Source: Bdellovibrionota bacterium | GTDB taxonomy: Bacteria; Bdellovibrionota; Bdellovibrionia; Bdellovibrionales; JAEYZS01 | NCBI GenBank assembly: GCA_040386775.1 | Contig: JAZKEU010000017.1 | Span: 157,395 to 214,782 of the forward strand | Length of the DNA stretch: 57,388 nt | Direction: 5' to 3' | Part shown: piece by piece, positions 1 to 57,388 of the stretch | How positions within the stretch are numbered: position 1 is the first letter of the stretch | Layout of the letters: the number at the start of each line of letters is the position of its first letter | Made by a program: the position numbers and the translations under genes | Notes under the pieces: generated by a model | Seen by the model: the letters and a program-made list of their open reading frames with translations, nothing else | Told to the model about the DNA's origin: nothing | Database searches by the model: none

Positions 1-1199
1 TTTCCTTCATCAGTTTCTAATGATATGAACTCTACCAGTAGTTGGTCTTGGTTTCTTTTGATTGTGTACATATACTCACCAGCATTGCTCATCAAATTCG
101 TCTCTGTAGGTTTAAATTCTGAGATCGAATAAAAATACCTGTCCCATCTAGAGTTATTGACGATAAGCCACTTCAGCTTTGGATCTTGATCGTTAGAAAT
201 TTCATCAGCGTATGTTATAGGATAATCTTCGCTGGGTTGCTGCAACATAACAACGGCATACTGGTTGGGATCACGATCTAGATATAATCCTCCGATATAT
301 GCTTCGCCAGGAGAGCCCTTGTTGTAGCACACTCCAGAATAAAAACTATTCGTTGTTGGTACAGTAATTCCAGTTCCAACAGAGCTTTGAAATTCTTTTT
401 TAAAGGAATCATAATGATCATACATAAAATAGTCGATGTTTGCTTGAGGAGCTTCTTTTTTAATGCGGTCGATATCTTTTTGGGAGATTACAATGCTAAA
501 CAGTCTTAATTCTTTTAGATTGATCAAGTTAGAGAATAAGCCTGCTTCAAATTTCAGATAAATAATATTATTCATATCTAGTGATTTAAGTGAAACTAGA
601 TCAGAAAACACTTCTTTTGGTAAAGTTTGAGTAAACATATACTCTCTTTGAAACGCAAAATCTAAAAGCTCTAAGTTTCTTAATCCTTTGAAAATATTTG
701 GTGGTAACTCTGTGAGTTTATTATTTCGGAAATTCAAAATTTTTAATTTAGATAAATCAGAGAAAACATCTTCATCTAAGCTCGTAAGCTCTCCATCTTG
801 TAAGTATAATTCTTCAAGATTAGTTAATCCTTTAAGAACGCCCTTGGGTAAAGTTTTCGATTCTATGCTGTGTAAAGCTAACTTTAACAGTTGAGGTGCG
901 TATTGAGAGAGTCCTCCGTGAGCCATAGTCGTATCTGGGCCGATGCTGAGCTCTTCTAAATTAGTCATTCCCTCGAGATCTTTTGCTGAAAAGATAGAGC
1001 TATTATAAATATACAAGTCTTTTACTTTTTTTAGATCATCTCTAACCATTTGTTCGCATGATTTGTGATAAATATTTTCTTTTCCAAATTCATTTTGAAC
1101 TGCTTTTATAATTTCTGAATTTCTATCGCAGAGATTTGCATATGCAGTATTTGTTAGTAGAAAAAGCCCAGTTAGAGCTATCGATAATCGTACAATCAT
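1..1199 (-). CDS. exported leucine-rich-repeat protein (3' end outside window)
   Basis: An open frame runs from ATG at 1199 to the left edge of the window without a stop, so the C-terminus is missing. The start MIVRLSIALTGLF continues to NTAYA|N, a classical signal peptide of about 21 residues. From about residue 60 there are LRR units of the LxxLxxLxLxxN type, for example GLTNLEELYLQDGELTSL and LSKLKILNFRNNKLTELP. A non-LRR region with several tyrosines follows. LRR proteins usually serve as binding scaffolds; the ligand here is unknown. A purine-rich stretch (AGGGGGAA on the coding strand) precedes the ATG. It is transcribed in the same direction as cassette A but is 119 nt away from it. 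Export and the LRR fold are well supported; the role is not. Confidence 0.8.
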   Translation of the reverse strand, partial: MIVRLSIALTGLFLLTNTAYANLCDRNSEIIKAVQNEFGKENIYHKSCEQMVRDDLKKVKDLYIYNSSIFSAKDLEGMTNLEELSIGPDTTMAHGGLSQYAPQLLKLALHSIESKTLPKGVLKGLTNLEELYLQDGELTSLDEDVFSDLSKLKILNFRNNKLTELPPNIFKGLRNLELLDFAFQREYMFTQTLPKEVFSDLVSLKSLDMNNIIYLKFEAGLFSNLINLKELRLFSIVISQKDIDRIKKEAPQANIDYFMYDHYDSFKKEFQSSVGTGITVPTTNSFYSGVCYNKGSPGEAYIGGLYLDRDPNQYAVVMLQQPSEDYPITYADEISNDQDPKLKWLIVNNSRWDRYFYSISEFKPTETNLMSNAGEYMYTIKRNQDQLLVEFISLETDEG

Positions 1200-1318
1200 A
1201 AATTCCCCCTATAATAGTAAATACATAGAGACATTATATGATTTTATCTTTCAAACAATTACTATTCTGTGACGTTGTCTTGGTTAAGCTAACAAAAAAA
1301 GAATATATAGATGATAAA

Positions 1319-2128
1319 TTAATTGTCTATTTGGAATAGGTCTATATTTAGACAAACAAATTTTTCAGGTTCAGAAGCTCTAACTCTATTCCCAGTTTCT
1401 TCTATTAGGTTGAGTATAGACTCTTTAAGTTTGGCATATGCTTCTTCATCAAGAGAGCAGGGGCAAGTAAAGAACAAATCAGTTTTGTTTGCGTCTTCTA
1501 TATATTCGGCACCCTTCGATCTCCAATTTCTATGATGCATTGATACATATGGAGATCCTTTTGGTACGTGGATATTTTGTAATCCGAGAGAGTATACCCC
1601 TCTGCTTTCGATTAATAAATTGTGTTTTGATAGAAATGCTATGATTTCTAAAGCTCTTTCGCGTGCCAAATCAAACTTCGTACAAATTTCTTGGAGATTT
1701 TTTCCTCCTTTTAGTGAGCAATAAAGTCTAATTGCAGAATAGAGGTAAGAAGAATAGAAGATGCTCTTGGCTTCGTCGCTTAATTCTTTTTGAGCCTTGA
1801 ATTTAACTTTTACTGTTTGAGATTCTTCTTTGAGCTTCGTTAGTTTTCCTGCCCAATATTTCTGAAGAGCTTGGGTTCCGGATCTTTCTTTTAAAACTTG
1901 CGTTATAAAGAGATCGCGTTCGACATCTGAAAGCTGGAAGTACTCGGCGATTTGGATAGCTTGTTCAAGTGAAAGCTCACGGTTTCCAGAAAGAATTTGG
2001 CTTATAAGGGTTGGTGCGACTCCAAGGTAATTAGATATATTGGCAATTTCGCCCCTGCCTTTTTTGGGTCTGGCCTTAATGAATTCTCTAATGACCTCTC
2101 TGTAGTTGTCGTATTGTAGAATACTCAT
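1319..2128 (-). CDS. TIGR02147/DUF4423-type HTH regulator (cassette A)
   Basis: A 269-residue protein beginning MSILQYDNYREVIREF. An Xre-like helix-turn-helix lies at about residues 25-65 (NISNYLGVAPTLISQILSG), followed by the all-helical region and a second winged-helix-like segment typical of the TIGR02147 family, which occurs in many copies in Bdellovibrio and Fibrobacter. The frame could begin 16 codons earlier at 2176. ATG 2128 is preferred because it gives the family's usual N-terminus and overlaps the stop of the upstream lipoprotein gene as TGATG, indicating translational coupling. It probably controls its own operon through the repeats at 3326-3354. It is related to the proteins at 21338 and 25540, but its C-terminal tail differs most. 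Confidence 0.85.
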   Translation of the reverse strand: MSILQYDNYREVIREFIKARPKKGRGEIANISNYLGVAPTLISQILSGNRELSLEQAIQIAEYFQLSDVERDLFITQVLKERSGTQALQKYWAGKLTKLKEESQTVKVKFKAQKELSDEAKSIFYSSYLYSAIRLYCSLKGGKNLQEICTKFDLARERALEIIAFLSKHNLLIESRGVYSLGLQNIHVPKGSPYVSMHHRNWRSKGAEYIEDANKTDLFFTCPCSLDEEAYAKLKESILNLIEETGNRVRASEPEKFVCLNIDLFQIDN

Positions 2129-3285
2129 CAGTTCACCAACTCTATTCCGCTTGGTGCTACACGAGTTGAATGGCAACTTAATACCGAATTAAATTTGGTA
2201 TCAAGAAAATCCTTCCAATTTTTTTTCATAGAAGAAGAATCATTAATAAGTTTTTTTCTGCTGAACTCAAAGTAATTTATTGTATTGCCCTCAAACTGAA
2301 TGTGAAGTGCGGTTGCCAATTTTTTTTGAGAATCATCGAAATCAAGAACTACAATTTCTAAAGAGCTATGGTTTTTTGTATATTCAATGATTTCTTCAAA
2401 TTGAAAAGTTATGGATTCAGATCCGAAATCAACATTCATTTGCTTTTTATTTGGATTAAATTTATAAGAGCAAACTTCATCCGAAGAAGTAAAGTAAGGT
2501 AGAATATAAGAAATATGGCTATCAAGTACGGCTCTTTGATTTAAAAAATTATAAAGCTGCGAAGCATTTCCAAAATTGAGTTTCTGGTCAATGGGCTCTG
2601 GAAAATAAAAGTTTCTAAGTCCGTGTACATTTTTTAATAAAAGTAAAGTTACAAATTCATCGGATTTAATTTTTTCAAGTGATTTAGAGAATAAAAAATC
2701 AGTTAAAAACCTAATATTTTCATAATCATCGGCGGATATAAAAGCTTCCTTGTCCATTCTTTTTGCATCCACAATCATTGCCATTATAGCTTCATGTACA
2801 ATGTGTTTGGCTTTTATTTCATCTATCGGAATCTTTGAATAACTTAGTTCGCTTATATATATAGATGTTTTGGTGTGTAGTGCAGTTTGCTCAGTTCTAA
2901 CATCGGAGGGAATGGCTATAGTGTGATTATCTAGCTGTTGTAGTTGGCCGGGGAGTATGTACCAGGTTCTACGTTTATTTTGAGATTTATCTGAAAATAT
3001 CTGGCGAAGCTCGTCTGAAAAACTAGGTAGAACTTTATCTATTTTTGTTAAAATTGGAAAAATATAATTTTTGTAAGCATCGCTTGTGCGCGCATCATTT
3101 TCTAGGTCAACTATGTAACTTTCAATCGCTTTTCCATCAATTGAATTAGATCCACCTGTGTCTGCTCCGCCTCCGGATGTTTTAGTGGATTCTGTTTCAG
3201 CTACGCCTTGTTTCTGAGTGCTATTGCTGCAACCTGTGAGCAGGCAAGTCGTATATATTATAAAAAAAACAAGATAGAATTTCAT
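2128..3285 (-). CDS. lipoprotein partner of the cassette A regulator
   Basis: A 385-residue protein with signal peptide and lipobox LLTGC, so Cys19 is probably lipidated. A Gly/Ser/Thr-rich linker (TSGGGADTGGSN) follows, then a largely helical domain. The block YISELSYSKIPIDEI followed by IVHEAIM, with His-Glu at about residues 164-165, resembles the strand-loop-helix with His-Glu in the partners at 22107 and 26316. It lacks the second His of an HExxH zinc site, so enzymatic activity is not shown. ATG 3285 is chosen over 3300 because it begins the basic signal peptide directly. No Shine-Dalgarno sequence is seen. It is the first gene of a two-gene operon with the TIGR02147 regulator. I do not recognise a named family. 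Confidence 0.75.
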   Translation of the reverse strand: MKFYLVFFIIYTTCLLTGCSNSTQKQGVAETESTKTSGGGADTGGSNSIDGKAIESYIVDLENDARTSDAYKNYIFPILTKIDKVLPSFSDELRQIFSDKSQNKRRTWYILPGQLQQLDNHTIAIPSDVRTEQTALHTKTSIYISELSYSKIPIDEIKAKHIVHEAIMAMIVDAKRMDKEAFISADDYENIRFLTDFLFSKSLEKIKSDEFVTLLLLKNVHGLRNFYFPEPIDQKLNFGNASQLYNFLNQRAVLDSHISYILPYFTSSDEVCSYKFNPNKKQMNVDFGSESITFQFEEIIEYTKNHSSLEIVVLDFDDSQKKLATALHIQFEGNTINYFEFSRKKLINDSSSMKKNWKDFLDTKFNSVLSCHSTRVAPSGIELVN

Positions 3286-3325
3286 TGGAGCACAGTACAA
3301 TAAACTCCAATAGAGATACCTAAAA

Positions 3326-3354
3326 AATTACAAAAATGTAATTAATTTAATTAC
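3326..3354 (-). promoter_or_regulatory. candidate three-half-site operator, cassette A
   Basis: On the minus strand, GTAATTAA (from 3354) and TTAATTAC (ending 3338) form a perfect palindrome around one base. A third GTAATT follows at 3331-3326. First-to-third spacing is 23 nt, and the first half-site lies 69 nt before ATG 3285. This is close to the 24/73 layout in front of the regulators at 21338 and 25540. The DNA is very AT-rich, so chance is a real possibility, and the hairpin plus flanking T-tract could also act as the terminator of the gene ending at 3381. Confidence 0.4.
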
Positions 3355-3380
3355 TTTTTGTTATGTTTATGAAAATTAGA

Positions 3381-5048
3381 TTACATCTTTCTGTAGGATG
3401 GGCCGGAGCCGCCTTCGCGAGGGGTCCATCTTGGGCCGATCACATCGGTGGCTTTGCAATCGATGCAGTTTGGAGCATTGATCACGAGCTGATCGCCAGA
3501 GATTTCATAAACTCCCGCAGGGCAGAGATGCGAATACATTTCTGCAACTGCTTTAGGAATGTCTTTATCAATTTTCAAATGAGTTGGAATATCATCGCGA
3601 GTTTTATTGCCTGCCAGGAACACAGCATCCACTTTGCTGAGTTTTGGTTTGTAAGCGCTAGGTGCTACAACATCCTTTGGATCTTGGGCATCTTCTTCTG
3701 CGTGTATGTATCCACCGGGGAAACAACCTTTTGTTAAAGTCATAAGACCAGCCTTCATACCACCCGCATAAAAACCAGATTTGAAAGCGAGTCTCATATT
3801 TCTAGTTTCGTGCAGGTCTTTCCAAATATAACTTTTTTTAATTTCTTCGTCGTAAGAAGCCAGTGTGTTTTTTGAATAATCATTTTTCTTGATTGCTTCA
3901 AAAATTGTACGAGCGGCAATGATTCCAGATTTCATTGCATAATGAATCCCCTTAAGAGCAGGAACGTTCACCATGCCCACGCAATCACCAGCAAGCAACA
4001 GTCCATCACCATGAAGTTTTGACGGAAGCGCATAGAATCCACCTTCAGGAATTGTTTTTGCACCCCATTCAACAATTTTTCCACCATCTAAATATTTTTT
4101 AAAGAGTGGGTGTTCTTTCATTTTTTGCAGCAAATTATGAACATCAAGGTTGTGTTCCTTGTAATCAAGTCCTACCACAAGTCCGAATGAAACTAAGTTC
4201 TCGCCCATTGGGTACATCCAGCTTCCACCAAAGGCACTCTTAGGAAGCGGGTACCCTAATGTATGGATCACGCCTTTTGGAACTTTTGTTGTTTCCCAAA
4301 GTTCTTTTACTCCAAGAGCATAAATTTGCGGATTCTTCGAGGCTAAATTTTGCCATTTCAAATAACCTTGCGTTAGATTTCCTCTCGTTCCCTCAGTGAG
4401 TACAGTAACGTTGGCCGTTAAATCTGTAGGCGGCATATAGTTTGCTCCACCAGGATTTCCATCTCTGCCAAGACCAGTTGGAGTTGTTCTTACGCCAATG
4501 ACTTTATCACCCTCAACAAGTAAAGAATCAGCAGGAAAGCCTGCAAATATATTTACGCCAGCGCTTTCAGCTTTTTCGCCCAACCATCTTACAAGCTCAC
4601 AGATAGAAACCACAAAGTTTCCAGAGTTGTGCATTGTTGGAGGAGTGGGAATTCTCATCGCCGAAGATTCGCTCATATAATAAACCTCATCGCCTTGAAC
4701 TTGTGTTCTTAGAGGGAAGTCTTCGTTTTTTAAATCAGGGAATAATTCTTTAAGAGCAATAGGATTTAAAACTGCACCAGAAAGATTGTGCTCACCAAGG
4801 CCAGCAGCTTTTTCTAGAACACCAATTTGAATTTCTGGAAAGTTAGGATTTGATTCGCGTTCCTTTTTTACAAGTTTTGTAAGTTCAATAGCTCCAGATA
4901 ATCCTGCGGGACCTGCGCCTACAAAAAGAACATCCATAGGAACGGCTTCAGCATTCGGTGCATCTCGGATTATCACTTTGTTATCATCAAAGTTATTTTG
5001 GTAAGTGATTGGTGAAAATGAGTTTACTTTTTGATCTGTGACCTTCAT
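3381..5048 (-). CDS. electron transfer flavoprotein-ubiquinone oxidoreductase
   Basis: A 555-residue ETF:quinone oxidoreductase that passes electrons from reduced ETF (fatty and amino acid oxidation) into the membrane quinone pool. The FAD-binding motif VGAGPAGLSGAIEL is at about residues 43-56. GTRGNLTQ, the quinone-site region and LLAGDCVGMVNVPALKG are present. The C-terminus carries the ferredoxin-like domain with CPAGVYE and NCIDCKATD. The canonical ending of that motif is C-x-x-C-x-x-C; here the last cysteine is Thr (codon ACC), so only three of four cluster ligands remain. Start ATG 5048 has AGAGGAC upstream. The ETF genes are not in this window. Family assignment is firm; the state of the iron-sulfur cluster is uncertain. 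Confidence 0.95.
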   Translation of the reverse strand: MKVTDQKVNSFSPITYQNNFDDNKVIIRDAPNAEAVPMDVLFVGAGPAGLSGAIELTKLVKKERESNPNFPEIQIGVLEKAAGLGEHNLSGAVLNPIALKELFPDLKNEDFPLRTQVQGDEVYYMSESSAMRIPTPPTMHNSGNFVVSICELVRWLGEKAESAGVNIFAGFPADSLLVEGDKVIGVRTTPTGLGRDGNPGGANYMPPTDLTANVTVLTEGTRGNLTQGYLKWQNLASKNPQIYALGVKELWETTKVPKGVIHTLGYPLPKSAFGGSWMYPMGENLVSFGLVVGLDYKEHNLDVHNLLQKMKEHPLFKKYLDGGKIVEWGAKTIPEGGFYALPSKLHGDGLLLAGDCVGMVNVPALKGIHYAMKSGIIAARTIFEAIKKNDYSKNTLASYDEEIKKSYIWKDLHETRNMRLAFKSGFYAGGMKAGLMTLTKGCFPGGYIHAEEDAQDPKDVVAPSAYKPKLSKVDAVFLAGNKTRDDIPTHLKIDKDIPKAVAEMYSHLCPAGVYEISGDQLVINAPNCIDCKATDVIGPRWTPREGGSGPSYRKM

Positions 5049-5109
5049 TGTAGTCCTCTGTAAGTAGTTGAAGACTTACACTATTATCGAGGAAAGGGTG
5101 CAATCAACC

Positions 5110-6090
5110 ATGAAATGCAAGTTTATTGAAAATAGCCTATTTTTTACGCTCGCCTTCATATTTCTCAGCCCCAATCTGGGGGCACAAGAGTGGATTCAAA
5201 ACATCAAGAATCCTAAGTTGCCCTACATTATTCAGTATTCGACGCAGAGCTTGAGTTCTTCTGAAGCAGAAAGATTCAGTGATAAGATCGAAATGGACAG
5301 AGCTTCTGCAAAGGTTGTGGTTCCCTTTTCAAAGTCCGAGGAGTTTAAACAATCTTTTTCTTTCGATTTCAATCAGACAAAAATTGAACAGATTAATGAA
5401 TCTCCAACAAGTCCGGTTCCCGATAAGCTCACAGAAGAAAAATTTGGTTATCAATTTATATCTAAGATCAATGACCAAAAATATTACGGTATGAATACGG
5501 AAATTGGCTCATCAAGCGATGAGCCTTTCCATAATTGGAGTGTAACAGAGGTGAGTCTGACGCCGTTTTATTATTACGATAAAACCCCAAGAAGCTCTTG
5601 GGTCTTTATGTTGAACTATTCTAATCAAAGAGCCATTCTTCCGCATATCCCCCTTCCAGGGTTTATTTATATTAGAAATAACCAAAAGGGATTTACACTT
5701 TTTGCAGGTATTCCCGTTTTTGGATTTTTTTATAAAATCAGTGACAGTTTAATGATGAATTACTTTACGCTCCTTCCTTGGATGCACCAATTTAAAGTCA
5801 CATATTTTGTAAAATATCCGATTCAAATTTATGCTGAATTTAAAATGGCTCCAGAACTTTTTAAGTCTATAGATTATGTGGACAACGAAGATCGTATTAT
5901 TCTGAGAGATCAACGAGCAGTTCTGGGAACACAATTTCCGGTGGTGGATAATTTGACTTTGGATATTCATGGTGGCGTTAGCTTTAATCGTGAAATTTAT
6001 CAGGCAGAAGATCCTAGTAAGAGCAAGGATTGGCTCGAGGAGATTGAAGACCAAACTTTCTTCAACGCAGAACTGGGAATCAAGTTCTAG
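5110..6090 (+). CDS. exported probable outer-membrane beta-barrel protein
   Basis: A 326-residue protein from ATG 5110, chosen because GGAAAGGG precedes it and it starts the signal peptide MKCKFIENSLFFTLAFIFL...LGAQ. The frame is open from an earlier ATG at 5068. The mature part alternates polar and aromatic residues in many short strands (SSWVFMLNYSNQ, FTLFAGIPVFGFFYK, LTLDIHGGVSFN) and ends in a strand terminating in Phe (AELGIKF), a common C-terminal signature of barrels assembled by BAM. It loosely resembles the DUF6268 barrel family, but I cannot confirm that. It is divergent from the ETF-QO gene and monocistronic. The transported substrate is unknown. Confidence 0.6.
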   Translation: MKCKFIENSLFFTLAFIFLSPNLGAQEWIQNIKNPKLPYIIQYSTQSLSSSEAERFSDKIEMDRASAKVVVPFSKSEEFKQSFSFDFNQTKIEQINESPTSPVPDKLTEEKFGYQFISKINDQKYYGMNTEIGSSSDEPFHNWSVTEVSLTPFYYYDKTPRSSWVFMLNYSNQRAILPHIPLPGFIYIRNNQKGFTLFAGIPVFGFFYKISDSLMMNYFTLLPWMHQFKVTYFVKYPIQIYAEFKMAPELFKSIDYVDNEDRIILRDQRAVLGTQFPVVDNLTLDIHGGVSFNREIYQAEDPSKSKDWLEEIEDQTFFNAELGIKF

Positions 6091-6283
6091 TTTCATAGTA
6101 AGACAAAATTGCATAGCAAATTAAATTTTATTTTTTCATGAATAAGTCACTCTTATGAGAGGCTCGATTTATGTTGGCAATAACATAATTGTGCTCAAAT
6201 TGTGCTGTTAAAGGCACACAACGTCTCTTTACGATTCCATATTAAAAGACGAAAATATAATTACACCGAAACAGGAGGTAATC

Positions 6284-6640
6284 ATGTTAGCACACATTCA
6301 GTTTTTGAGAATGTCACGTTCTGAAGGAGTCGAGCAATATATCATTAGTCAGCTCGAAGATTTATTAGAGCTTATTCCGTCAAAGAAAGCTCATTTTAGG
6401 GTTTGGGTAGAATGTTTGAATTCTCAGATTCAGCCTGGCAAGGACATGTTTAGGTGTTCTATTGAAGTCGATGGACTGAAACGAAAACATTATTTCGCCG
6501 AAAAAAGAGACGAAAACTTTTATTTTTCAGTCAATAATTGTGTAGAAGCAGTTAGAAAAATGTTTAGACGTGAAAAAAAGATGGCACGAAGTAATCAAAA
6601 GAGAACTCGTCAAAGAGATGTTAGTCTTGCTGCTTCTTAA
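6284..6640 (+). CDS. HPF/RaiA-like ribosome hibernation protein
   Basis: A 118-residue basic protein with strong ribosome-binding site ACAGGAGGTAATC. The pattern IQFLRMSRSEGVEQYIISQLEDLLEL, then a strand (AHFRVWVEC), another strand (CSIEVDGLKRKHYFAE) and a helix (YFSVNNCVEAVRKMFRREKK) matches the beta-alpha-beta-beta-beta-alpha fold of S30AE proteins, which bind the small ribosomal subunit in stationary phase. The Arg/Lys-rich tail (RSNQKRTRQR) suits rRNA binding. The length matches short HPF forms. It is followed by the structured intergenic element at 6684-6740. The assignment rests on fold pattern, so it is probable rather than certain. Confidence 0.6.
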   Translation: MLAHIQFLRMSRSEGVEQYIISQLEDLLELIPSKKAHFRVWVECLNSQIQPGKDMFRCSIEVDGLKRKHYFAEKRDENFYFSVNNCVEAVRKMFRREKKMARSNQKRTRQRDVSLAAS

Positions 6641-6683
6641 ATGATAGCCAGCTGAGAAAGATTATTTTTTCTTGAGTTCAAAG

Positions 6684-6740
6684 AAAGACATCTTTAGGAT
6701 GCAAAACCTTTAAAGGTCGTTTGCGGGTGAAGATGTCTTT
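6684..6740 (+). promoter_or_regulatory. RNA hairpin covering the start codon of the next gene
   Basis: AAAGACATCTT (6684-6694) is the exact reverse complement of AAGATGTCTTT (6730-6740). The 3' arm contains the ATG at 6733 and runs into a T-rich stretch. Inside the 35-nt loop, GCAAA pairs with TTTGC and CCTTTAAAGG is self-complementary, so the whole 57 nt can fold into one nested structure. It could act as a terminator for the HPF-like gene, or as translational control (for example an RNA thermometer) of the gene at 6733. Confidence 0.5.
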
Positions 6741-7776
6741 TTTTATTAAATTCTCAGTTATAATTATTTTCCTTATTCAGTCTATCCATGTGTATGCGCA
6801 TGATGGAGATGGTTATCAAAAACCCCCTCAAGACGTAAAATCACTGTTGGATCAATTTCATCACGACATTGAACACGGTGAGGACAGTGAAAATAAAACT
6901 AAACTCAATTCAGTGATGAGCCAGTGGCTTGCTAATTTCAATTTGGTTCGCATTTCTATGGATGTACATCGATCAGTGCAGATGAAGTATCATCAAGATG
7001 ATGGAAAAAATGAATATATCAAAAACTTTCCAGTTTTGGCTTCGTTTTATTTTTTATCTCATACAATAGAAGTTTTAAGTGGACCAATGGGTGTTTATTT
7101 GGCTTCGGAATTAGGAATGGGATCTGCTGCAAAAATGATGATTGGTACGGTCGGTGCGATCATTACTATTCCGGGTTTAGATCCCCTTTGCATTTTATTA
7201 TTTGCGATAAGTCCTTTAAAGCCTGTTCAAAGAATGATGACAGGAATTCGCATAGTGGCCGTTAAAATTTCGGGAGGAATTTCAAATCGGTTTCATTTAA
7301 AGCAAGCGATGGCTAAAATTTTTGAAAATAAAGATCGCTTAAGCGAAATCATAAATAATTCTAGCGATACAAATATGAACTTAATTTATGATGCAAAAAG
7401 AGATGTGATGCTTAGGCAAATGATCGTAAAATCTCCTGAGGGAAAAGCTTATTTGGCTTTAACATTCGATCAAAAAAATGGAAAAACTTGGCTGGAGTCA
7501 CTTGAAGTTTTAAATCAGACAATTCTCAATCAAAACAAAAAATCTCTTGATCTCATATTGAATCAATTCAATTGGAGCGTGAGATATGCCTTAAGTAAAG
7601 CAATCAAAAGCCCTCGTAAGACCTTCTATACGCACTCAGTTTCAACGACAAGTAATTCGACCAACATCCAGTTCAAAGACTATGCAGTCCTTTTAAAACC
7701 AAAAATAAGGCTGAGATCGCAGGCTCAAAATGAGACCGAAAAGGATACCGTGGCTTGCAAAGGTCTATTTCAATAA
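6733..7776 (+). CDS. exported membrane-associated protein ending in CKGLFQ
   Basis: A 347-residue protein of no recognised family. ATG 6733 starts the signal peptide MSFFIKFSVIIIFLIQ...VYA|HDGDG; the frame is open from TTG 6721. The mature N-terminus is His/Asp-rich (HDGDGY, FHHDIEHGED). Around residues 115-175 there are one or two hydrophobic segments (MMIGTVGAIITIPGLDPLC, ILLFAISPL), suggesting membrane insertion. The C-terminal half is hydrophilic and helical. The last six residues, CKGLFQ, match the terminal C-x-x-[LI]-F motif shared with the proteins ending at 25376, 31101, 55072 and 55671. Its start codon lies inside the hairpin at 6684-6740. Function unknown. Confidence 0.75.
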   Translation: MSFFIKFSVIIIFLIQSIHVYAHDGDGYQKPPQDVKSLLDQFHHDIEHGEDSENKTKLNSVMSQWLANFNLVRISMDVHRSVQMKYHQDDGKNEYIKNFPVLASFYFLSHTIEVLSGPMGVYLASELGMGSAAKMMIGTVGAIITIPGLDPLCILLFAISPLKPVQRMMTGIRIVAVKISGGISNRFHLKQAMAKIFENKDRLSEIINNSSDTNMNLIYDAKRDVMLRQMIVKSPEGKAYLALTFDQKNGKTWLESLEVLNQTILNQNKKSLDLILNQFNWSVRYALSKAIKSPRKTFYTHSVSTTSNSTNIQFKDYAVLLKPKIRLRSQAQNETEKDTVACKGLFQ

Positions 7777-7838
7777 TATTTGTTAGGGTTTACTTAAACC
7801 TCGTGCTTTAAATCCCGATAGATCTCTAGAGGATAAGC

Positions 7839-8984
7839 ATGTCAGGCGACAATTCAAAAAAATTAAAAAAAGGTGGAGTCCTCATCCGTGAAGGGGATGC
7901 CGTAGAAAATATCTATCTGATCAAGTCAGGTAGGGTTACACTTTTTGTAGAAAGAAGTGGAAAAAAAATTGAATTGGGTCAATTGAATGCAGGTCAAATC
8001 ATTGGAGAGAAGGCTCTCTTTGGTCCATCGAAGATGTCATTTTCTGTTCTTGCATCAAACGAAGTGACTTACCTTGAAGTTCCACTAAAGCTTATCGAGC
8101 CTATGTTTGCAGGTCTTTCTGGAATCATTAAAGGTGTTACAAAGGGTGTTGTGGATTCTCTCACAGACACGCGCAAGGCTCTTCAGTCTATCAAGATGGA
8201 AACAGATGCTATCCCGTGTGGTCAGAAGTTCATAGCAAAAGTTTTTGCTACAATTTACATGACAACAAACATGACAGGCACAAAGAAAGACGATTACGTT
8301 CAGGTTGCTTGGAATACTCTAAAGCTTTACTCAAACAGAATTTTTCTAGAGCCGCATTCAAGAGTTCTCTCAGTGATAGAAATTTTAACTAAATTAAAAT
8401 ATGCAGAGATGATTTATACTAAAAACGATGAAGGCGAAGAAGAATTTTCTGATATCAAATTCTTCAACGTAAAAATTATCGAAGAGTTTTCTGATTTTTA
8501 TCAGTATCAATTCTACAAGCCAGGTCGCAGTGAAGTTATCTATATTGATAAATTAGCCATGAAGATCGTAGGCGGATTGGTTGCCTTGAGTGAGAATGCT
8601 GAAGTGGATCACAAAAGAGCTGTGAATTTGGATTACGAACTACTGTTCCAAGATATGAAAGCCAAATTCAATATAGAACTTAAGACAAATCACTTTGAAC
8701 TCTTAGAGAAAAAAGGTTTGTTCGCTCAGAAAAAATCTAGAAATGACAAAGTTTTTTTGATGTTTGATAGAGAAGAATTCAAGCGTACACATATAATGTG
8801 GCAAATTATTCATGAGATCGATAAGTGGAATGACCTCGGCTATGTTAAAATGGTAGAAGAAGAGGAAAAAAAGACAGTTGCCACTGGAGGGATGGAATGT
8901 CCTTCTTGCTCTGGAGCAATTTCAGCAGAACACAAGTTCTGTCCTCACTGCGGCCAGAAAACTCAAAGCTCTGCTGCTGCCTGA
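7839..8984 (+). CDS. cyclic-nucleotide-binding domain protein with C-terminal zinc ribbon
   Basis: A 381-residue cytoplasmic protein. Residues 1 to about 115 form a CAP-type cyclic nucleotide-binding domain (GGVLIREGDAVENIYLIKSG, then LNAGQIIGEKALFG). The middle is a helical region with no recognised domain. Residues about 353-374 form a zinc ribbon with two CxxC pairs (ECPSCSGA and KFCPHCGQK). There is no clear DNA-binding HTH, so it is probably not a CRP-type transcription factor; it may be an adaptor responding to cAMP or c-di-GMP. The strand-exchange motif with conserved Arg is not obvious, so ligand binding is uncertain. Its 3' end overlaps the convergent nhaA gene by 22 nt. A second small CAP-domain protein lies at 43370. 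Confidence 0.8.
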   Translation: MSGDNSKKLKKGGVLIREGDAVENIYLIKSGRVTLFVERSGKKIELGQLNAGQIIGEKALFGPSKMSFSVLASNEVTYLEVPLKLIEPMFAGLSGIIKGVTKGVVDSLTDTRKALQSIKMETDAIPCGQKFIAKVFATIYMTTNMTGTKKDDYVQVAWNTLKLYSNRIFLEPHSRVLSVIEILTKLKYAEMIYTKNDEGEEEFSDIKFFNVKIIEEFSDFYQYQFYKPGRSEVIYIDKLAMKIVGGLVALSENAEVDHKRAVNLDYELLFQDMKAKFNIELKTNHFELLEKKGLFAQKKSRNDKVFLMFDREEFKRTHIMWQIIHEIDKWNDLGYVKMVEEEEKKTVATGGMECPSCSGAISAEHKFCPHCGQKTQSSAAA

Positions 8985-10132
8985 TTTCTTCTGCCCAATA
9001 AATATCTCAAAGAGAAATATCCTATAAAAGCTGCCAACAGAGACCCTGTGAGAATTCCTAGTTTTGCGTAGTCTTCTGTGGCAGTTCCGCCAAAAGACAA
9101 TCCATTGATAAATAGCGACATCGTAAACCCAATTCCTGCGATGAGGCCAACACCCGTCATCTCCAGCCAATCAATAGTGTCAGGCAATTTAGCTATTTTT
9201 AGTTTGCAGGCAACGAAACAGAAGATCAAAATTCCTAAGGGTTTTCCAATAACAAGTCCAAGCATTGCTCCTAAAGAAACACTGCTTTGAAAAATATCAG
9301 AAAAAGAAATGCCTTTCAAAACAAGTCCTGCATTGAAAAAAGCAAAAAGAGGCATGATAGAGAAGGTCACTATTGGATGAAGCGTATGGAGCCAGTGTGT
9401 GAGCGGTGTTGTTGAGCGCAATTCATTTTTCTCAAGCTCAAAAGGAGTTAGAAATGCCAAAATGACTCCCGCAATGGTCGCGTGAATTCCTGATTTAAAA
9501 ATCAAGAACCAACTTAGAATTCCTAGGGTGATGTAGACAAATCTATGGAGTGGAACAAATCGATTTAAAAGATAGATGATGCTAAAAGGAATGATGGACA
9601 AGAGGAGATGCAAGATAGAAAGTTGTTTTGTATAGAAGAGAGCGATCACAAGGATTGCACCAAGATCATCAACAATAGCAAGGGCCAATAAAAATATTTT
9701 TAACTCTGCAGGAACTCGTTTTCCGAGTAAGGTGAGCACACCTACTGCAAATGCAATATCTGTAGCCATGGGAATAGCCCAACCATGCTTATCGAGGGAG
9801 TCATTGGCATTCAATAAAAAATATATTAGAGCGGGAACGATCATTCCTCCGAGAGCCCCAAAAATGGCTAAAGAAGATTTTTTACGATCAGAAAGTTCCC
9901 CTTGAAAAATTTCTTTTTTAATTTCTAATCCCACAACATAAAAGAATATTGCCATGAGAGCGTCATTCACGATGTGATGAAGTGTCCATCCAAAGACTTC
10001 GAAATTAATAAAATAAAAATAGGAGTCACTTAAGGCAGAGTTAGAAAGTATGAGAGCGAGAGTCGCAGTGAACAGCAGGAGAATTCCTCCTGCCGCTTCA
10101 TTATTAAAAAATTCTTCAAGTCTCTTATTCAT
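8963..10132 (-). CDS. nhaA: Na+/H+ antiporter NhaA
   Basis: A 389-residue inner-membrane antiporter that exports Na+ in exchange for about two H+ in pH and salt homeostasis. NhaA hallmarks include FFNNEAAGGILLLF at the N-terminus, MATDIAFAVGVL, the two ion-binding aspartates in ALAIVDDLGAI, GIHATIAGVILAF and GIGFTMSLFINGLSF. About 12 hydrophobic segments are present and the length is normal for the family. It lies 21 nt downstream of dps on the same strand, so the two may be co-transcribed. No clear Shine-Dalgarno sequence precedes ATG 10132. The convergent overlap with the preceding gene leaves no room for an independent terminator. Confidence 0.95.
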   Translation of the reverse strand: MNKRLEEFFNNEAAGGILLLFTATLALILSNSALSDSYFYFINFEVFGWTLHHIVNDALMAIFFYVVGLEIKKEIFQGELSDRKKSSLAIFGALGGMIVPALIYFLLNANDSLDKHGWAIPMATDIAFAVGVLTLLGKRVPAELKIFLLALAIVDDLGAILVIALFYTKQLSILHLLLSIIPFSIIYLLNRFVPLHRFVYITLGILSWFLIFKSGIHATIAGVILAFLTPFELEKNELRSTTPLTHWLHTLHPIVTFSIMPLFAFFNAGLVLKGISFSDIFQSSVSLGAMLGLVIGKPLGILIFCFVACKLKIAKLPDTIDWLEMTGVGLIAGIGFTMSLFINGLSFGGTATEDYAKLGILTGSLLAAFIGYFSLRYLLGRRNQAAAEL

Positions 10133-10153
10133 TACATTAGTTAATACTAAAAA

Positions 10154-10624
10154 TTAATCAGCGACAAGGCTTCTCAGCATCCAGGCAGTTTTTTCGTGAA
10201 GTTGTATTCTTTGAGTCAAAAGATCAAGAGTCGCCTCATCACTTCCTTTTTCTGCAGCCGGGAAAACCGATCTTGCTGTTTTTGCTACCGTCTCGTGAGC
10301 GTGAACTAAGTTTTTGATCATGTCATGAGCAGAAGGAATACCTTCCTCTTCTTTGATTTTTGTGAGTTTTGCATATTGAGCATATGTTCCTGGAGCATAA
10401 AATCCTAGAGCTCGAATTCTTTCTGCAATGTTATCCACAGCAAGTGCAAGCTCATTGTAATGTTGTTCAAACATCAGATGAAGAGTTTGAAACATCGGCC
10501 CTGTCACGTTCCAATGATAGTTGTGCGTTTTTAAATAAAGCGAATAAGAATCTGCTAAAAAATGAGATAAACCATCTGCAATTTCTTTTCTTGATGCATC
10601 CGGTATTCCAATGTCAATTTTCAT
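10154..10624 (-). CDS. dps: Dps-family ferritin-like DNA-protection protein
   Basis: A 156-residue four-helix-bundle protein of the Dps group. These form dodecamers that oxidise Fe2+ with H2O2, store iron and shield DNA. Inter-subunit ferroxidase-site residues are visible in [15 protein letters not shown] (His and Trp) and in [23 protein letters not shown] (Asp and Glu). RBS AGGAG lies before ATG 10624. It lies upstream of nhaA in what may be a stress operon. OxyR- or Fur-type control is usual for the family, but no operator was identified here. Confidence 0.93.
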
Positions 10625-10688
10625 ATAAAGTACTCCTGTTATAAAAATGTAAATACATAAGAACCTTGGCTCTTAATGCATCAGGATA

Positions 10689-12074
10689 TCAAGAAACTTT
10701 TTTTGAATCACCAGATTTTTTGGGTTGTGGCTTATTCTTATTGTTTTTTCCCCTGATAAAGAGTGGCTGTGAAAAGAAATCCACTCTTGAGAGTCTAAGT
10801 CCTGAGGGCTTTAGCATGATCCAATTGCGAATAAGAGTAACATTCTGTGAGAGGTCGGGGAATTGGAATAAAGCGAGGAATCTGAGTCCTGTAGAGGCGC
10901 AAAACACGATCATGTAGGCTTGGTAGTTTGCACCGAAATATTTAAATACAAACCCCGCGATCACAGAACCAACGATAATGCAGAGGGTTTGAGCAAAGTT
11001 GAAAAATGTAAGAGCCTCTGTTCTTTCCTTTTGTGGAATTTGATTAAAGAGAATGAGAAATGTTATCAATTCATACATTCCCCACATGAAGCCAGATGTC
11101 GCCTGCATAATGGCTAAATACACTGGATCTTGACTCACGGTCCATACAAGAGGAAGAGGAATAATGCCAAGTGTAGCAAAAAATAAAGTTCTTTGTGGAC
11201 CAACACTTTCAATTATTTTTTTTGTTATAGGTTGAGCAATAATTTTTGCTACAAAAGAACTCGCAAGCATAATCATATATGTGCGATAAGAAAATTGAAG
11301 TTCTTTAAGCATAAAAGGATTAAAGAATGCAGCCGAAAAATAAACGCCAAATTGAAATATAAAAATAAACTTCAGAGTTCTGGCATAATCTCTTTTCCAA
11401 ATCGTTTTGCAAACGTGACGAAATGAAAATTTCTCAATTGATGCAGTCATATCTTCGTTTTCAGTATGAAGAGAAAGAAGATATGAAGATATAATCCTCA
11501 AAACTCCAGAAACAACGAAAATGCCGAAGAAGGCCTTAAGGATTGTATTTTGATCAGAAAATACATGCAGAATTAATCCTCCGGTGACGAGCCCAATAAA
11601 AACACAAGAAGAACTGAGCATCGATCTGCTAGAGAAAAACTTCAGTCGAGAATGTTCTGGAACAATCTTTGTCATCCAAGAATTCCACGCAGGCCCTGTC
11701 GACATCCCTCCAGCCCAATAGAAGGCTGCGATAATAAATAATACTTCGACCGGAACCGGAATGAACGTTGTCATAGCTAAAGCAAATAAACTTATTCCTT
11801 GTAGGAATGAAGTTTTTGTAACCCATTTCCTATAAGATTTTAAACGAAACACTCCGTAAGGAGACGCGAGCTGAAGAATTGCTCCCGCGAAAAGTGGAAT
11901 TGTAGAAATCAAACTTGCAGAGAGCTGCGAAAAACCTTTCGTCAAAACGAAGGCCGCAATGTAAGTTTCTCCAAGTCCCACCATAAAGCTGTAAGAGCAC
12001 CCGTCGAGGATGCTGTAGCGTAAATTTTTTTGAGTCAGATTTTTTTCTATACTGATTTGGGATTCCACTTGCAC
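10689..12074 (-). CDS. major facilitator superfamily transporter
   Basis: A 461-residue integral membrane protein with about 12 hydrophobic helices. MFS features include YSFMVGLGETYIAAFVL in TM1, FRLKSYRKWVTK in the loop between TM2 and TM3, and a duplicated two-halves organisation with a basic central loop (ENEDMTASIEKFSFRHVCK). The tail is Lys/Asn-rich (RGKNNKNKPQPKKSG). The start is GTG 12074, with a second in-frame GTG at 12068; the choice is uncertain. Substrate cannot be predicted. It stands alone, with 64 nt to dps downstream and a terminator at 12176-12209 belonging to the gene upstream. Confidence 0.85.
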   Translation of the reverse strand: MQVESQISIEKNLTQKNLRYSILDGCSYSFMVGLGETYIAAFVLTKGFSQLSASLISTIPLFAGAILQLASPYGVFRLKSYRKWVTKTSFLQGISLFALAMTTFIPVPVEVLFIIAAFYWAGGMSTGPAWNSWMTKIVPEHSRLKFFSSRSMLSSSCVFIGLVTGGLILHVFSDQNTILKAFFGIFVVSGVLRIISSYLLSLHTENEDMTASIEKFSFRHVCKTIWKRDYARTLKFIFIFQFGVYFSAAFFNPFMLKELQFSYRTYMIMLASSFVAKIIAQPITKKIIESVGPQRTLFFATLGIIPLPLVWTVSQDPVYLAIMQATSGFMWGMYELITFLILFNQIPQKERTEALTFFNFAQTLCIIVGSVIAGFVFKYFGANYQAYMIVFCASTGLRFLALFQFPDLSQNVTLIRNWIMLKPSGLRLSRVDFFSQPLFIRGKNNKNKPQPKKSGDSKKVS

Positions 12075-12175
12075 CTGTTTGTAGCGTGAGTCGATTTGCC
12101 GATCTGTAGAGTGATCGACCTAGTCGCTATAGGTATAGGATATTTCAAAGTGTGTAGATTCGTAAGGTGTGCAGG

Positions 12176-12209
12176 ACCAAAAAAGAAAAGGCCAGACAAT
12201 TGTCCAGCC
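12176..12209 (-). terminator. Rho-independent terminator of the response regulator gene
   Basis: On the minus strand, GGCUGGAC / GUCUGGCC pair as an 8-bp stem (two G-U wobbles) around AAUU at 12209-12190, followed by a T-rich run to about 12176. It lies about 50 nt past the stop codon at 12260. Confidence 0.75.
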
Positions 12210-12259
12210 TTAACCTTTACTGATGTTGGTGCATATTCTTAGATGCTAATCACTAAAGA

Positions 12260-13000
12260 TTAGTAAAGCTGTGCGATTCCTCCAACATCAGCTCTAAGTA
12301 AAGGGTCATGCTTCTCCACATGAAAACGGTATCCGCTGCCATGAACAGATTGTACATAGTTAGAGTATGGTTCTAATTTCTTTCTTAGTTTGCTCACGTG
12401 TGTGTCGACTGAACGTGTGTAAACATGAATATTCTCTCCCCATACGTGATTTAAGATTTCATCACGTGAGAAAACTTTTCCAGGTGCCTTTGCAAACATC
12501 AATAAAATTTTGAACTCAATAGGTGTTAACTCGATACGATCTGAATCGGGCTGACCTTTGATTCTGATTGATTGAGTCGATTTGTTGATTTCGATTTCTC
12601 CGGTTTTAATAATATCAGCTTGAACAGCTTCCTTTTGTTTTTTACGCATCTTGCCTTCGATACGAGCTTTTAATTCCAATGGATCAAATGGTTTTGGGAT
12701 GTAATCATCTGCGCCCACTGAGAAGCCAAGGACTTTGTCTGATACAGAATTTTTCGCTGTTAAAAAGATAACAGGGATTTGCGACAGCGTTTCGTCTGTT
12801 TGTAAAACAGAGCATAATCTAAAGCCGTCACCATCTGGGAGCATCACATCAAGAAGTATTAAATCAAAAGGGTGCTGTTTTACCAACTCCATTGCCTCTT
12901 GTAAATTTTGGGCCCAGTGTAGTTCATTTGAGCCACCGATGGCGCGATCAACCAGTTGATATGAATCCACTGAATCTTCGACTAATAAAATTTTATTCAT
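12260..13000 (-). CDS. OmpR/PhoB-family response regulator (orphan)
   Basis: A 246-residue two-domain regulator. The receiver domain (1 to about 120) has the acidic pair ED at 8-9, phospho-acceptor Asp51 in LILLDVMLPDGDGF, switch Thr in FLTAK and Lys in DYIPKPF. The winged-helix effector domain (about 135-235) has IELTPIEFKILLMFAKAPG and the recognition region YTRSVDTHVSKLRKKL. RBS AAAGGAG sits upstream of ATG 13000. No histidine kinase is adjacent, so its input is unknown. The 276 nt upstream to 13276 contain no gene and carry the palindrome at 13190-13209, a possible operator. Confidence 0.92.
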   Translation of the reverse strand: MNKILLVEDSVDSYQLVDRAIGGSNELHWAQNLQEAMELVKQHPFDLILLDVMLPDGDGFRLCSVLQTDETLSQIPVIFLTAKNSVSDKVLGFSVGADDYIPKPFDPLELKARIEGKMRKKQKEAVQADIIKTGEIEINKSTQSIRIKGQPDSDRIELTPIEFKILLMFAKAPGKVFSRDEILNHVWGENIHVYTRSVDTHVSKLRKKLEPYSNYVQSVHGSGYRFHVEKHDPLLRADVGGIAQLY

Positions 13001-13189
13001 TTAATAACTCCTTTAAAAATAAAACATCCGTTGTTACATGTAAGGTAGCGTGTCATACGTACACATACATGAAGTTTTGAACATATTCATTATCAAGTAG
13101 GCATCTAAAATTACCAATATATTAATTGTTTAGAATCGCACACATTCCATAAAAATAAGTTTAAACACCTGATTTTATTAGCAAAAACT

Positions 13190-13209
13190 ATCTACACATA
13201 TGTGTAGAT
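13190..13209. promoter_or_regulatory. 20-bp perfect palindrome in the response regulator upstream region
   Basis: ATCTACACAT is followed directly by its reverse complement ATGTGTAGAT. It lies 190 nt upstream of the response regulator start and 67 nt past the stop of the PilZ gene. On the minus strand it is followed by AGTTTTTGC, so it is either a weak terminator for the PilZ gene or an operator. The half TGTGTAGAT recurs at 12151-12159. Confidence 0.5.
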
Positions 13210-13276
13210 GGAAGTATGAAATCATAACATATGCTGTACATTATTGAGACATTTTTTGAAAGATTTAGAGATTTTT

Positions 13277-14113
13277 TTATGACTCTTTATTTGCTTTTGG
13301 AGTGGATCTAATGATGGCTTGACCACGAATTTCTGGTTGAGGCAGAAGTCCTTTGCCTTTGACGGCACCTTTTATCCACTGCTTGAAACTGTCCTTCAAG
13401 TTTGGGCGTTCAGTTCTTAGCGGATAACCTTGAACTGTCAGTTGATCAATCACTTTGTTGAGTTCATTTTGCGAAGGAGAAACTTTTGTGAAGAATGTTC
13501 CGAATCCTTCTATACCTTTGAATACGACTTGAACTTCCATCATGAATTTTTTCTGAAATAATTCGAAAGAGACATTAAAAATATCTCCTCGCGAAAAATC
13601 GAGAGTGGTTTCAATCATTCCTCCGCCTTCTGAAATATTTCGTATTGTTCCAGTAGAAGTGGAATTTTTGGTTTCAATAAGAGTAGGGACATCCACTAAA
13701 TATCTTGGCTTTTGTTCCCACCATCGGAGAGAGGGCTTTAGATAAACGTTTCTGACTGAGGGAAGTAAGAAATAACAGAAGATAATGACATTCACAGTTT
13801 CAAGAATTAAGAATGTTTGAAGAGGAAGTTTTGGTGAGGTCGCCCACTCTTGAATTAGCAAAATACTCGTTGCTAGAGTGAAAGCCATCAATAAAAAATA
13901 ACTCCACTTCCTAAATTTAAGAATAGATAAACCCGTAATAAGAGGAAGAAGCATCCAGAAGATATTTTCTAGAATATGTTTGTTCACAAACAAATATTCG
14001 AGATAATCAAAAAAGAGAACTCCATTTAGCTGCGCGCTAAAATAAATATTAAAGATAGGCGCAAAAATATGGATTAAAGCGATTATAATGATGGGCCATG
14101 GTCTTACTCTCAT
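13277..14113 (-). CDS. membrane protein with C-terminal PilZ-like domain
   Basis: A 278-residue protein: four hydrophobic segments in residues 1 to about 120 (WPIIIIALIHIFAPIF, ILENIFWMLLPLITGL and others), then a soluble PilZ-like domain. In the PilZ part, RYLVDVP stands where the family has RxxxR, so the second Arg is missing, while GTIRNISEGGGMIET fits (D/N)xSxxG. PilZ proteins bind c-di-GMP and adjust motility or envelope functions; loss of one Arg may weaken binding. ATG 14113 is preferred over TTG 14122. An HD-GYP phosphodiesterase at 37306 could act on the same messenger. Confidence 0.75.
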   Translation of the reverse strand: MRVRPWPIIIIALIHIFAPIFNIYFSAQLNGVLFFDYLEYLFVNKHILENIFWMLLPLITGLSILKFRKWSYFLLMAFTLATSILLIQEWATSPKLPLQTFLILETVNVIIFCYFLLPSVRNVYLKPSLRWWEQKPRYLVDVPTLIETKNSTSTGTIRNISEGGGMIETTLDFSRGDIFNVSFELFQKKFMMEVQVVFKGIEGFGTFFTKVSPSQNELNKVIDQLTVQGYPLRTERPNLKDSFKQWIKGAVKGKGLLPQPEIRGQAIIRSTPKANKES

Positions 14114-14292
14114 ATATTTCAATTATGAGAACATGGATCTTGAACGTCAAGAAAGTACTTCTAATCGGCTAGGACCTATGCTAGAACACTACCCATGAAC
14201 ATTATCGCCATGTTCAGACCAGGTCTAAGAGTACGGTTTTCGTTTCCCAGGGCCTTTTAATTTGGCGAGATTTTATCTAACAGGAGGCCCAA

Positions 14293-14655
14293 ATGGCTAA
14301 GAAGTTATACGTAGGGAATTTACCTTACTCGGTTCAGGACCAAGATCTTGAGCAATTATTCGGACAAGCTGGAACAGTAGCATCAGCAAGAGTAATCACT
14401 GACCGTGATTCAGGCAGAAGCAAAGGTTTTGGTTTTGTTGAAATGGAAGACGATCAAGCAGCTATTGATTGTGTTGAGCGTTTTAACGGTCAAGATTTTC
14501 AAGGCAGAGCTTTGAAAGTTTCTGAAGCTAAACCACAAGAAGGTGGCGGACGCAGCGGCGGTGGCGGCGGCGGACGTGGTGGATTCGGTGGTGGTGGCGG
14601 ACGCAGCGGCGGTGGCGGCGGCGGACGTGGCGATCGTTTCAACAGTGAGTACTAA
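14293..14655 (+). CDS. Gly-rich RRM RNA-binding protein
   Basis: A 120-residue protein with one RRM domain (residues 1 to about 78). RNP2 is LYVGNL and RNP1 is KGFGFVEM. A Gly/Arg tail (RSGGGGGGRGGFGGGGGRSG) follows. Such proteins in bacteria are often cold-induced RNA chaperones. RBS ACAGGAGG lies 5 nt before ATG. The tail is encoded by a perfect 38-bp tandem-type repeat (14542-14579 and 14593-14630), making it much more GC-rich than its surroundings. The 5' leader of over 100 nt could hold cold-responsive structure, but none was demonstrated. A strong terminator follows. Confidence 0.93.
   Translation: MAKKLYVGNLPYSVQDQDLEQLFGQAGTVASARVITDRDSGRSKGFGFVEMEDDQAAIDCVERFNGQDFQGRALKVSEAKPQEGGGRSGGGGGGRGGFGGGGGRSGGGGGGRGDRFNSEY
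14542..14630 (+). repeat. 38-bp perfect direct repeat in the RRM gene tail
   Basis: Two identical 38-bp copies (14542-14579 and 14593-14630) are separated by 13 nt. The 51-nt offset equals 17 codons, so the duplication preserves frame and doubles the RSGGGGGGRG module. Confidence 0.9.
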
Positions 14656-14702
14656 TTTACTTTCTTAAGACAGTAACCAATCTGAAATGTTCAAAACATT
14701 AA

Positions 14703-14733
14703 GAAAAGCTTCTCGAAAGGGAAGCTTTTTTTA
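14703..14733 (+). terminator. Rho-independent terminator after the RRM gene
   Basis: The arms AAAGCTTC and GAAGCTTT flank a short loop and are followed by a run of T. It lies about 50 nt after the RRM gene stop and just before greB. Confidence 0.85.
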
Positions 14734-14752
14734 TTTATGAAATGAGTAAACC

Positions 14753-15238
14753 ATGTCGAGCTTTAAAAAAAACTACATTACAAAAGAAGGTGCAGAAGCT
14801 CTTAGACAAGAGTATCAGCATCTTTTTCATGTAGAGAGACCAAAGCTTGTAACGACCGTTGCCTGGGCTGCGAGTAATGGCGATCGTTCAGAAAATGCAG
14901 ACTATATCTATGGTAAAAGAAGATTGAGAGAAATTGATCGTAGGCTCGGTCATCTGAATGACAAACTGTCGCGTGCAGAAGTAGTGGATATTTCCACACT
15001 CAAATCAGATAAAATTATTTTTGGTGCCGTTGTAGAAATTGAAGACGAAGAAGGTAATGCATTTAAATATCAAATTGTCGGTGAAGATGAGATTGATGCT
15101 GAGAAAGGCAAGATGAGTTGGAAATCGCCAGTAGGAAAAGCTCTGTTGGGGAAAAAAATCGATGAAGAAGTCGAGGTTAAAACTCCGAACGGTATAAAGA
15201 TCTATACCGTTCTAAAGTTTTACTTTAAAAATCTATGA
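14753..15238 (+). CDS. greB: transcription elongation factor GreB
   Basis: A 161-residue Gre factor that enters the RNA polymerase secondary channel and stimulates cleavage of backtracked RNA. The N-terminal coiled coil contains the tip acidic region WAASNGDRSENADYIYGKRRLREIDRR, closer to GreB than GreA. The C-terminal FKBP-like domain shows IVGEDEIDAEKGKMSWKSPVGKALLGK. Start ATG 14753 gives the expected KNYITKEGAEALRQE beginning. It has its own transcription start region after the RRM terminator. A convergent lipoprotein gene ends 5 nt beyond it. Confidence 0.9.
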   Translation: MSSFKKNYITKEGAEALRQEYQHLFHVERPKLVTTVAWAASNGDRSENADYIYGKRRLREIDRRLGHLNDKLSRAEVVDISTLKSDKIIFGAVVEIEDEEGNAFKYQIVGEDEIDAEKGKMSWKSPVGKALLGKKIDEEVEVKTPNGIKIYTVLKFYFKNL

Positions 15239-15243
15239 ATAAA

Positions 15244-15612
15244 TTATTCGCATTTGAATCCAGAATTTTCTAAATTGCCTTTGATTTTTTCTTTTACAGA
15301 TTCGCAATGTGCAGTTCCGTTTCCAGAGTTTGCAGGCGTTGTGGTTTGGTCAAACTTTGTATAGGAAAGTTCGCAACCACCATCTTTCGTGATTACTTCT
15401 AATGATCTTGTGTCAGATCCACTTTTGCAAACTAGAGATCCTGCTTGTTTGGCGGCAGCTGCTTTTGTGGTGGCTCCTTTTGCATCTTTTTTCGTGTCTT
15501 TTTTGTTAGCTTCTTGTTTGGTCGTTGCGGCAGGTGTTGTTGTTTTTTCTTTTGAAGAGCAAGATACAAAGAATAAGCTCAATGCCAATAACGATGCGAT
15601 TTTTAATTTCAC
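15244..15612 (-). CDS. small Lys/Ala-rich lipoprotein
   Basis: A 122-residue protein with lipobox FFVSC (Cys18) after a hydrophobic signal. It has a low-complexity Lys/Ala/Thr linker (KKDTKKDAKGATTKAAAAKQ) that could cross or interact with peptidoglycan, then a small domain with four Cys (LVCKSGSD, GGCELSY, AHCESV, FKCE) that could form two disulfides. The start codon is GTG 15612, chosen because TGGAGG lies just upstream. Function unknown. Transcribed convergently with greB. Confidence 0.75.
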   Translation of the reverse strand: MKLKIASLLALSLFFVSCSSKEKTTTPAATTKQEANKKDTKKDAKGATTKAAAAKQAGSLVCKSGSDTRSLEVITKDGGCELSYTKFDQTTTPANSGNGTAHCESVKEKIKGNLENSGFKCE

Positions 15613-15694
15613 GGATATCCTCCAGGATGTGTTTAAGATTACGTTAGTAAATATGAAGATTTATGATAAGTAGGAAGATAGGGATAAGTCAAAA

Positions 15695-16600
15695 ATGAAA
15701 AAGCTTTTTTACGCGGTTGTGTTGATATTTTTATCAATTGGTCTAGTTTTCTATTTTTTTACGCTGCAAACGTTTCAACAAATTGAAATTGCGAGAATGA
15801 AATGGGCCGGTGTCTCCAGTATTGTGGATACGAATTTTCATTATTTTGAGAAAAACAACTGCACGGATGAAAAAAACTGTCAGTGCGTGCTCTTAATCCA
15901 TGGCTTGGGTGATTTTGCTCTCACTTGGAGAAACATGCTTTCAGAGCCAAAGTCTTCTTTTGCTAAAAACATTCACTTTTTTGCCCCAAATCTTCCGGGC
16001 TCCTTATCTAGTCCCAAGCTTAAATCACAAGATGATTATAATGTGCAGAATATGGCGCGCTTGGTATCCGAGGCTTTTATTCCAAAATGCGATTCATGGA
16101 TTGTGGTGGGAAACAGTTACGGTGGATGGATGGCAGTATTCATGGCCCTGAATTTGAAACAAATAAAAGGGCTGTTGTTGCTAGCTCCCGCTGGCCTCAA
16201 AAAAGACTATGGATATCTTACAGATTATTTTTTAAATCCCACCGTCGAAGGAGCGAGAGGGTTTTATAAAAAACTATATTATAACCCTAAAGATGTTCCT
16301 GATTTTATTTTTGAAAGAGTAGTGACAAGATTAAAAACGCAAACTGTAATTGAGCAACTCAAATCGATAACAAATGCGGATTATTTAGAACTGCATCTTC
16401 CTAGAATTCAAATTCCTGTAAGCTATGTTTGGGGAGACGCAGATCAAGTAATTCCTGCGGAGTGGTCGGAGAGCTATGTTAGAGCCACGCCAAACTCTCA
16501 TTACAAGCTTTTAAAAAACTGCGGCCACGTACCGCAAAAAGAATGCTTTTCGGAAGTCTTATCTGAGTTGAATGCGCTTTTATTGCAGGCAGTGCCTTAA
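15695..16600 (+). CDS. membrane-anchored alpha/beta hydrolase
   Basis: A 301-residue serine hydrolase. An uncleaved N-terminal hydrophobic segment (LFYAVVLIFLSIGLVFYFF) probably anchors it on the periplasmic side. The fold motifs are VLLIHGLGDFALTW (oxyanion region), the nucleophile elbow GNSYGG with Ser, acid Asp in WGDADQVIP and catalytic His in LKNCGHVP. A cysteine pair (NNCTDEKNCQC) near residue 60 suggests disulfides, consistent with export. It resembles lipase or C-C bond hydrolase subfamilies, but the substrate cannot be told. No neighbour suggests a pathway. Confidence 0.85.
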   Translation: MKKLFYAVVLIFLSIGLVFYFFTLQTFQQIEIARMKWAGVSSIVDTNFHYFEKNNCTDEKNCQCVLLIHGLGDFALTWRNMLSEPKSSFAKNIHFFAPNLPGSLSSPKLKSQDDYNVQNMARLVSEAFIPKCDSWIVVGNSYGGWMAVFMALNLKQIKGLLLLAPAGLKKDYGYLTDYFLNPTVEGARGFYKKLYYNPKDVPDFIFERVVTRLKTQTVIEQLKSITNADYLELHLPRIQIPVSYVWGDADQVIPAEWSESYVRATPNSHYKLLKNCGHVPQKECFSEVLSELNALLLQAVP

Positions 16601-16726
16601 ATGAAAGTAAGCTGAGAATAAGCTGTTCACGGAATCAACACTCAAATCCAATTTTTACATAAACCAGAATCCCGATTGTGATTTGCAGGCAAAACATTCA
16701 AAATGCTCTAAAGCGTGGGGTAACGT

Positions 16727-17293
16727 TTGAAAATTGGCACAATTCTTTTAATTCTATTGGTATTAGGAACTCTCAGTTCTCAGGCAAATGAAGGTTTGCA
16801 ATGTTCCTCTCTTTTTAGAGAGGGTCCTAAGGAGCAGCCTCATTTTGAAAATGGTCATAATGTACCTCTTAAAAATATTATGCAAAAAATGAAAGAATTA
16901 GAAGATAACATCAGAGAATTTGTAGATGGTCTCACACCGAAAAATTTCAGTAAGTATATTCCTGACAATTCTGCAAAGTATAGGAATCTCGAAGCCCTAA
17001 AAGAAATTTTAGATATCGCGGATACATACGAAAAGATCTTAAATCATTTAGTGGAACACTCTGATCACATGATGATGAGTCCCAGAATTCAAATGATTCC
17101 TGCGGAAAAGCGAGAAGCATTTGTTGAAAAATACAAGCAATCCTATGTGAATTATCTTGCCACTTTTCAGAGACTCAAATACAGCCTGGAAAATATGGAA
17201 GGCAAAGATCCTTCCACTTGGAATAATTTAGAGGCGCAAAATATTCTTATGGAGCTGCATGGGCAAATGGGCGCGGCTCATAATAAATTTTAG
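16727..17293 (+). CDS. exported protein with CSSLFR after the signal peptide
   Basis: A 188-residue protein starting at TTG 16727, preceded by GGGGTAA. The signal peptide MKIGTILLILLVLGTLSSQA|N is followed by EGLQCSSLFREG, with the motif Cys at residue 26, about six residues into the mature chain. This matches the C-x-x-L-F-[RQ] motif found at the extreme C-terminus of other exported proteins in the window. The rest is helical with charged residues (MKELEDNIREFVDG) and several His/Met (DHMMMSPRIQM). No known domain is recognised. It overlaps the convergent pseudouridine synthase by 4 nt. Confidence 0.75.
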   Translation: MKIGTILLILLVLGTLSSQANEGLQCSSLFREGPKEQPHFENGHNVPLKNIMQKMKELEDNIREFVDGLTPKNFSKYIPDNSAKYRNLEALKEILDIADTYEKILNHLVEHSDHMMMSPRIQMIPAEKREAFVEKYKQSYVNYLATFQRLKYSLENMEGKDPSTWNNLEAQNILMELHGQMGAAHNKF

Positions 17294-18231
17294 ATATACT
17301 CTTCAAATGCCTCGGGAATGTCGGATTCAATTTCGATCATAAAATTTGTGGCCGGATGTTTAAATCTCAATTTATGCGCATGTAAGAAGAGTCTGGGATA
17401 ATTCTGAGATCCATCTTTAAAGTAAAGAGGATCACCTAAAATCGGTAATCCGTGTTCAAATAAATGCACTCTAATTTGATGGGTTCTGCCGGTTTGAGGT
17501 TTCACTTCAATCAAAGCATACTTATCGTTTTTTTCTTTCACTAGAAAGTCCGTGATGGCGTGATCGCCACCGCTCTTTACAGACTGCATAATCTGCGAAT
17601 CAGGTTTTCGAGCCAGGTGACTTTCAATTGTCCAAGAATTTTGATGCAAGTTTGGGCTGCGGGTTAAGGCCACATAGGTTTTTACTATTTTTCTTTTGGC
17701 AAAAAGATCGCCGACCGCTTTGTTTACGCTCTGTTGTTTTGTTAAAAGCACAATTCCAGAAGTGTCCTTGTCTAGTCGATGATGCAGTCCCACATAAGAA
17801 ATTTTTCCGTCGCGTTCTTTTAAATATCTTTTAAGGCCGGCCACCAGATGATCTCGATCTGGATCAAGAGTGGAATGGGTGGGAACGCCAATCGGTTTAT
17901 TTAGAACAATAATGTATTCATCCTCGAACAAAATATTTTTCTTTCCAAAATTGAATTCTACTTTTGGTGGTTTTTGCACGCGCTTGATGTCTTCGATTTT
18001 TAAGACGATAGAAACAAACTGCCCTTTTTTTAAAAACTTCTGCGGAAGCTTTTCGATGCGATCATCGATTTTTACAAACCCACGAGTGATGTAGTTTTGT
18101 AAGAGTTGATCAGAGAATCTGATTTTTTTCTCTACTACTACTTTTTCTTTTAAGAAATCAAAAAGATTTTCGTGAGAGGAAGTTGTTTTTTCAAATAAAA
18201 AATTCTTCCGGTTATTTTTTTTAGGTGCCAT
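17290..18231 (-). CDS. RluA/RluD-family pseudouridine synthase
   Basis: A 313-residue enzyme that isomerises uridine to pseudouridine in rRNA or tRNA. An N-terminal S4 RNA-binding region (LLQNYITRGFVKIDDR) is followed by VLNKPIGVPTH, the catalytic motif HHRLDKDTSGIVLLTK (Asp nucleophile), KTYVALT, and the C-terminal signature VKPQTGRTHQIRVHLFEHGLPILGDPLY. Start ATG 18231 is preferred over 18243, reducing overlap with the upstream MATE gene to 11 nt. Which RNA site it modifies (RluC, RluD or TruC type) cannot be decided. It forms an operon with the MATE gene. Confidence 0.92.
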   Translation of the reverse strand: MAPKKNNRKNFLFEKTTSSHENLFDFLKEKVVVEKKIRFSDQLLQNYITRGFVKIDDRIEKLPQKFLKKGQFVSIVLKIEDIKRVQKPPKVEFNFGKKNILFEDEYIIVLNKPIGVPTHSTLDPDRDHLVAGLKRYLKERDGKISYVGLHHRLDKDTSGIVLLTKQQSVNKAVGDLFAKRKIVKTYVALTRSPNLHQNSWTIESHLARKPDSQIMQSVKSGGDHAITDFLVKEKNDKYALIEVKPQTGRTHQIRVHLFEHGLPILGDPLYFKDGSQNYPRLFLHAHKLRFKHPATNFMIEIESDIPEAFEEYI

Positions 18232-19597
18232 AAGTGATCTCATTTTCCTTAACTAGCTTTTTTGATTTGTGTAAGAATCGCGCTACTAAAAGCATTGAAG
18301 ATATAAGTAAACTAATTCCCAGTGCAGCCCAAATACCCATGTGTTTATAACCTTCTTTAAAAGCCAAATAGTAACCTAGAGGTAGAGCTACTACCCAGTA
18401 TGCAAAAAAGGCTATCACTGTTGGAATTTTCACATCTTGCAGCCCACGTAGTGCTGACATCGCTACTGCTTGAGTGCTATCAGAGATTTGGAATAGGCAG
18501 ACAATAATTAAAATTTGTGCAGCCATCTGCTCAACTTCTACATCAGAAATAAAAAGAGTAGGGAGGTAGTTTCTCGTTAGTAAAATTCCTACACCTAAAA
18601 TGCCCAGAGTAATTCCCACAAATGAAAAAGATCCAATTCCAACTTGCCTTAAGGCAGGATAGTTTTGTTCGCCTTTGAGTTGTCCTACTCGAACTCCAAC
18701 AGCAAAAGATAAGCCTAGTGCCATCATAAATGTAGTGGAGGCAATTTGTAGTGCAATCTGATGGGCTGCAAGAGCTTTCGTACCCAGCCACCCAATCATA
18801 ATTCCGCTTCCTGCAAATGCAGCAACTTCAAAGAGGTATTGAAATCCACTTGGAATTCCAATTCTTGCTAGATCTTTAAAAGCGTAGATATCTATTTTTT
18901 CCGACGCAAAAGTAGTTCTGAATTTTTCATAAATTTTTGAGCGTAGAATATAAATATAAAAAAGAACAACCACTAAAACCCTGGATATAAGGGTCGCAAT
19001 TCCTGCTCCATAAAGTCCAAGTTCAGGAAATCCGTACAATCCGTAAATCAGTAAGGAATTTAGAATAAAATTTGCAAGTAGGCCTATTCCTAGAAAAGCC
19101 AAAGGTACTACAGGATGAGATATTCCTTCTGAAAAATGTTTGAGTACAAAAAATAAAATAAAAGGAAGAATCGACCACGAAATAGTCAGGTAATAGTTGT
19201 AAGATTCATTGAGCACCTCAATAGGTTGTTGAAAGATTGAAAGATGTCCGCTCAATAGTATTAATCCAATAATGATCAAAAATGTAATCAGTCCGATAAA
19301 AAGTAAGGCGTTATTGAGGATTCTTCCGCAATTTTTATAGTTCTTCTCTCCAAAGCTTTGTGCAATCAATACGGAAACCGCCGATGACATACCTAAGGCA
19401 AAGACCATAGGAATGTTGCAAACATTATTTACGAAGGCAGAAGCACTCAATGGAACAACCCCGGCTCTTCCTACCATTGCCGTATCCATTAAACCAAAAG
19501 ACAGTTGACCCAATTGAGATAAAACAATTGGTAAGGCTAATTTGAGCGTGATTCTAAGCTCATAGAATAAGGATTTAAAATAAGGCTTGGTTATCAT
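18221..19597 (-). CDS. MATE-family multidrug efflux pump (NorM-like)
   Basis: A 458-residue, 12-helix Na+- or H+-coupled exporter. MATE features include LALPIVLSQLGQLSFGLMDTAMVGR in TM1, ALGMSSAVSVLIAQSFGEKNY, and the duplicated second half with FMMALGLSFAVGVRVGQLKGE. The NorM-type acidic residue context (LMDTAMVG) is present. It could export drugs, metabolites or antibiotics. Its 3' end overlaps the pseudouridine synthase gene, implying co-transcription. The RBS is weak. Confidence 0.93.
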   Translation of the reverse strand: MITKPYFKSLFYELRITLKLALPIVLSQLGQLSFGLMDTAMVGRAGVVPLSASAFVNNVCNIPMVFALGMSSAVSVLIAQSFGEKNYKNCGRILNNALLFIGLITFLIIIGLILLSGHLSIFQQPIEVLNESYNYYLTISWSILPFILFFVLKHFSEGISHPVVPLAFLGIGLLANFILNSLLIYGLYGFPELGLYGAGIATLISRVLVVVLFYIYILRSKIYEKFRTTFASEKIDIYAFKDLARIGIPSGFQYLFEVAAFAGSGIMIGWLGTKALAAHQIALQIASTTFMMALGLSFAVGVRVGQLKGEQNYPALRQVGIGSFSFVGITLGILGVGILLTRNYLPTLFISDVEVEQMAAQILIIVCLFQISDSTQAVAMSALRGLQDVKIPTVIAFFAYWVVALPLGYYLAFKEGYKHMGIWAALGISLLISSMLLVARFLHKSKKLVKENEITYGT

Positions 19598-19648
19598 GAA
19601 AGAGCATAATCATCTCTCCCATAATAACCGTCAAGCTTTGAGCCGAGA

Positions 19649-20920
19649 TTAATGGAAATAGTTCTTCTTCATTTCAGTATAATGAACTTCTTGCATCTTT
19701 CCTGCGCGGCTACACATCATGTTTGCAGTATCGATCTGGTAGTTCACCATGGCTTTGAGATTGTTATCGTAAAATTCTACGTAGCAATCCGGAAAACCAA
19801 GGACGTGGCCAAACTCATGGCGAATAGTCCATTGAACATCCCACTCCGTGAGGGGAGCATTACCATCCATAGTGATTTTATTTCCACCAAGTCCATCAAC
19901 ATGAGGAGTATCACCAGGAACGAATTCCACGTGGACTGCAGCATTGGATTTGAATTCGAGATCTAGATTCCATCCATCCCATTTCCATTCATCTTCGATA
20001 TTGTATTCCAGGAATTGATTCACTTCTGCGCTCCCTGTTGGGCGGATTGGAATGTAAGCTCTGCTGGGATCAGTGCTTGTCCATTTGATGTCGGTTCTTA
20101 TGCCACCTAGAACAAAGTTTTCATCAAATATAGCTTTAGATGTGCTTAGGTACTTTTCGTAGAATGCCAAGACACCATTGGTTTGAAGAGCTTTCTTGAA
20201 TTTGTTTTCACAACCAGTTAAACCGTCTTTGTTTTCGCACATGTTGATGAGGAGTGGAGTCAGGCGAGTTTGATCGCCTGTAGAAAGAGAAGAGAAGTTC
20301 GTGAGCTTATCGTTTAAATTTTCTTCTTTTGATAAGAAGTAATAACCACGAATGTCGCTCACTTTATTTTGTTGGTAATATGACATGTAGGGCTTCAATG
20401 TTAACCAACGAGCTGCTGTTTGGTACATCTTGTCTACTTTTTTGGCCCATAGAATGTAAGTTTCAAGATCTATTTCTGGAGTGTCTGTGAAATCCGCAGT
20501 TCCAAAAATGATATTCTTCATGTTTTCGGGAATTACAGTTAAGAGTTCTTTGAAATCTCTTTCTACAGTTTCGGGGCTATAAATTTTTGGCTTATTGATT
20601 GGAATGGGAGTCAGTTCACCGGGCTTGGTGAGCGCAATTTTTTGGCCGTCGGGTAGAAGTGCATTCATGTGCTTTAGCCAATCCATATTTTTCTTGCCTA
20701 CACGGATAGCTTCGTTCACATAGTCCGAAACAGTTTCGTTCAGTTCCATCATTTTGAGGTGTTCATAGCTGATATTTTGATCAGGCATAATGTGAATTGG
20801 ATAATCCGCCCTCTTCGCGGTTGGTTTGTGAGCTGCTGATTTATAAGCAGCTAAAGATGGATGTAAAAAGGTGACTTGAGTTAGACCCAAGACGACAAGC
20901 GTAAGTATAAGATTTTTCAT
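19649..20920 (-). CDS. secreted metzincin-like zinc peptidase
   Basis: A 423-residue protein with signal peptide MKNLILTLVVLGLTQVTFLHPSLA. Near residue 370 lies HEFGHVLGFPD, an HExxHxxGxxD zinc site: His, His and probably Asp as the third ligand, as in snapalysin-type (M7) peptidases. TANMMCSRAG follows, a likely Met-turn. The long N-terminal 300 residues contain no recognised domain and may be a propeptide or binding region. RBS GGAGGGAA precedes ATG 20920. It probably degrades extracellular or prey protein; the substrate is unknown. It does not carry the C-x-x-L-F motif. Confidence 0.85.
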   Translation of the reverse strand: MKNLILTLVVLGLTQVTFLHPSLAAYKSAAHKPTAKRADYPIHIMPDQNISYEHLKMMELNETVSDYVNEAIRVGKKNMDWLKHMNALLPDGQKIALTKPGELTPIPINKPKIYSPETVERDFKELLTVIPENMKNIIFGTADFTDTPEIDLETYILWAKKVDKMYQTAARWLTLKPYMSYYQQNKVSDIRGYYFLSKEENLNDKLTNFSSLSTGDQTRLTPLLINMCENKDGLTGCENKFKKALQTNGVLAFYEKYLSTSKAIFDENFVLGGIRTDIKWTSTDPSRAYIPIRPTGSAEVNQFLEYNIEDEWKWDGWNLDLEFKSNAAVHVEFVPGDTPHVDGLGGNKITMDGNAPLTEWDVQWTIRHEFGHVLGFPDCYVEFYDNNLKAMVNYQIDTANMMCSRAGKMQEVHYTEMKKNYFH

Positions 20921-21107
20921 GTGTTCCCTCCCCAGGGTATGCCGAGAGCTTAAAGCTCTTGATAATCAAAGACCAAGTTAGCGTTGCATGACTTGTAGGG
21001 GTGGTCAATTATCTAGCAGGATGTAGCTTGATGTGTAAAAAGGGTTTGACAGTTTTCAAGTCGATCAGCTAACTTAGCCTCTTTCTCTGGATCTGTTCTC
21101 ATTGTAC

Positions 21108-21183
21108 GCGGAAGTAGCTCAGCTGATAGAGCGTCGCCTTGCCAAGGCGAAGGTCGCGGGTTTGATCCCCGTCTTCCGCTCCA
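21108..21183 (+). tRNA. tRNA-Gly (anticodon GCC)
   Basis: A full cloverleaf: acceptor GCGGAAG pairs with CTTCCGC, the D-arm is GCTC/GAGC, the anticodon stem TCGCC/GGCGA encloses TTGCCAA with anticodon GCC, and the T-arm is GCGGG-TTTGATC-CCCGT. Discriminator T and encoded CCA are present (21180-21183). A T discriminator fits glycine tRNA. The upstream region has the likely -35 TTGACA near 21048. Confidence 0.97.
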
Positions 21184-21206
21184 ATTTCCACTCTGGAAAT
21201 TGGAGC
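21178..21206 (+). repeat. 12-bp inverted repeat beginning inside the tRNA 3' end
   Basis: GCTCCAATTTCC (21178-21189) and GGAAATTGGAGC (21195-21206) are perfect inverted copies around ACTCT. The left arm includes the tRNA's last six bases (GC, discriminator T, CCA). There is no T-run, so it is more likely a processing or termination-related hairpin than a classical terminator. Confidence 0.6.
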
Positions 21207-21262
21207 GATAAATTCCAAAAAATAAAGTTTCTAAAAGCGTATAGCATGTCTGTAAAAAGTTC

Positions 21263-21296
21263 GTGTGGACAGCTTATGTCCACACATTGTGGACAA
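21263..21296 (+). promoter_or_regulatory. three-half-site operator of cassette B
   Basis: GTGTGGACA (21263-21271) and TGTCCACAC (21277-21285) form a perfect 9-bp inverted repeat around 5 nt. A third, direct copy GTGGACA lies at 21289-21295. First-to-third core spacing is 24 nt and the first core is 73 nt before ATG 21338, exactly as in cassette C. A -10-like TATACC at 21325-21330 places transcription start at or next to the ATG, so the regulator mRNA would be leaderless. Confidence 0.7.
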
Positions 21297-21337
21297 ATTT
21301 ATAGCGGTTTTAAAAATCTTTTCGTATACCCTCCTTC

Positions 21338-22096
21338 ATGTTGGTAAATGATATAGACAAAAATTTAACCCTAAGAACTCTTTTAAATGAAGAGTATCAA
21401 AGAAGAGCTTTAAAAAATCCTTCCTTCTCACTGCGTGCTTTTGCTCAAAAGCTCAATATCGATGTTTCATTGCTGTCTAAACTTTTGCGTGGAAAAAGAC
21501 AATTTACCCGAGAAACAACTCTTAAAGTAACAGACTTTCTTGGCGTAACTGAATCTGCGATTTTTGATCACCTGAATTTCACAGCTAATGATTATACATT
21601 CTTAGAAGAAGATCATTTCTTGATTCTTTCTCATTATATTCACTTTGCACTTTTAGAATATTTTAAATTGAACGAAGATTTTGATATAAAGATCATCGCA
21701 AAACGATTCCGAACAACACCTGTAATTATCGAAGGTGCTTTGAATCGCTTAGTAAGACTCAAGTTCATCAAGTCTACAAAAGATGGCTACAAACTAATGC
21801 GTCCTGAAAATGAATGGGTGGATTTTAAAAGAACATCAAGCGCTCGTAAAAAGTATCAAATCGAACTCTTAGAAAAAGCCATCGAAAGAATCGAAGATAT
21901 CGATGTCGTAAAACGTGATAACACATCAAATACAATGGCCATCGATCCTGAGCTTATGCCCGAAGTGAAAAAGAAGATTACACAATTTAGAAGAAGTCTC
22001 GACAAATATGTAGACCAAAATTCCAAGAGGAAAACCGAAGTCTATAATCTTTCAGTAGCCTTTTTCCCATTAACTAAGAACTTAAAAAACTTATAG
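21338..22096 (+). CDS. TIGR02147/DUF4423-type HTH regulator (cassette B)
   Basis: A 252-residue regulator closely similar in layout to the one at 25540. Residues about 20-65 form an Xre-like HTH (FSLRAFAQKLNIDVSLLSKLLRG KRQFTRETT). A winged-helix-like middle (IIAKRFRTTPVIIEGALNRL) and a C-terminal block containing ITQFRRSLDKYV and VAFFPLTK are shared with cassette C. There is no Shine-Dalgarno sequence, and the promoter -10 sits about 8 nt before the ATG, suggesting leaderless translation. It lies 10 nt upstream of its exported partner gene. It probably autoregulates through the repeats at 21263-21296. Confidence 0.88.
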   Translation: MLVNDIDKNLTLRTLLNEEYQRRALKNPSFSLRAFAQKLNIDVSLLSKLLRGKRQFTRETTLKVTDFLGVTESAIFDHLNFTANDYTFLEEDHFLILSHYIHFALLEYFKLNEDFDIKIIAKRFRTTPVIIEGALNRLVRLKFIKSTKDGYKLMRPENEWVDFKRTSSARKKYQIELLEKAIERIEDIDVVKRDNTSNTMAIDPELMPEVKKKITQFRRSLDKYVDQNSKRKTEVYNLSVAFFPLTKNLKNL

Positions 22097-22106
22097 AGGA
22101 GTAATT

Positions 22107-23345
22107 ATGAAAAAAATTTTAATCGCGTTTGCAATATTAGCATCCGTAAGTGCATATGCTAATAGTAAAAACACTCGAGGACAAGACGGTAGCGGTGGCG
22201 GAGGTATTTGCATCAATGACAAATGTAAATTGCTTGCTGAAGCTGGCTTTAGATTATTGCCAGGAGGAGGAGATATTGAGATTTCTTTAGATGTCATTGA
22301 AGAACTTAATAAAATGGAGCAGTTGCTTAAAAAATACGACCCAATCATCAGGTTTAGCCTTAGGAAAATTATTGGAGATCCGGGCGATATTCAGTTTGTA
22401 ACAACGACCAACCCTAGTATTGTAAAAAAATTTTTAGAAGAATATAAATCTGTTCTGAGTAAAAACGACGGAAACTCTTACAAGGAAAACTTTGAAATTT
22501 TTGCTTTTACTACCCTCGATGGTTCCAGAAGGGAAAAAACTTATATCATCGTAGATCAATACAAAAAGCTTTCTACGCGAGGTAAAGCATTACTTTTATA
22601 TCACGAATATTTATTGCGAAACTACACATCTTCGCTAGAAGAAGCATTGAGACATGACGGAGCTCTAATCGATATTCTATATGCAATAGAAAATAATGAC
22701 TGGAGTAAAATAGATATTTGGGAGTTTGCGGCTATTAAATCAATTCCTAGTTATATTTTTGGAGACCTTGTTAACAGAAAAGGGCCGATGAATATTAATG
22801 ATATTTTCGGTGATCAGATTACTGATATAAACGAAGACACCTCATTTAGATTAAAACTTTCCTACTCTCAAGCTCTGATCAATAATAAGTATGATGCAAG
22901 ATTTTCGAAATACTTAAAGGCTGAACCTACGTTTTATACGTTTCGTAAGTCGAATCGGTCGCATATTTATTTAAGGTTTGTTTCTGAAGAACTGATTAAA
23001 AAAAATTCCGGGCAAATCGTATTTACAAAAGAACTTTTCGAGAAATTTTTAGAAAAAGAATCTGTTGTAAATCCAGGACTTATTGAAGCTTTAAAAAAAT
23101 GCAATGACCATAAAGACAACTCTATTTATATGTACGCAAAAGAAGAGGGCCAAATGAAATTCCCGGAAGCTGAGTTCGCTAGTTGTATTGTTTTGGCAAA
23201 CTCTGGTGATTACGGATATTTCCTTTATCAACTGTTCCCATACATTCAAGGGATTGACCTTAATATTCCAGGCAAATTAGTTTGCAACTACAAGAAAGAA
23301 AACATTTACCGACCATATGAAATTGATTGTAAGCTAATAAAATAA
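22107..23345 (+). CDS. exported partner protein of cassette B
   Basis: A 412-residue protein with signal peptide MKKILIAFAILASVSAYA|N, then a Gly-rich stretch (RGQDGSGGGG) and two nearby Cys (ICINDKC). Around residue 145-170, TYIIVDQYKKLS is followed by LLLYHEYLLRN, a strand-loop-helix whose Tyr-His-Glu is shared in outline with cassettes A and C. No HExxH motif is completed. The remainder is helical with no recognised domain and ends CKLIK. The RBS is strong (GAGGAG). It is co-transcribed with the TIGR02147 gene. Its function is unknown; it may be a degraded or unusual metalloenzyme, or a binding protein. Confidence 0.75.
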   Translation: MKKILIAFAILASVSAYANSKNTRGQDGSGGGGICINDKCKLLAEAGFRLLPGGGDIEISLDVIEELNKMEQLLKKYDPIIRFSLRKIIGDPGDIQFVTTTNPSIVKKFLEEYKSVLSKNDGNSYKENFEIFAFTTLDGSRREKTYIIVDQYKKLSTRGKALLLYHEYLLRNYTSSLEEALRHDGALIDILYAIENNDWSKIDIWEFAAIKSIPSYIFGDLVNRKGPMNINDIFGDQITDINEDTSFRLKLSYSQALINNKYDARFSKYLKAEPTFYTFRKSNRSHIYLRFVSEELIKKNSGQIVFTKELFEKFLEKESVVNPGLIEALKKCNDHKDNSIYMYAKEEGQMKFPEAEFASCIVLANSGDYGYFLYQLFPYIQGIDLNIPGKLVCNYKKENIYRPYEIDCKLIK

Positions 23346-23391
23346 AAGATCGGGGCGAAACCTTCGCAGTGAATTGATTAAATTGGAGTTT

Positions 23392-23916
23392 ATGAAATTA
23401 CCTATATTAAAAACCGACAGATTGACACTATCGCCACTATCGATGTCTGATTTTTTGCTCATGCGAGAATTGGATACCGATCCGGAAGTGGTAAAGTATT
23501 TAGCTCACGGGCAGGTGCGGGCAGAATCCGAGACCACAAAATTTTTAGCCAAAATTTTAAATGATTATGAGAAATATGGTCTTGGTCTTTACAAAGCGAC
23601 TTTGACAGAGTCCGGTGAATTTGTCGGGAGGGCAGGGTTGATACCGTGGAATATCGAAAATGAATTCATGTGGGAGGTGGGCTGTTCATTAAAACCTTCA
23701 TTTTGGAAAAAAGGTTTAGCCACCGAAGCTACCGAATTTTTAATAGATTGGGCCTTCAATAATCTCTCCGTAAATTTCATTATCGGTTTGATTGATCCTG
23801 AAAATCAAAACTCCATAAATGTATCCAAAAAAATCGGCATGTCTTTTTGGAAAACAGTAGTGGTCTACGATTGCACCGTGGATGCCTACAGAGTGAATAA
23901 AAAAGGCGCCAACTGA
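23392..23916 (+). CDS. GNAT N-acetyltransferase (RimJ/RimL-like)
   Basis: A 174-residue acetyl-CoA-dependent acetyltransferase. The RimJ/L-type pattern is clear: LKTDRLTLSPLSMSDFLLM at the N-terminus, VGRAGLIPW in strand 4, the acetyl-CoA pyrophosphate loop WKKGLATEAT (Q/RxxGxA type), and NQNSINVSKKIGM (the N-x-x-S helix). ATG 23392 is chosen, with GGAG just upstream; an in-frame TTG at 23374 is less likely. Family members acetylate ribosomal-protein N-termini or small molecules; the substrate here is unknown. It follows cassette B by 46 nt and may be read from the same transcript. Confidence 0.9.
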   Translation: MKLPILKTDRLTLSPLSMSDFLLMRELDTDPEVVKYLAHGQVRAESETTKFLAKILNDYEKYGLGLYKATLTESGEFVGRAGLIPWNIENEFMWEVGCSLKPSFWKKGLATEATEFLIDWAFNNLSVNFIIGLIDPENQNSINVSKKIGMSFWKTVVVYDCTVDAYRVNKKGAN

Positions 23917-24038
23917 TATTCTGTTACCTTTTTTCATATCATCGTCAAATTTTTCGACAGCAGATTTCTTGTTCTCTAACCTACGCCTTCTTTGGCTCGG
24001 GCAAGCTTATTGCATGCAAGTGAGCGAGGGAAGAATGC

Positions 24039-25376
24039 ATGTTTAAAATGAAAATATTTGCTTTTGTATTTTTTAGTTTATTTATATGGATGATTGCCAT
24101 TTCTGGGTCTCCAACGGTGATTGCTGTTTTGGATACACCGGTCGATTATTCACACCCCGAAATTCAAGCTGTTCTTGAAGAAGACCTTCTTAAGAATGCA
24201 CAATTTGTTGATGAAAGAGGAGAAGAAAAATCATGGTACGACCTGAACCTCGAAGCCAAAGCTGAATTTGAAAAGAGGTTGAATCAAGAACTTTATGCAG
24301 AGCAGATCGAATATCTAAATGCGATGCACGGATCTACGGAGAGTCGTTCGCAAACGGGCAAGAATTTAAAATTTTTAATTGCTAGAGGGACATTAAAATA
24401 CATATTTTCCCCGAAATACAGATCAAGTTTGAATATTGTAGCTAAGTATCTTCATGGAACTCATGTCGCGGGAATTATGATGAAATCACTGAGTAATGTA
24501 AGACTCATTAGTTTTCCACTCCTTAAAATATCTGAAAAAATGACTCTATCTGATATCCTCAACTACGATCCCGTTCCACAGCGCGAGGAAATGAGGCAGC
24601 AATTCGAGCAGATTTCAAAAATTCTTCAGAGTAACCATGTGCGGGTGGTCAACCTATCTATAGGTACTTCTCATGCATTGTATTTTAAAGAGATTAGGAA
24701 GCGTGCCACACTCGTACACAAAACAGTGTTTCGTAAAAAACTAAGGAATATGTCTAATGAAAGCGCAAAAATTTTCAAGGAAGAGATGATGAGGTTTATT
24801 CGCGCCAATCCCAATTCAGTATTTGTTTTAGGTGCCGGAAATGATAGGCGTGATCTCAGTAAGACGCCAGATCATACCGCAACTATCGAAGCAGAAAATC
24901 TCATTAAGGTTGCTGCGGTCAGTAGAAGTGGTAGTATTGCGCGGTTCTCTAATCACTCACCTTTACTTGTAGACATTGCCGCACGTGGTACCGGGATATC
25001 CAGTGCCATGGCAGGGGGCGGAGAGATACATATGTCGGGTACTTCCCAAGCAGTACCAAAGGTCACGAATGCTCTCGCTCAAATTTTTGAATCTGCTCCG
25101 CAAATTTCAGTTCAAGAAGCTATAGATATGTTATATGAAAAGCATACTAAAGAAAAACCATCGTTAGCAGATTTTGTTGCGAATGGCAGAGTTCTAGCTA
25201 TCGACAGACTTTCTTTATTTCCGCACAGATCTTCATCAGAAAACTTCCGCGCTGAAATGGGTGATGCCCCTTTAGAAGATCTGAAAAGTCTTTTTGACAA
25301 ATATATGGATATAGACGGCCTTTTGCCGCGTGAATCTTCAATTTCAAAAAATGCATGTCACGCTATATTTAGATGA
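24039..25376 (+). CDS. exported subtilase (S8) ending in CHAIFR
   Basis: A 445-residue subtilisin-like serine protease. The catalytic Asp32 is in VIAVLDTP, His139 in HGTHVAG, oxyanion Asn in GAGND and Ser336 in SGTSQAVP. The signal peptide runs directly into the first catalytic strand, so there is no propeptide. Asp to His is about 107 residues apart, far more than the usual 30-40, because of a helical insertion with many acidic residues. The last six residues CHAIFR match the terminal C-x-x-[LI]-F motif. RBS GAGGGAAG precedes ATG 24039 (ATG 24048 is possible). It probably acts outside the cytoplasm; the substrate is unknown. Confidence 0.88.
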   Translation: MFKMKIFAFVFFSLFIWMIAISGSPTVIAVLDTPVDYSHPEIQAVLEEDLLKNAQFVDERGEEKSWYDLNLEAKAEFEKRLNQELYAEQIEYLNAMHGSTESRSQTGKNLKFLIARGTLKYIFSPKYRSSLNIVAKYLHGTHVAGIMMKSLSNVRLISFPLLKISEKMTLSDILNYDPVPQREEMRQQFEQISKILQSNHVRVVNLSIGTSHALYFKEIRKRATLVHKTVFRKKLRNMSNESAKIFKEEMMRFIRANPNSVFVLGAGNDRRDLSKTPDHTATIEAENLIKVAAVSRSGSIARFSNHSPLLVDIAARGTGISSAMAGGGEIHMSGTSQAVPKVTNALAQIFESAPQISVQEAIDMLYEKHTKEKPSLADFVANGRVLAIDRLSLFPHRSSSENFRAEMGDAPLEDLKSLFDKYMDIDGLLPRESSISKNACHAIFR

Positions 25377-25464
25377 TAAATCTGAAACCGGCTATGATTA
25401 GAACCTATTCAAGCTTGTCATTTTTTGAGTGCTTGGCCCAGAAAATCAATTAAGTAAAAACTAT

Positions 25465-25497
25465 CTGGTGCAGAGCTGCTGCACCAGTTTGGTGCAA
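25465..25497 (+). promoter_or_regulatory. three-half-site operator of cassette C
   Basis: CTGGTGCAG (25465-25473) and CTGCACCAG (25479-25487) form a perfect 9-bp inverted repeat around 5 nt. A direct third copy GGTGCA lies at 25491-25496. First-to-third spacing is 24 nt and first core to ATG 25540 is 73 nt, identical to cassette B although the half-site sequence differs. A -10-like TATAAC at 25526-25531 with TTGAAT at 25504 places the transcript start at the ATG. Confidence 0.7.
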
Positions 25498-25539
25498 AAA
25501 TAATTGAATATAGAGCGCTGTTAGTTATAACTCTCTCTA

Positions 25540-26316
25540 ATGGCACAATTTAAAGAACTACTACAACAAGAATTTTTGCGAAGGACTACTAAGAATGGCG
25601 GATACTCTCTTCGCGCCTATGCAAAGTTTTTAGATATGAGCCACGCAACACTTTCTACGATGCTTGCGGGTAAGCGGACAATTACTCCAGCTACAATTAC
25701 CAAGCTTGCAAAAAAATTAGGTTTAGGCCCTCAAGCCACTGAAAACTATTTAAATCCGGCCACAAATGAAGATGGCAAGACTCAAAATTATCATGTTATC
25801 CAAGAAGACGCGTTCAATTCCATTTCAGAATGGTATTTTGATGCGATTTTGCAATTGAGCTTAATTCCAAAAATCAATTTAGAGCCAAATACAATATCTT
25901 CAGTTCTCTCTATTTCGAAACTGGAAGCCAGGCTCGCATTAGAAACCTTAGAGCGATTGGAACTCTTAAAGAAAAATAAAAATGGAAAATGGATAAAAAC
26001 TCAAAAAAATTCTATTAACTATTTGGATCCTGATTTTACAAATGTGGCTATGAGGAAATATCAAAAAAGCATTCTAGAAAAGTCTTTAGAGGCCTTGGAT
26101 AATCTACCGCGTAGTGAAAGAGATCATACATCCACAATGATGGCTGTTCAAAAAAAAGATCTTACGCAGGTTAAAGAACTCATAAAAAAATTCAGGCACG
26201 ATTTAGACAAATATTTACAGAGAGATGGGGCAAAATTTGATGAGATCTACCAACTTCAAATGTCCTTTTTTCCAATAACAAATTTAACAAATAAAAAGAA
26301 CGAGGAGAAAAAATAA
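25540..26316 (+). CDS. TIGR02147/DUF4423-type HTH regulator (cassette C)
   Basis: A 258-residue regulator, paralogous to that at 21338. The HTH at about residues 20-62 (YSLRAYAKFLDMSHATLSTMLAG) is followed by a winged-helix-like middle and the C-terminal block IKKFRHDLDKYLQ...MSFFPIT. The recognition helix (SHATLSTML) differs from cassette B (DVSLLSKLL), matching the difference in their putative operators. No Shine-Dalgarno sequence precedes ATG 25540, and the -10 is adjacent, so the mRNA is probably leaderless. Its stop overlaps the partner start as TAATG. Confidence 0.88.
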   Translation: MAQFKELLQQEFLRRTTKNGGYSLRAYAKFLDMSHATLSTMLAGKRTITPATITKLAKKLGLGPQATENYLNPATNEDGKTQNYHVIQEDAFNSISEWYFDAILQLSLIPKINLEPNTISSVLSISKLEARLALETLERLELLKKNKNGKWIKTQKNSINYLDPDFTNVAMRKYQKSILEKSLEALDNLPRSERDHTSTMMAVQKKDLTQVKELIKKFRHDLDKYLQRDGAKFDEIYQLQMSFFPITNLTNKKNEEKK

Positions 26317-27332
26317 TGAAAACACTATTAACACTATCATTAGTGATAGGATTAAGTATTCAAGCCAATGCAGGCGAAGACCGTGGCGGTGGCGATCCAT
26401 GTGAAAGCAGAATTAAAGTCATAAGCCAAGATATTAAGTCTTGGATTTTAAAAGGAGGAGCAAAGGGATTGACTCTTCCGGCAAATATTTCTGTTGAGAC
26501 TTATTCTAATTCGATTATCTCTCAAATAAATACAGCTCAAGTAACTTGTGTCGATGAAAAAGACTCTGGATATCCGGTGCAAGTCAGTGGGGAGCCCAAA
26601 GTTTGCCGCTTTGACAGAAATGATGATAAAAGTAAGATCACTTGTGATATTAGAAAGTTTCAAGCATTAAATGAAAAGGAACAATATGAATTGATTCATC
26701 ACGAGTATGCAGGACTTGCAGGAATTGAAAACCCAGAGGGTGCAAATTCTAAATATGAAATTTCAAATCAAATTTCAGAATATCTAGTAGACGTTGTAGT
26801 AAAAAAACTAGCGGTAAAAACCAAACTTACTTCCCCTGTATATAAGGGGTCATTTGAGCAGCTAAAAGAGCAATGTCAGATTGAAGAAACTTTGAATTAT
26901 GTTCATGAACAAATAAAGCTTAAAGAAATAAATCGGGTAAATAGTATTCTCAATAAAGCTGGTATTGGGGTGAAGCATACTTCGCTCGTACTTTCTCCCA
27001 TCCTCGGATGTTACATTGGCATGTATAAGGCGCATGATATAAAACCACAACATATGGCTATCTCTGTTGTGACATCTGACGGCTCCTTATTAGGAGCTGA
27101 ACAATGTATGGGTACGATAGATCCGCAGTTTGTTGTAAAGTCGAATTCTGTTGGTCATCCAGTATCTGTGAGTTGCACAGTTCCCTTCAGTGCCTCTGGC
27201 AGTCGTCCTTATAAATTGTATAATCTGAAATATGGTGCACAAGTCGTTATTAAAAATGAGAAAAGCGATTATCCTTTTGGAGGGCGTAATGATGAAATCG
27301 CAATTTTTAAAGATATAAAAGTTCAAAACTAA
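26316..27332 (+). CDS. exported partner protein of cassette C
   Basis: A 338-residue protein with signal peptide MKTLLTLSLVIGLSIQANA|GEDRGGGD. The Gly-rich mature start resembles cassettes A and B. Around residues 108-135, ITCDIRKFQALNEKEQYE is followed by LIHHEYAGLAG, with His-His-Glu. Several Cys (DPCESR, VTCVDE, KVCRFD, ITCDIR) suggest disulfides. The C-terminal half is strand-rich (VSCTVPFSASGSRPYKLYNL). No HExxH motif is present and no named family is recognised. GAGGAG lies before ATG, which overlaps the regulator stop codon. A small exported protein gene follows at 27370. Confidence 0.75.
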   Translation: MKTLLTLSLVIGLSIQANAGEDRGGGDPCESRIKVISQDIKSWILKGGAKGLTLPANISVETYSNSIISQINTAQVTCVDEKDSGYPVQVSGEPKVCRFDRNDDKSKITCDIRKFQALNEKEQYELIHHEYAGLAGIENPEGANSKYEISNQISEYLVDVVVKKLAVKTKLTSPVYKGSFEQLKEQCQIEETLNYVHEQIKLKEINRVNSILNKAGIGVKHTSLVLSPILGCYIGMYKAHDIKPQHMAISVVTSDGSLLGAEQCMGTIDPQFVVKSNSVGHPVSVSCTVPFSASGSRPYKLYNLKYGAQVVIKNEKSDYPFGGRNDEIAIFKDIKVQN

Positions 27333-27369
27333 ATTAAAAAATGAATGAAAAGTTAACCAGGAGAAATAA

Positions 27370-27672
27370 ATGAAAAAATTAATTATTATGTTTGCTGTTG
27401 TGCTGTTATCAGAAGTGTCTCAGGCCAATTCTACTATATTGACGGTCAGCCGTTCTGCATATCCAAGCGGTAATATTTCAGCATACTATCCGGATGTAGA
27501 GAGTAGCCTTATTGCTGAAGCAAATAAATATTGTAATCAGACAGCAAGAAAAGTAAAAAACATTTCTAACATTAATATTCAAATATACGGTGATTTTGTT
27601 TTAAGCAAAGATAGCACTAAAGCAATTTCTTATCCAAAAGTACTTTTTTCAGCTGTTGTTGCATGTAAATAA
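27370..27672 (+). CDS. small exported protein downstream of cassette C
   Basis: A 100-residue protein with signal peptide MKKLIIMFAVVLLSEVSQA|NS. The 80-residue mature domain is strand-rich with two Cys (KYCNQT and the C-terminal VACK), which could form a disulfide. RBS AGGAG lies 8 nt before ATG, and the gene starts 37 nt after the cassette C partner, so it is likely the third gene of that operon. Function unknown. Confidence 0.7.
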   Translation: MKKLIIMFAVVLLSEVSQANSTILTVSRSAYPSGNISAYYPDVESSLIAEANKYCNQTARKVKNISNINIQIYGDFVLSKDSTKAISYPKVLFSAVVACK

Positions 27673-27783
27673 CCCCCGAAAAATTTTTTCCAGCGCAACT
27701 CGAGGTTTAACAAGCTGAGTTGAAGGTAGCCACCTGACGGTCTATCTGCGACTCAGTTTTTACCACAAAACAGGAGTTGCAAA

Positions 27784-27933
27784 ATGAGTTACCGTCCAAA
27801 GCAAGCACAGGTTGTGGCAATGTCCCGGGAGCAAGCCAAACATTGGATACCGTTCGAAAGTTTGTTGGATTTATTTCCAAGGCTATCAAGCTCAAACGAT
27901 CCTTTGTTCAGCCAATCTAGCAGGGTTGGTTGA
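27784..27933 (+). CDS. putative 49-residue small protein
   Basis: ATG 27784 is preceded by ACAGGAG at 7 nt spacing, and the frame runs 49 codons to TGA 27931. The product (start MSYRPKQAQVVAMSREQ, then KHWIPFESLLDLFPRLS) has no signal peptide and no recognised domain. It lies in the 424-nt interval 27673-28096, in which no other gene is seen. Local GC is higher than in the flanks, so it may be a fragment of an older or transferred gene. CAACTC and GAGTTG near 27710 could form a hairpin upstream. Confidence 0.35.
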   Translation: MSYRPKQAQVVAMSREQAKHWIPFESLLDLFPRLSSSNDPLFSQSSRVG

Positions 27934-28096
27934 AATAAAATAGATATAAAACTTCAGTATTGATGTAATATTTACCTATAGAATTTTAAAAAGTTTAGTA
28001 TTTTTTATTTTTAACTACGAAACCCTAGTTAAAAAAACTTAAGACTCGATTCATAGTTAATTCTTATTTATAAATAAAAAACTTTAAGGAGGACTT

Positions 28097-28594
28097 ATGA
28101 AGATTTATGTTTTGTGTGCATTAATACTATTGGGTATTTCGATTTCAGCTTACGCAGATGATGATGTTCAAACGACAGAGGATGGGATGACCTTACTCTT
28201 GGATGCAAAAAATTTCGATTATACGTGTGCGTTATTAATAAAAGACAAAAAAGAAAATATTCCTTTCACGCTATGGATTGACGATAATTACAAAAAATCA
28301 AATCCTGAATTCGCTCCCCAAGCCGAAAATATCCGTACCGCATTATCATGGCCATTCAATGAAACAGTTATGGATTCTATTGGCACAGTTTTTAAGACAA
28401 CAAAATTTAGTCAGGCTCGCTGCCTCACTCTTTGCTACGAAATCGAAGCTGAAGTAGCAAACGATGATGAAACAATATCCATTAAAGTAAGTCTAAAACA
28501 ATCTTCTTCTAATTCTGACCAATACAACTTAAAACTTGTCACAAAAGACAGTGAAAATAATGAAGATTACGTAGAAGGAATGTGTCTTCGTTAA
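28097..28594 (+). CDS. exported acidic protein
   Basis: A 165-residue protein with signal peptide MKIYVLCALILLGISISAYA|DDDVQ and a strong RBS (AAGGAGGA). The mature chain is acidic with strand-like segments (GMTLLLDAKNFDYTCALLI, ARCLTLCYEIEAEV) and four Cys, probably disulfide-bonded in the periplasm. It ends GMCLR, which does not fit the C-x-x-L-F motif. It is transcribed alone and closed by a perfect terminator. No family recognised. Confidence 0.7.
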   Translation: MKIYVLCALILLGISISAYADDDVQTTEDGMTLLLDAKNFDYTCALLIKDKKENIPFTLWIDDNYKKSNPEFAPQAENIRTALSWPFNETVMDSIGTVFKTTKFSQARCLTLCYEIEAEVANDDETISIKVSLKQSSSNSDQYNLKLVTKDSENNEDYVEGMCLR

Positions 28595-28608
28595 TAAAAT
28601 ATCAATTT

Positions 28609-28639
28609 AAAAGCAACACTAGCAGTGTTGCTTTTATTA
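28609..28639 (+). terminator. Rho-independent terminator after the 28097 gene
   Basis: AAAAGCAACACT and AGTGTTGCTTTT form a perfect 12-bp stem around AGC, ending in T residues, 15 nt after the stop codon. Confidence 0.9.
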
Positions 28640-28788
28640 ATAAGTGCGCTGGATAAACAACACTAAGCGGAGTAGGCACATTGTTGATTGAAGATTTTAA
28701 AAGATAATTCAAATTCAATCTGGATAAGTTTAGCGTTTCTAGGCCACAAGGAAGCGAGGTCCTGGCCAATAACTTCGACTAATTGTTT

Positions 28789-30174
28789 TTACGGAGTTTT
28801 TTCTAATAATTCTAAAATTTCTGATCGGCTAGGGTAGTTGCCTTCGAGTTTACGAACAGAGGGCAAGCCTAGGACACGAGTAATTTGTTTTATGACAACA
28901 AGTTTTTCTTTTTCAGTTTTTTGAGATGCACTTTCTAATTTTGCACCAATCAGCATATACAGATCTCTAGTAAAATCACTCATGGCAAGAGTATCTTCGA
29001 CCCTTAGTCCTTCTTGGGTACGAACTCTGAATACTCCGTCTTCAGTAATTACGCGTATGTCTCTAGGAAAGTTTGAATGGTAAGGGCGATCTTTTTCTAT
29101 TTCATAGAGTTTTGAGAAAATTCGATGGATAAACTGTGAGAATTGAATTTGCATAACCACATCAGACTTAATGGTCTCAAAGTTTTCAAATACGGCTCCT
29201 TTTTGGGAGGACTTCATAATTGCTTGGTGCGCATAAACACGGATAGAACCTCTAAAGGCGAGTAATTCATCAAGGCTGAGATATTTACTATAGTACCCAA
29301 GCATATTTTTTAAGCTATCTGAAATTTTTTCTGGAATAATCTCTGCATCATAAGGTTTTGCGGAACCACTAATTTTTCTCGATGAAGTCACGTTATGTAT
29401 GAATTCATGGAAGCCAATACTATGTCGAAAGAAAGAATCACTAATCATTATGTCGGGTTGAAGAATAATTTTTCGCTCAGTTTTTGTTTCTGAAAATTTT
29501 CCGTCTAGTTTTTGTATTAAAAGTGAAGCTGGATCAAATACAATATCTAGCTTGTAAGGGGGAAGTTGCCCATTCTTGTACTTTATGGGTTCATAAAGCC
29601 TTCTTGCGATGCGATTAATGTAGTGATTTCCTGTTCTGGCGATAACAATATAAAAAGTATCCTTCTGGTTTTCATGCGTAGAATTATTTCGCACCAATGT
29701 GTGATCTATTCCGATTGCCGATAGAAATTTGTGGGTTCTGAAAATAAGACCCGAAAGTTCATTTTTCATTCTCTGTTGTGCGTGGTTAAGATTTTTAGAA
29801 TTATTTCTTTCTTGCTCTGGGCGGAGGAATGCCTGCTGATTTTTAAGATAGTTTTGAATCTCAACTTGAAGAGGTTTTAGTACAATAAAATAGTGCTTAA
29901 GGGCTTCTTTAAATCTTTGATAGATCTCTTCATGATTCTCACGTTTGCTCGCTTTTATTGGAAGTGAATTGTATCCACCATTTTGCTTGATGACTCTGAC
30001 AACTTCTCGATTAAATTCAAAACCTTCATTGCCCAACTCTTGAGAGATATCGAGAGTAGGTTGGGCATTTCTTGTGTTTTCTAATCTGAATAATGCTTCA
30101 CATGTAGAATTTTGAGCTTCTACTTTAAAAGAAGCAATCAGCAATATCAGACTCAAAACAACAGTATTTTTCAT
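28789..30174 (-). CDS. exported HExxH metallopeptidase with CEALFR after the signal peptide
   Basis: A 461-residue protein. The signal peptide MKNTVVLSLILLIASFKVEA|Q is followed by NSTCEALFRLEN, the C-x-x-L-F-R motif with Cys25 at about mature position 5. Near residue 255, GFHEFIHNV gives an HExxH zinc site. YLSLDELLAFRGSIRVYAHQ, about 45 residues on, offers a Glu third ligand, as in gluzincins. A long helical N-terminal region could be a prodomain. No Shine-Dalgarno sequence precedes ATG 30174. The HExxH context and length do not match a peptidase family I know by name. It probably acts outside the cytoplasm. Confidence 0.75.
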   Translation of the reverse strand: MKNTVVLSLILLIASFKVEAQNSTCEALFRLENTRNAQPTLDISQELGNEGFEFNREVVRVIKQNGGYNSLPIKASKRENHEEIYQRFKEALKHYFIVLKPLQVEIQNYLKNQQAFLRPEQERNNSKNLNHAQQRMKNELSGLIFRTHKFLSAIGIDHTLVRNNSTHENQKDTFYIVIARTGNHYINRIARRLYEPIKYKNGQLPPYKLDIVFDPASLLIQKLDGKFSETKTERKIILQPDIMISDSFFRHSIGFHEFIHNVTSSRKISGSAKPYDAEIIPEKISDSLKNMLGYYSKYLSLDELLAFRGSIRVYAHQAIMKSSQKGAVFENFETIKSDVVMQIQFSQFIHRIFSKLYEIEKDRPYHSNFPRDIRVITEDGVFRVRTQEGLRVEDTLAMSDFTRDLYMLIGAKLESASQKTEKEKLVVIKQITRVLGLPSVRKLEGNYPSRSEILELLEKTP

Positions 30175-30314
30175 TGTGTACTTGTTATTACAAAACCTAT
30201 GCTTTTAGGGAATAGATATATTGATATTTAAGGACTAATACCTTCTAGGATGAAATATTTGCTTTACAGTTAACAAGTTATACGTTTTTTCAAAGAAGCT
30301 TTGGTATTAGTAAG

Positions 30315-30335
30315 AATTATATTGTCGGAGGACAG
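30315..30335 (+). promoter_or_regulatory. shared promoter/operator motif upstream of the 30442 gene
   Basis: AATTATATTGTCGGAGGACAG contains the inverted pair TGTC-N4-GACA overlapping a -35-like TTGTCG. A TAGATAT -10-like element follows. Nearly the same sequence recurs at 31184-31204. It lies 107 nt before ATG 30442. Confidence 0.45.
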
Positions 30336-30441
30336 ATTTTTTATAGATATTCTTTTGAAATAAAAATTCAAGAATTACCTTATCTATGCTATTATTGTTG
30401 AACTTTTAAAATCATATTATCAGAAAGTTAGGAAAAATTCT

Positions 30442-31101
30442 ATGAAAATCATTTTTGTTTTTTTTGCTTTGATTTTGTTTTATCAAAACTTATCTGCTCT
30501 GCCACCTATACGGGAAGAGTATAGACAAGGTTATAAGCAAACCAGAAGTTTCTTTGCATTTAAAGAAGAAGAATTATTGAAAGAGTCTCTTCGTGATGGT
30601 GCTGTTGATTCCCTAATACCTAAATCTGACGAGACTATCAGAGATTTAATGGCAGTAGGGAGGGCAAGAGCTCCATCATTGTATCCGATGGGAATTTCGA
30701 TGAACGATCCTCAAAATTTACTTCGTGATCTGGAGCTTCTGGTAGAAAAGTTACAGAGAAAAACTCGTATGCCTGATAAGATAGCAACATCCTGGGATGC
30801 TGGCTTGTATCCAAATCGACCTCCTACACATAAAGAAGAAAAAATGCTAGCTCTAGGAGATTACTATCATTGGATTGGTCATATCTATGAAGACAAAGGA
30901 GATTTAGAAAAAGCTTACGAGGCCTTTATAAGATCTCAATATCATTACAGTCAGACAAGACTAAAAAAATCAAGACGTATTGGAGCTCTTGGATTTCCTT
31001 TGGTTCAAGAGCACTCAGAATATCATATGAATAAGATCATTTCTTTAATTAAAGAAGTTGTATGGGCTCATAGTAATGTGAGTTGCCGCTCTTTATTTTA
31101 A
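30442..31101 (+). CDS. exported TPR-like protein ending in CRSLF
   Basis: A 219-residue protein with signal peptide MKIIFVFFALILFYQNLSA|LPP. The mature chain is helical. Around residues 133-175, LGDYYHWIGHIYEDKGDLEKAYEAFIRSQYHY has the TPR pattern of small and large residues, so it may bind other proteins. The last five residues are CRSLF, the terminal motif without the final Q or R. It has the weak RBS TTAGGAAAA. It shares the upstream TGTC-N4-GACA element with the lipoprotein gene at 31244, suggesting common regulation. Function unknown. Confidence 0.75.
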   Translation: MKIIFVFFALILFYQNLSALPPIREEYRQGYKQTRSFFAFKEEELLKESLRDGAVDSLIPKSDETIRDLMAVGRARAPSLYPMGISMNDPQNLLRDLELLVEKLQRKTRMPDKIATSWDAGLYPNRPPTHKEEKMLALGDYYHWIGHIYEDKGDLEKAYEAFIRSQYHYSQTRLKKSRRIGALGFPLVQEHSEYHMNKIISLIKEVVWAHSNVSCRSLF

Positions 31102-31183
31102 TTAGCTTTGATATGGTTTTTCTGTTTCATCAGGATTTTTGTCCTTTCTCATGTAGCGTTGACTCTCCTGGAGGTAACTTAAA

Positions 31184-31204
31184 AATTATGTTGTCTGAGG
31201 ACAG
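31184..31204 (+). promoter_or_regulatory. shared promoter/operator motif upstream of the 31244 gene
   Basis: AATTATGTTGTCTGAGGACAG differs from 30315-30335 at only two positions and has the same TGTC-N4-GACA inverted pair. TTGTCT with TAGCAT 17 nt on forms a plausible promoter. It lies 40 nt before ATG 31244. Confidence 0.45.
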
Positions 31205-31243
31205 GATGTTTTCTAGCATGTTCTTTTACTGAAAGGTCACATC

Positions 31244-32005
31244 ATGAAATTCATTTTAGTTTTAACTGCATTATTCTTAGTTTCTTGCTCTTCATCTCCT
31301 AAAAATCCAACTCAAAAAACAATTGTTTTGATTCATGGGGCTCACATGGATGGATCGAGCTGGAGTCAGGTAAAAGCAATCTTGGAAAATAACGGTCAAG
31401 AGGTTGTTGCTCCAACAATGCCAGGAAGAGATAACAATAAAAATGTAGATCTCAATACCTATGCTCAAGTGGCTTGCGATCAAGCACCAGACAATTCAAT
31501 CATTGTAGGTCATAGCCAAGGTGGGGCGATTGCAAATCAAATGGTTGGGATTTGTCCTGAAAAAATCGTGAAGATTATTTATGTCACGGCGGTCGTTCCG
31601 TTGAGCGGTGAAAGACCTTTTGATCTAATGGAAAAGCGCGATGAGAAAGCTTACGCAAAAACTGTAGTTTTCAAAAAAGACAGAGCTGAGCCTAAAAATA
31701 AAAGAGCATTCCTAAGAGCCATGGCTCAGGATTTTGATCATAAAACGACAAAGTCTCCTGTGATATATTCTGAACCAACAAAGGTTGCGGGAACTTTAGT
31801 AAAATTTGAGGCGGAAGATTTTGACGTCATTCCGAAAGCTTACGTTTTTGCCGAAGCAGATCTTATTATCACTCTAGCCACGCAAAAGAAATATACCAAT
31901 CGAACCGAGTTTCAAGAGACCTATACCATCGTGTCGGGCCATCTTCCAATGGTTACAAAACCTGCGGCCCTTGCCGATGTCCTCTTAAAATCGTCCACTC
32001 TCTAG
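31244..32005 (+). CDS. lipoprotein alpha/beta hydrolase (esterase-like)
   Basis: A 253-residue hydrolase with lipobox FLVSC (Cys15), so probably membrane-anchored in the envelope. The fold motifs are TIVLIHGAHMDGSSW (HG oxyanion), nucleophile GHSQGG (Ser about 89) and catalytic His in VSGHLPMV. The layout of LIHGA...W and the small size resemble the salicylate/methyl esterase and EstC-like group of alpha/beta hydrolases. The acidic triad residue is probably the Asp in FAEADLIIT. Substrate unknown. It shares a promoter-like element with the neighbouring 30442 gene. Confidence 0.85.
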   Translation: MKFILVLTALFLVSCSSSPKNPTQKTIVLIHGAHMDGSSWSQVKAILENNGQEVVAPTMPGRDNNKNVDLNTYAQVACDQAPDNSIIVGHSQGGAIANQMVGICPEKIVKIIYVTAVVPLSGERPFDLMEKRDEKAYAKTVVFKKDRAEPKNKRAFLRAMAQDFDHKTTKSPVIYSEPTKVAGTLVKFEAEDFDVIPKAYVFAEADLIITLATQKKYTNRTEFQETYTIVSGHLPMVTKPAALADVLLKSSTL

Positions 32006-32095
32006 ACACTCTAGTAGTTTTTTCTTTGCCCTTTTGATTTTTTACAAATGCGGCGATAAAGCTAGTAAAATGGCCTTCAATTATCAGGAGATAAA

Positions 32096-32542
32096 ATGAA
32101 CGCGCTATTTACAAAAATTTTCGTAGTTTTAGGATTGATTTTTTCTAGTTCCGCTTATGCGGAAATGGATAAACCTTGTGTTATCAATATTGATGTCGAT
32201 GGGTGGAAGGATCTTGAAACCGTGTTGTTTATCGCTGCTGGCGGTTATGCCATGACTCATGATTCATCAAAAGCAGAATATAAAGTGCAAATCGATGAAG
32301 TTGAAGGGCAAGTTAAACGTTGCCTTTATGGATGTGATGAAAAACAAGATGTGTTAATAATCATGTCCATAATGAATGCTCAAGGTGATGTTGTTTTTAC
32401 TAAAAATAAAGTTGCTACAAAATACCGCTCTCAAGATTTAATGGATGTAGGAAGAGTATCTAATGACCTTCCAACAAAAATGAATCTTCTGAGAGCCATT
32501 CCTGAGTGTAAAGACTTAAGAGCCTTAGAAAAGGATGTGTAA
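32096..32542 (+). CDS. small exported protein
   Basis: A 148-residue protein with a signal peptide (MNALFTKIFVVLGLIFSSSAYA|E) and RBS CAGGAGATAAA. The mature chain mixes strands and helices (CVINIDVDGWKDLETVLFIAAGG, YKVQIDEVEG, DVLIIMSIMNAQGDVVF) and has four Cys, three of them clustered in VKRCLYGCDEK and IPECKDL. The pattern loosely recalls periplasmic assembly-type lipoprotein domains, but I do not recognise a family. It converges with pgsA, whose stop is 4 nt away. Confidence 0.65.
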   Translation: MNALFTKIFVVLGLIFSSSAYAEMDKPCVINIDVDGWKDLETVLFIAAGGYAMTHDSSKAEYKVQIDEVEGQVKRCLYGCDEKQDVLIIMSIMNAQGDVVFTKNKVATKYRSQDLMDVGRVSNDLPTKMNLLRAIPECKDLRALEKDV

Positions 32543-32545
32543 TAT

Positions 32546-33085
32546 TTAAGATTTGAGATAACCTTTGATGTAGTGATAACCAGAAATCACGCTCAAAGCC
32601 ACGCTGACCCAAAGAGTCCAATAGCCGATTTGATAAATAGGCAATCCAAATAAGGGATAGTTAAAAAGAATGCATGGGATCGCCACCATCTGCGTAGCAG
32701 TTTTCCATTTTCCCATCTTCGCTGCGCTGATGATCACATTTTGGGTAGCAGCCACTGATCTTAATCCATCAATGATAGAATCTCTTGCTACAAGAATAAT
32801 CACCATTATCGTGGTAAGACGATCTGTTGGAATAAGCATAATGAGTGTACTCGAAACCAAAACCTTGTCGGCAACGGGATCCATGAATTTTCCCATATTG
32901 CTGACGATTCCCCATTTGCGAGCAAAATAGCCGTCATAATAGTCCGTTATCGAAGCCAAAATAAACAATCCGCAGGCAATGATTCCAGATTGAGTCGTAT
33001 CAAGATAAATAAACCAGATAATGAATGGTACAAAAGCCATGCGAGAGTAGGTCAGTAAATTGGGTAAATGTTTTTTCCACTGCAT
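32546..33085 (-). CDS. pgsA: CDP-diacylglycerol-glycerol-3-phosphate phosphatidyltransferase
   Basis: A 179-residue inner-membrane enzyme that makes phosphatidylglycerol phosphate from CDP-diacylglycerol and glycerol-3-phosphate. The CDP-alcohol phosphatidyltransferase signature DxxDGxxARxxxxxxxxGxxxDxxxD is complete: DYYDGYFAR followed by MGKFMDPVADK. N-terminal LPNLLTYSRMAFVPF and four to six hydrophobic segments are typical of PgsA. It is monocistronic, and the ATG lies in an AT-rich region without a clear RBS. A phosphatidylserine synthase or other CDP-alcohol enzyme is less likely given the N-terminus. Confidence 0.9.
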   Translation of the reverse strand: MQWKKHLPNLLTYSRMAFVPFIIWFIYLDTTQSGIIACGLFILASITDYYDGYFARKWGIVSNMGKFMDPVADKVLVSSTLIMLIPTDRLTTIMVIILVARDSIIDGLRSVAATQNVIISAAKMGKWKTATQMVAIPCILFNYPLFGLPIYQIGYWTLWVSVALSVISGYHYIKGYLKS

Positions 33086-33159
33086 ACAAATATTTTTTAG
33101 TACTTTATCCTAATAAGCAATAACAAAACATTGCCAATACACAAAAGATTTTATGTAGT

Positions 33160-33813
33160 ATGTGTATGAAGATTTTAATTGTCTTGATGCTTATATTCTT
33201 TCATTTCAACGCTTACGGACAGGCTGAAATTCAGCATCCTCAAGATTTCCATAAACCCTTTTGGAAGAGTAAGCCTGATGTACAAAAAAAGATTATCAAT
33301 GATGATTTGATCGTAGTTTCTGCGGATACAGATAAAATTAAAGACAAGCCTTTGTTGTATTCAATGAAGGTCGTAGCCGGTGGTACAGTAAAAGTGCCTT
33401 TGGATTTTACATTCCGAACTATCACGGATTATGAAAAGCTTAAAAACGTCGACGATCACTTTAAAGAATCAAAATACGATAAGGAAAAAAAGACACTGTT
33501 TTTACACTTAGAGGCTTTAGGTTATCACGCGCGTATGCATCTAAAGCTTAACGAAGTAGAAGTCATAGGATCAAAGGGCAAGGTCAAGCAGATTCACTGG
33601 GAATGCATCCAAGGGCAGTTCCTCGGTATGAAAGGTGTCTTTCAGGTAGAAGAGATAGAGCGTCAAAAAACTGAAATTTCCATGACTGCGATTTATAAGT
33701 CTGAGACATTACCTTTGCCTAAAGTTTTAATGGGATTAGGTCTCGAAATTGTCGGCCGTCAAGTGGCAACAAAAATGAGACAATATATTTTTGATCAATA
33801 CAAAGACAAGTGA
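33160..33813 (+). CDS. exported SRPBCC/START-like lipid-binding fold protein
   Basis: A 217-residue protein with a signal peptide (MKILIVLMLIFFHFNAYG|Q). The frame allows ATG 33160 or 33166; the latter gives the more usual basic start. The mature chain has the helix-grip pattern of polyketide-cyclase/START proteins: VPLDFTFRTITDYEKLKNVDDHF (binding of a small hydrophobic ligand), then multiple strands and a long C-terminal helix (VLMGLGLEIVGRQVATKMRQY). It may bind a lipid in the periplasm. glpX begins 9 nt after its end, so they are likely co-transcribed. The ligand is unknown. Confidence 0.65.
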   Translation: MCMKILIVLMLIFFHFNAYGQAEIQHPQDFHKPFWKSKPDVQKKIINDDLIVVSADTDKIKDKPLLYSMKVVAGGTVKVPLDFTFRTITDYEKLKNVDDHFKESKYDKEKKTLFLHLEALGYHARMHLKLNEVEVIGSKGKVKQIHWECIQGQFLGMKGVFQVEEIERQKTEISMTAIYKSETLPLPKVLMGLGLEIVGRQVATKMRQYIFDQYKDK

Positions 33814-33821
33814 GACATCGT

Positions 33822-34781
33822 ATGGATAGAAACTTAGCCCTAGAATTTATCAGAGTCACCGAAGCCGCCGCAATTTCATCTGCAAGATGGATGGGAAGAG
33901 GTGATTCAGATCGCGCCGATCAAGCTGCTGTAGATGCGATGAGAAAAGCTTTTGATTCAGTTCATATTCGCGGAACAGTAGTCATCGGAGAAGGGGAGCG
34001 TGATGAGGCACCGATGCTCTTCATCGGCGAAGAAGTCGGAAGTCGTGATCCCAGTGCTCCTCAAGTGGATATTGCCTTAGACCCTCTAGAGGGAACTAGT
34101 ATTTGTGCCAGAGGTGGAGTGGGAGCAACCAGCGTTATCGCGATTGCTGAAAAAGGAAAATTTTTGCATGCGCCTGATACCTACATGGATAAAATCGCTG
34201 TCGGTCCCAAAGCCAAAGGGGTTGTTCATATTGACGAAACTCCCGAAAAAAATATCAAAGAATTAGCAAAAGCTTTAAATAAATCTGTTTCGGATACGAC
34301 TGTGGTGATTTTAGAAAGACCAAGACATGAGGAGTTGATTGCGAGTGTTCGAAAAACTGGCGCGAGAATTCATTTGATTCATGATGGTGATGTCTCTGCG
34401 GCCATTGCTACAGCCTGGGGAGACACCGGCATCGATATGCTATTGGGTGTTGGTGGTGCGCCAGAAGGTGTAATTTCCGCAGCAGCCATGAAGTGTCTTG
34501 GTGGAGATTTCCAAGGTAGATTAAAGTTCAGAAATGATCAAGAAAAAGCCCGCGCGCAAAAAATGGGCGTTAAGGATCTTGATCGTGCTTATATGATCGA
34601 TGAATTGGCTCCTGGCGATGTGATGTTTGTAGCCACAGGTGTAACTCATGGTCCGCTTTTGGATGGAGTGAGATTCTTAGCCAATGAAAGAGTTCAAACG
34701 CATTCGATTGTGATGAGATCAAAGACTGGAACGATTCGGGAAATTCGTGCCTATCATCATCTCACAAGAAAACCCCTTTAA
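33822..34781 (+). CDS. glpX: class II fructose-1,6-bisphosphatase GlpX
   Basis: A 319-residue enzyme hydrolysing fructose-1,6-bisphosphate to fructose-6-phosphate in gluconeogenesis. Signatures: MDRNLALEFIRVTEAAA start, GTVVIGEGERDEAPML (metal-binding Glu), DIALDPLEGTSICARGG (the DPxEGT motif), IHLIHDGDVSAAI and GVGGAPEGVISAAAMKCLGG. ATG 33822 matches the family start; a GTG at 33810 is also in frame. No class I FBPase is seen in the window. It probably supports growth on amino acids, as expected for a predator or proteolytic organism. Confidence 0.95.
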   Translation: MDRNLALEFIRVTEAAAISSARWMGRGDSDRADQAAVDAMRKAFDSVHIRGTVVIGEGERDEAPMLFIGEEVGSRDPSAPQVDIALDPLEGTSICARGGVGATSVIAIAEKGKFLHAPDTYMDKIAVGPKAKGVVHIDETPEKNIKELAKALNKSVSDTTVVILERPRHEELIASVRKTGARIHLIHDGDVSAAIATAWGDTGIDMLLGVGGAPEGVISAAAMKCLGGDFQGRLKFRNDQEKARAQKMGVKDLDRAYMIDELAPGDVMFVATGVTHGPLLDGVRFLANERVQTHSIVMRSKTGTIREIRAYHHLTRKPL

Positions 34782-34818
34782 AAAACTACAGAGAAAATTA
34801 TAGAGAGACGCACACAGA

Positions 34819-35106
34819 ATGTTTTGCTTTAAATGCCAAACAGAAATTTTAACAATTCCCGGAGTTCCAGTAGGGAGAAGAGAAGACTGTCCTTCTTGCG
34901 GTTCAGATGTGCATGTGTGCATGAATTGTACTCATTATGACAGAAGCGCTTACAATGAATGTAAAGAGTCTTCTTCGGACTATGTTAAAGAAAAAGACCG
35001 ATCTAATTTCTGCGATTATTTTACGCCTTCGGACCGCAAAGGTTCCTCTGGAAAGTCTAAGGACGATCTGATGTCTGCGGCGGAAGCTCTCTTCAAGAAA
35101 AAGTAA
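34819..35106 (+). CDS. small zinc-ribbon protein
   Basis: A 95-residue protein rich in Cys: FCFKCQTE, DCPSCGSD, CMNCTHYD, NECKE and FCDYF. The first two CxxC pairs fit a zinc ribbon; the later Cys could bind a second zinc. The C-terminus is Ser/Lys-rich and ends MSAAEALFKKK. No signal peptide, so cytoplasmic. It lies 37 nt after glpX and could be in the same transcript. Comparable short Cys-rich proteins occur in other delta-like groups, but no function is known to me. Confidence 0.75.
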   Translation: MFCFKCQTEILTIPGVPVGRREDCPSCGSDVHVCMNCTHYDRSAYNECKESSSDYVKEKDRSNFCDYFTPSDRKGSSGKSKDDLMSAAEALFKKK

Positions 35107-35190
35107 CTTGATCCTAGCCTCTTTTTAGCAAATAATTGGATATACACGGCAGAGGAGATAGTGGTTGCATGAGCAATTACTGAAATAGGC

Positions 35191-35622
35191 ATGGCAGGCA
35201 CGCAGACTACAGAAATATTCAATTGTACAAAAGACGAATTCTTTAAAATCATCGCGGATTATGAAAAGTATCCAGAATTTTTATCTGAAGTGAAAGACTG
35301 CAAGGTCGTAGAAACTCAAGGTGATACCAAAAAAGTAGAATACACGGTGAACGTTATCAAAAATTTCAAATACAATCTTTGGATGTCTGAAAAAGGCACA
35401 GAAAAAATCGAATGGGAATTTGCCGGCGGAGACCTTTTTAAATCTTCCAATGGTTCATGGGTTTTGGAAGATCAAGCTGGAAAAACAAAAGCAACTTATT
35501 CGGTGGATGCGGAATTCAAAATGTTTGTGCCGGGGCCCGTAGCAAAAACTTTAATTTCTGTAAACTTACCCAACATGATGAGTGCATATCACAAGAGAGT
35601 TAATGAGCTATATGGCAAATGA
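35191..35622 (+). CDS. SRPBCC-family protein (RatA/COQ10-like)
   Basis: A 143-residue cytoplasmic protein with the START-like helix-grip fold. The N-terminal IFNCTKDEFFKIIADYEKYPEFLSEVKDCKVVE is highly typical of the RatA/COQ10-type group (YxxYPxFxPxVxxxxV). Alternating strands and a long C-terminal helix (PGPVAKTLISVNLPNMMSAYHKR) follow. Members bind ubiquinone or other hydrophobic ligands, or, for RatA, 50S ribosomes. Which applies here is unknown. It is followed immediately by an overlapping small gene. Confidence 0.8.
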   Translation: MAGTQTTEIFNCTKDEFFKIIADYEKYPEFLSEVKDCKVVETQGDTKKVEYTVNVIKNFKYNLWMSEKGTEKIEWEFAGGDLFKSSNGSWVLEDQAGKTKATYSVDAEFKMFVPGPVAKTLISVNLPNMMSAYHKRVNELYGK

Positions 35623-35989
35623 TAAAAGCAAAAAAGACGACAACGAAAATGAGTCTTCTCCTCTAGAAGAAGACGATCTCAAGAAAAGCGGTCTATCCAT
35701 TGCCGATATCGCCAAAAAAGTCGTAGCCGTAGGCGTGGGTGCAGCTTTCCTTACCGAAGAAAGCATTAGATCTGCTCTTGGCGAAGTGAAGCTTCCAAAA
35801 GAAATCTTGAATCTTGTGCTTCAAAACGCTTCAAAAACAAAAGACATCGTTGCCGACCAGGTAACAAAAGAGATCGTAAAACTCATTTCAAAAATTGATT
35901 TCGTAAAAGAAGCTTCAAGGTTCGTAGAAGAACATAAATTCAAAATCGAAATCGACATCACCAAGAAAGATAAAACACCAAAGCCCTAA
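35612..35989 (+). CDS. small helical acidic/basic protein
   Basis: A 125-residue protein from ATG 35612 (ATG 35603 and 35582 are also in frame). It overlaps the SRPBCC gene by 11 nt, so translation is probably coupled. The N-terminus is charged and disordered (NDKSKKDDNENESSPLEEDD). The middle is a hydrophobic helix (ADIAKKVVAVGVGAAFLTEE), and the rest is amphipathic helices ending KKDKTPKP. It has phasin-like character without a recognisable phasin motif. Function unknown; pairing with a lipid-binding fold protein suggests a shared membrane-associated role, which is inference. Confidence 0.65.
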   Translation: MANDKSKKDDNENESSPLEEDDLKKSGLSIADIAKKVVAVGVGAAFLTEESIRSALGEVKLPKEILNLVLQNASKTKDIVADQVTKEIVKLISKIDFVKEASRFVEEHKFKIEIDITKKDKTPKP

Positions 35990-36090
35990 TTAGATCATAT
36001 TGATTTATATATACGAACTATAACCATCATCATATTTTACTTATAAGTAATTCTGAACTATTTTTCTATTTAGGGAAAAGGGGAGGAATT

Positions 36091-36774
36091 ATGAAAAACA
36101 ACATCAATCACAATAGAAGAAATGCATTAAAAATAGGACTAAGTGCTTCAGGTCTTATATTGGCAATGTCACCAATGACGAAGGCTCTTGGACAAGCCTG
36201 CTTAGGCAAAACTCCAGAGCAACCAGAGGGCCCCTTCTACCCAATTCACGATCAGCTGGATAAAGACAACGATCTGACTTCCGTGACTGGGAAATCTGAA
36301 AGAGCTAAAGGCGAAGTCATATACGTAAGAGGAATAGCTACAGATGAAAAATGTCAACCCATCAAGGGCGCATTGGTAGAAATCTGGCAAGCTTGTCACA
36401 CCGGAAAATACAATCATCCAGGAGATCCGAATACCGCAGCCTTGGATCCTAATTTCCAATACTGGGGAAAATGTGTCACCAATGAGAAAGGCGAGTATCT
36501 CTTTAAAACCATTTTACCAGGAGCATATCCGGCGGGAGATGGATGGATCAGGCCTCCGCACATTCATTATAAAATTTCAGGATTTGGTTTCGGAGAATTG
36601 ATCACACAGATGTATTTCCTAGGAAATGATCTGAACGATAAGGATTTGATATTAAAAAGATTGAGCAAACCAGATCAAAGTAAAGTCGTCGTCGAATTGA
36701 AAGATCCACCTGAAGGTTTTGAGCCAGAATCAAGAATTGGAATATTTAATATAACGTTAGAAAAAATTCGTTAG
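36091..36774 (+). CDS. Tat-exported intradiol ring-cleavage dioxygenase-like protein
   Basis: A 227-residue protein with the Tat signal NRRNALKIGLSASGLILAM and cleavage near ALG|QA. The mature domain has protocatechuate/catechol intradiol dioxygenase features: EGPFYP, LVEIWQACHTGKYNHPGD (first Tyr iron ligand), LPGAYPAGDGWIRPPHIHY (second Tyr and the two His ligands, 11 and 13 residues after Tyr) and TQMYFLGN. All four Fe(III) ligands therefore appear present. Tat export suits an enzyme loaded with metal before export. No aromatic degradation genes are nearby, so the substrate is unclear; a periplasmic role in oxidising phenolics is possible. Confidence 0.85.
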   Translation: MKNNINHNRRNALKIGLSASGLILAMSPMTKALGQACLGKTPEQPEGPFYPIHDQLDKDNDLTSVTGKSERAKGEVIYVRGIATDEKCQPIKGALVEIWQACHTGKYNHPGDPNTAALDPNFQYWGKCVTNEKGEYLFKTILPGAYPAGDGWIRPPHIHYKISGFGFGELITQMYFLGNDLNDKDLILKRLSKPDQSKVVVELKDPPEGFEPESRIGIFNITLEKIR

Positions 36775-36849
36775 AAATAAATTAATTTAATTGTGGTATT
36801 GAAAATAAAGAAGATTATTAAAAATAATTAAAAAAAAGGAGAGCGAAAA

Positions 36850-37305
36850 ATGAAAAAACTAATAGCATTATTAATAATGAATATTTCTATGACAGGATAT
36901 TTGGCACAAGCTAGTGCCAATACTGTAATCAATATTTCCAACACGGATATGATCAGCTTACAAACTAACAAGTCAGAGATGTCTTTGGCAGTATCATATC
37001 CAGGTTCTGACATATCTGGTGTATGTGGCGTAGAAATAAGAGCAGATAGTTACAATAGGCATCAATCTATTGCAAACTTACTAAGTGCAATTAAAGTTGT
37101 AAATAACATGGGTGTAGATCCGGTGGTTTCAATTCAAAATGAGATGACTATTTTGATGGATTTAAGAGCGGCAAAATGGGGTTATGGGACTTGGTTTTCA
37201 ATTCATACCAAAAATGGAAAATCTTTAAAAGAAGTCATTCTTGAAACATTGGGTGAGAATCGTACGGTTGTTCTAGTCGGAGTTAGCTGTACTAAGGATA
37301 TATAA
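36850..37305 (+). CDS. small exported protein
   Basis: A 151-residue protein with signal peptide MKKLIALLIMNISMTGYLAQASA|NT and RBS AAGGAGAG. The mature part has strands (VVSIQNEMTILMD) and two Cys, one near the middle (GVCGVE) and one at the end (GVSCTKDI), probably joined by a disulfide. No recognised domain. It follows the dioxygenase by 75 nt and converges with the HD-GYP gene with no gap. Confidence 0.65.
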   Translation: MKKLIALLIMNISMTGYLAQASANTVINISNTDMISLQTNKSEMSLAVSYPGSDISGVCGVEIRADSYNRHQSIANLLSAIKVVNNMGVDPVVSIQNEMTILMDLRAAKWGYGTWFSIHTKNGKSLKEVILETLGENRTVVLVGVSCTKDI

Positions 37306-38238
37306 TCACTTCATTTTGAAAAGGGTCTCATAGAAGGCTTTCATGAGATCCGGATCAAAGCGTGTTATAAGTTTTTCTTTCATCAATTGTAACGCTGTCA
37401 CAGGCATCATGGGTTCATTGTAAGATCTTTTTGTAGTGAGTGCATCATAAGTGTCTGCGATAGCCACGACTCTTGCGTAAGGGTGGATGTCTTCACCTTT
37501 TAGATTTTGTGGATAACCATTTCCTAAAAAGTTTTCGTGATGCTCATAAACACATGCTTTTATAGAGTCCGGCGAATCGCCGTAAGTAGATAGAATTTTT
37601 AAACCAAAAGCGGGATGCTTTTTCATCTCTTCCCACTCTTCTTCAGTCAGTGCGCCTTTTTTGCAGATGATGTCGGTAGAAACATTTCTTTTTCCGATAT
37701 CGTGAAGTAGGCCGCCTCTTCCGAGTTGTTGAAGCATCTCTTGATCTTTAATTCCAACAAGTTCACCTAAACCCAAAGAGTAAATACAAACATCCAGCGA
37801 GTGGTTGTAAGTGTAAAAATCATGGGAAGAAAGGCCAATGAGTTCTGCCATGGCATCATTTTCATTTTGCATAAAATCGATGATGTTATCCACAGCCGCT
37901 TTTGCACCATTTAAAGTTTGTTCTAAATTCGGATTTTCAAAAAGTTCTTCGATTAAAGAGAAGGTACTTTCTTTTAAAATGGTTCCACGTTTTGCTTTGT
38001 CCAAAGAAGTATCGTTGAGTATTCCAGCGACATAGTCTTTGTAGGCTTTGCGATCCTTTTCCATGACGTAGAACACATCAGTATTTTTCTTTTGAAAATG
38101 GGCAAGCTTATCCTCCGGAATCTTAGATCCAGCATGAAGATAAAGAACATAATGTCCATTGATATGAATGTAGAGGTCAAAGCTAGTGGGTTTTTCTGTA
38201 TTTAAACTGTTCACTCGGATTTTAAAATACTGATCCAT
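37306..38238 (-). CDS. HD-GYP domain c-di-GMP phosphodiesterase
   Basis: A 310-residue cytoplasmic protein. The HD-GYP signatures are present: HSLDVC, LLHDIGKRNVS, KHPAFGL, HHENFLGNGYP (the GYP motif) and DTYDALTTKRSY. These enzymes hydrolyse c-di-GMP. The N-terminal ~110 residues (FDLYIHINGHYVLYLHAGSKI) form a sensor-like domain of the DUF3391/PilZ-like type. Start ATG 38238 is preferred over 38319, since the longer frame would overlap the divergent recG start at 38300. It may antagonise the PilZ protein at 13277. Confidence 0.88.
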   Translation of the reverse strand: MDQYFKIRVNSLNTEKPTSFDLYIHINGHYVLYLHAGSKIPEDKLAHFQKKNTDVFYVMEKDRKAYKDYVAGILNDTSLDKAKRGTILKESTFSLIEELFENPNLEQTLNGAKAAVDNIIDFMQNENDAMAELIGLSSHDFYTYNHSLDVCIYSLGLGELVGIKDQEMLQQLGRGGLLHDIGKRNVSTDIICKKGALTEEEWEEMKKHPAFGLKILSTYGDSPDSIKACVYEHHENFLGNGYPQNLKGEDIHPYARVVAIADTYDALTTKRSYNEPMMPVTALQLMKEKLITRFDPDLMKAFYETLFKMK

Positions 38239-38299
38239 GTTAATTATTCTAAGGAGCCTTTGATTGACTGTCGAGCAAAAGAACACTAATTCATAAAGC

Positions 38300-40384
38300 A
38301 TGGACCTCAATCTTGACACGCCAATTCAATATCTTAAAGGAGTAGGACCTCACTATTCTAAGGCTTTCGAAAAGCGTGGTCTCTACAGTATTCAAGAGCT
38401 ACTGGAATGGTTTCCTCGAACTTATGAGGACAGAAGGGCTGCTAGAACCATCAGCTCGCTTCAAGTGAATGAAACGGTAAGCCTTAAGGCTGAAGTGGTT
38501 TATGTAAAGCCCATTTTCTTGGGCCTTAAGCGAAAAAAAATCTACGATGTTTTAGTCAAAGACGGTTCGGGGCAAATTCACTGCAAGTATTTTAGAGTTC
38601 CATATAAGGGCTATTTTGACCGCCTAGAACCACATAAGATGGTTCGCGTGGTGGGTAAGGTTATCGAGTATCGCGGAACAAAACAGTTCCATCATCCAGA
38701 TATAAAGGATGCAACCGATGAAGAGATCGATGATCAGTTGATTCCTATTTACACAGAAACTGAAGGCATAACTCCACAAAGAATCCATAAGATTATGGAT
38801 ATTGCTTTGAGTGGCGTGTATTCAAAGATTCCCGAAACAATGCCTGATTATATTTTAAAAAAATTTGATCTGGCCTCTAAAAAGGATTCTTTCAAATTCG
38901 TGCATCAGCCCCCAAAAGATGCAGGTCCAGAATTTTTTGAACAAAAATCAAGATTTCATAAAAGAATAATCTTTGAAGAGTTTTTCTGGTTGCAGCTTTT
39001 TTTAGCAATCCAAGAAAAGGGAAAGATTCTAGAAGACGCCCCACAAATGAAAAAAGACCCAGACTTTTTGGAAAAAGCAAAAAAGTTTTTACCTTTTGAA
39101 TTAACAAACGCCCAGATCAATTCATTCAAAGAAATCGCTGCCGACATCTGCGAACCTCATCCGATGAGAAGATTAGTTCAAGGAGATGTAGGGAGTGGGA
39201 AAACTATCGTTTCGTTTTTAACTGCACTTTTTGTCATTCAAAATGGTTACCAAGCAGCCCTTATGGTGCCTACGGAAATTCTAGCTGATCAGCATTTAAG
39301 GACTGCCCAAAATATCTTAGGAAAACTTGGCGTAAGAATCGATATTTTAAAAGGCTCACAAACAGCAAAAGAAAAAGCTGCGGTCATCGAAAGATTAAGA
39401 AACGGTGAGATTGATTTATTGATCGGAACTCATGCTTTGATTCAAGAAGGCGTAGATTTTAAAAATCTTGCTCTTGCCATTGTGGATGAGCAGCATAGAT
39501 TCGGTGTTTTACAGAGACAAAAATTAAAACAAAAAGGTTATTCTCCACATTTTTTATTGATGACGGCAACTCCGATTCCAAGAACATTGGCTTTAACTGT
39601 TTACGGAGATCTCCAGTGCTCTATTATCAATGAACTTCCAAAAGGAAGAGCTCCGATTACAACAAGAGTGGTGAGACAAAATAAAATCCCCCAAGTTTTT
39701 GAATTCGTAAAAGATCAGCTAAAGAAAGGAAGACAAGCTTACGTGGTTTATCCTTTGGTCGAAGAATCAGAAAAAATTGATCTTAAGGATGCCGTGACTG
39801 CTTTTGAAAACATAAAGCAAAGATTTCCCGAATTTAAAGTAGGCCTTCTTCATGGAAAAATGAAAACCCAAGAAAAAGACGAAATCATGAATGAGTTCCG
39901 ACTTAATAAGATCCAAATCTTAGTTGCAACGACTGTTATTGAAGTTGGTGTTGATGTTCCGAACGCCAACATTATGGTCATAGAACACTCTGAAAGATTC
40001 GGACTCTCTCAATTGCATCAATTGAGAGGTCGGGTAGGAAGAGGAGCACACAAAAGTTATTGCGTTCTATTATTAGGACACGCGGTGAGTGAAGAAGCGT
40101 ATGAAAGAACTTCTATTATGGCAGAAACCAGCGACGGCTTTAAAATCTCCGAAAAAGATTTAGAATTCCGAGGCCCCGGCGAATTCATGGGTTCCAAACA
40201 ATCCGGCTTACCTGGATTCAAAATGGGAAATCTAGTGCGAGATCTCGATGTCTTAATGAAAGCCCGAGAAGTCGCCTTCGAAATCATCGGCAGCGACCCC
40301 AATTTATCAAAACCAGAAAACAAAATCCTAAGAGAACAACTCGTAAAAATCCACGGCCCCACCGCACTAATTACGGTAGGCTAA
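38300..40384 (+). CDS. recG: ATP-dependent DNA helicase RecG
   Basis: A 694-residue superfamily 2 helicase that remodels stalled forks and Holliday junctions. The N-terminal wedge/OB domain starts with TPIQYLKGVGPHYSKAF. The Walker A motif is QGDVGSGKTIVSF, the Walker B is DEQHRFGVLQR, motif III is LLMTATPIPRTL, and the C-terminal half has VATTVIEVGVDVPNAN and HQLRGRVGRG. Length and order are typical. It is divergent from the HD-GYP gene with a short shared promoter region. Confidence 0.97.
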   Translation: MDLNLDTPIQYLKGVGPHYSKAFEKRGLYSIQELLEWFPRTYEDRRAARTISSLQVNETVSLKAEVVYVKPIFLGLKRKKIYDVLVKDGSGQIHCKYFRVPYKGYFDRLEPHKMVRVVGKVIEYRGTKQFHHPDIKDATDEEIDDQLIPIYTETEGITPQRIHKIMDIALSGVYSKIPETMPDYILKKFDLASKKDSFKFVHQPPKDAGPEFFEQKSRFHKRIIFEEFFWLQLFLAIQEKGKILEDAPQMKKDPDFLEKAKKFLPFELTNAQINSFKEIAADICEPHPMRRLVQGDVGSGKTIVSFLTALFVIQNGYQAALMVPTEILADQHLRTAQNILGKLGVRIDILKGSQTAKEKAAVIERLRNGEIDLLIGTHALIQEGVDFKNLALAIVDEQHRFGVLQRQKLKQKGYSPHFLLMTATPIPRTLALTVYGDLQCSIINELPKGRAPITTRVVRQNKIPQVFEFVKDQLKKGRQAYVVYPLVEESEKIDLKDAVTAFENIKQRFPEFKVGLLHGKMKTQEKDEIMNEFRLNKIQILVATTVIEVGVDVPNANIMVIEHSERFGLSQLHQLRGRVGRGAHKSYCVLLLGHAVSEEAYERTSIMAETSDGFKISEKDLEFRGPGEFMGSKQSGLPGFKMGNLVRDLDVLMKAREVAFEIIGSDPNLSKPENKILREQLVKIHGPTALITVG

Positions 40385-40544
40385 TGCAATTTTCATAACA
40401 CAGTTGCGACACAGAAAGGTGCGGGGCATTTTTAGCTTTCGCGTTATTTGTAACCAAATCCTAACAAATCCCTTGAGAAATGCTCATTTCATGATCTGAT
40501 TATTGAGCTTCGAACTTTAAAGAAATTTTCCCATGGGAGGGATT

Positions 40545-42689
40545 ATGAAAAAACTGTTAATTGGATTAACATGCAGCTTAGTTGGTGTGGCGTTCTCTAC
40601 ACAACTCCAGGCAAAAGAATTAAAGCTTAAGAACGCAAACGTAGATCTTAAGAACCATTCAAGCCAAATATTGATGAGGCTAGATGGCGCAGCTCCTGCT
40701 GTAAGCTCTAAATACTTTGTAGTGCAATTTGAAAATGCAATTACAGAGCAAGATCAAAAAGATTTAAAAGCAAACGGCTTTGAAATCCTTCAGTATCTTC
40801 CAGACGATGCTTATATCGTGAGCGGAAATTTCTCAAATGCATTACAATTGAAAAACACAAACTCGAAAATTTATGAAGTTGCTCCCTATCTTTCTGAATG
40901 GAAACTCAGCAGTGAACTCACTTCTATGAGCGTTTTTGATAACGAATCCAATACAATCTTGAATGTAAGGCTTTTACCCAACACAGATGTTAAAGCTCTT
41001 TCCGCAAAAATTGAAAAATTAGGATTAAAAGTTTTAGTTACTGGTCAAAGATACATCGCGGTTCAAGCAACAAAATTAAGATCACTGGATATCGCAAATA
41101 TCGAAGGTGTTGAATTTATCCAAGTTCAACCCGAATTAAAAACATTAGATATGGATGTTTCTGATGACGATAGAGCAGATCCTCCGCCGCCAGAAAATTT
41201 AGGTGAAACTAAAACTGGTTATGAATCTGGAACTAAAGTCATGAAATTCGAAAAGGCTTGGGAACGTGGTTACACTGGCGAAGGTCAAACAGTAGCTATG
41301 GCAGATACAGGTCTTGATATGGGTTCCACAGGAAATATGCACTCGGATCTTCAAACAGTTATCGGTGGTGAATCGGTAGCAATGTTTGGTGGAGTAGGTT
41401 GGGACGATCCTCAAGGACACGGAACACACGTGACGGGTTCTGTGATCAGCCGCGGGATTTTATCTCAAGGATTGATCAAGGGTGGAGCTTTCAATTCCAA
41501 ATACTATGCTCAAGGCATGTGGAGTATGTTGATGAATAACATTATGGTTCCGCAAGATATGGGAGCAATGTTTGCCAATGCATACAATAAAGGTGCAAGA
41601 GTTCATACTAACTCTTGGGGTGCAGACTCTAATGGTGCCTACGATAACTTTGCCGCAACGGTAGATCAAGCTATGTGGGATCATCCAGATCTATTGATCA
41701 TCTTCGCTGCTGGAAACAGTGGTAAAGATAACAACCGTGACGGTGTCATCGATCAAGGTTCTGTAGGTTCTCCAGGGACAGCTAAGAATACTTTAACTGT
41801 TGGTGCTTCAGAGAACTACATGCTTGAAGGTGGAAGACAAAAAGCTTGCGGTGAGATGAAGGACGGCGGAACAAAGTGGGGAGTTGAACCTCTGAAGTCT
41901 GATAAGCTTTCCAACGATCCGAATGGTATCGCATGTTTCTCTTCCCGTGGTCCAACTCAAGATCAAAGATTGAAACCAGAAATCGTAGCTCCAGGGACAA
42001 ACATTGTGAGCTTGCAATCTCGTCATTCTAAAGCAACAAAGCTTTGGGGTATCTACAACCAAAATTATTCTTGGGCTGGTGGAACTTCTATGGCAACGCC
42101 ACTGACGGCGGGCGCAGCGGCGGTCACTCGTGAGTATCTTGTGAAGCAAGGTCTTTCAAACCCTTCAGCAGCATTGGTGAAGGCTACTCTTATGCATACA
42201 GCGTTTGATCTATTCCCAGGCCAATTCGGTAAAGGCGCAGGACAAGAGATTCCTAAAAGAGGTCCAAACAACCAACAAGGTTACGGACGTGTGGATATGG
42301 ATTCTGCAACTCGACTTGGACAGGCTAAAATCATTGATAACTCCACAGGTGTAGGCGCTGGCGAATCGAGTAATGTGACTTTCAACATTACCGAAAAAAG
42401 AGCTCAAGCGGGTGGTGTTCTAAAAGCTACGCTTGTTTACACGGATGCTCCTGCAGCAGCTTCTGCTAGCAAAACATTAGTGAATAACTTGGACTTAAAA
42501 GTGACGGCACCAGATGGTAAAGTCTTCACTATTAACGACAGTACAAACAATGCTGAAACTATTGAAATCACTGATGTTGCCCAAGGCTCATACCAAGTGT
42601 CTGTGGTGGGTTCTAACGTTCCTCAAGGGAAGAACGGTAAACAACCATATGCTCTACTTGTAAGTTTTGTAAAAAATCAAAAGCAATAG
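40545..42689 (+). CDS. secreted subtilase (S8) with C-terminal beta domain
   Basis: A 714-residue serine protease. ATG 40545, after GGGAGGG, starts the signal peptide MKKLLIGLTCSLVGVAF...LQAKE. A prodomain-like region (residues about 30-200) precedes the catalytic domain: Asp in VAMADTGLDMG, His in GHGTHVTGSV, Asn in AAGNSG and Ser in GGTSMATPLTAGAAA. A C-terminal beta-sandwich (LVYTDAPAAASASKTLVNNLDL) resembles the P/jelly-roll domains of bacterial subtilases. It is probably a major secreted protease for protein degradation. It has no C-x-x-L-F tail. A hairpin follows at 42710-42738. Confidence 0.93.
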   Translation: MKKLLIGLTCSLVGVAFSTQLQAKELKLKNANVDLKNHSSQILMRLDGAAPAVSSKYFVVQFENAITEQDQKDLKANGFEILQYLPDDAYIVSGNFSNALQLKNTNSKIYEVAPYLSEWKLSSELTSMSVFDNESNTILNVRLLPNTDVKALSAKIEKLGLKVLVTGQRYIAVQATKLRSLDIANIEGVEFIQVQPELKTLDMDVSDDDRADPPPPENLGETKTGYESGTKVMKFEKAWERGYTGEGQTVAMADTGLDMGSTGNMHSDLQTVIGGESVAMFGGVGWDDPQGHGTHVTGSVISRGILSQGLIKGGAFNSKYYAQGMWSMLMNNIMVPQDMGAMFANAYNKGARVHTNSWGADSNGAYDNFAATVDQAMWDHPDLLIIFAAGNSGKDNNRDGVIDQGSVGSPGTAKNTLTVGASENYMLEGGRQKACGEMKDGGTKWGVEPLKSDKLSNDPNGIACFSSRGPTQDQRLKPEIVAPGTNIVSLQSRHSKATKLWGIYNQNYSWAGGTSMATPLTAGAAAVTREYLVKQGLSNPSAALVKATLMHTAFDLFPGQFGKGAGQEIPKRGPNNQQGYGRVDMDSATRLGQAKIIDNSTGVGAGESSNVTFNITEKRAQAGGVLKATLVYTDAPAAASASKTLVNNLDLKVTAPDGKVFTINDSTNNAETIEITDVAQGSYQVSVVGSNVPQGKNGKQPYALLVSFVKNQKQ

Positions 42690-42709
42690 TCATACATACC
42701 TGTAAACAA

Positions 42710-42738
42710 TATCCTCTCAGCGTCATGTTGAGAGGATA
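42710..42738 (+). terminator. hairpin after the subtilase gene
   Basis: TATCCTCTCA and TGAGAGGATA form a perfect 10-bp stem around a 9-nt loop. The T-run after it is weak, so termination may be partial. Confidence 0.6.
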
Positions 42739-42861
42739 CTCTTGCCTCCTTGTGTCATAAATGCTATAAATATCCACGCTCATAAATTATCAAAAACGAA
42801 AACAGTAGTAACTCGAGAGCATGAATATATTTTATCGCGCTTAACGGGAAGAGGAGTCTTG

Positions 42862-43347
42862 ATGGAGTTCAAAGTTGGTGACAATGCAGTTTATCCTTCT
42901 CACGGTGTTGGGCAGGTGTGCGCAATCGAAACTAAGAACTACGGCGGCATTCAAACTACCTTCTATTCCATTCGCATTTTAGAAACTGGCGCAAAAATCA
43001 TGGTTCCAAAGAACAGCGCTAGAGCTTCAGGTCTAAGACCCATCATTAACGAAACAGAAGCTAAAGAAGTTTTTAATATCCTAAAGAAAACGGATGCTAA
43101 AATCGACACTCAAACATGGAATCGCAGATACCGCGAATACATGGAAAAAATCAAAACAGGTTCTATCTTTGAAATTGCTGAGGTATTAAGAGATTTGTTC
43201 TTATTGAAATTAGACAAGGAATTGTCATTCGGTGAGAGAAAGCTTTTAGATCAAGCAAGAACTCTTCTTATTAAAGAATTATCACTTTCAACTACGACTG
43301 AAGAACAGTCTGTCGAGACCGAAATTAAGCAAATATTTGGTTTATAA
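42862..43347 (+). CDS. CarD/CdnL-family RNA polymerase-binding regulator
   Basis: A 161-residue protein. ATG 42862, after AAGAGGAG, gives the canonical start MEFKVGDNAVYPSHGVGQV; the frame is open upstream from 42742. The N-terminal Tudor-like domain binds the RNA polymerase beta subunit, and the C-terminal helical part (WNRRYREYMEKIKTG, LSFGERKLLDQARTLLIKE) contacts promoter DNA to stabilise open complexes, mostly at rRNA promoters. In myxobacteria and mycobacteria this protein is essential. It is monocistronic. Confidence 0.93.
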   Translation: MEFKVGDNAVYPSHGVGQVCAIETKNYGGIQTTFYSIRILETGAKIMVPKNSARASGLRPIINETEAKEVFNILKKTDAKIDTQTWNRRYREYMEKIKTGSIFEIAEVLRDLFLLKLDKELSFGERKLLDQARTLLIKELSLSTTTEEQSVETEIKQIFGL

Positions 43348-43369
43348 AAATTAGTTTATAACAGTTAAA

Positions 43370-43837
43370 CTACTCTTCTTCTGAAGAGTCTTTGCGACCG
43401 TACAGATTTCTTCCGTATATAATGGAAGTTGTTGTTGTTATGTCGTCTGGATTTTCTTCTGTCGAGTACTTTTTGATCAGTTCTGTGGAGTCAGCGAGGC
43501 GTTGAACCAAGCTTTGCATCATGTTTCTTGCCCAATCTGGCAATTCCCCGAGTAATTTATTATAGCCCTCTTCAGACACTTCATAAGCCGAAGCTGCCGT
43601 GATGGCTTGCGCAGAAGCAGTGCGAGGTTTTTTTGTGATAAAAGCAAATTCGCCTAAACAATCGCCTGCGGACACTACATTCAAAATGATCTTTTGCTTA
43701 CCGTCGGGCTTTACAAAAACCTCAATATCCCCAGATTCTATAATGTAAAAAGAGCTTGTGACTTCACCCTCAGTAAATAGGATGTCTCCGGCTTTGAATC
43801 TCTTAAGCTGTAAGTATTGAAGTGCGTCTGTACTCAT
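43370..43837 (-). CDS. single-domain cyclic-nucleotide-binding protein
   Basis: A 155-residue protein consisting of one CAP-type domain: FKAGDILFTEGEVTSSFYIIESGDIEVFV, then VVSAGDCLGEFAFITKKPRTASAQAIT. The Phosphate-binding cassette with GEFAF...RTASA and its Arg matches true cAMP binders better than the protein at 7839. There is no output domain, so it may act on a partner protein. A short acidic tail (GRKDSSEEE) follows. It is divergent from gltX and converges with carD. Confidence 0.85.
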   Translation of the reverse strand: MSTDALQYLQLKRFKAGDILFTEGEVTSSFYIIESGDIEVFVKPDGKQKIILNVVSAGDCLGEFAFITKKPRTASAQAITAASAYEVSEEGYNKLLGELPDWARNMMQSLVQRLADSTELIKKYSTEENPDDITTTTSIIYGRNLYGRKDSSEEE

Positions 43838-43939
43838 AACATTAGGTTGCCAAGTGACAGGCAGGCTTTCAAGTGATATTTTGGCTGATTAAGTATTTAA
43901 CTCTCGTGAACTGTTTTATTTATGCTAAATGAGGTCCAT

Positions 43940-45394
43940 ATGTCAGAAGTTCCAGATGAGATAAGAGTAAGGTTTGCCCCATCACCAACAGGATACTTGC
44001 ATGTCGGTGGTGCAAGAACTGCTTTATACAATTGGCTTTATGCTAAGAAAAAAGGCGGTAAATTTATTTTAAGAATCGAGGACACGGACCAAGCAAGATC
44101 CACAGAAGAAGCTTTGCAGATGCAGGTTTCAGATTTGAAGTGGCTGGGCTTAACTTGGGATGAAGGTTACGACATTGGCGGACCTTATGGACCCTATAAA
44201 CAGAGCGAGAGACTTCATATCTACAAAGAAAAAGCAGAAGAGATTATTGATTCTGGAAAAGCATACTATTGTTTTTGTACAGATCAAGAGCTCGAAGAGA
44301 AAAAAGAAATCGCCAAAAAAGAAGGTCGTCCTCCACACTATGATGGAAAATGCCGATCTTTAAAAATTGAAGATTCCAGAGCAAAAATTAAATCCGGAGT
44401 AACTTCCACAGTAAGATTCAAAGTGGATATCACCAAGTCTGTTACCTTTAAGGATATCATTAGAGATGAAGTGACATTTCCAGCAGGCATGGTCGGAGAT
44501 TTTATTATTCTGAGATCCGACGGTATGCCCGTGTACAACTTTTGCTGTACGGTGGATGACTCGATGATGAAGATCACTCATGTGTTAAGAGCAGAAGAGC
44601 ATCTTCCAAACACATTGAGACAAATCATGATTTACGAAGCGCTGAACGCAAAGATTCCAGAATTTGGACATCTCTCGATCATCTTAGGTGAGGACAAACA
44701 AAAGCTTTCCAAAAGACATGGAGCAACCAGCTGCAATGAATTTAAAAACCAAGGCTATTTGTCCGAAGCACTTTTAAATTTTATTGCGCTTCTAGGATGG
44801 AGTTCTCCAAAGGGAGATGAAATTATAACTATCGATGAATTGATTAAACAATTTGATTTAGACCGCATGGTTTCATCAGCTGCCGTGTTTGACCAAAAGA
44901 AATTCAACTGGGTGAATGCAACTCACTTAAGAGCATTGCCTTCAAATGAACTTTGGGAAAGATTGAAAGTTTATTTAGAGCAAAACAATGTTGAGTACAA
45001 TAAGGATGCAAATTGGCAGAAACAAGCAGTGGAAACTCTAAAGTCTTCTATGGAAACTTTCATGGATGGCGTGGAGCTCTTTAAACTTCTTGATGATGCG
45101 TTCTTTGACTTGACTCAAGAGGGTTTAGAAACAGTTCAGTGGAAAGAAGCAGCACCCGTGATTGAAGCGTGGATTGAAGTATTGAAATCACATCCTCATG
45201 ATGTAATCACAGAGGCTGAGTTTGGCGATCTTCAAAACAAAGTGAAAGAAAAATCCGGACAAAAAGGAAAATTTTTATTTATGCCCCTAAGAGTTTGCGT
45301 CATCGGCAAACCCCACGGAACAGAATTAAAACTTTTAGTCCCTCTACTAAAAAAATCATCATTAATCAAGAGAGCCGAACAAACAAAAAGGTGA
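43940..45394 (+). CDS. gltX: glutamyl-tRNA synthetase
   Basis: A 484-residue class I synthetase that charges tRNA-Glu. The signature region is RFAPSPTGYLHVGGARTALYNWL (HVGG in place of HIGH), followed by RIEDTDQARS, and KLSKRHGAT is the KMSKS equivalent. ATG 43940 is preferred (GAGG 8 nt upstream) over ATG 43922. It is the first gene in the run gltX-cysS-uvrB-uvrC. Whether it also charges tRNA-Gln, as non-discriminating enzymes do, cannot be told; no gatCAB genes lie in the window. Confidence 0.97.
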   Translation: MSEVPDEIRVRFAPSPTGYLHVGGARTALYNWLYAKKKGGKFILRIEDTDQARSTEEALQMQVSDLKWLGLTWDEGYDIGGPYGPYKQSERLHIYKEKAEEIIDSGKAYYCFCTDQELEEKKEIAKKEGRPPHYDGKCRSLKIEDSRAKIKSGVTSTVRFKVDITKSVTFKDIIRDEVTFPAGMVGDFIILRSDGMPVYNFCCTVDDSMMKITHVLRAEEHLPNTLRQIMIYEALNAKIPEFGHLSIILGEDKQKLSKRHGATSCNEFKNQGYLSEALLNFIALLGWSSPKGDEIITIDELIKQFDLDRMVSSAAVFDQKKFNWVNATHLRALPSNELWERLKVYLEQNNVEYNKDANWQKQAVETLKSSMETFMDGVELFKLLDDAFFDLTQEGLETVQWKEAAPVIEAWIEVLKSHPHDVITEAEFGDLQNKVKEKSGQKGKFLFMPLRVCVIGKPHGTELKLLVPLLKKSSLIKRAEQTKR

Positions 45395-45413
45395 GCCGCA
45401 CCTTTTCCAAAGG
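45386..45413 (+). promoter_or_regulatory. mutually exclusive hairpins between gltX and cysS
   Basis: AAAAGGTG (45386-45393, including the gltX stop) pairs with CACCTTTT (45399-45406), or CCTTT (45402-45406 region) can instead pair with AAAGG (to 45413). The two folds share a strand, as in attenuators, but the T-run is short. Confidence 0.3.
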
Positions 45414-45434
45414 TTTGCGTCATAGGAGATTGAT

Positions 45435-46913
45435 TTGAGTTTACAGGTTTACAACACAACAACTAGACAAAAAGAAAAGTTTGAACCGATTGTACCAAAT
45501 GAAGTGAAGATCTATGTGTGTGGTCCTACTGTGTATGACCTTTTGCATGTAGGTAACTTTAGAGGACCGATATTTTTTAATTTGGTAAGTAAGTGGTTTC
45601 AAAAATTGGGTTATAAAGTCACTCATGTGACAAACTACACGGATGTGGATGATAAAATTATCAACCGTGCAAATACTGAGAAAACGACTTCAGAAGCCAT
45701 CGCAGAAAAGTATATCAACGAATATAAAACAGATTACGAAACTCTAGGTTTATCTAAGCATGTTCATCATCCTAGAGTGACAGATCATATGGAAGACATT
45801 GTTCTCATGATCGATAAAATCATTGAGAATGGAAAAGGTTACGTCACTACGGACGGTGAAGTTATTTATTCTATCAAATCATTTCCAGAGTATGGAAAAT
45901 TGAGCGGTAAGAATTTAGAAGATTTACAGAGTGGAATTAGAGTTGAAATCTCTGATAAGAAAAAAGATCCCTTGGACTTTACTCTTTGGAAACCTGCAAA
46001 ACCAGGAGAGCCTGAATGGGATCCGGTAGCCCTTGGGGCAAAAAAATTCAGTGTGAAAGGTAGACCAGGATGGCATATCGAGTGTTCTGCAATGTCGAAA
46101 GCCGAGCTCGGTGAAACTATTGATATTCATGGTGGTGGAATTGATTTAATCTTCCCACATCACGAAAATGAGATTGCGCAGAGTGAAGCGGCTTCGAACA
46201 AGCCTTTTGTGAAATATTGGATGCACTGGAACTTTATTAATTTCGGTGCTCATAAAATGTCGAAGTCTTTAGGGAACGTAAAGAACGCAAGATCTTTTAT
46301 GGAACAGTATCACCCCGAGATCATGAAATACATGATGTTAAGAGCACAATACAGATCGCACATTGATTTTGGTGAAGACCAGATATTAGATGCTCTTCAA
46401 GGCCTTGCGCGCATGTATTCAAGTCTTTCGCTTGCAAAAACAGCATTAGGTGCGGAACAACAAGTGGTTGAAGTAAAAACTTTTGATGAATTGATTAAAA
46501 AATCAAATGATGAGGTGGCAGCTTCTCTCAACGATGATTTTAATACACCAAAGATGTTTGCTCAAATTTTTGAAGTTGTGAGGGCTTTTAATTCCCAATT
46601 TAAGCGCGGACAAAAAGTGAATCCTCAAGTTTATTCAGTAGCTAAAAAATTTACTGCTTGGATTAAAGAACAAGGTGAGCTTATGAGCCTTCTTCAGCTA
46701 GAGCCTGACAATTTTTTAAAAGAATTAGACAATTTATTACTTAACAAAAAAGGCCTTAAGCGAGAAGAAGTCGAAGTGCTCGTGCAGAAGAGGATTTCTG
46801 CACGAGAAAATAAAGACTTTAAAACCAGTGATGAAGTGAGAGACCAATTGTCAAAAATGGGAATTTCAGTTTCAGACACTCCACAAGGAACTTTTTGGGA
46901 AGTGCAAAAATAA
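45435..46913 (+). CDS. cysS: cysteinyl-tRNA synthetase
   Basis: A 492-residue class I synthetase. Signatures: [18 protein letters not shown] (zinc Cys and HIGH-like motif), [13 protein letters not shown] (second zinc Cys), [13 protein letters not shown] (zinc His) and HKMSKSLGN. The start is TTG 45435 with AGGAG upstream. The C-terminal DALR and extension regions are normal in length. It overlaps uvrB by 19 nt, so the two are translationally linked. Confidence 0.97.
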
Positions 46914-48961
46914 AGAAACCTAAAGTTAAAAATACATTCGAACTAGAAGCGCCTCATAAACCTGCTGGCGATCAACCTAGGGCCATAAAGGAATTGGTCA
47001 CTCATGTACTGGAAAATCCAGGACATTCAGAGCAAGTCCTTTTAGGCGCGACAGGAACAGGCAAGACTTTTACCGTAGCCAATATGATTCAGCAGTTGAA
47101 TTTGCCTGCAATAGTGCTTGCGCCCAATAAAACTTTGGCTGCACAACTTTTTGCAGAATTTAAAGAATTATTTCCAAGAAATTCAGTCGAATATTTCGTG
47201 AGTTACTATGATTACTATCAACCCGAAGCTTATCTTCCAGGAACAGATACTTATATCGAAAAAGATTCTGCAATCAATGAACAGATCGATAAAATGCGCC
47301 ACTCGGCGACGAGATCACTGCTAGAGAAAAAAGATGTGATCATCGTGAGTTCAGTTTCTTGCATCTACGGTATTGGTTCTCCAGAAACTTATAAGGCAAT
47401 GACTTATAAAGCGAGCGTGAATCAAGCGATAAAGCGCGATCAATTCTTGCGTGAGCTTATTCGAATTCAGTATCAGAGAAACGATTTAGAATTTACCAGA
47501 GGAACGATTAGAGTTCGTGGTGACATTGTAGAGGTATACCCGCCATCTGAAGATGAAAGAGCGGTGAGATTAGAATTTTTTGGCGATTACATTGAGAAAA
47601 TCTCTTGGGTGGATCCTTTAAGAGGAATTACATTGGAAGAAGTCAGTGATATGACTTTCTATCCAAACAGCCACTATGTCTCGACAGAAGAGATTGGAAA
47701 GCGTGCTGTAAAAACCATTCAAGCGGAACTTGGCGAAAGACTCAATCAGTTGAAGGGCAATATGAAATTGCTCGAGGCGCAGAGACTAGAGCAAAGAACT
47801 TATTACGATATCGAAATGATGGAGGAACTAGGCTACTGCCAAGGGATTGAGAACTACTCAAGGCATTTGACAGGAAGAGGGCCAGGAGAGCCACCGCCGA
47901 CACTGTTGGAGTATTTCCCCGCAGAGTTTTTATGCTTTATTGATGAGAGCCACATCACAGTACCGCAAATTGGTGGTATGTATCGTGGTGATAGATCAAG
48001 AAAGATGACTCTTGTAGAGCATGGATTTAGGCTTCCGTCGGCACTGGATAATCGCCCTCTTAATTTCCAAGAATTTGAAAAGATTTTAGATAAAGTAGTG
48101 TATGTTTCAGCAACGCCAGGTCCTTATGAGTTACAAAAGACAGGTGGATTATTTGTTGAACAAATCATTCGTCCAACGGGATTGCTGGATCCTCAAATTG
48201 AAATCCGAAAAGCTACTCATCAAGTGGATGATCTTTTGGGTGAAATTAAAAAACGTGTCGCTCGCAAAGAAAGAGTTCTTGTAACAACGCTCACTAAGAA
48301 GAGCTCCGAGGATTTGGCAGAATATTACGCGCAAGTGGGAGTCAAAGTTAAGTACCTGCACTCTGAAATTAAAACCGTAGAAAGAACTGAAATTTTAAGA
48401 GATTTAAGATTGGGAATTTTTGACGTTCTCGTCGGAATTAATTTACTTAGAGAGGGTTTAGATATTCCAGAGGTGAGTTTGGTCGCTATCCTAGATGCGG
48501 ATAAAGAAGGTTTCTTAAGATCTGAAAGATCACTCATTCAAACAATCGGAAGAGCGGCAAGAAATGATCAAGGTCGAGTGATTATGTATGCCGATCGTGA
48601 AACTGACAGTATGAAAAAAGCAATCGGTGAAACTACTCGTCGTCGTGAAACTCAAGCTGCATACAATTTAAAACACGGTATCACTCCGGTTACGATCAAG
48701 AAAGCAATGTCAAAAGGCTTAACTGAGCATTACGGTGCTGACTTCTTTATGAATATTAAAGATCCAGAGAAAAGACCAATTGCAGTTCCAAAAGATATCA
48801 AAGAGCTTCGTGCAAAAATTGATAAACTGAAAAAAGACATGAAGAAAGAGGCTAAAAATTTAGAATTTGAAGCTGCGGCCAATATGAGAGACGAAATTAA
48901 ACGCTTAGAGCTTCTCGAGTTGAAAATGCTAGAAGGTGGACCGCTTGGCGAAGAAACCTAA
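46895..48961 (+). CDS. uvrB: excinuclease ABC subunit B
   Basis: A 688-residue damage-verifying subunit of nucleotide excision repair. Motifs: [16 protein letters not shown] (Walker A), the beta-hairpin [38 protein letters not shown] (Walker B), motif [11 protein letters not shown], and the C-terminal UVR helix pair [19 protein letters not shown]. The start is probably TTG 46895 (AAGGA upstream), inside the 3' end of cysS. It is followed by uvrC with overlapping frames, so UvrB and UvrC are made together. Confidence 0.97.
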
Positions 48962-50909
48962 AGGGGAATCGAAAAATTCTGAAGAGGTTGTCGCGGTTCC
49001 TGTTAAACCTCGGAAGCATGAGGCGATCAGAGCTTTAGTTTCTGATTTTCCAATTGGATCTGGCGTCTACCTTATGAAGAGTAAGCTAGATAAAATCATT
49101 TACGTTGGGAAAGCTAAAAATTTAAAATCCAGAGTCAGAAGTTATTTTTTAGATTCTAAAGATCTTTCTCCAAAAACAAAACTTCTCGTCACGCACATTG
49201 CAAAAGTAGAATACATCGTAACCAACACAGAGGTCGAGGCCTTCTTGCTAGAGGCAAGTTTAATTAAAAAGCATCGCCCCAAGTACAATGTAAGACTTAA
49301 AGACGACAAAACTTATCCTTACATTCGCTTTTCAATGGCCGATGAATTTCCGAGAATTTATCTTTCGCGCAAAGTAAAAAAAGACGGATCGCTTTATTTT
49401 GGTCCATTCACAAGCGGGAAAGCTGTTTGGGCGACAATTCGTTTTCTCAATCACACATTTCAGATCCGAGATTGCTCGGATCATTTTTTTCACAAACGTT
49501 CAAGGCCTTGCATCACTTATGAAATTGGTCGATGTACTGCACCTTGCGTGAAATTCATCGATAAAGAAGGCTACCGCGAGAACGTAAAGAACGCTGTCAT
49601 GTTTGTCCGAGGCAAAAATAAAAAAGTCATTAAAACTCTTAAGAGTCTAATGCAGGAACGCTCAGATCAAGAGAGATTTGAAGAGGCCGCAAGGCTCAGA
49701 GACTCTGTCTATTCCATCGAACACATCATGGAAAAGCAGATGGTAGTGAACGATAAAACAGAAATCGACCAAGACGCCATTCAATTTCATGGTGATGAAA
49801 GAGGCGTAACTATCGAAGTGTTATCACTGAGACATGGAAGAGTTTTGGGATCGAGATCTCAGTTCTTGGCGCAAATCAATATCCATGCTCCGGGAGAGGA
49901 TGAAAGAGAATGGTTGGTTTCGTTCATTAACCAATATTATGAGGACAATTTAATTCCCGATGAAGTGCTTTTGCCATTGGAACTGGGAAAAGATATGACA
50001 ATACTTTTAAGCCAAGTTCTGGAAGCAAGGTCCGATAAAAAAGTAAGCATAAGATATCCGATGGATGCGTACGGTGAAAAAATCCTAGAGATGGCTCACA
50101 AAAATGCTCAAGAGCATTTCAAAGAGCATGTTCAAGGGAGTGAATCTAAACTCAATGCCCTCTATGACATTCAGAAAAAGTTTCATTTGCCAGAGGTTCC
50201 AAAGCGCATCGAATGTTATGATATTTCTCATTTCCAGGGAGCAGAGACTGTCGCTTCGCAAGTTGTCTTTGAGGATGGAATGGCCAATACGGATCAATAT
50301 CGCAGATACAAACTCAAAGCTGTTCAGGGAATCAATGATTATGACTCTATGAAGGAAGTTCTAACAAGAAGGCTTAATCACGACGAATGGGATGACCCAC
50401 AATTGATCTTGATCGATGGTGGTAAGGGGCAATTGAATGTTGTTCATAAGGTTCTAAAAGAGTTGGGCAGAGGTGATCTTCCGGTGGCGAGTTTGGCTAA
50501 AGCTCGTACGGAAAAAGACTTTGAAAAACAAGAAGTCGAAAGTACTCAAGAGAGATTTTTCTTACCTGGCAGAAGCAATTATATCACTTTTCGTGAGGGT
50601 TCTGAGGCCTACAAAATTCTCACGAACATTCGAGATGAAGCGCACAGATTTGCCATTACTTATCACCGAAAGTTGCGCGAGAATTCCATGCTCGAAAGCA
50701 GTCTTGATTCGATTCCAGGGTTGGGTCCAAAGAAGAAACTTACACTACTTAAGAAGTTCCTAAGCATTGATGCTATCAAAGAGGCCACTATCAAAGAAAT
50801 TGCAGACTTAGAAGGCTTTGGTGAAGCATTGGCCGAAGAGGTTTTGTTACATCTTAGGGCGATCAATGGTGAGCCAGAAGCTCTAATCGAAGACCAAAAA
50901 GACAGCTAA
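48945..50909 (+). CDS. uvrC: excinuclease ABC subunit C
   Basis: A 654-residue dual-incision nuclease. An N-terminal GIY-YIG nuclease ([30 protein letters not shown]) makes the 3' cut. Then come a Cys-rich region ([19 protein letters not shown]), the UVR motif ([17 protein letters not shown]), an RNase H-like nuclease with [17 protein letters not shown] and [11 protein letters not shown], and C-terminal helix-hairpin-helix repeats ([16 protein letters not shown]). The start is probably TTG 48945 (AAGGTGG upstream), with GTG 48936 as alternative. The gene overlaps uvrB. Confidence 0.96.
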
Positions 50910-51015
50910 CCAAAGAATGACTTATACCTGAAATAACGGTGAAGTATTTTCCTGAAAAAAAAGACTAAAGATTTTACACGAACAAGGAATCGTCTCAATG
51001 CTTCGAAATCCCTAT

Positions 51016-51050
51016 GTTAAGAATTTAACACTTTTGGTGTGGGACCAAAA
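51016..51050 (+). promoter_or_regulatory. two small hairpins in the leader of the AAA+/M41 gene
   Basis: GTTAA/TTAAC (51016-51029) and TTTTGGT/ACCAAAA (51032-51050) are adjacent inverted repeats, about 57 nt before ATG 51107. The second could be a weak terminator for upstream transcription or part of a structured leader. The rest of 50910-51106 shows no gene. Confidence 0.35.
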
Positions 51051-51106
51051 GGAAATCAGGGGCCTGGGGTAACAATTCGGGCGGGGGACATTCAAATGGG
51101 GAAAAC

Positions 51107-54100
51107 ATGGGGAATCGTCCGTCGTCTGTGGTGATCGCTTATTTCATTTTAGCTTTCAGTTTGAGTTTAGGAAACTTATCATTCAAAGAATATCATTTCA
51201 AAGTGACTTCTTCATCGGCATTTGCTGACGAAGAAATTTCTAATGATGCTAGACAAGTTTTGGCAAGGCTCTACAATTCGAGTGTTGTTCTCAGTCCTCA
51301 AGATGTTATTAAAATTTCTGTTCTTGAAAAATACAAATTTTATGATGTTGGTGAAATTTTATGGGATCGTTTTGAACTGGAACTCAGAAATATCAATAAT
51401 GATCGCCGAGAATCAAAAGTGGATACTTCAGATATCTTTGAAGCGATTTTTAAAATCGCAGGAAGATTAACGACGCAAGAGCATCGAGCTCAGCTTGAAA
51501 GATGCTTAATAGTTTTGCATGAACAAATGAATTATTTGGAAGCCTTGGCTATTCAAGGTACTGAAGATCAATTGAGAGAGTATTTATCACTTAAGGATTA
51601 TTTTGATACTGTCGAGGAAAACTTAAAAACTCTTGTCGAAAAAGCTCCTAGGTCTAATCTGCCGCATTTACAAAATCCTATCGAAATTCCGAGAAAATCA
51701 AAACCTACAATGTTGCCTGATGGAACTCCGTCTATGGGAATCACCCAAGATGAAGAAATCAAGATTATTACAAGAGAAGAAATTCAAAGCATTAAAGATG
51801 AAATGTCTAAAAAAGTTATTGGTCAACCCGTTGCACTTCAAGCCTTGATTAATATTTTATACGAAACTTACACTTATGGATACGGCAGAGAAAAGCCAAA
51901 AAGACTTTTCTTTTCGGGCACGCCAGGCTCGGGAAAAGATACTTTGGTTAGAGAATTCGCAAACGCCATTCATAAAAGTCCTACCGCTTATCAAGAACAT
52001 GTTTTTGAAGCTCCCATTGCAAAAAGCAATGCTGATTTATGGGCTTTGCAAGGTTCTACTACTGGTCATGTGGGTTCAGAGACAATAACTCCATTCATTA
52101 AGTGGCTAGTAAAACACTCAGGAGGAAAATACCAACTTTTAGAGCCTGGCCCAAATGAAAAATTTCAACCTCATATTATAGAAAATAAAAATTGGTCACC
52201 TGGACAGGTGTTGTCAGGTTATTTCGCTCCGGAAGAATCAGTGCTCTATGTTAACGAAGTGGATAAATGGTCAAAAAACAATATCAACCAATTTCTATTG
52301 AGAGCTATGGAGAAGGGTTATTTTGTCGTCAATAACCCGGGAGCAGGTCTTGATCGGATTTATGTTCCTATCAATATAATTTTCTCATCCAATGACCTCA
52401 TTCCAGATATTGCGGCAAGAGATAAAAGTGGAAAGCGCTATGGACCGCCGCTTTCCATTGAGCAATTGAATGAAAATGTAGTTAGGATTGAGCAAGATCC
52501 CAGTATTTTTAGAAATCGACTCATGAGCGCATCAAGCTCAAAAAGTGATATTGTAACTAGTGATTCTGCTGGTTATTCCGAAGAGTTTATAAATAGATTA
52601 GGAGATCAAGAGCTCATTCCTTTGAGAGTGCTTACACATGAAGATGCAAAAACTATTTTAGGTTTAAATATGGAAACGCTGCAATCAAAGATGAAAAATT
52701 CTTTGGGTGCGTATGCAGGTCTAGAACTAGAGTGGTCCAATGGACTTGTGGATTTTTTATTTGATTTTCAACGTAATGATGAAGAAGGGGCCAGACGTCT
52801 TCAAGCCCGCGTGGATATGGTGGAAAGCACTTTAATGTCTATGATTGAGGAAGAAAAAATCAAACCGCGAGATCTTCCTTTAAAAGTAGCCATGGACATA
52901 GAGAAAAATTCAGATGGTACTACGAATTTGGTTTTAAGAAGAACGGACAATTCAGGTCAAGTGTATGCGCACACCTTGATTGCGGCTACGGTGGCAGAGA
53001 AAAACAAAAACCCGCTCTCTGATGCTGAATTTGCAGATTTGGCAACACTTGGTCGGAGACTGTCTAAGCATGTCTACGGGATAGATCATATCTTAGAAAA
53101 AATTGGGCGCACTATCGCTCTTTCTAAGGATGCCGAAACAAGAAAAAGAGACGGAGTTCAGGAGCATAAGAAGGCCGAAGTTTTCTTTTTATTGGGCCTT
53201 TCTTCTACTGGTAAAACTGAAACTGGAAAGGCGATAGCACGAGAACTTTTCAAAGAAGGCGAGGCGGCTAGAGTCACTATAGATTTTAACAACATTAAGA
53301 CCGTTCAGGATTTAAGAGATGCAGTTCTAGGTACGACTAGTGGTGATAGATTTTATCCTTCCAAGTTCATGCAAGAATACGATAGATTGAATGGCCGAGT
53401 TATTTTCATGTTTGAGGAAATTGCTAATGCGCCCCTCGAAGTTCTAAGAGCTTTATATGATATTTTGGACGAAGCCGTGGTGACATCTTTTGCTGATAAA
53501 AAACCTCGCTCTATGAGCAAAGTGATTATTCTGGCAACGGGTAATGCCGGAGAAGAGTGGTACAAAGGTATTCCAAGAGATCTTTCTTTTGATATCCAGA
53601 TGACAACTATGCGAGATATTTATCAGAAATCCATTGCCGACCAAGATTACCAACGTTTACTTTTAGAAAAATATTTTTCGGAAGCTTTTATCAATAGGGT
53701 AGGGATTGATCGTTTTATGTTCTTTCCACCATTCTCACACCAAAGCATAAGAGAAGTTGCTATTGGCAACTTGCAGGCAGCCATTCAAGATCTAAAACCT
53801 AAAAATGGTCAAAGAGGCTGGAGTATTGGATTTAGAAATCAAGCAGATTACGTTAAGTTGATTGAAACAGTTGAAAATGAGGGGTTTGTTTTAAGAGAGC
53901 AGGGTAGGTCTATTGTTAACTTTGTTAATATGGAAATTAAAAATAAAATAAGATGGGAGCTGCGCAACGGGGGAGTTGCAGACAATGCAAGGGTGCTTAT
54001 CGTTCCTTCTCAGGTCAATGATGAAGAAGTTAAATTTAATCTTATCGTTGAAGGAAGTGCACAAGATCTTTCTTTGAAAGTTAAGCGCCGTAAAGTAGAA

Positions 54101-55072
54101 CCCGAGCCCACGAAAGCAGTTCAGGATATTGCCCTTACGTCATTCCACGAAGCTGGTCATAATTTTCTGATGAAAGTTCTCATGGGGGATAAATTCAAAG
54201 CTACTCGCGTGACCAGAATTCCTGGAGTTTTAATGGATCCATCTGGGCCGATAGCTTATTTGGGTGTCGCGGAAAGCACTATGACTGAAAGTATGAAATA
54301 CAATCGAGAAGGCGTAATTGAAACGCTTGCCAGGATGCTAGGCGGAGATATTGCGGAAACAGTAGTGACTAAAAATGGTAGAAGGCATTCTGGTATTAGT
54401 AATGACATTTTAAGAGCTACAGACCTCGCTCGTGAGGCTGTAGGAGAGTGGGGACTCTCTGACAAATGGGGAAGGCGCGTTGTAAAAGCTGATCAAATGA
54501 ATAGTTTATCAGATGAAGAGAAAAAAATATTCAATAGTGAAGTGGATGTTTTATTGAAAGATGCCAGAGCTTTGGGCGAGGCAATTATCAGAGAGCCGGG
54601 TAACTTTGAAGTCTTTAAAGCGTTAGGCTTGGAAATATTTGCAAAAGGGGATTTAAAAGAAAAAGCCATTGCTGATTTCTACCAAGCGCAAGATTCAAGA
54701 ATTAATTATCCTTCAGATATTTATGCGGTCATTCAATCTTCGAAGGTAAGAATTGAAAAGGATATTAAATCTCCAGAGAACAATGGCCTATTTGTTAAGA
54801 AAAACCAAGCGCATCATAACGTAGAATTTGTAGAAGGTATTGTGTTGCCGAGTGAGTATGCGAGTATAGATACAATTATTGCAGAAGAAAAAAAGGCCGA
54901 ACTTTCTAAAGTTCAATTGCCAAAGAATATACCTATCTTTACAAACTTTAACGTTATCTCTTCTGTGAATCGAACGCATACTCAAGTAAATGGTTCTCAA
55001 GCATCAGTTGCGTTTAAACCTAAGCCGAGCGGAGATTTGCAGGGGCAAACATGCGCTCGATTGTTTCAATAG
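51107..55072 (+). CDS. apparently exported tandem AAA+ ATPase fused to M41 zinc peptidase, tail CARLFQ
   Basis: A 1321-residue protein. N-terminus: a hydrophobic segment at 8-26 and SSSAFA|DEE at 35-43, which reads like an export signal with a long c-region. Residues 45-220 are helical. AAA+ domain 1: Walker A GTPGSGKDT (about 270), Walker B VLYVNEVD (about 380, Asn for Asp), FSSND sensor, EFINRL Arg finger. AAA+ domain 2, ClpB-D2-like: GLSSTGKTET (about 697), VIFMFEEI (about 766), ATGNAG, AFINRV. M41-like peptidase: HEAGH at 1014-1018 and SGISNDILRATDLA with third-ligand Asp about 1099, followed by GEWGLSD as in FtsH. It ends CARLFQ, the terminal motif. GGGGAAAAC precedes ATG 51107. The 55081 gene follows 8 nt later. 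FtsH and ClpA/B are cytoplasm-facing in known cases, so export would be unusual; an uncleaved anchor is the alternative. Confidence 0.88.
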   Translation: MGNRPSSVVIAYFILAFSLSLGNLSFKEYHFKVTSSSAFADEEISNDARQVLARLYNSSVVLSPQDVIKISVLEKYKFYDVGEILWDRFELELRNINNDRRESKVDTSDIFEAIFKIAGRLTTQEHRAQLERCLIVLHEQMNYLEALAIQGTEDQLREYLSLKDYFDTVEENLKTLVEKAPRSNLPHLQNPIEIPRKSKPTMLPDGTPSMGITQDEEIKIITREEIQSIKDEMSKKVIGQPVALQALINILYETYTYGYGREKPKRLFFSGTPGSGKDTLVREFANAIHKSPTAYQEHVFEAPIAKSNADLWALQGSTTGHVGSETITPFIKWLVKHSGGKYQLLEPGPNEKFQPHIIENKNWSPGQVLSGYFAPEESVLYVNEVDKWSKNNINQFLLRAMEKGYFVVNNPGAGLDRIYVPINIIFSSNDLIPDIAARDKSGKRYGPPLSIEQLNENVVRIEQDPSIFRNRLMSASSSKSDIVTSDSAGYSEEFINRLGDQELIPLRVLTHEDAKTILGLNMETLQSKMKNSLGAYAGLELEWSNGLVDFLFDFQRNDEEGARRLQARVDMVESTLMSMIEEEKIKPRDLPLKVAMDIEKNSDGTTNLVLRRTDNSGQVYAHTLIAATVAEKNKNPLSDAEFADLATLGRRLSKHVYGIDHILEKIGRTIALSKDAETRKRDGVQEHKKAEVFFLLGLSSTGKTETGKAIARELFKEGEAARVTIDFNNIKTVQDLRDAVLGTTSGDRFYPSKFMQEYDRLNGRVIFMFEEIANAPLEVLRALYDILDEAVVTSFADKKPRSMSKVIILATGNAGEEWYKGIPRDLSFDIQMTTMRDIYQKSIADQDYQRLLLEKYFSEAFINRVGIDRFMFFPPFSHQSIREVAIGNLQAAIQDLKPKNGQRGWSIGFRNQADYVKLIETVENEGFVLREQGRSIVNFVNMEIKNKIRWELRNGGVADNARVLIVPSQVNDEEVKFNLIVEGSAQDLSLKVKRRKVEPEPTKAVQDIALTSFHEAGHNFLMKVLMGDKFKATRVTRIPGVLMDPSGPIAYLGVAESTMTESMKYNREGVIETLARMLGGDIAETVVTKNGRRHSGISNDILRATDLAREAVGEWGLSDKWGRRVVKADQMNSLSDEEKKIFNSEVDVLLKDARALGEAIIREPGNFEVFKALGLEIFAKGDLKEKAIADFYQAQDSRINYPSDIYAVIQSSKVRIEKDIKSPENNGLFVKKNQAHHNVEFVEGIVLPSEYASIDTIIAEEKKAELSKVQLPKNIPIFTNFNVISSVNRTHTQVNGSQASVAFKPKPSGDLQGQTCARLFQ

Positions 55073-55080
55073 AATGAGGA

Positions 55081-55671
55081 ATGATGATTAGAATTATTTT
55101 AAGTCTTTTGATTTTAATACTTTCGTTTGAGGCTTTAGCCTTACCATCAAGTGATAAAAAAGAGAGGGTTTTAGCAGAGCTCTCTTCTTTATCTACAGAG
55201 GTCGATGTCTATGCATTGCAATCTATAAGGGCTCAGATTACCCAGGAAGAATTAGATATTGTCATGTTTAGGCTTAAAAAAGAAATAGAAAAGATTCCGT
55301 CTATTGATTTAGGAACTCACAATACTTATGACTTAACCTTAATTTATAATTTGATTCAAACTTTATACTACAAAGGTGCGAAAGACTATTTAGCTTCTTT
55401 GGGAGAAATACAGAATTTGGCGAATATAAAATTGGGAGTATTCGCCATATACAATGAACTTTTATCTTATCAAATAGAAAGTTTAATTTTAAGAGCCAAC
55501 ATTGACTTAACCAAAGACAAAATTCAGTTGGTTAGAAGAATAGATCACTTGGATCGCCTTGATTCGCTTATCAATGAGTATAAAAATTCTTTTTTGCCAA
55601 AAATGAATTTGGCAGAGTCCAATGCATACTATTTTGAGCATATGGCCACATGTTCTTATCTATTTAGGTAA
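55081..55671 (+). CDS. small exported partner of the AAA+/M41 protein, tail CSYLFR
   Basis: A 196-residue protein with signal peptide MMIRIILSLLILILSFEALA|LPS. The mature chain is almost entirely amphipathic helices (VLAELSSLSTEVDVYALQSI, IQLVRRIDHLDRLDSLINEY), with one Cys, in the tail. It ends MATCSYLFR, the terminal C-x-x-L-F-R motif. It lies 8 nt after the AAA+/M41 gene, so they are certainly one operon; it may be a subunit, adaptor or inhibitor of that protease. No family recognised. It abuts the convergent zinc-ribbon gene. Confidence 0.75.
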   Translation: MMIRIILSLLILILSFEALALPSSDKKERVLAELSSLSTEVDVYALQSIRAQITQEELDIVMFRLKKEIEKIPSIDLGTHNTYDLTLIYNLIQTLYYKGAKDYLASLGEIQNLANIKLGVFAIYNELLSYQIESLILRANIDLTKDKIQLVRRIDHLDRLDSLINEYKNSFLPKMNLAESNAYYFEHMATCSYLFR

Positions 55672-55869
55672 TTACTGTAGAATAAAAGTATTCACCTTCG
55701 TTTGAATTCCGCAAGCGGGACACTTCGCTGCTTCCTGCACCGTGTGGTTATGCTTGTTTGCGAGATGAGTGAATTCGAGTGTTGTTCCACATAAGCAACA
55801 AGTGCTAAGTGCTTTCACTACATCTTCTGCTGTGCTTTGAGTTGTCGGAATTCCTTTTTGCATGTCCAT
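55672..55869 (-). CDS. small zinc-ribbon protein
   Basis: A 65-residue cytoplasmic protein with two CxxC pairs (CCLCGTT and CPACGIQ) about 28 residues apart, and intervening His residues (THLANKHNHT), fitting one zinc ribbon. RBS AGGAGGG precedes ATG 55869. It could bind nucleic acid or a protein partner. It converges with the 55081 gene with no gap. The 195 nt upstream (to 56064) hold no further gene. Confidence 0.75.
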   Translation of the reverse strand: MDMQKGIPTTQSTAEDVVKALSTCCLCGTTLEFTHLANKHNHTVQEAAKCPACGIQTKVNTFILQ

Positions 55870-56064
55870 TGTGCCCTCCTGGCTACAATGAACTCTTCGG
55901 TCCCGCCCGCATAACCTTTAAGGAGCTTTAGCGGTTTCTGTGAGTGTCTAGACCTTGGCTCTAGGCTATTTCTTCCGCCTATTGCGTTTTATTGTATTTA
56001 AAGCAAAAATTACGCATTGCGAAGGTTTGATTGTTCCATATCAGACTGATAGTTTTTGTCTCTT

Positions 56065-56568
56065 ATGACGAGCACGCAAACGAGACTTCAATACATCAAA
56101 AACGTATTGGGTATTAAATCCATAATTATTCCTGAAGGGTATCAACCCAAAGCAAGAATTTTCTCTCAAAATCCCATGGAGTTTGCATTTCAAACTTTCA
56201 ACAATGGCCAAGTGCTTTTTCTCTCGAGCTTCGCGGAGGAAAAGGATAAGAATTTCTCGGTAGAAGAACTTCAGCTTTTAGAAAAAATCATCGTGGCTTT
56301 AAAATTAAAGTTTGAAAAAACAGATATCGCGAAAGTGAAGCACGCCTCTAAATCACAATTGGCTCTAGATCTTAAATCAAAAAATTATTCTTATGTATTT
56401 TTGCTTGGGGAAACAATTTCAAGTCTATTTCAACGCAAAAATCAATTCGAAGAGTGTGGCGTAAATTTTTTCGCAACTTTTCATCCACAAGATATGATTC
56501 AGAATCCTGACCTTAAAAAGGAAGCGTGGAATGGTTTTAAAGTTATTATGGAGAATCTTCCGAGATGA
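56065..56568 (+). CDS. UDG-superfamily-like protein lacking the catalytic N-terminus
   Basis: A 167-residue protein; ATG 56065 is used (an in-frame TTG lies at 56056). The C-terminal FFATFHPQDMIQNPDLKKEAWNGFKVIMENL closely matches the end of family 4 uracil-DNA glycosylases (HPxxxLRNPxLKxxAWxDL). The middle has a strand with YVFLLGETISSLF, like the LLGxxA region. The N-terminal half lacks the family's GExPGxxED water-activating and Cys cluster motifs, so it is probably not an active glycosylase. It overlaps the NfeD-like gene by 4 nt. Confidence 0.6.
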   Translation: MTSTQTRLQYIKNVLGIKSIIIPEGYQPKARIFSQNPMEFAFQTFNNGQVLFLSSFAEEKDKNFSVEELQLLEKIIVALKLKFEKTDIAKVKHASKSQLALDLKSKNYSYVFLLGETISSLFQRKNQFEECGVNFFATFHPQDMIQNPDLKKEAWNGFKVIMENLPR

Positions 56569-57388
56569 TGAAAATTCTAATTAGTATTTTTAGCATTCTG
56601 TTTGTTATGGTCTGTTTCAACTTCAATGCTGAGGCAAAAGATCCTTGCACGCTCGAAATCAAAATCGAAGGAGTTATCGGTCCAGGAACTACAGATTATA
56701 TTGATCGTGCGATTTCTAAAGCCAAAAATTTAGAATGTTCTTCGTTCTTGGCTCTGATTAATACGCCTGGTGGAAGTTTAGAATCCACACGCATTATCGT
56801 CGAGAAGATTTTAAATTCAGATATTCCTTTCTTATGCTTGGTCGCTCCACAAGGGGGCCATGCGGGAAGTGCGGGCGCAATTATTCTTCAGGCATGCCAT
56901 GTGAATGGTGCTTTAATGGCCACAAACTTAGGTGCAGCAACGCCCGTTGCAGGCAGTGGACAGGAAATTCCTAAGGATTTAAGAAACAAACTCATCAACG
57001 ATACGGTCAGCTGGCTTGAGGGCGTGACAAAATTGCGGGGAAGAAATTTAGAATTTTCTAAGAAAATTGTAGATGAGGCCAAAGCTGTATCTAGCGAAGA
57101 AGCTTTTAAATTAAAAGCCATTGATATTTTAAGCGACGACATTAAAGGATTCTTAGAGAAAGCCAAAGGTCGAAAAGTTTCGATCAACCAAAAAGATCAC
57201 GTTGTTGTGGTTGGTGAAATTGAATCTTACAAACAAGACTCAAGATTTCATATCTTGCAAATTTTCTCAGATCCACAAATTGCGTATTTGTTGTTTATGG
57301 GATCCCTTGCTCTTTTATATTTTGAATTCACTCACCCGGGCACAATTGCTCCTGGGGTGATTGGCGCGATTGGTTTGGTTTTGAGTTT
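56565..57388 (+). CDS. NfeD-type membrane serine protease (3' end outside window)
   Basis: ATG 56565 (or 56568) overlaps the preceding stop, and the frame is open to the window edge (274 residues). The signal peptide MMKILISIFSILFVMVCFNFNAEA|K is followed by a ClpP-class domain: IEGVIGPGTTDYIDRAI, LINTPGGSLESTR and GHAGSAGAIILQACH, the last with the putative catalytic Ser, plus MATNLGAATPV. Then the membrane part begins (IAYLLFMGSLALLYFEFTHPGTIAPGVIG). This is the NfeD1b/stomatin-operon protease architecture, often paired with a stomatin homologue, which may lie beyond the edge. Confidence 0.88.
   Translation, partial: MMKILISIFSILFVMVCFNFNAEAKDPCTLEIKIEGVIGPGTTDYIDRAISKAKNLECSSFLALINTPGGSLESTRIIVEKILNSDIPFLCLVAPQGGHAGSAGAIILQACHVNGALMATNLGAATPVAGSGQEIPKDLRNKLINDTVSWLEGVTKLRGRNLEFSKKIVDEAKAVSSEEAFKLKAIDILSDDIKGFLEKAKGRKVSINQKDHVVVVGEIESYKQDSRFHILQIFSDPQIAYLLFMGSLALLYFEFTHPGTIAPGVIGAIGLVLS

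Follow-up and report, generated by a model that had tools for sequence, protein, structure and literature searches.

The window analysed here, a 57,388-nucleotide stretch of a Bdellovibrionota genome, encodes on its plus strand (51107-55072, ATG start) a protein of 1321 amino acids in which ATPase modules and a protease domain stand behind an apparent export signal. ATP is normally confined to the cell interior, which raises the question of where such an enzyme would work.

Domain content of the window protein

From its N-terminus, the protein consists of a signal peptide, a helical N-domain, two AAA+ modules, an M41 peptidase and the tail CARLFQ.

51107..51226, + strand: Sec-type signal peptide, residues 1-40, predicted cleavage between AFA and DEE; hydrophobic core (~8-24) and following AxA read from the sequence, in line with the family-wide pattern
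51227..51646, + strand: N-terminal helical domain, residues ~41-180; AlphaFold helices, pLDDT ~55-75
51764..52906, + strand: AAA+ module 1 (AAA1), residues 220-600, D2-type Hsp100; Walker A GTPGSGKDT, Walker B VNE, pore-loop-like GHVG (Pfam, profiles, alignment)
53024..54115, + strand: AAA+ module 2 (AAA2), residues 640-1003, D2-type Hsp100; Walker A GLSSTGKT, Walker B FEE (Pfam, profiles, alignment)
54113..54826, + strand: M41 zinc peptidase domain, residues 1003-1240, FtsH-like (Pfam, profile)
54146..54160, + strand: HEAGH zinc-binding motif, residues 1014-1018, third ligand D1100 (alignment of members)
55052..55069, + strand: C-terminal cysteine tag CARLFQ, residues 1316-1321, with C1316 (first alignment, family tail count)

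Pfam placed Peptidase_M41 at residues 1010-1163 (E 9e-16) and AAA_2 at residues 692-865 (E 7e-13) above their cut-offs, together with a weak ClpB_D2-small match at residues 509-587 and a Torsin match at residues 224-291 (E 2e-5) that fell just under, with 25.0 bits against a cut-off of 27. With family profiles, AAA1 matched ClpB from ClpB residue 546 onward (E 1e-40), AAA2 matched ClpC residues 495-796 (E 3e-37), and the protease domain matched FtsH (E 7e-30), while the two AAA modules were also alike to each other (hhalign probability 99.8). By these comparisons, both modules resemble the second ATPase (D2) of the class 1 Hsp100 proteins ClpB and ClpC and not the first (D1). An AlphaFold model of residues 43-1242, built from 16 sequences, had a mean pLDDT of 80.5 but a pTM of only 0.51, so that confidence applies to the individual domains but not to how they pack. 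The top Foldseek matches of this model were ClpC, ClpB and Hsp104, with the ClpC/ClpB tandem ATPases at E ~1e-17, and between its AAA modules the model lacked a long pair of helices of the kind that forms the ClpB middle domain. The preliminary description had proposed tandem ClpB-like AAA+ modules and an FtsH-type peptidase in one chain; Pfam and the profiles bear out two Hsp100-type modules followed by M41, and the structural matches bear out the tandem ATPases, but the order is not ClpB-like since both modules are of the D2 type.

Three known groups of machines share parts of this architecture. FtsH and the i-AAA and m-AAA proteases have the same M41 domain C-terminal to AAA+, with HEXXH and a third-ligand Asp, but FtsH combines one FtsH-type AAA with a retained transmembrane anchor and cytoplasmic domains, whereas the window family has two D2-type Hsp100 modules, a signal peptide that is of the cleavable type as judged from sequence, and a terminal Cys tag. 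The same genome codes for a separate, ordinary FtsH of 672 aa. ClpC and ClpA, which work with ClpP, and ClpB/Hsp104 carry the same tandem of two AAA+ modules per chain and include the best structural matches; they have D1 followed by D2, with a long middle domain in ClpB, whereas the window protein has D2-D2 with no D1 found, a fused M41-type protease, and an export signal. Torsins likewise have an Hsp100-type AAA+ that follows an N-terminal export signal and resides outside the cytosol, and they had been put forward as a precedent; the parallel is a loose one, since AAA1 does match the Torsin model but below cut-off and less well than it matches ClpB/ClpC D2, and since torsins are single-module, ER-resident proteins without a protease. 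We know of no family with the order D2-D2-M41, and a literature search that covered few subscription journals found no published description of this architecture or of the tag.

Distribution of the family and conservation of its active sites

The architecture, first recognised in this single chain, proved on searching other genomes to belong to a phylum-wide family. Thirteen relatives at ~30-40% identity were found in 60 near genomes, together with further distant ones, and a search by profile detected it in ~42 of the order's 141 genomes and ~57 of the phylum's 369, by a manual row count that includes partial copies, several MAG copies being cut off at contig ends or interrupted by a shift of frame. 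Members are scattered over many taxonomic families and missing from most genomes of the phylum, and some have a single AAA+ module ahead of M41 (L128, L139). The apparent absence of the family from other phyla comes from a light sampling. A scan of genome contigs for the architecture returned ordinary FtsH proteins only, and a scan of IMG/VR gave matches to the AAA2 region only and no full architecture. An exported double-AAA protein in which no M41 was detected (L141, 2427-5081, tail CSRYFH) is encoded in a genome of the window's own taxonomic family.

Over 63 aligned sequences, gaps set aside, the Walker lysines are invariant (K277 in 57/57 and K703 in 58/58), as is the Walker B glutamate E771 (59/59), and the zinc site is nearly so (H1014 60/60, E1015 59/60, H1018 60/61, D1100 59/59). 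AAA1 keeps G-x-x-G-x-G-K; the close group has a non-standard GKDT in Walker A and NE in Walker B, which counts against the role proposed below, remoter members have GKT or GKS in Walker A, and the pore loop reads GYVG in most close members versus GHVG in the window protein. Retention of both ATPase sites over such a distance in an exported enzyme indicates that it very probably meets ATP.

Export signal and topology

Where the N-terminus is intact, almost every member begins with a hydrophobic segment, and a strict AxA site follows it in 34/49 members, compared with 3/31 of the first segments of polytopic proteins from the same genome (Fisher p 9e-8, a value that is only indicative because the rows are related). 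Signal peptides were judged by simple rules rather than by a trained predictor, with mechanical ORF starts, and the automatic rule placed the cleavage of the window protein earlier than residue 40, at a less likely site. In the members scanned, no further membrane span was found, save for one borderline segment in L007. The mature chains contain 1.35 Cys per 1000 residues, compared with ~3 in FtsH and 9.9 in cytosolic proteins. Together with the export-linked terminal Cys described below, these features uphold the export signal proposed at the outset, and export of the family is strongly supported at the level of sequence.

If the N-terminus were instead an uncleaved anchor, the ATPase and protease would lie in the cytoplasm of the producer, as in FtsH. 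The N-region of the window protein is low in positive charge and its cleavage site is late, which counts in favour of this, but the excess of AxA sites, the occurrence of tags behind AxA in unrelated proteins and the scarcity of Cys all speak against it; an N-out anchor was therefore rejected, and we consider a cytoplasmic location very improbable. A lipoprotein signal, with a lipobox Cys at mature +1, was rejected as well, as the Cys is C-terminal in this family and the N-terminal tags of other proteins lie a few residues past AxA.

A terminal cysteine in the protease family

The CARLFQ tail, listed among the parts of the chain in the preliminary description, is no minor detail but the most conserved feature of the family outside the catalytic sites. 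C1316 is among the 30 invariant columns of the first alignment, and in every one of the 58 members that extend into the protease domain and end at their own stop codon a Cys lies within the last 30 residues, whereas 1.6% of 30-residue windows drawn at random from these chains contain one. This Cys, which is followed by 1-30 residues, is usually the last or only Cys of the chain, and in 33/56 chains it is the sole Cys of the mature protein.

The nearest known tag is MYXO-CTERM (TIGR03901), likewise an invariant near-C-terminal Cys on Sec-exported proteins of a predatory phylum, which is predicted to be lipidated and serves surface sorting (PMC11980579). That precedent and the sole-Cys architecture would suit a protein that is lipidated or otherwise anchored through its Cys on the outer membrane or surface, where it would process proteins with possibly little use of ATP. 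MYXO-CTERM requires a transmembrane helix and an Arg cluster after the Cys, however, neither of which was found in the members scanned, and the window tag also occurs at mature N-termini; membership was rejected on the lack of helix and Arg cluster. With the near-invariant ATPase residues also speaking against an ATP-free role, we regard surface anchoring as improbable.

The C-x-x-[LI]-F tag across the genome

A census of 832 kb of the 2.86-Mb genome found C-x-x-[LIM]-F at the mature N-terminus of 13/256 and at the C-terminus of 6/256 exported-type proteins, with 0.26 expected from its interior frequency in a calculation that treats related sequences as independent. The tag was absent from 289 cytosolic proteins, and control motifs with shifted spacing or with S for C gave no comparable excess in the same sample. 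Exported proteins with a single mature Cys carry it at one end of the chain or the other in 26 of 36 cases (3.8 expected). In samples of other genomes the tag was absent from G015 and G183, related forms such as C-x-x-L-L were present in G129 and G010, and CESVF and CARVF in G062, indicating that lineages differ in the precise form of the tag. Tags are concentrated in the window, which has 7 of ~20 strict cases in 7% of the sample (binomial p 0.0003, assuming independence of related sequences). Its seven tagged exported genes are the protease gene at 51107 and the following six, and they are not accounted for by a common operon.

6721..7776, + strand: exported protein, 351 aa, C-terminal tag CKGLFQ
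16727..17293, + strand: exported protein, 188 aa, N-terminal tag CSSLFR directly behind the signal peptide
24039..25376, + strand: exported subtilase (S8), 445 aa, C-terminal tag CHAIFR at 25356-25373
28789..30174, - strand: exported protein, 461 aa, FHEFIH motif, possible metallopeptidase (no convincing Pfam match), N-terminal tag CEALFR behind the signal peptide
30442..31101, + strand: exported TPR-like protein, 219 aa, C-terminal tag CRSLF at 31084-31098
55081..55671, + strand: exported protein, 196 aa, 8 bases downstream of the protease gene, tail CSYLFR at 55651-55668

The 196-aa neighbour has one detectable homolog in 140 genomes, and this homolog lies directly downstream of a family member in G001 (L044) and ends in CMKFFGLL.

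Tagged ATP-dependent enzymes and the site of action

Several other proteins with the same export-plus-tag signature are of ATP-dependent types, namely amidoligases, amidoligase/ATP-grasp fusions, a possible kinase and a permuted ATP-grasp neighbour. An exported Amidoligase_2 protein (E 6.7e-15) has the tail CAPLFAH, and among exported non-lipoprotein amidoligases complete at the C-end, 8/9 have a terminal Cys (from this genome and G002, G007, G014, G041, G062, G073 and G105), L222 being the one without, while four cytosolic amidoligases lack it. Two amidoligase relatives fused to ATP-grasp (R2K) carry a signal peptide and C-terminal CEKVFN (L211, 1441-3903) or CGRVFS (L213, 214-2496). The possible kinase, a 218-aa exported protein (L061, 14120-14776), has a glycine-rich loop and other kinase-like residues behind N-terminal CASLF, and has a 29%-identical homolog, the tags of the pair being CASLF and CQSIF; with a Pfam E of 0.006 and a two-sequence model at pLDDT 36, its assignment is weak. 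The permuted ATP-grasp protein has a signal peptide and lies between two divergent double-AAA protease copies (L105, 7398-10595).

Large exported partners, some with N-terminal tags, adjoin several family members. Directly downstream of two distant members (L047 10459-13629, L129 5823-8001) lies a large exported protein with an N-terminal C-x-x-L-L/F tag and an invariant GG..DxD, which in L047 also has an FGE-sulfatase domain. A nucleotidyltransferase reading of this partner stays at the level of the GG..DxD motif; PDB profiles and NCBIfam gave it no support.

The occurrence of one signature on unrelated ATP-dependent enzymes supports action in a place where ATP exists, such as a foreign cytoplasm, and the need of such enzymes for ATP is the ground for proposing that destination. 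The tagged set also includes the subtilase and alpha/beta hydrolases, which need no ATP and would work outside cells too, and this counts against a cytoplasmic destination.

The main alternative is a site of action other than an intact cytoplasm, namely the periplasm of predator or prey or the lumen of damaged prey, with ATP leaked from the prey as the energy source. The prey in which Bdellovibrio grows acquires a leaky membrane, and the predator can import prey ATP. A Sec signal alone suffices for Bdellovibrio to release a reporter into the medium (PMC12622784), and the many hydrolases among the tagged proteins would be at home in such a setting. Free ATP would be transient there, however, the family occurs in many lineages beyond those of known lifestyle, and the kinase-like and amidoligase enzymes fit less easily, so that we consider this alternative unlikely.

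Proposed role of the family

We favour, at a probability of roughly 0.6, an exported, tagged, ATP-driven unfoldase-protease that works in a compartment of another cell in which ATP is present, namely prey or host cytoplasm. The sequence analyses above support its architecture, its signal for export, the conservation and enrichment of its tag, and the integrity of its catalytic residues. The chain would be made with a Sec signal peptide, pass the inner membrane and be cut at AxA, and it carries the terminal single-Cys tag (C-x-x-L-F) common to other exported proteins. The protein presumably forms a hexameric double ring, in which two stacked D2-type Hsp100 rings would unfold substrates and thread them into an FtsH-type zinc protease ring, making it in effect ClpCP as one polypeptide. 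The tag likely directs the protein to a post-Sec step or serves as the modification site for that step. Conservation of the ATPase and protease sites across the phylum suggests that the work place is most likely an ATP-containing compartment outside the producer, which for a source organism that is probably predatory would be prey or host cytoplasm.

More tentatively, a phylum-wide route may sort Sec-exported proteins by a terminal single-Cys C-x-x-[LIV]-F, at the mature N-terminus or the C-terminus, and send ATP-dependent enzymes into prey or host cytoplasm, the double-ring protease being the most widespread of those seen in this analysis. Cargo might be tethered through its Cys by a thioester, a lipid or a disulfide, a covalent link that would be released once the destination is reached. 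The secreted effectors of bacteria that invade or attack other cells similarly include exported enzymes with ATP-dependent folds; the proteins considered here are marked by a Sec signal and a terminal Cys motif. An exported ATP-driven protease would be an exception to the usual confinement of AAA+ machines to the place of ATP production, and the shared terminal Cys motif would offer a way to catalogue the effectors of these bacteria and to trace their delivery machinery.
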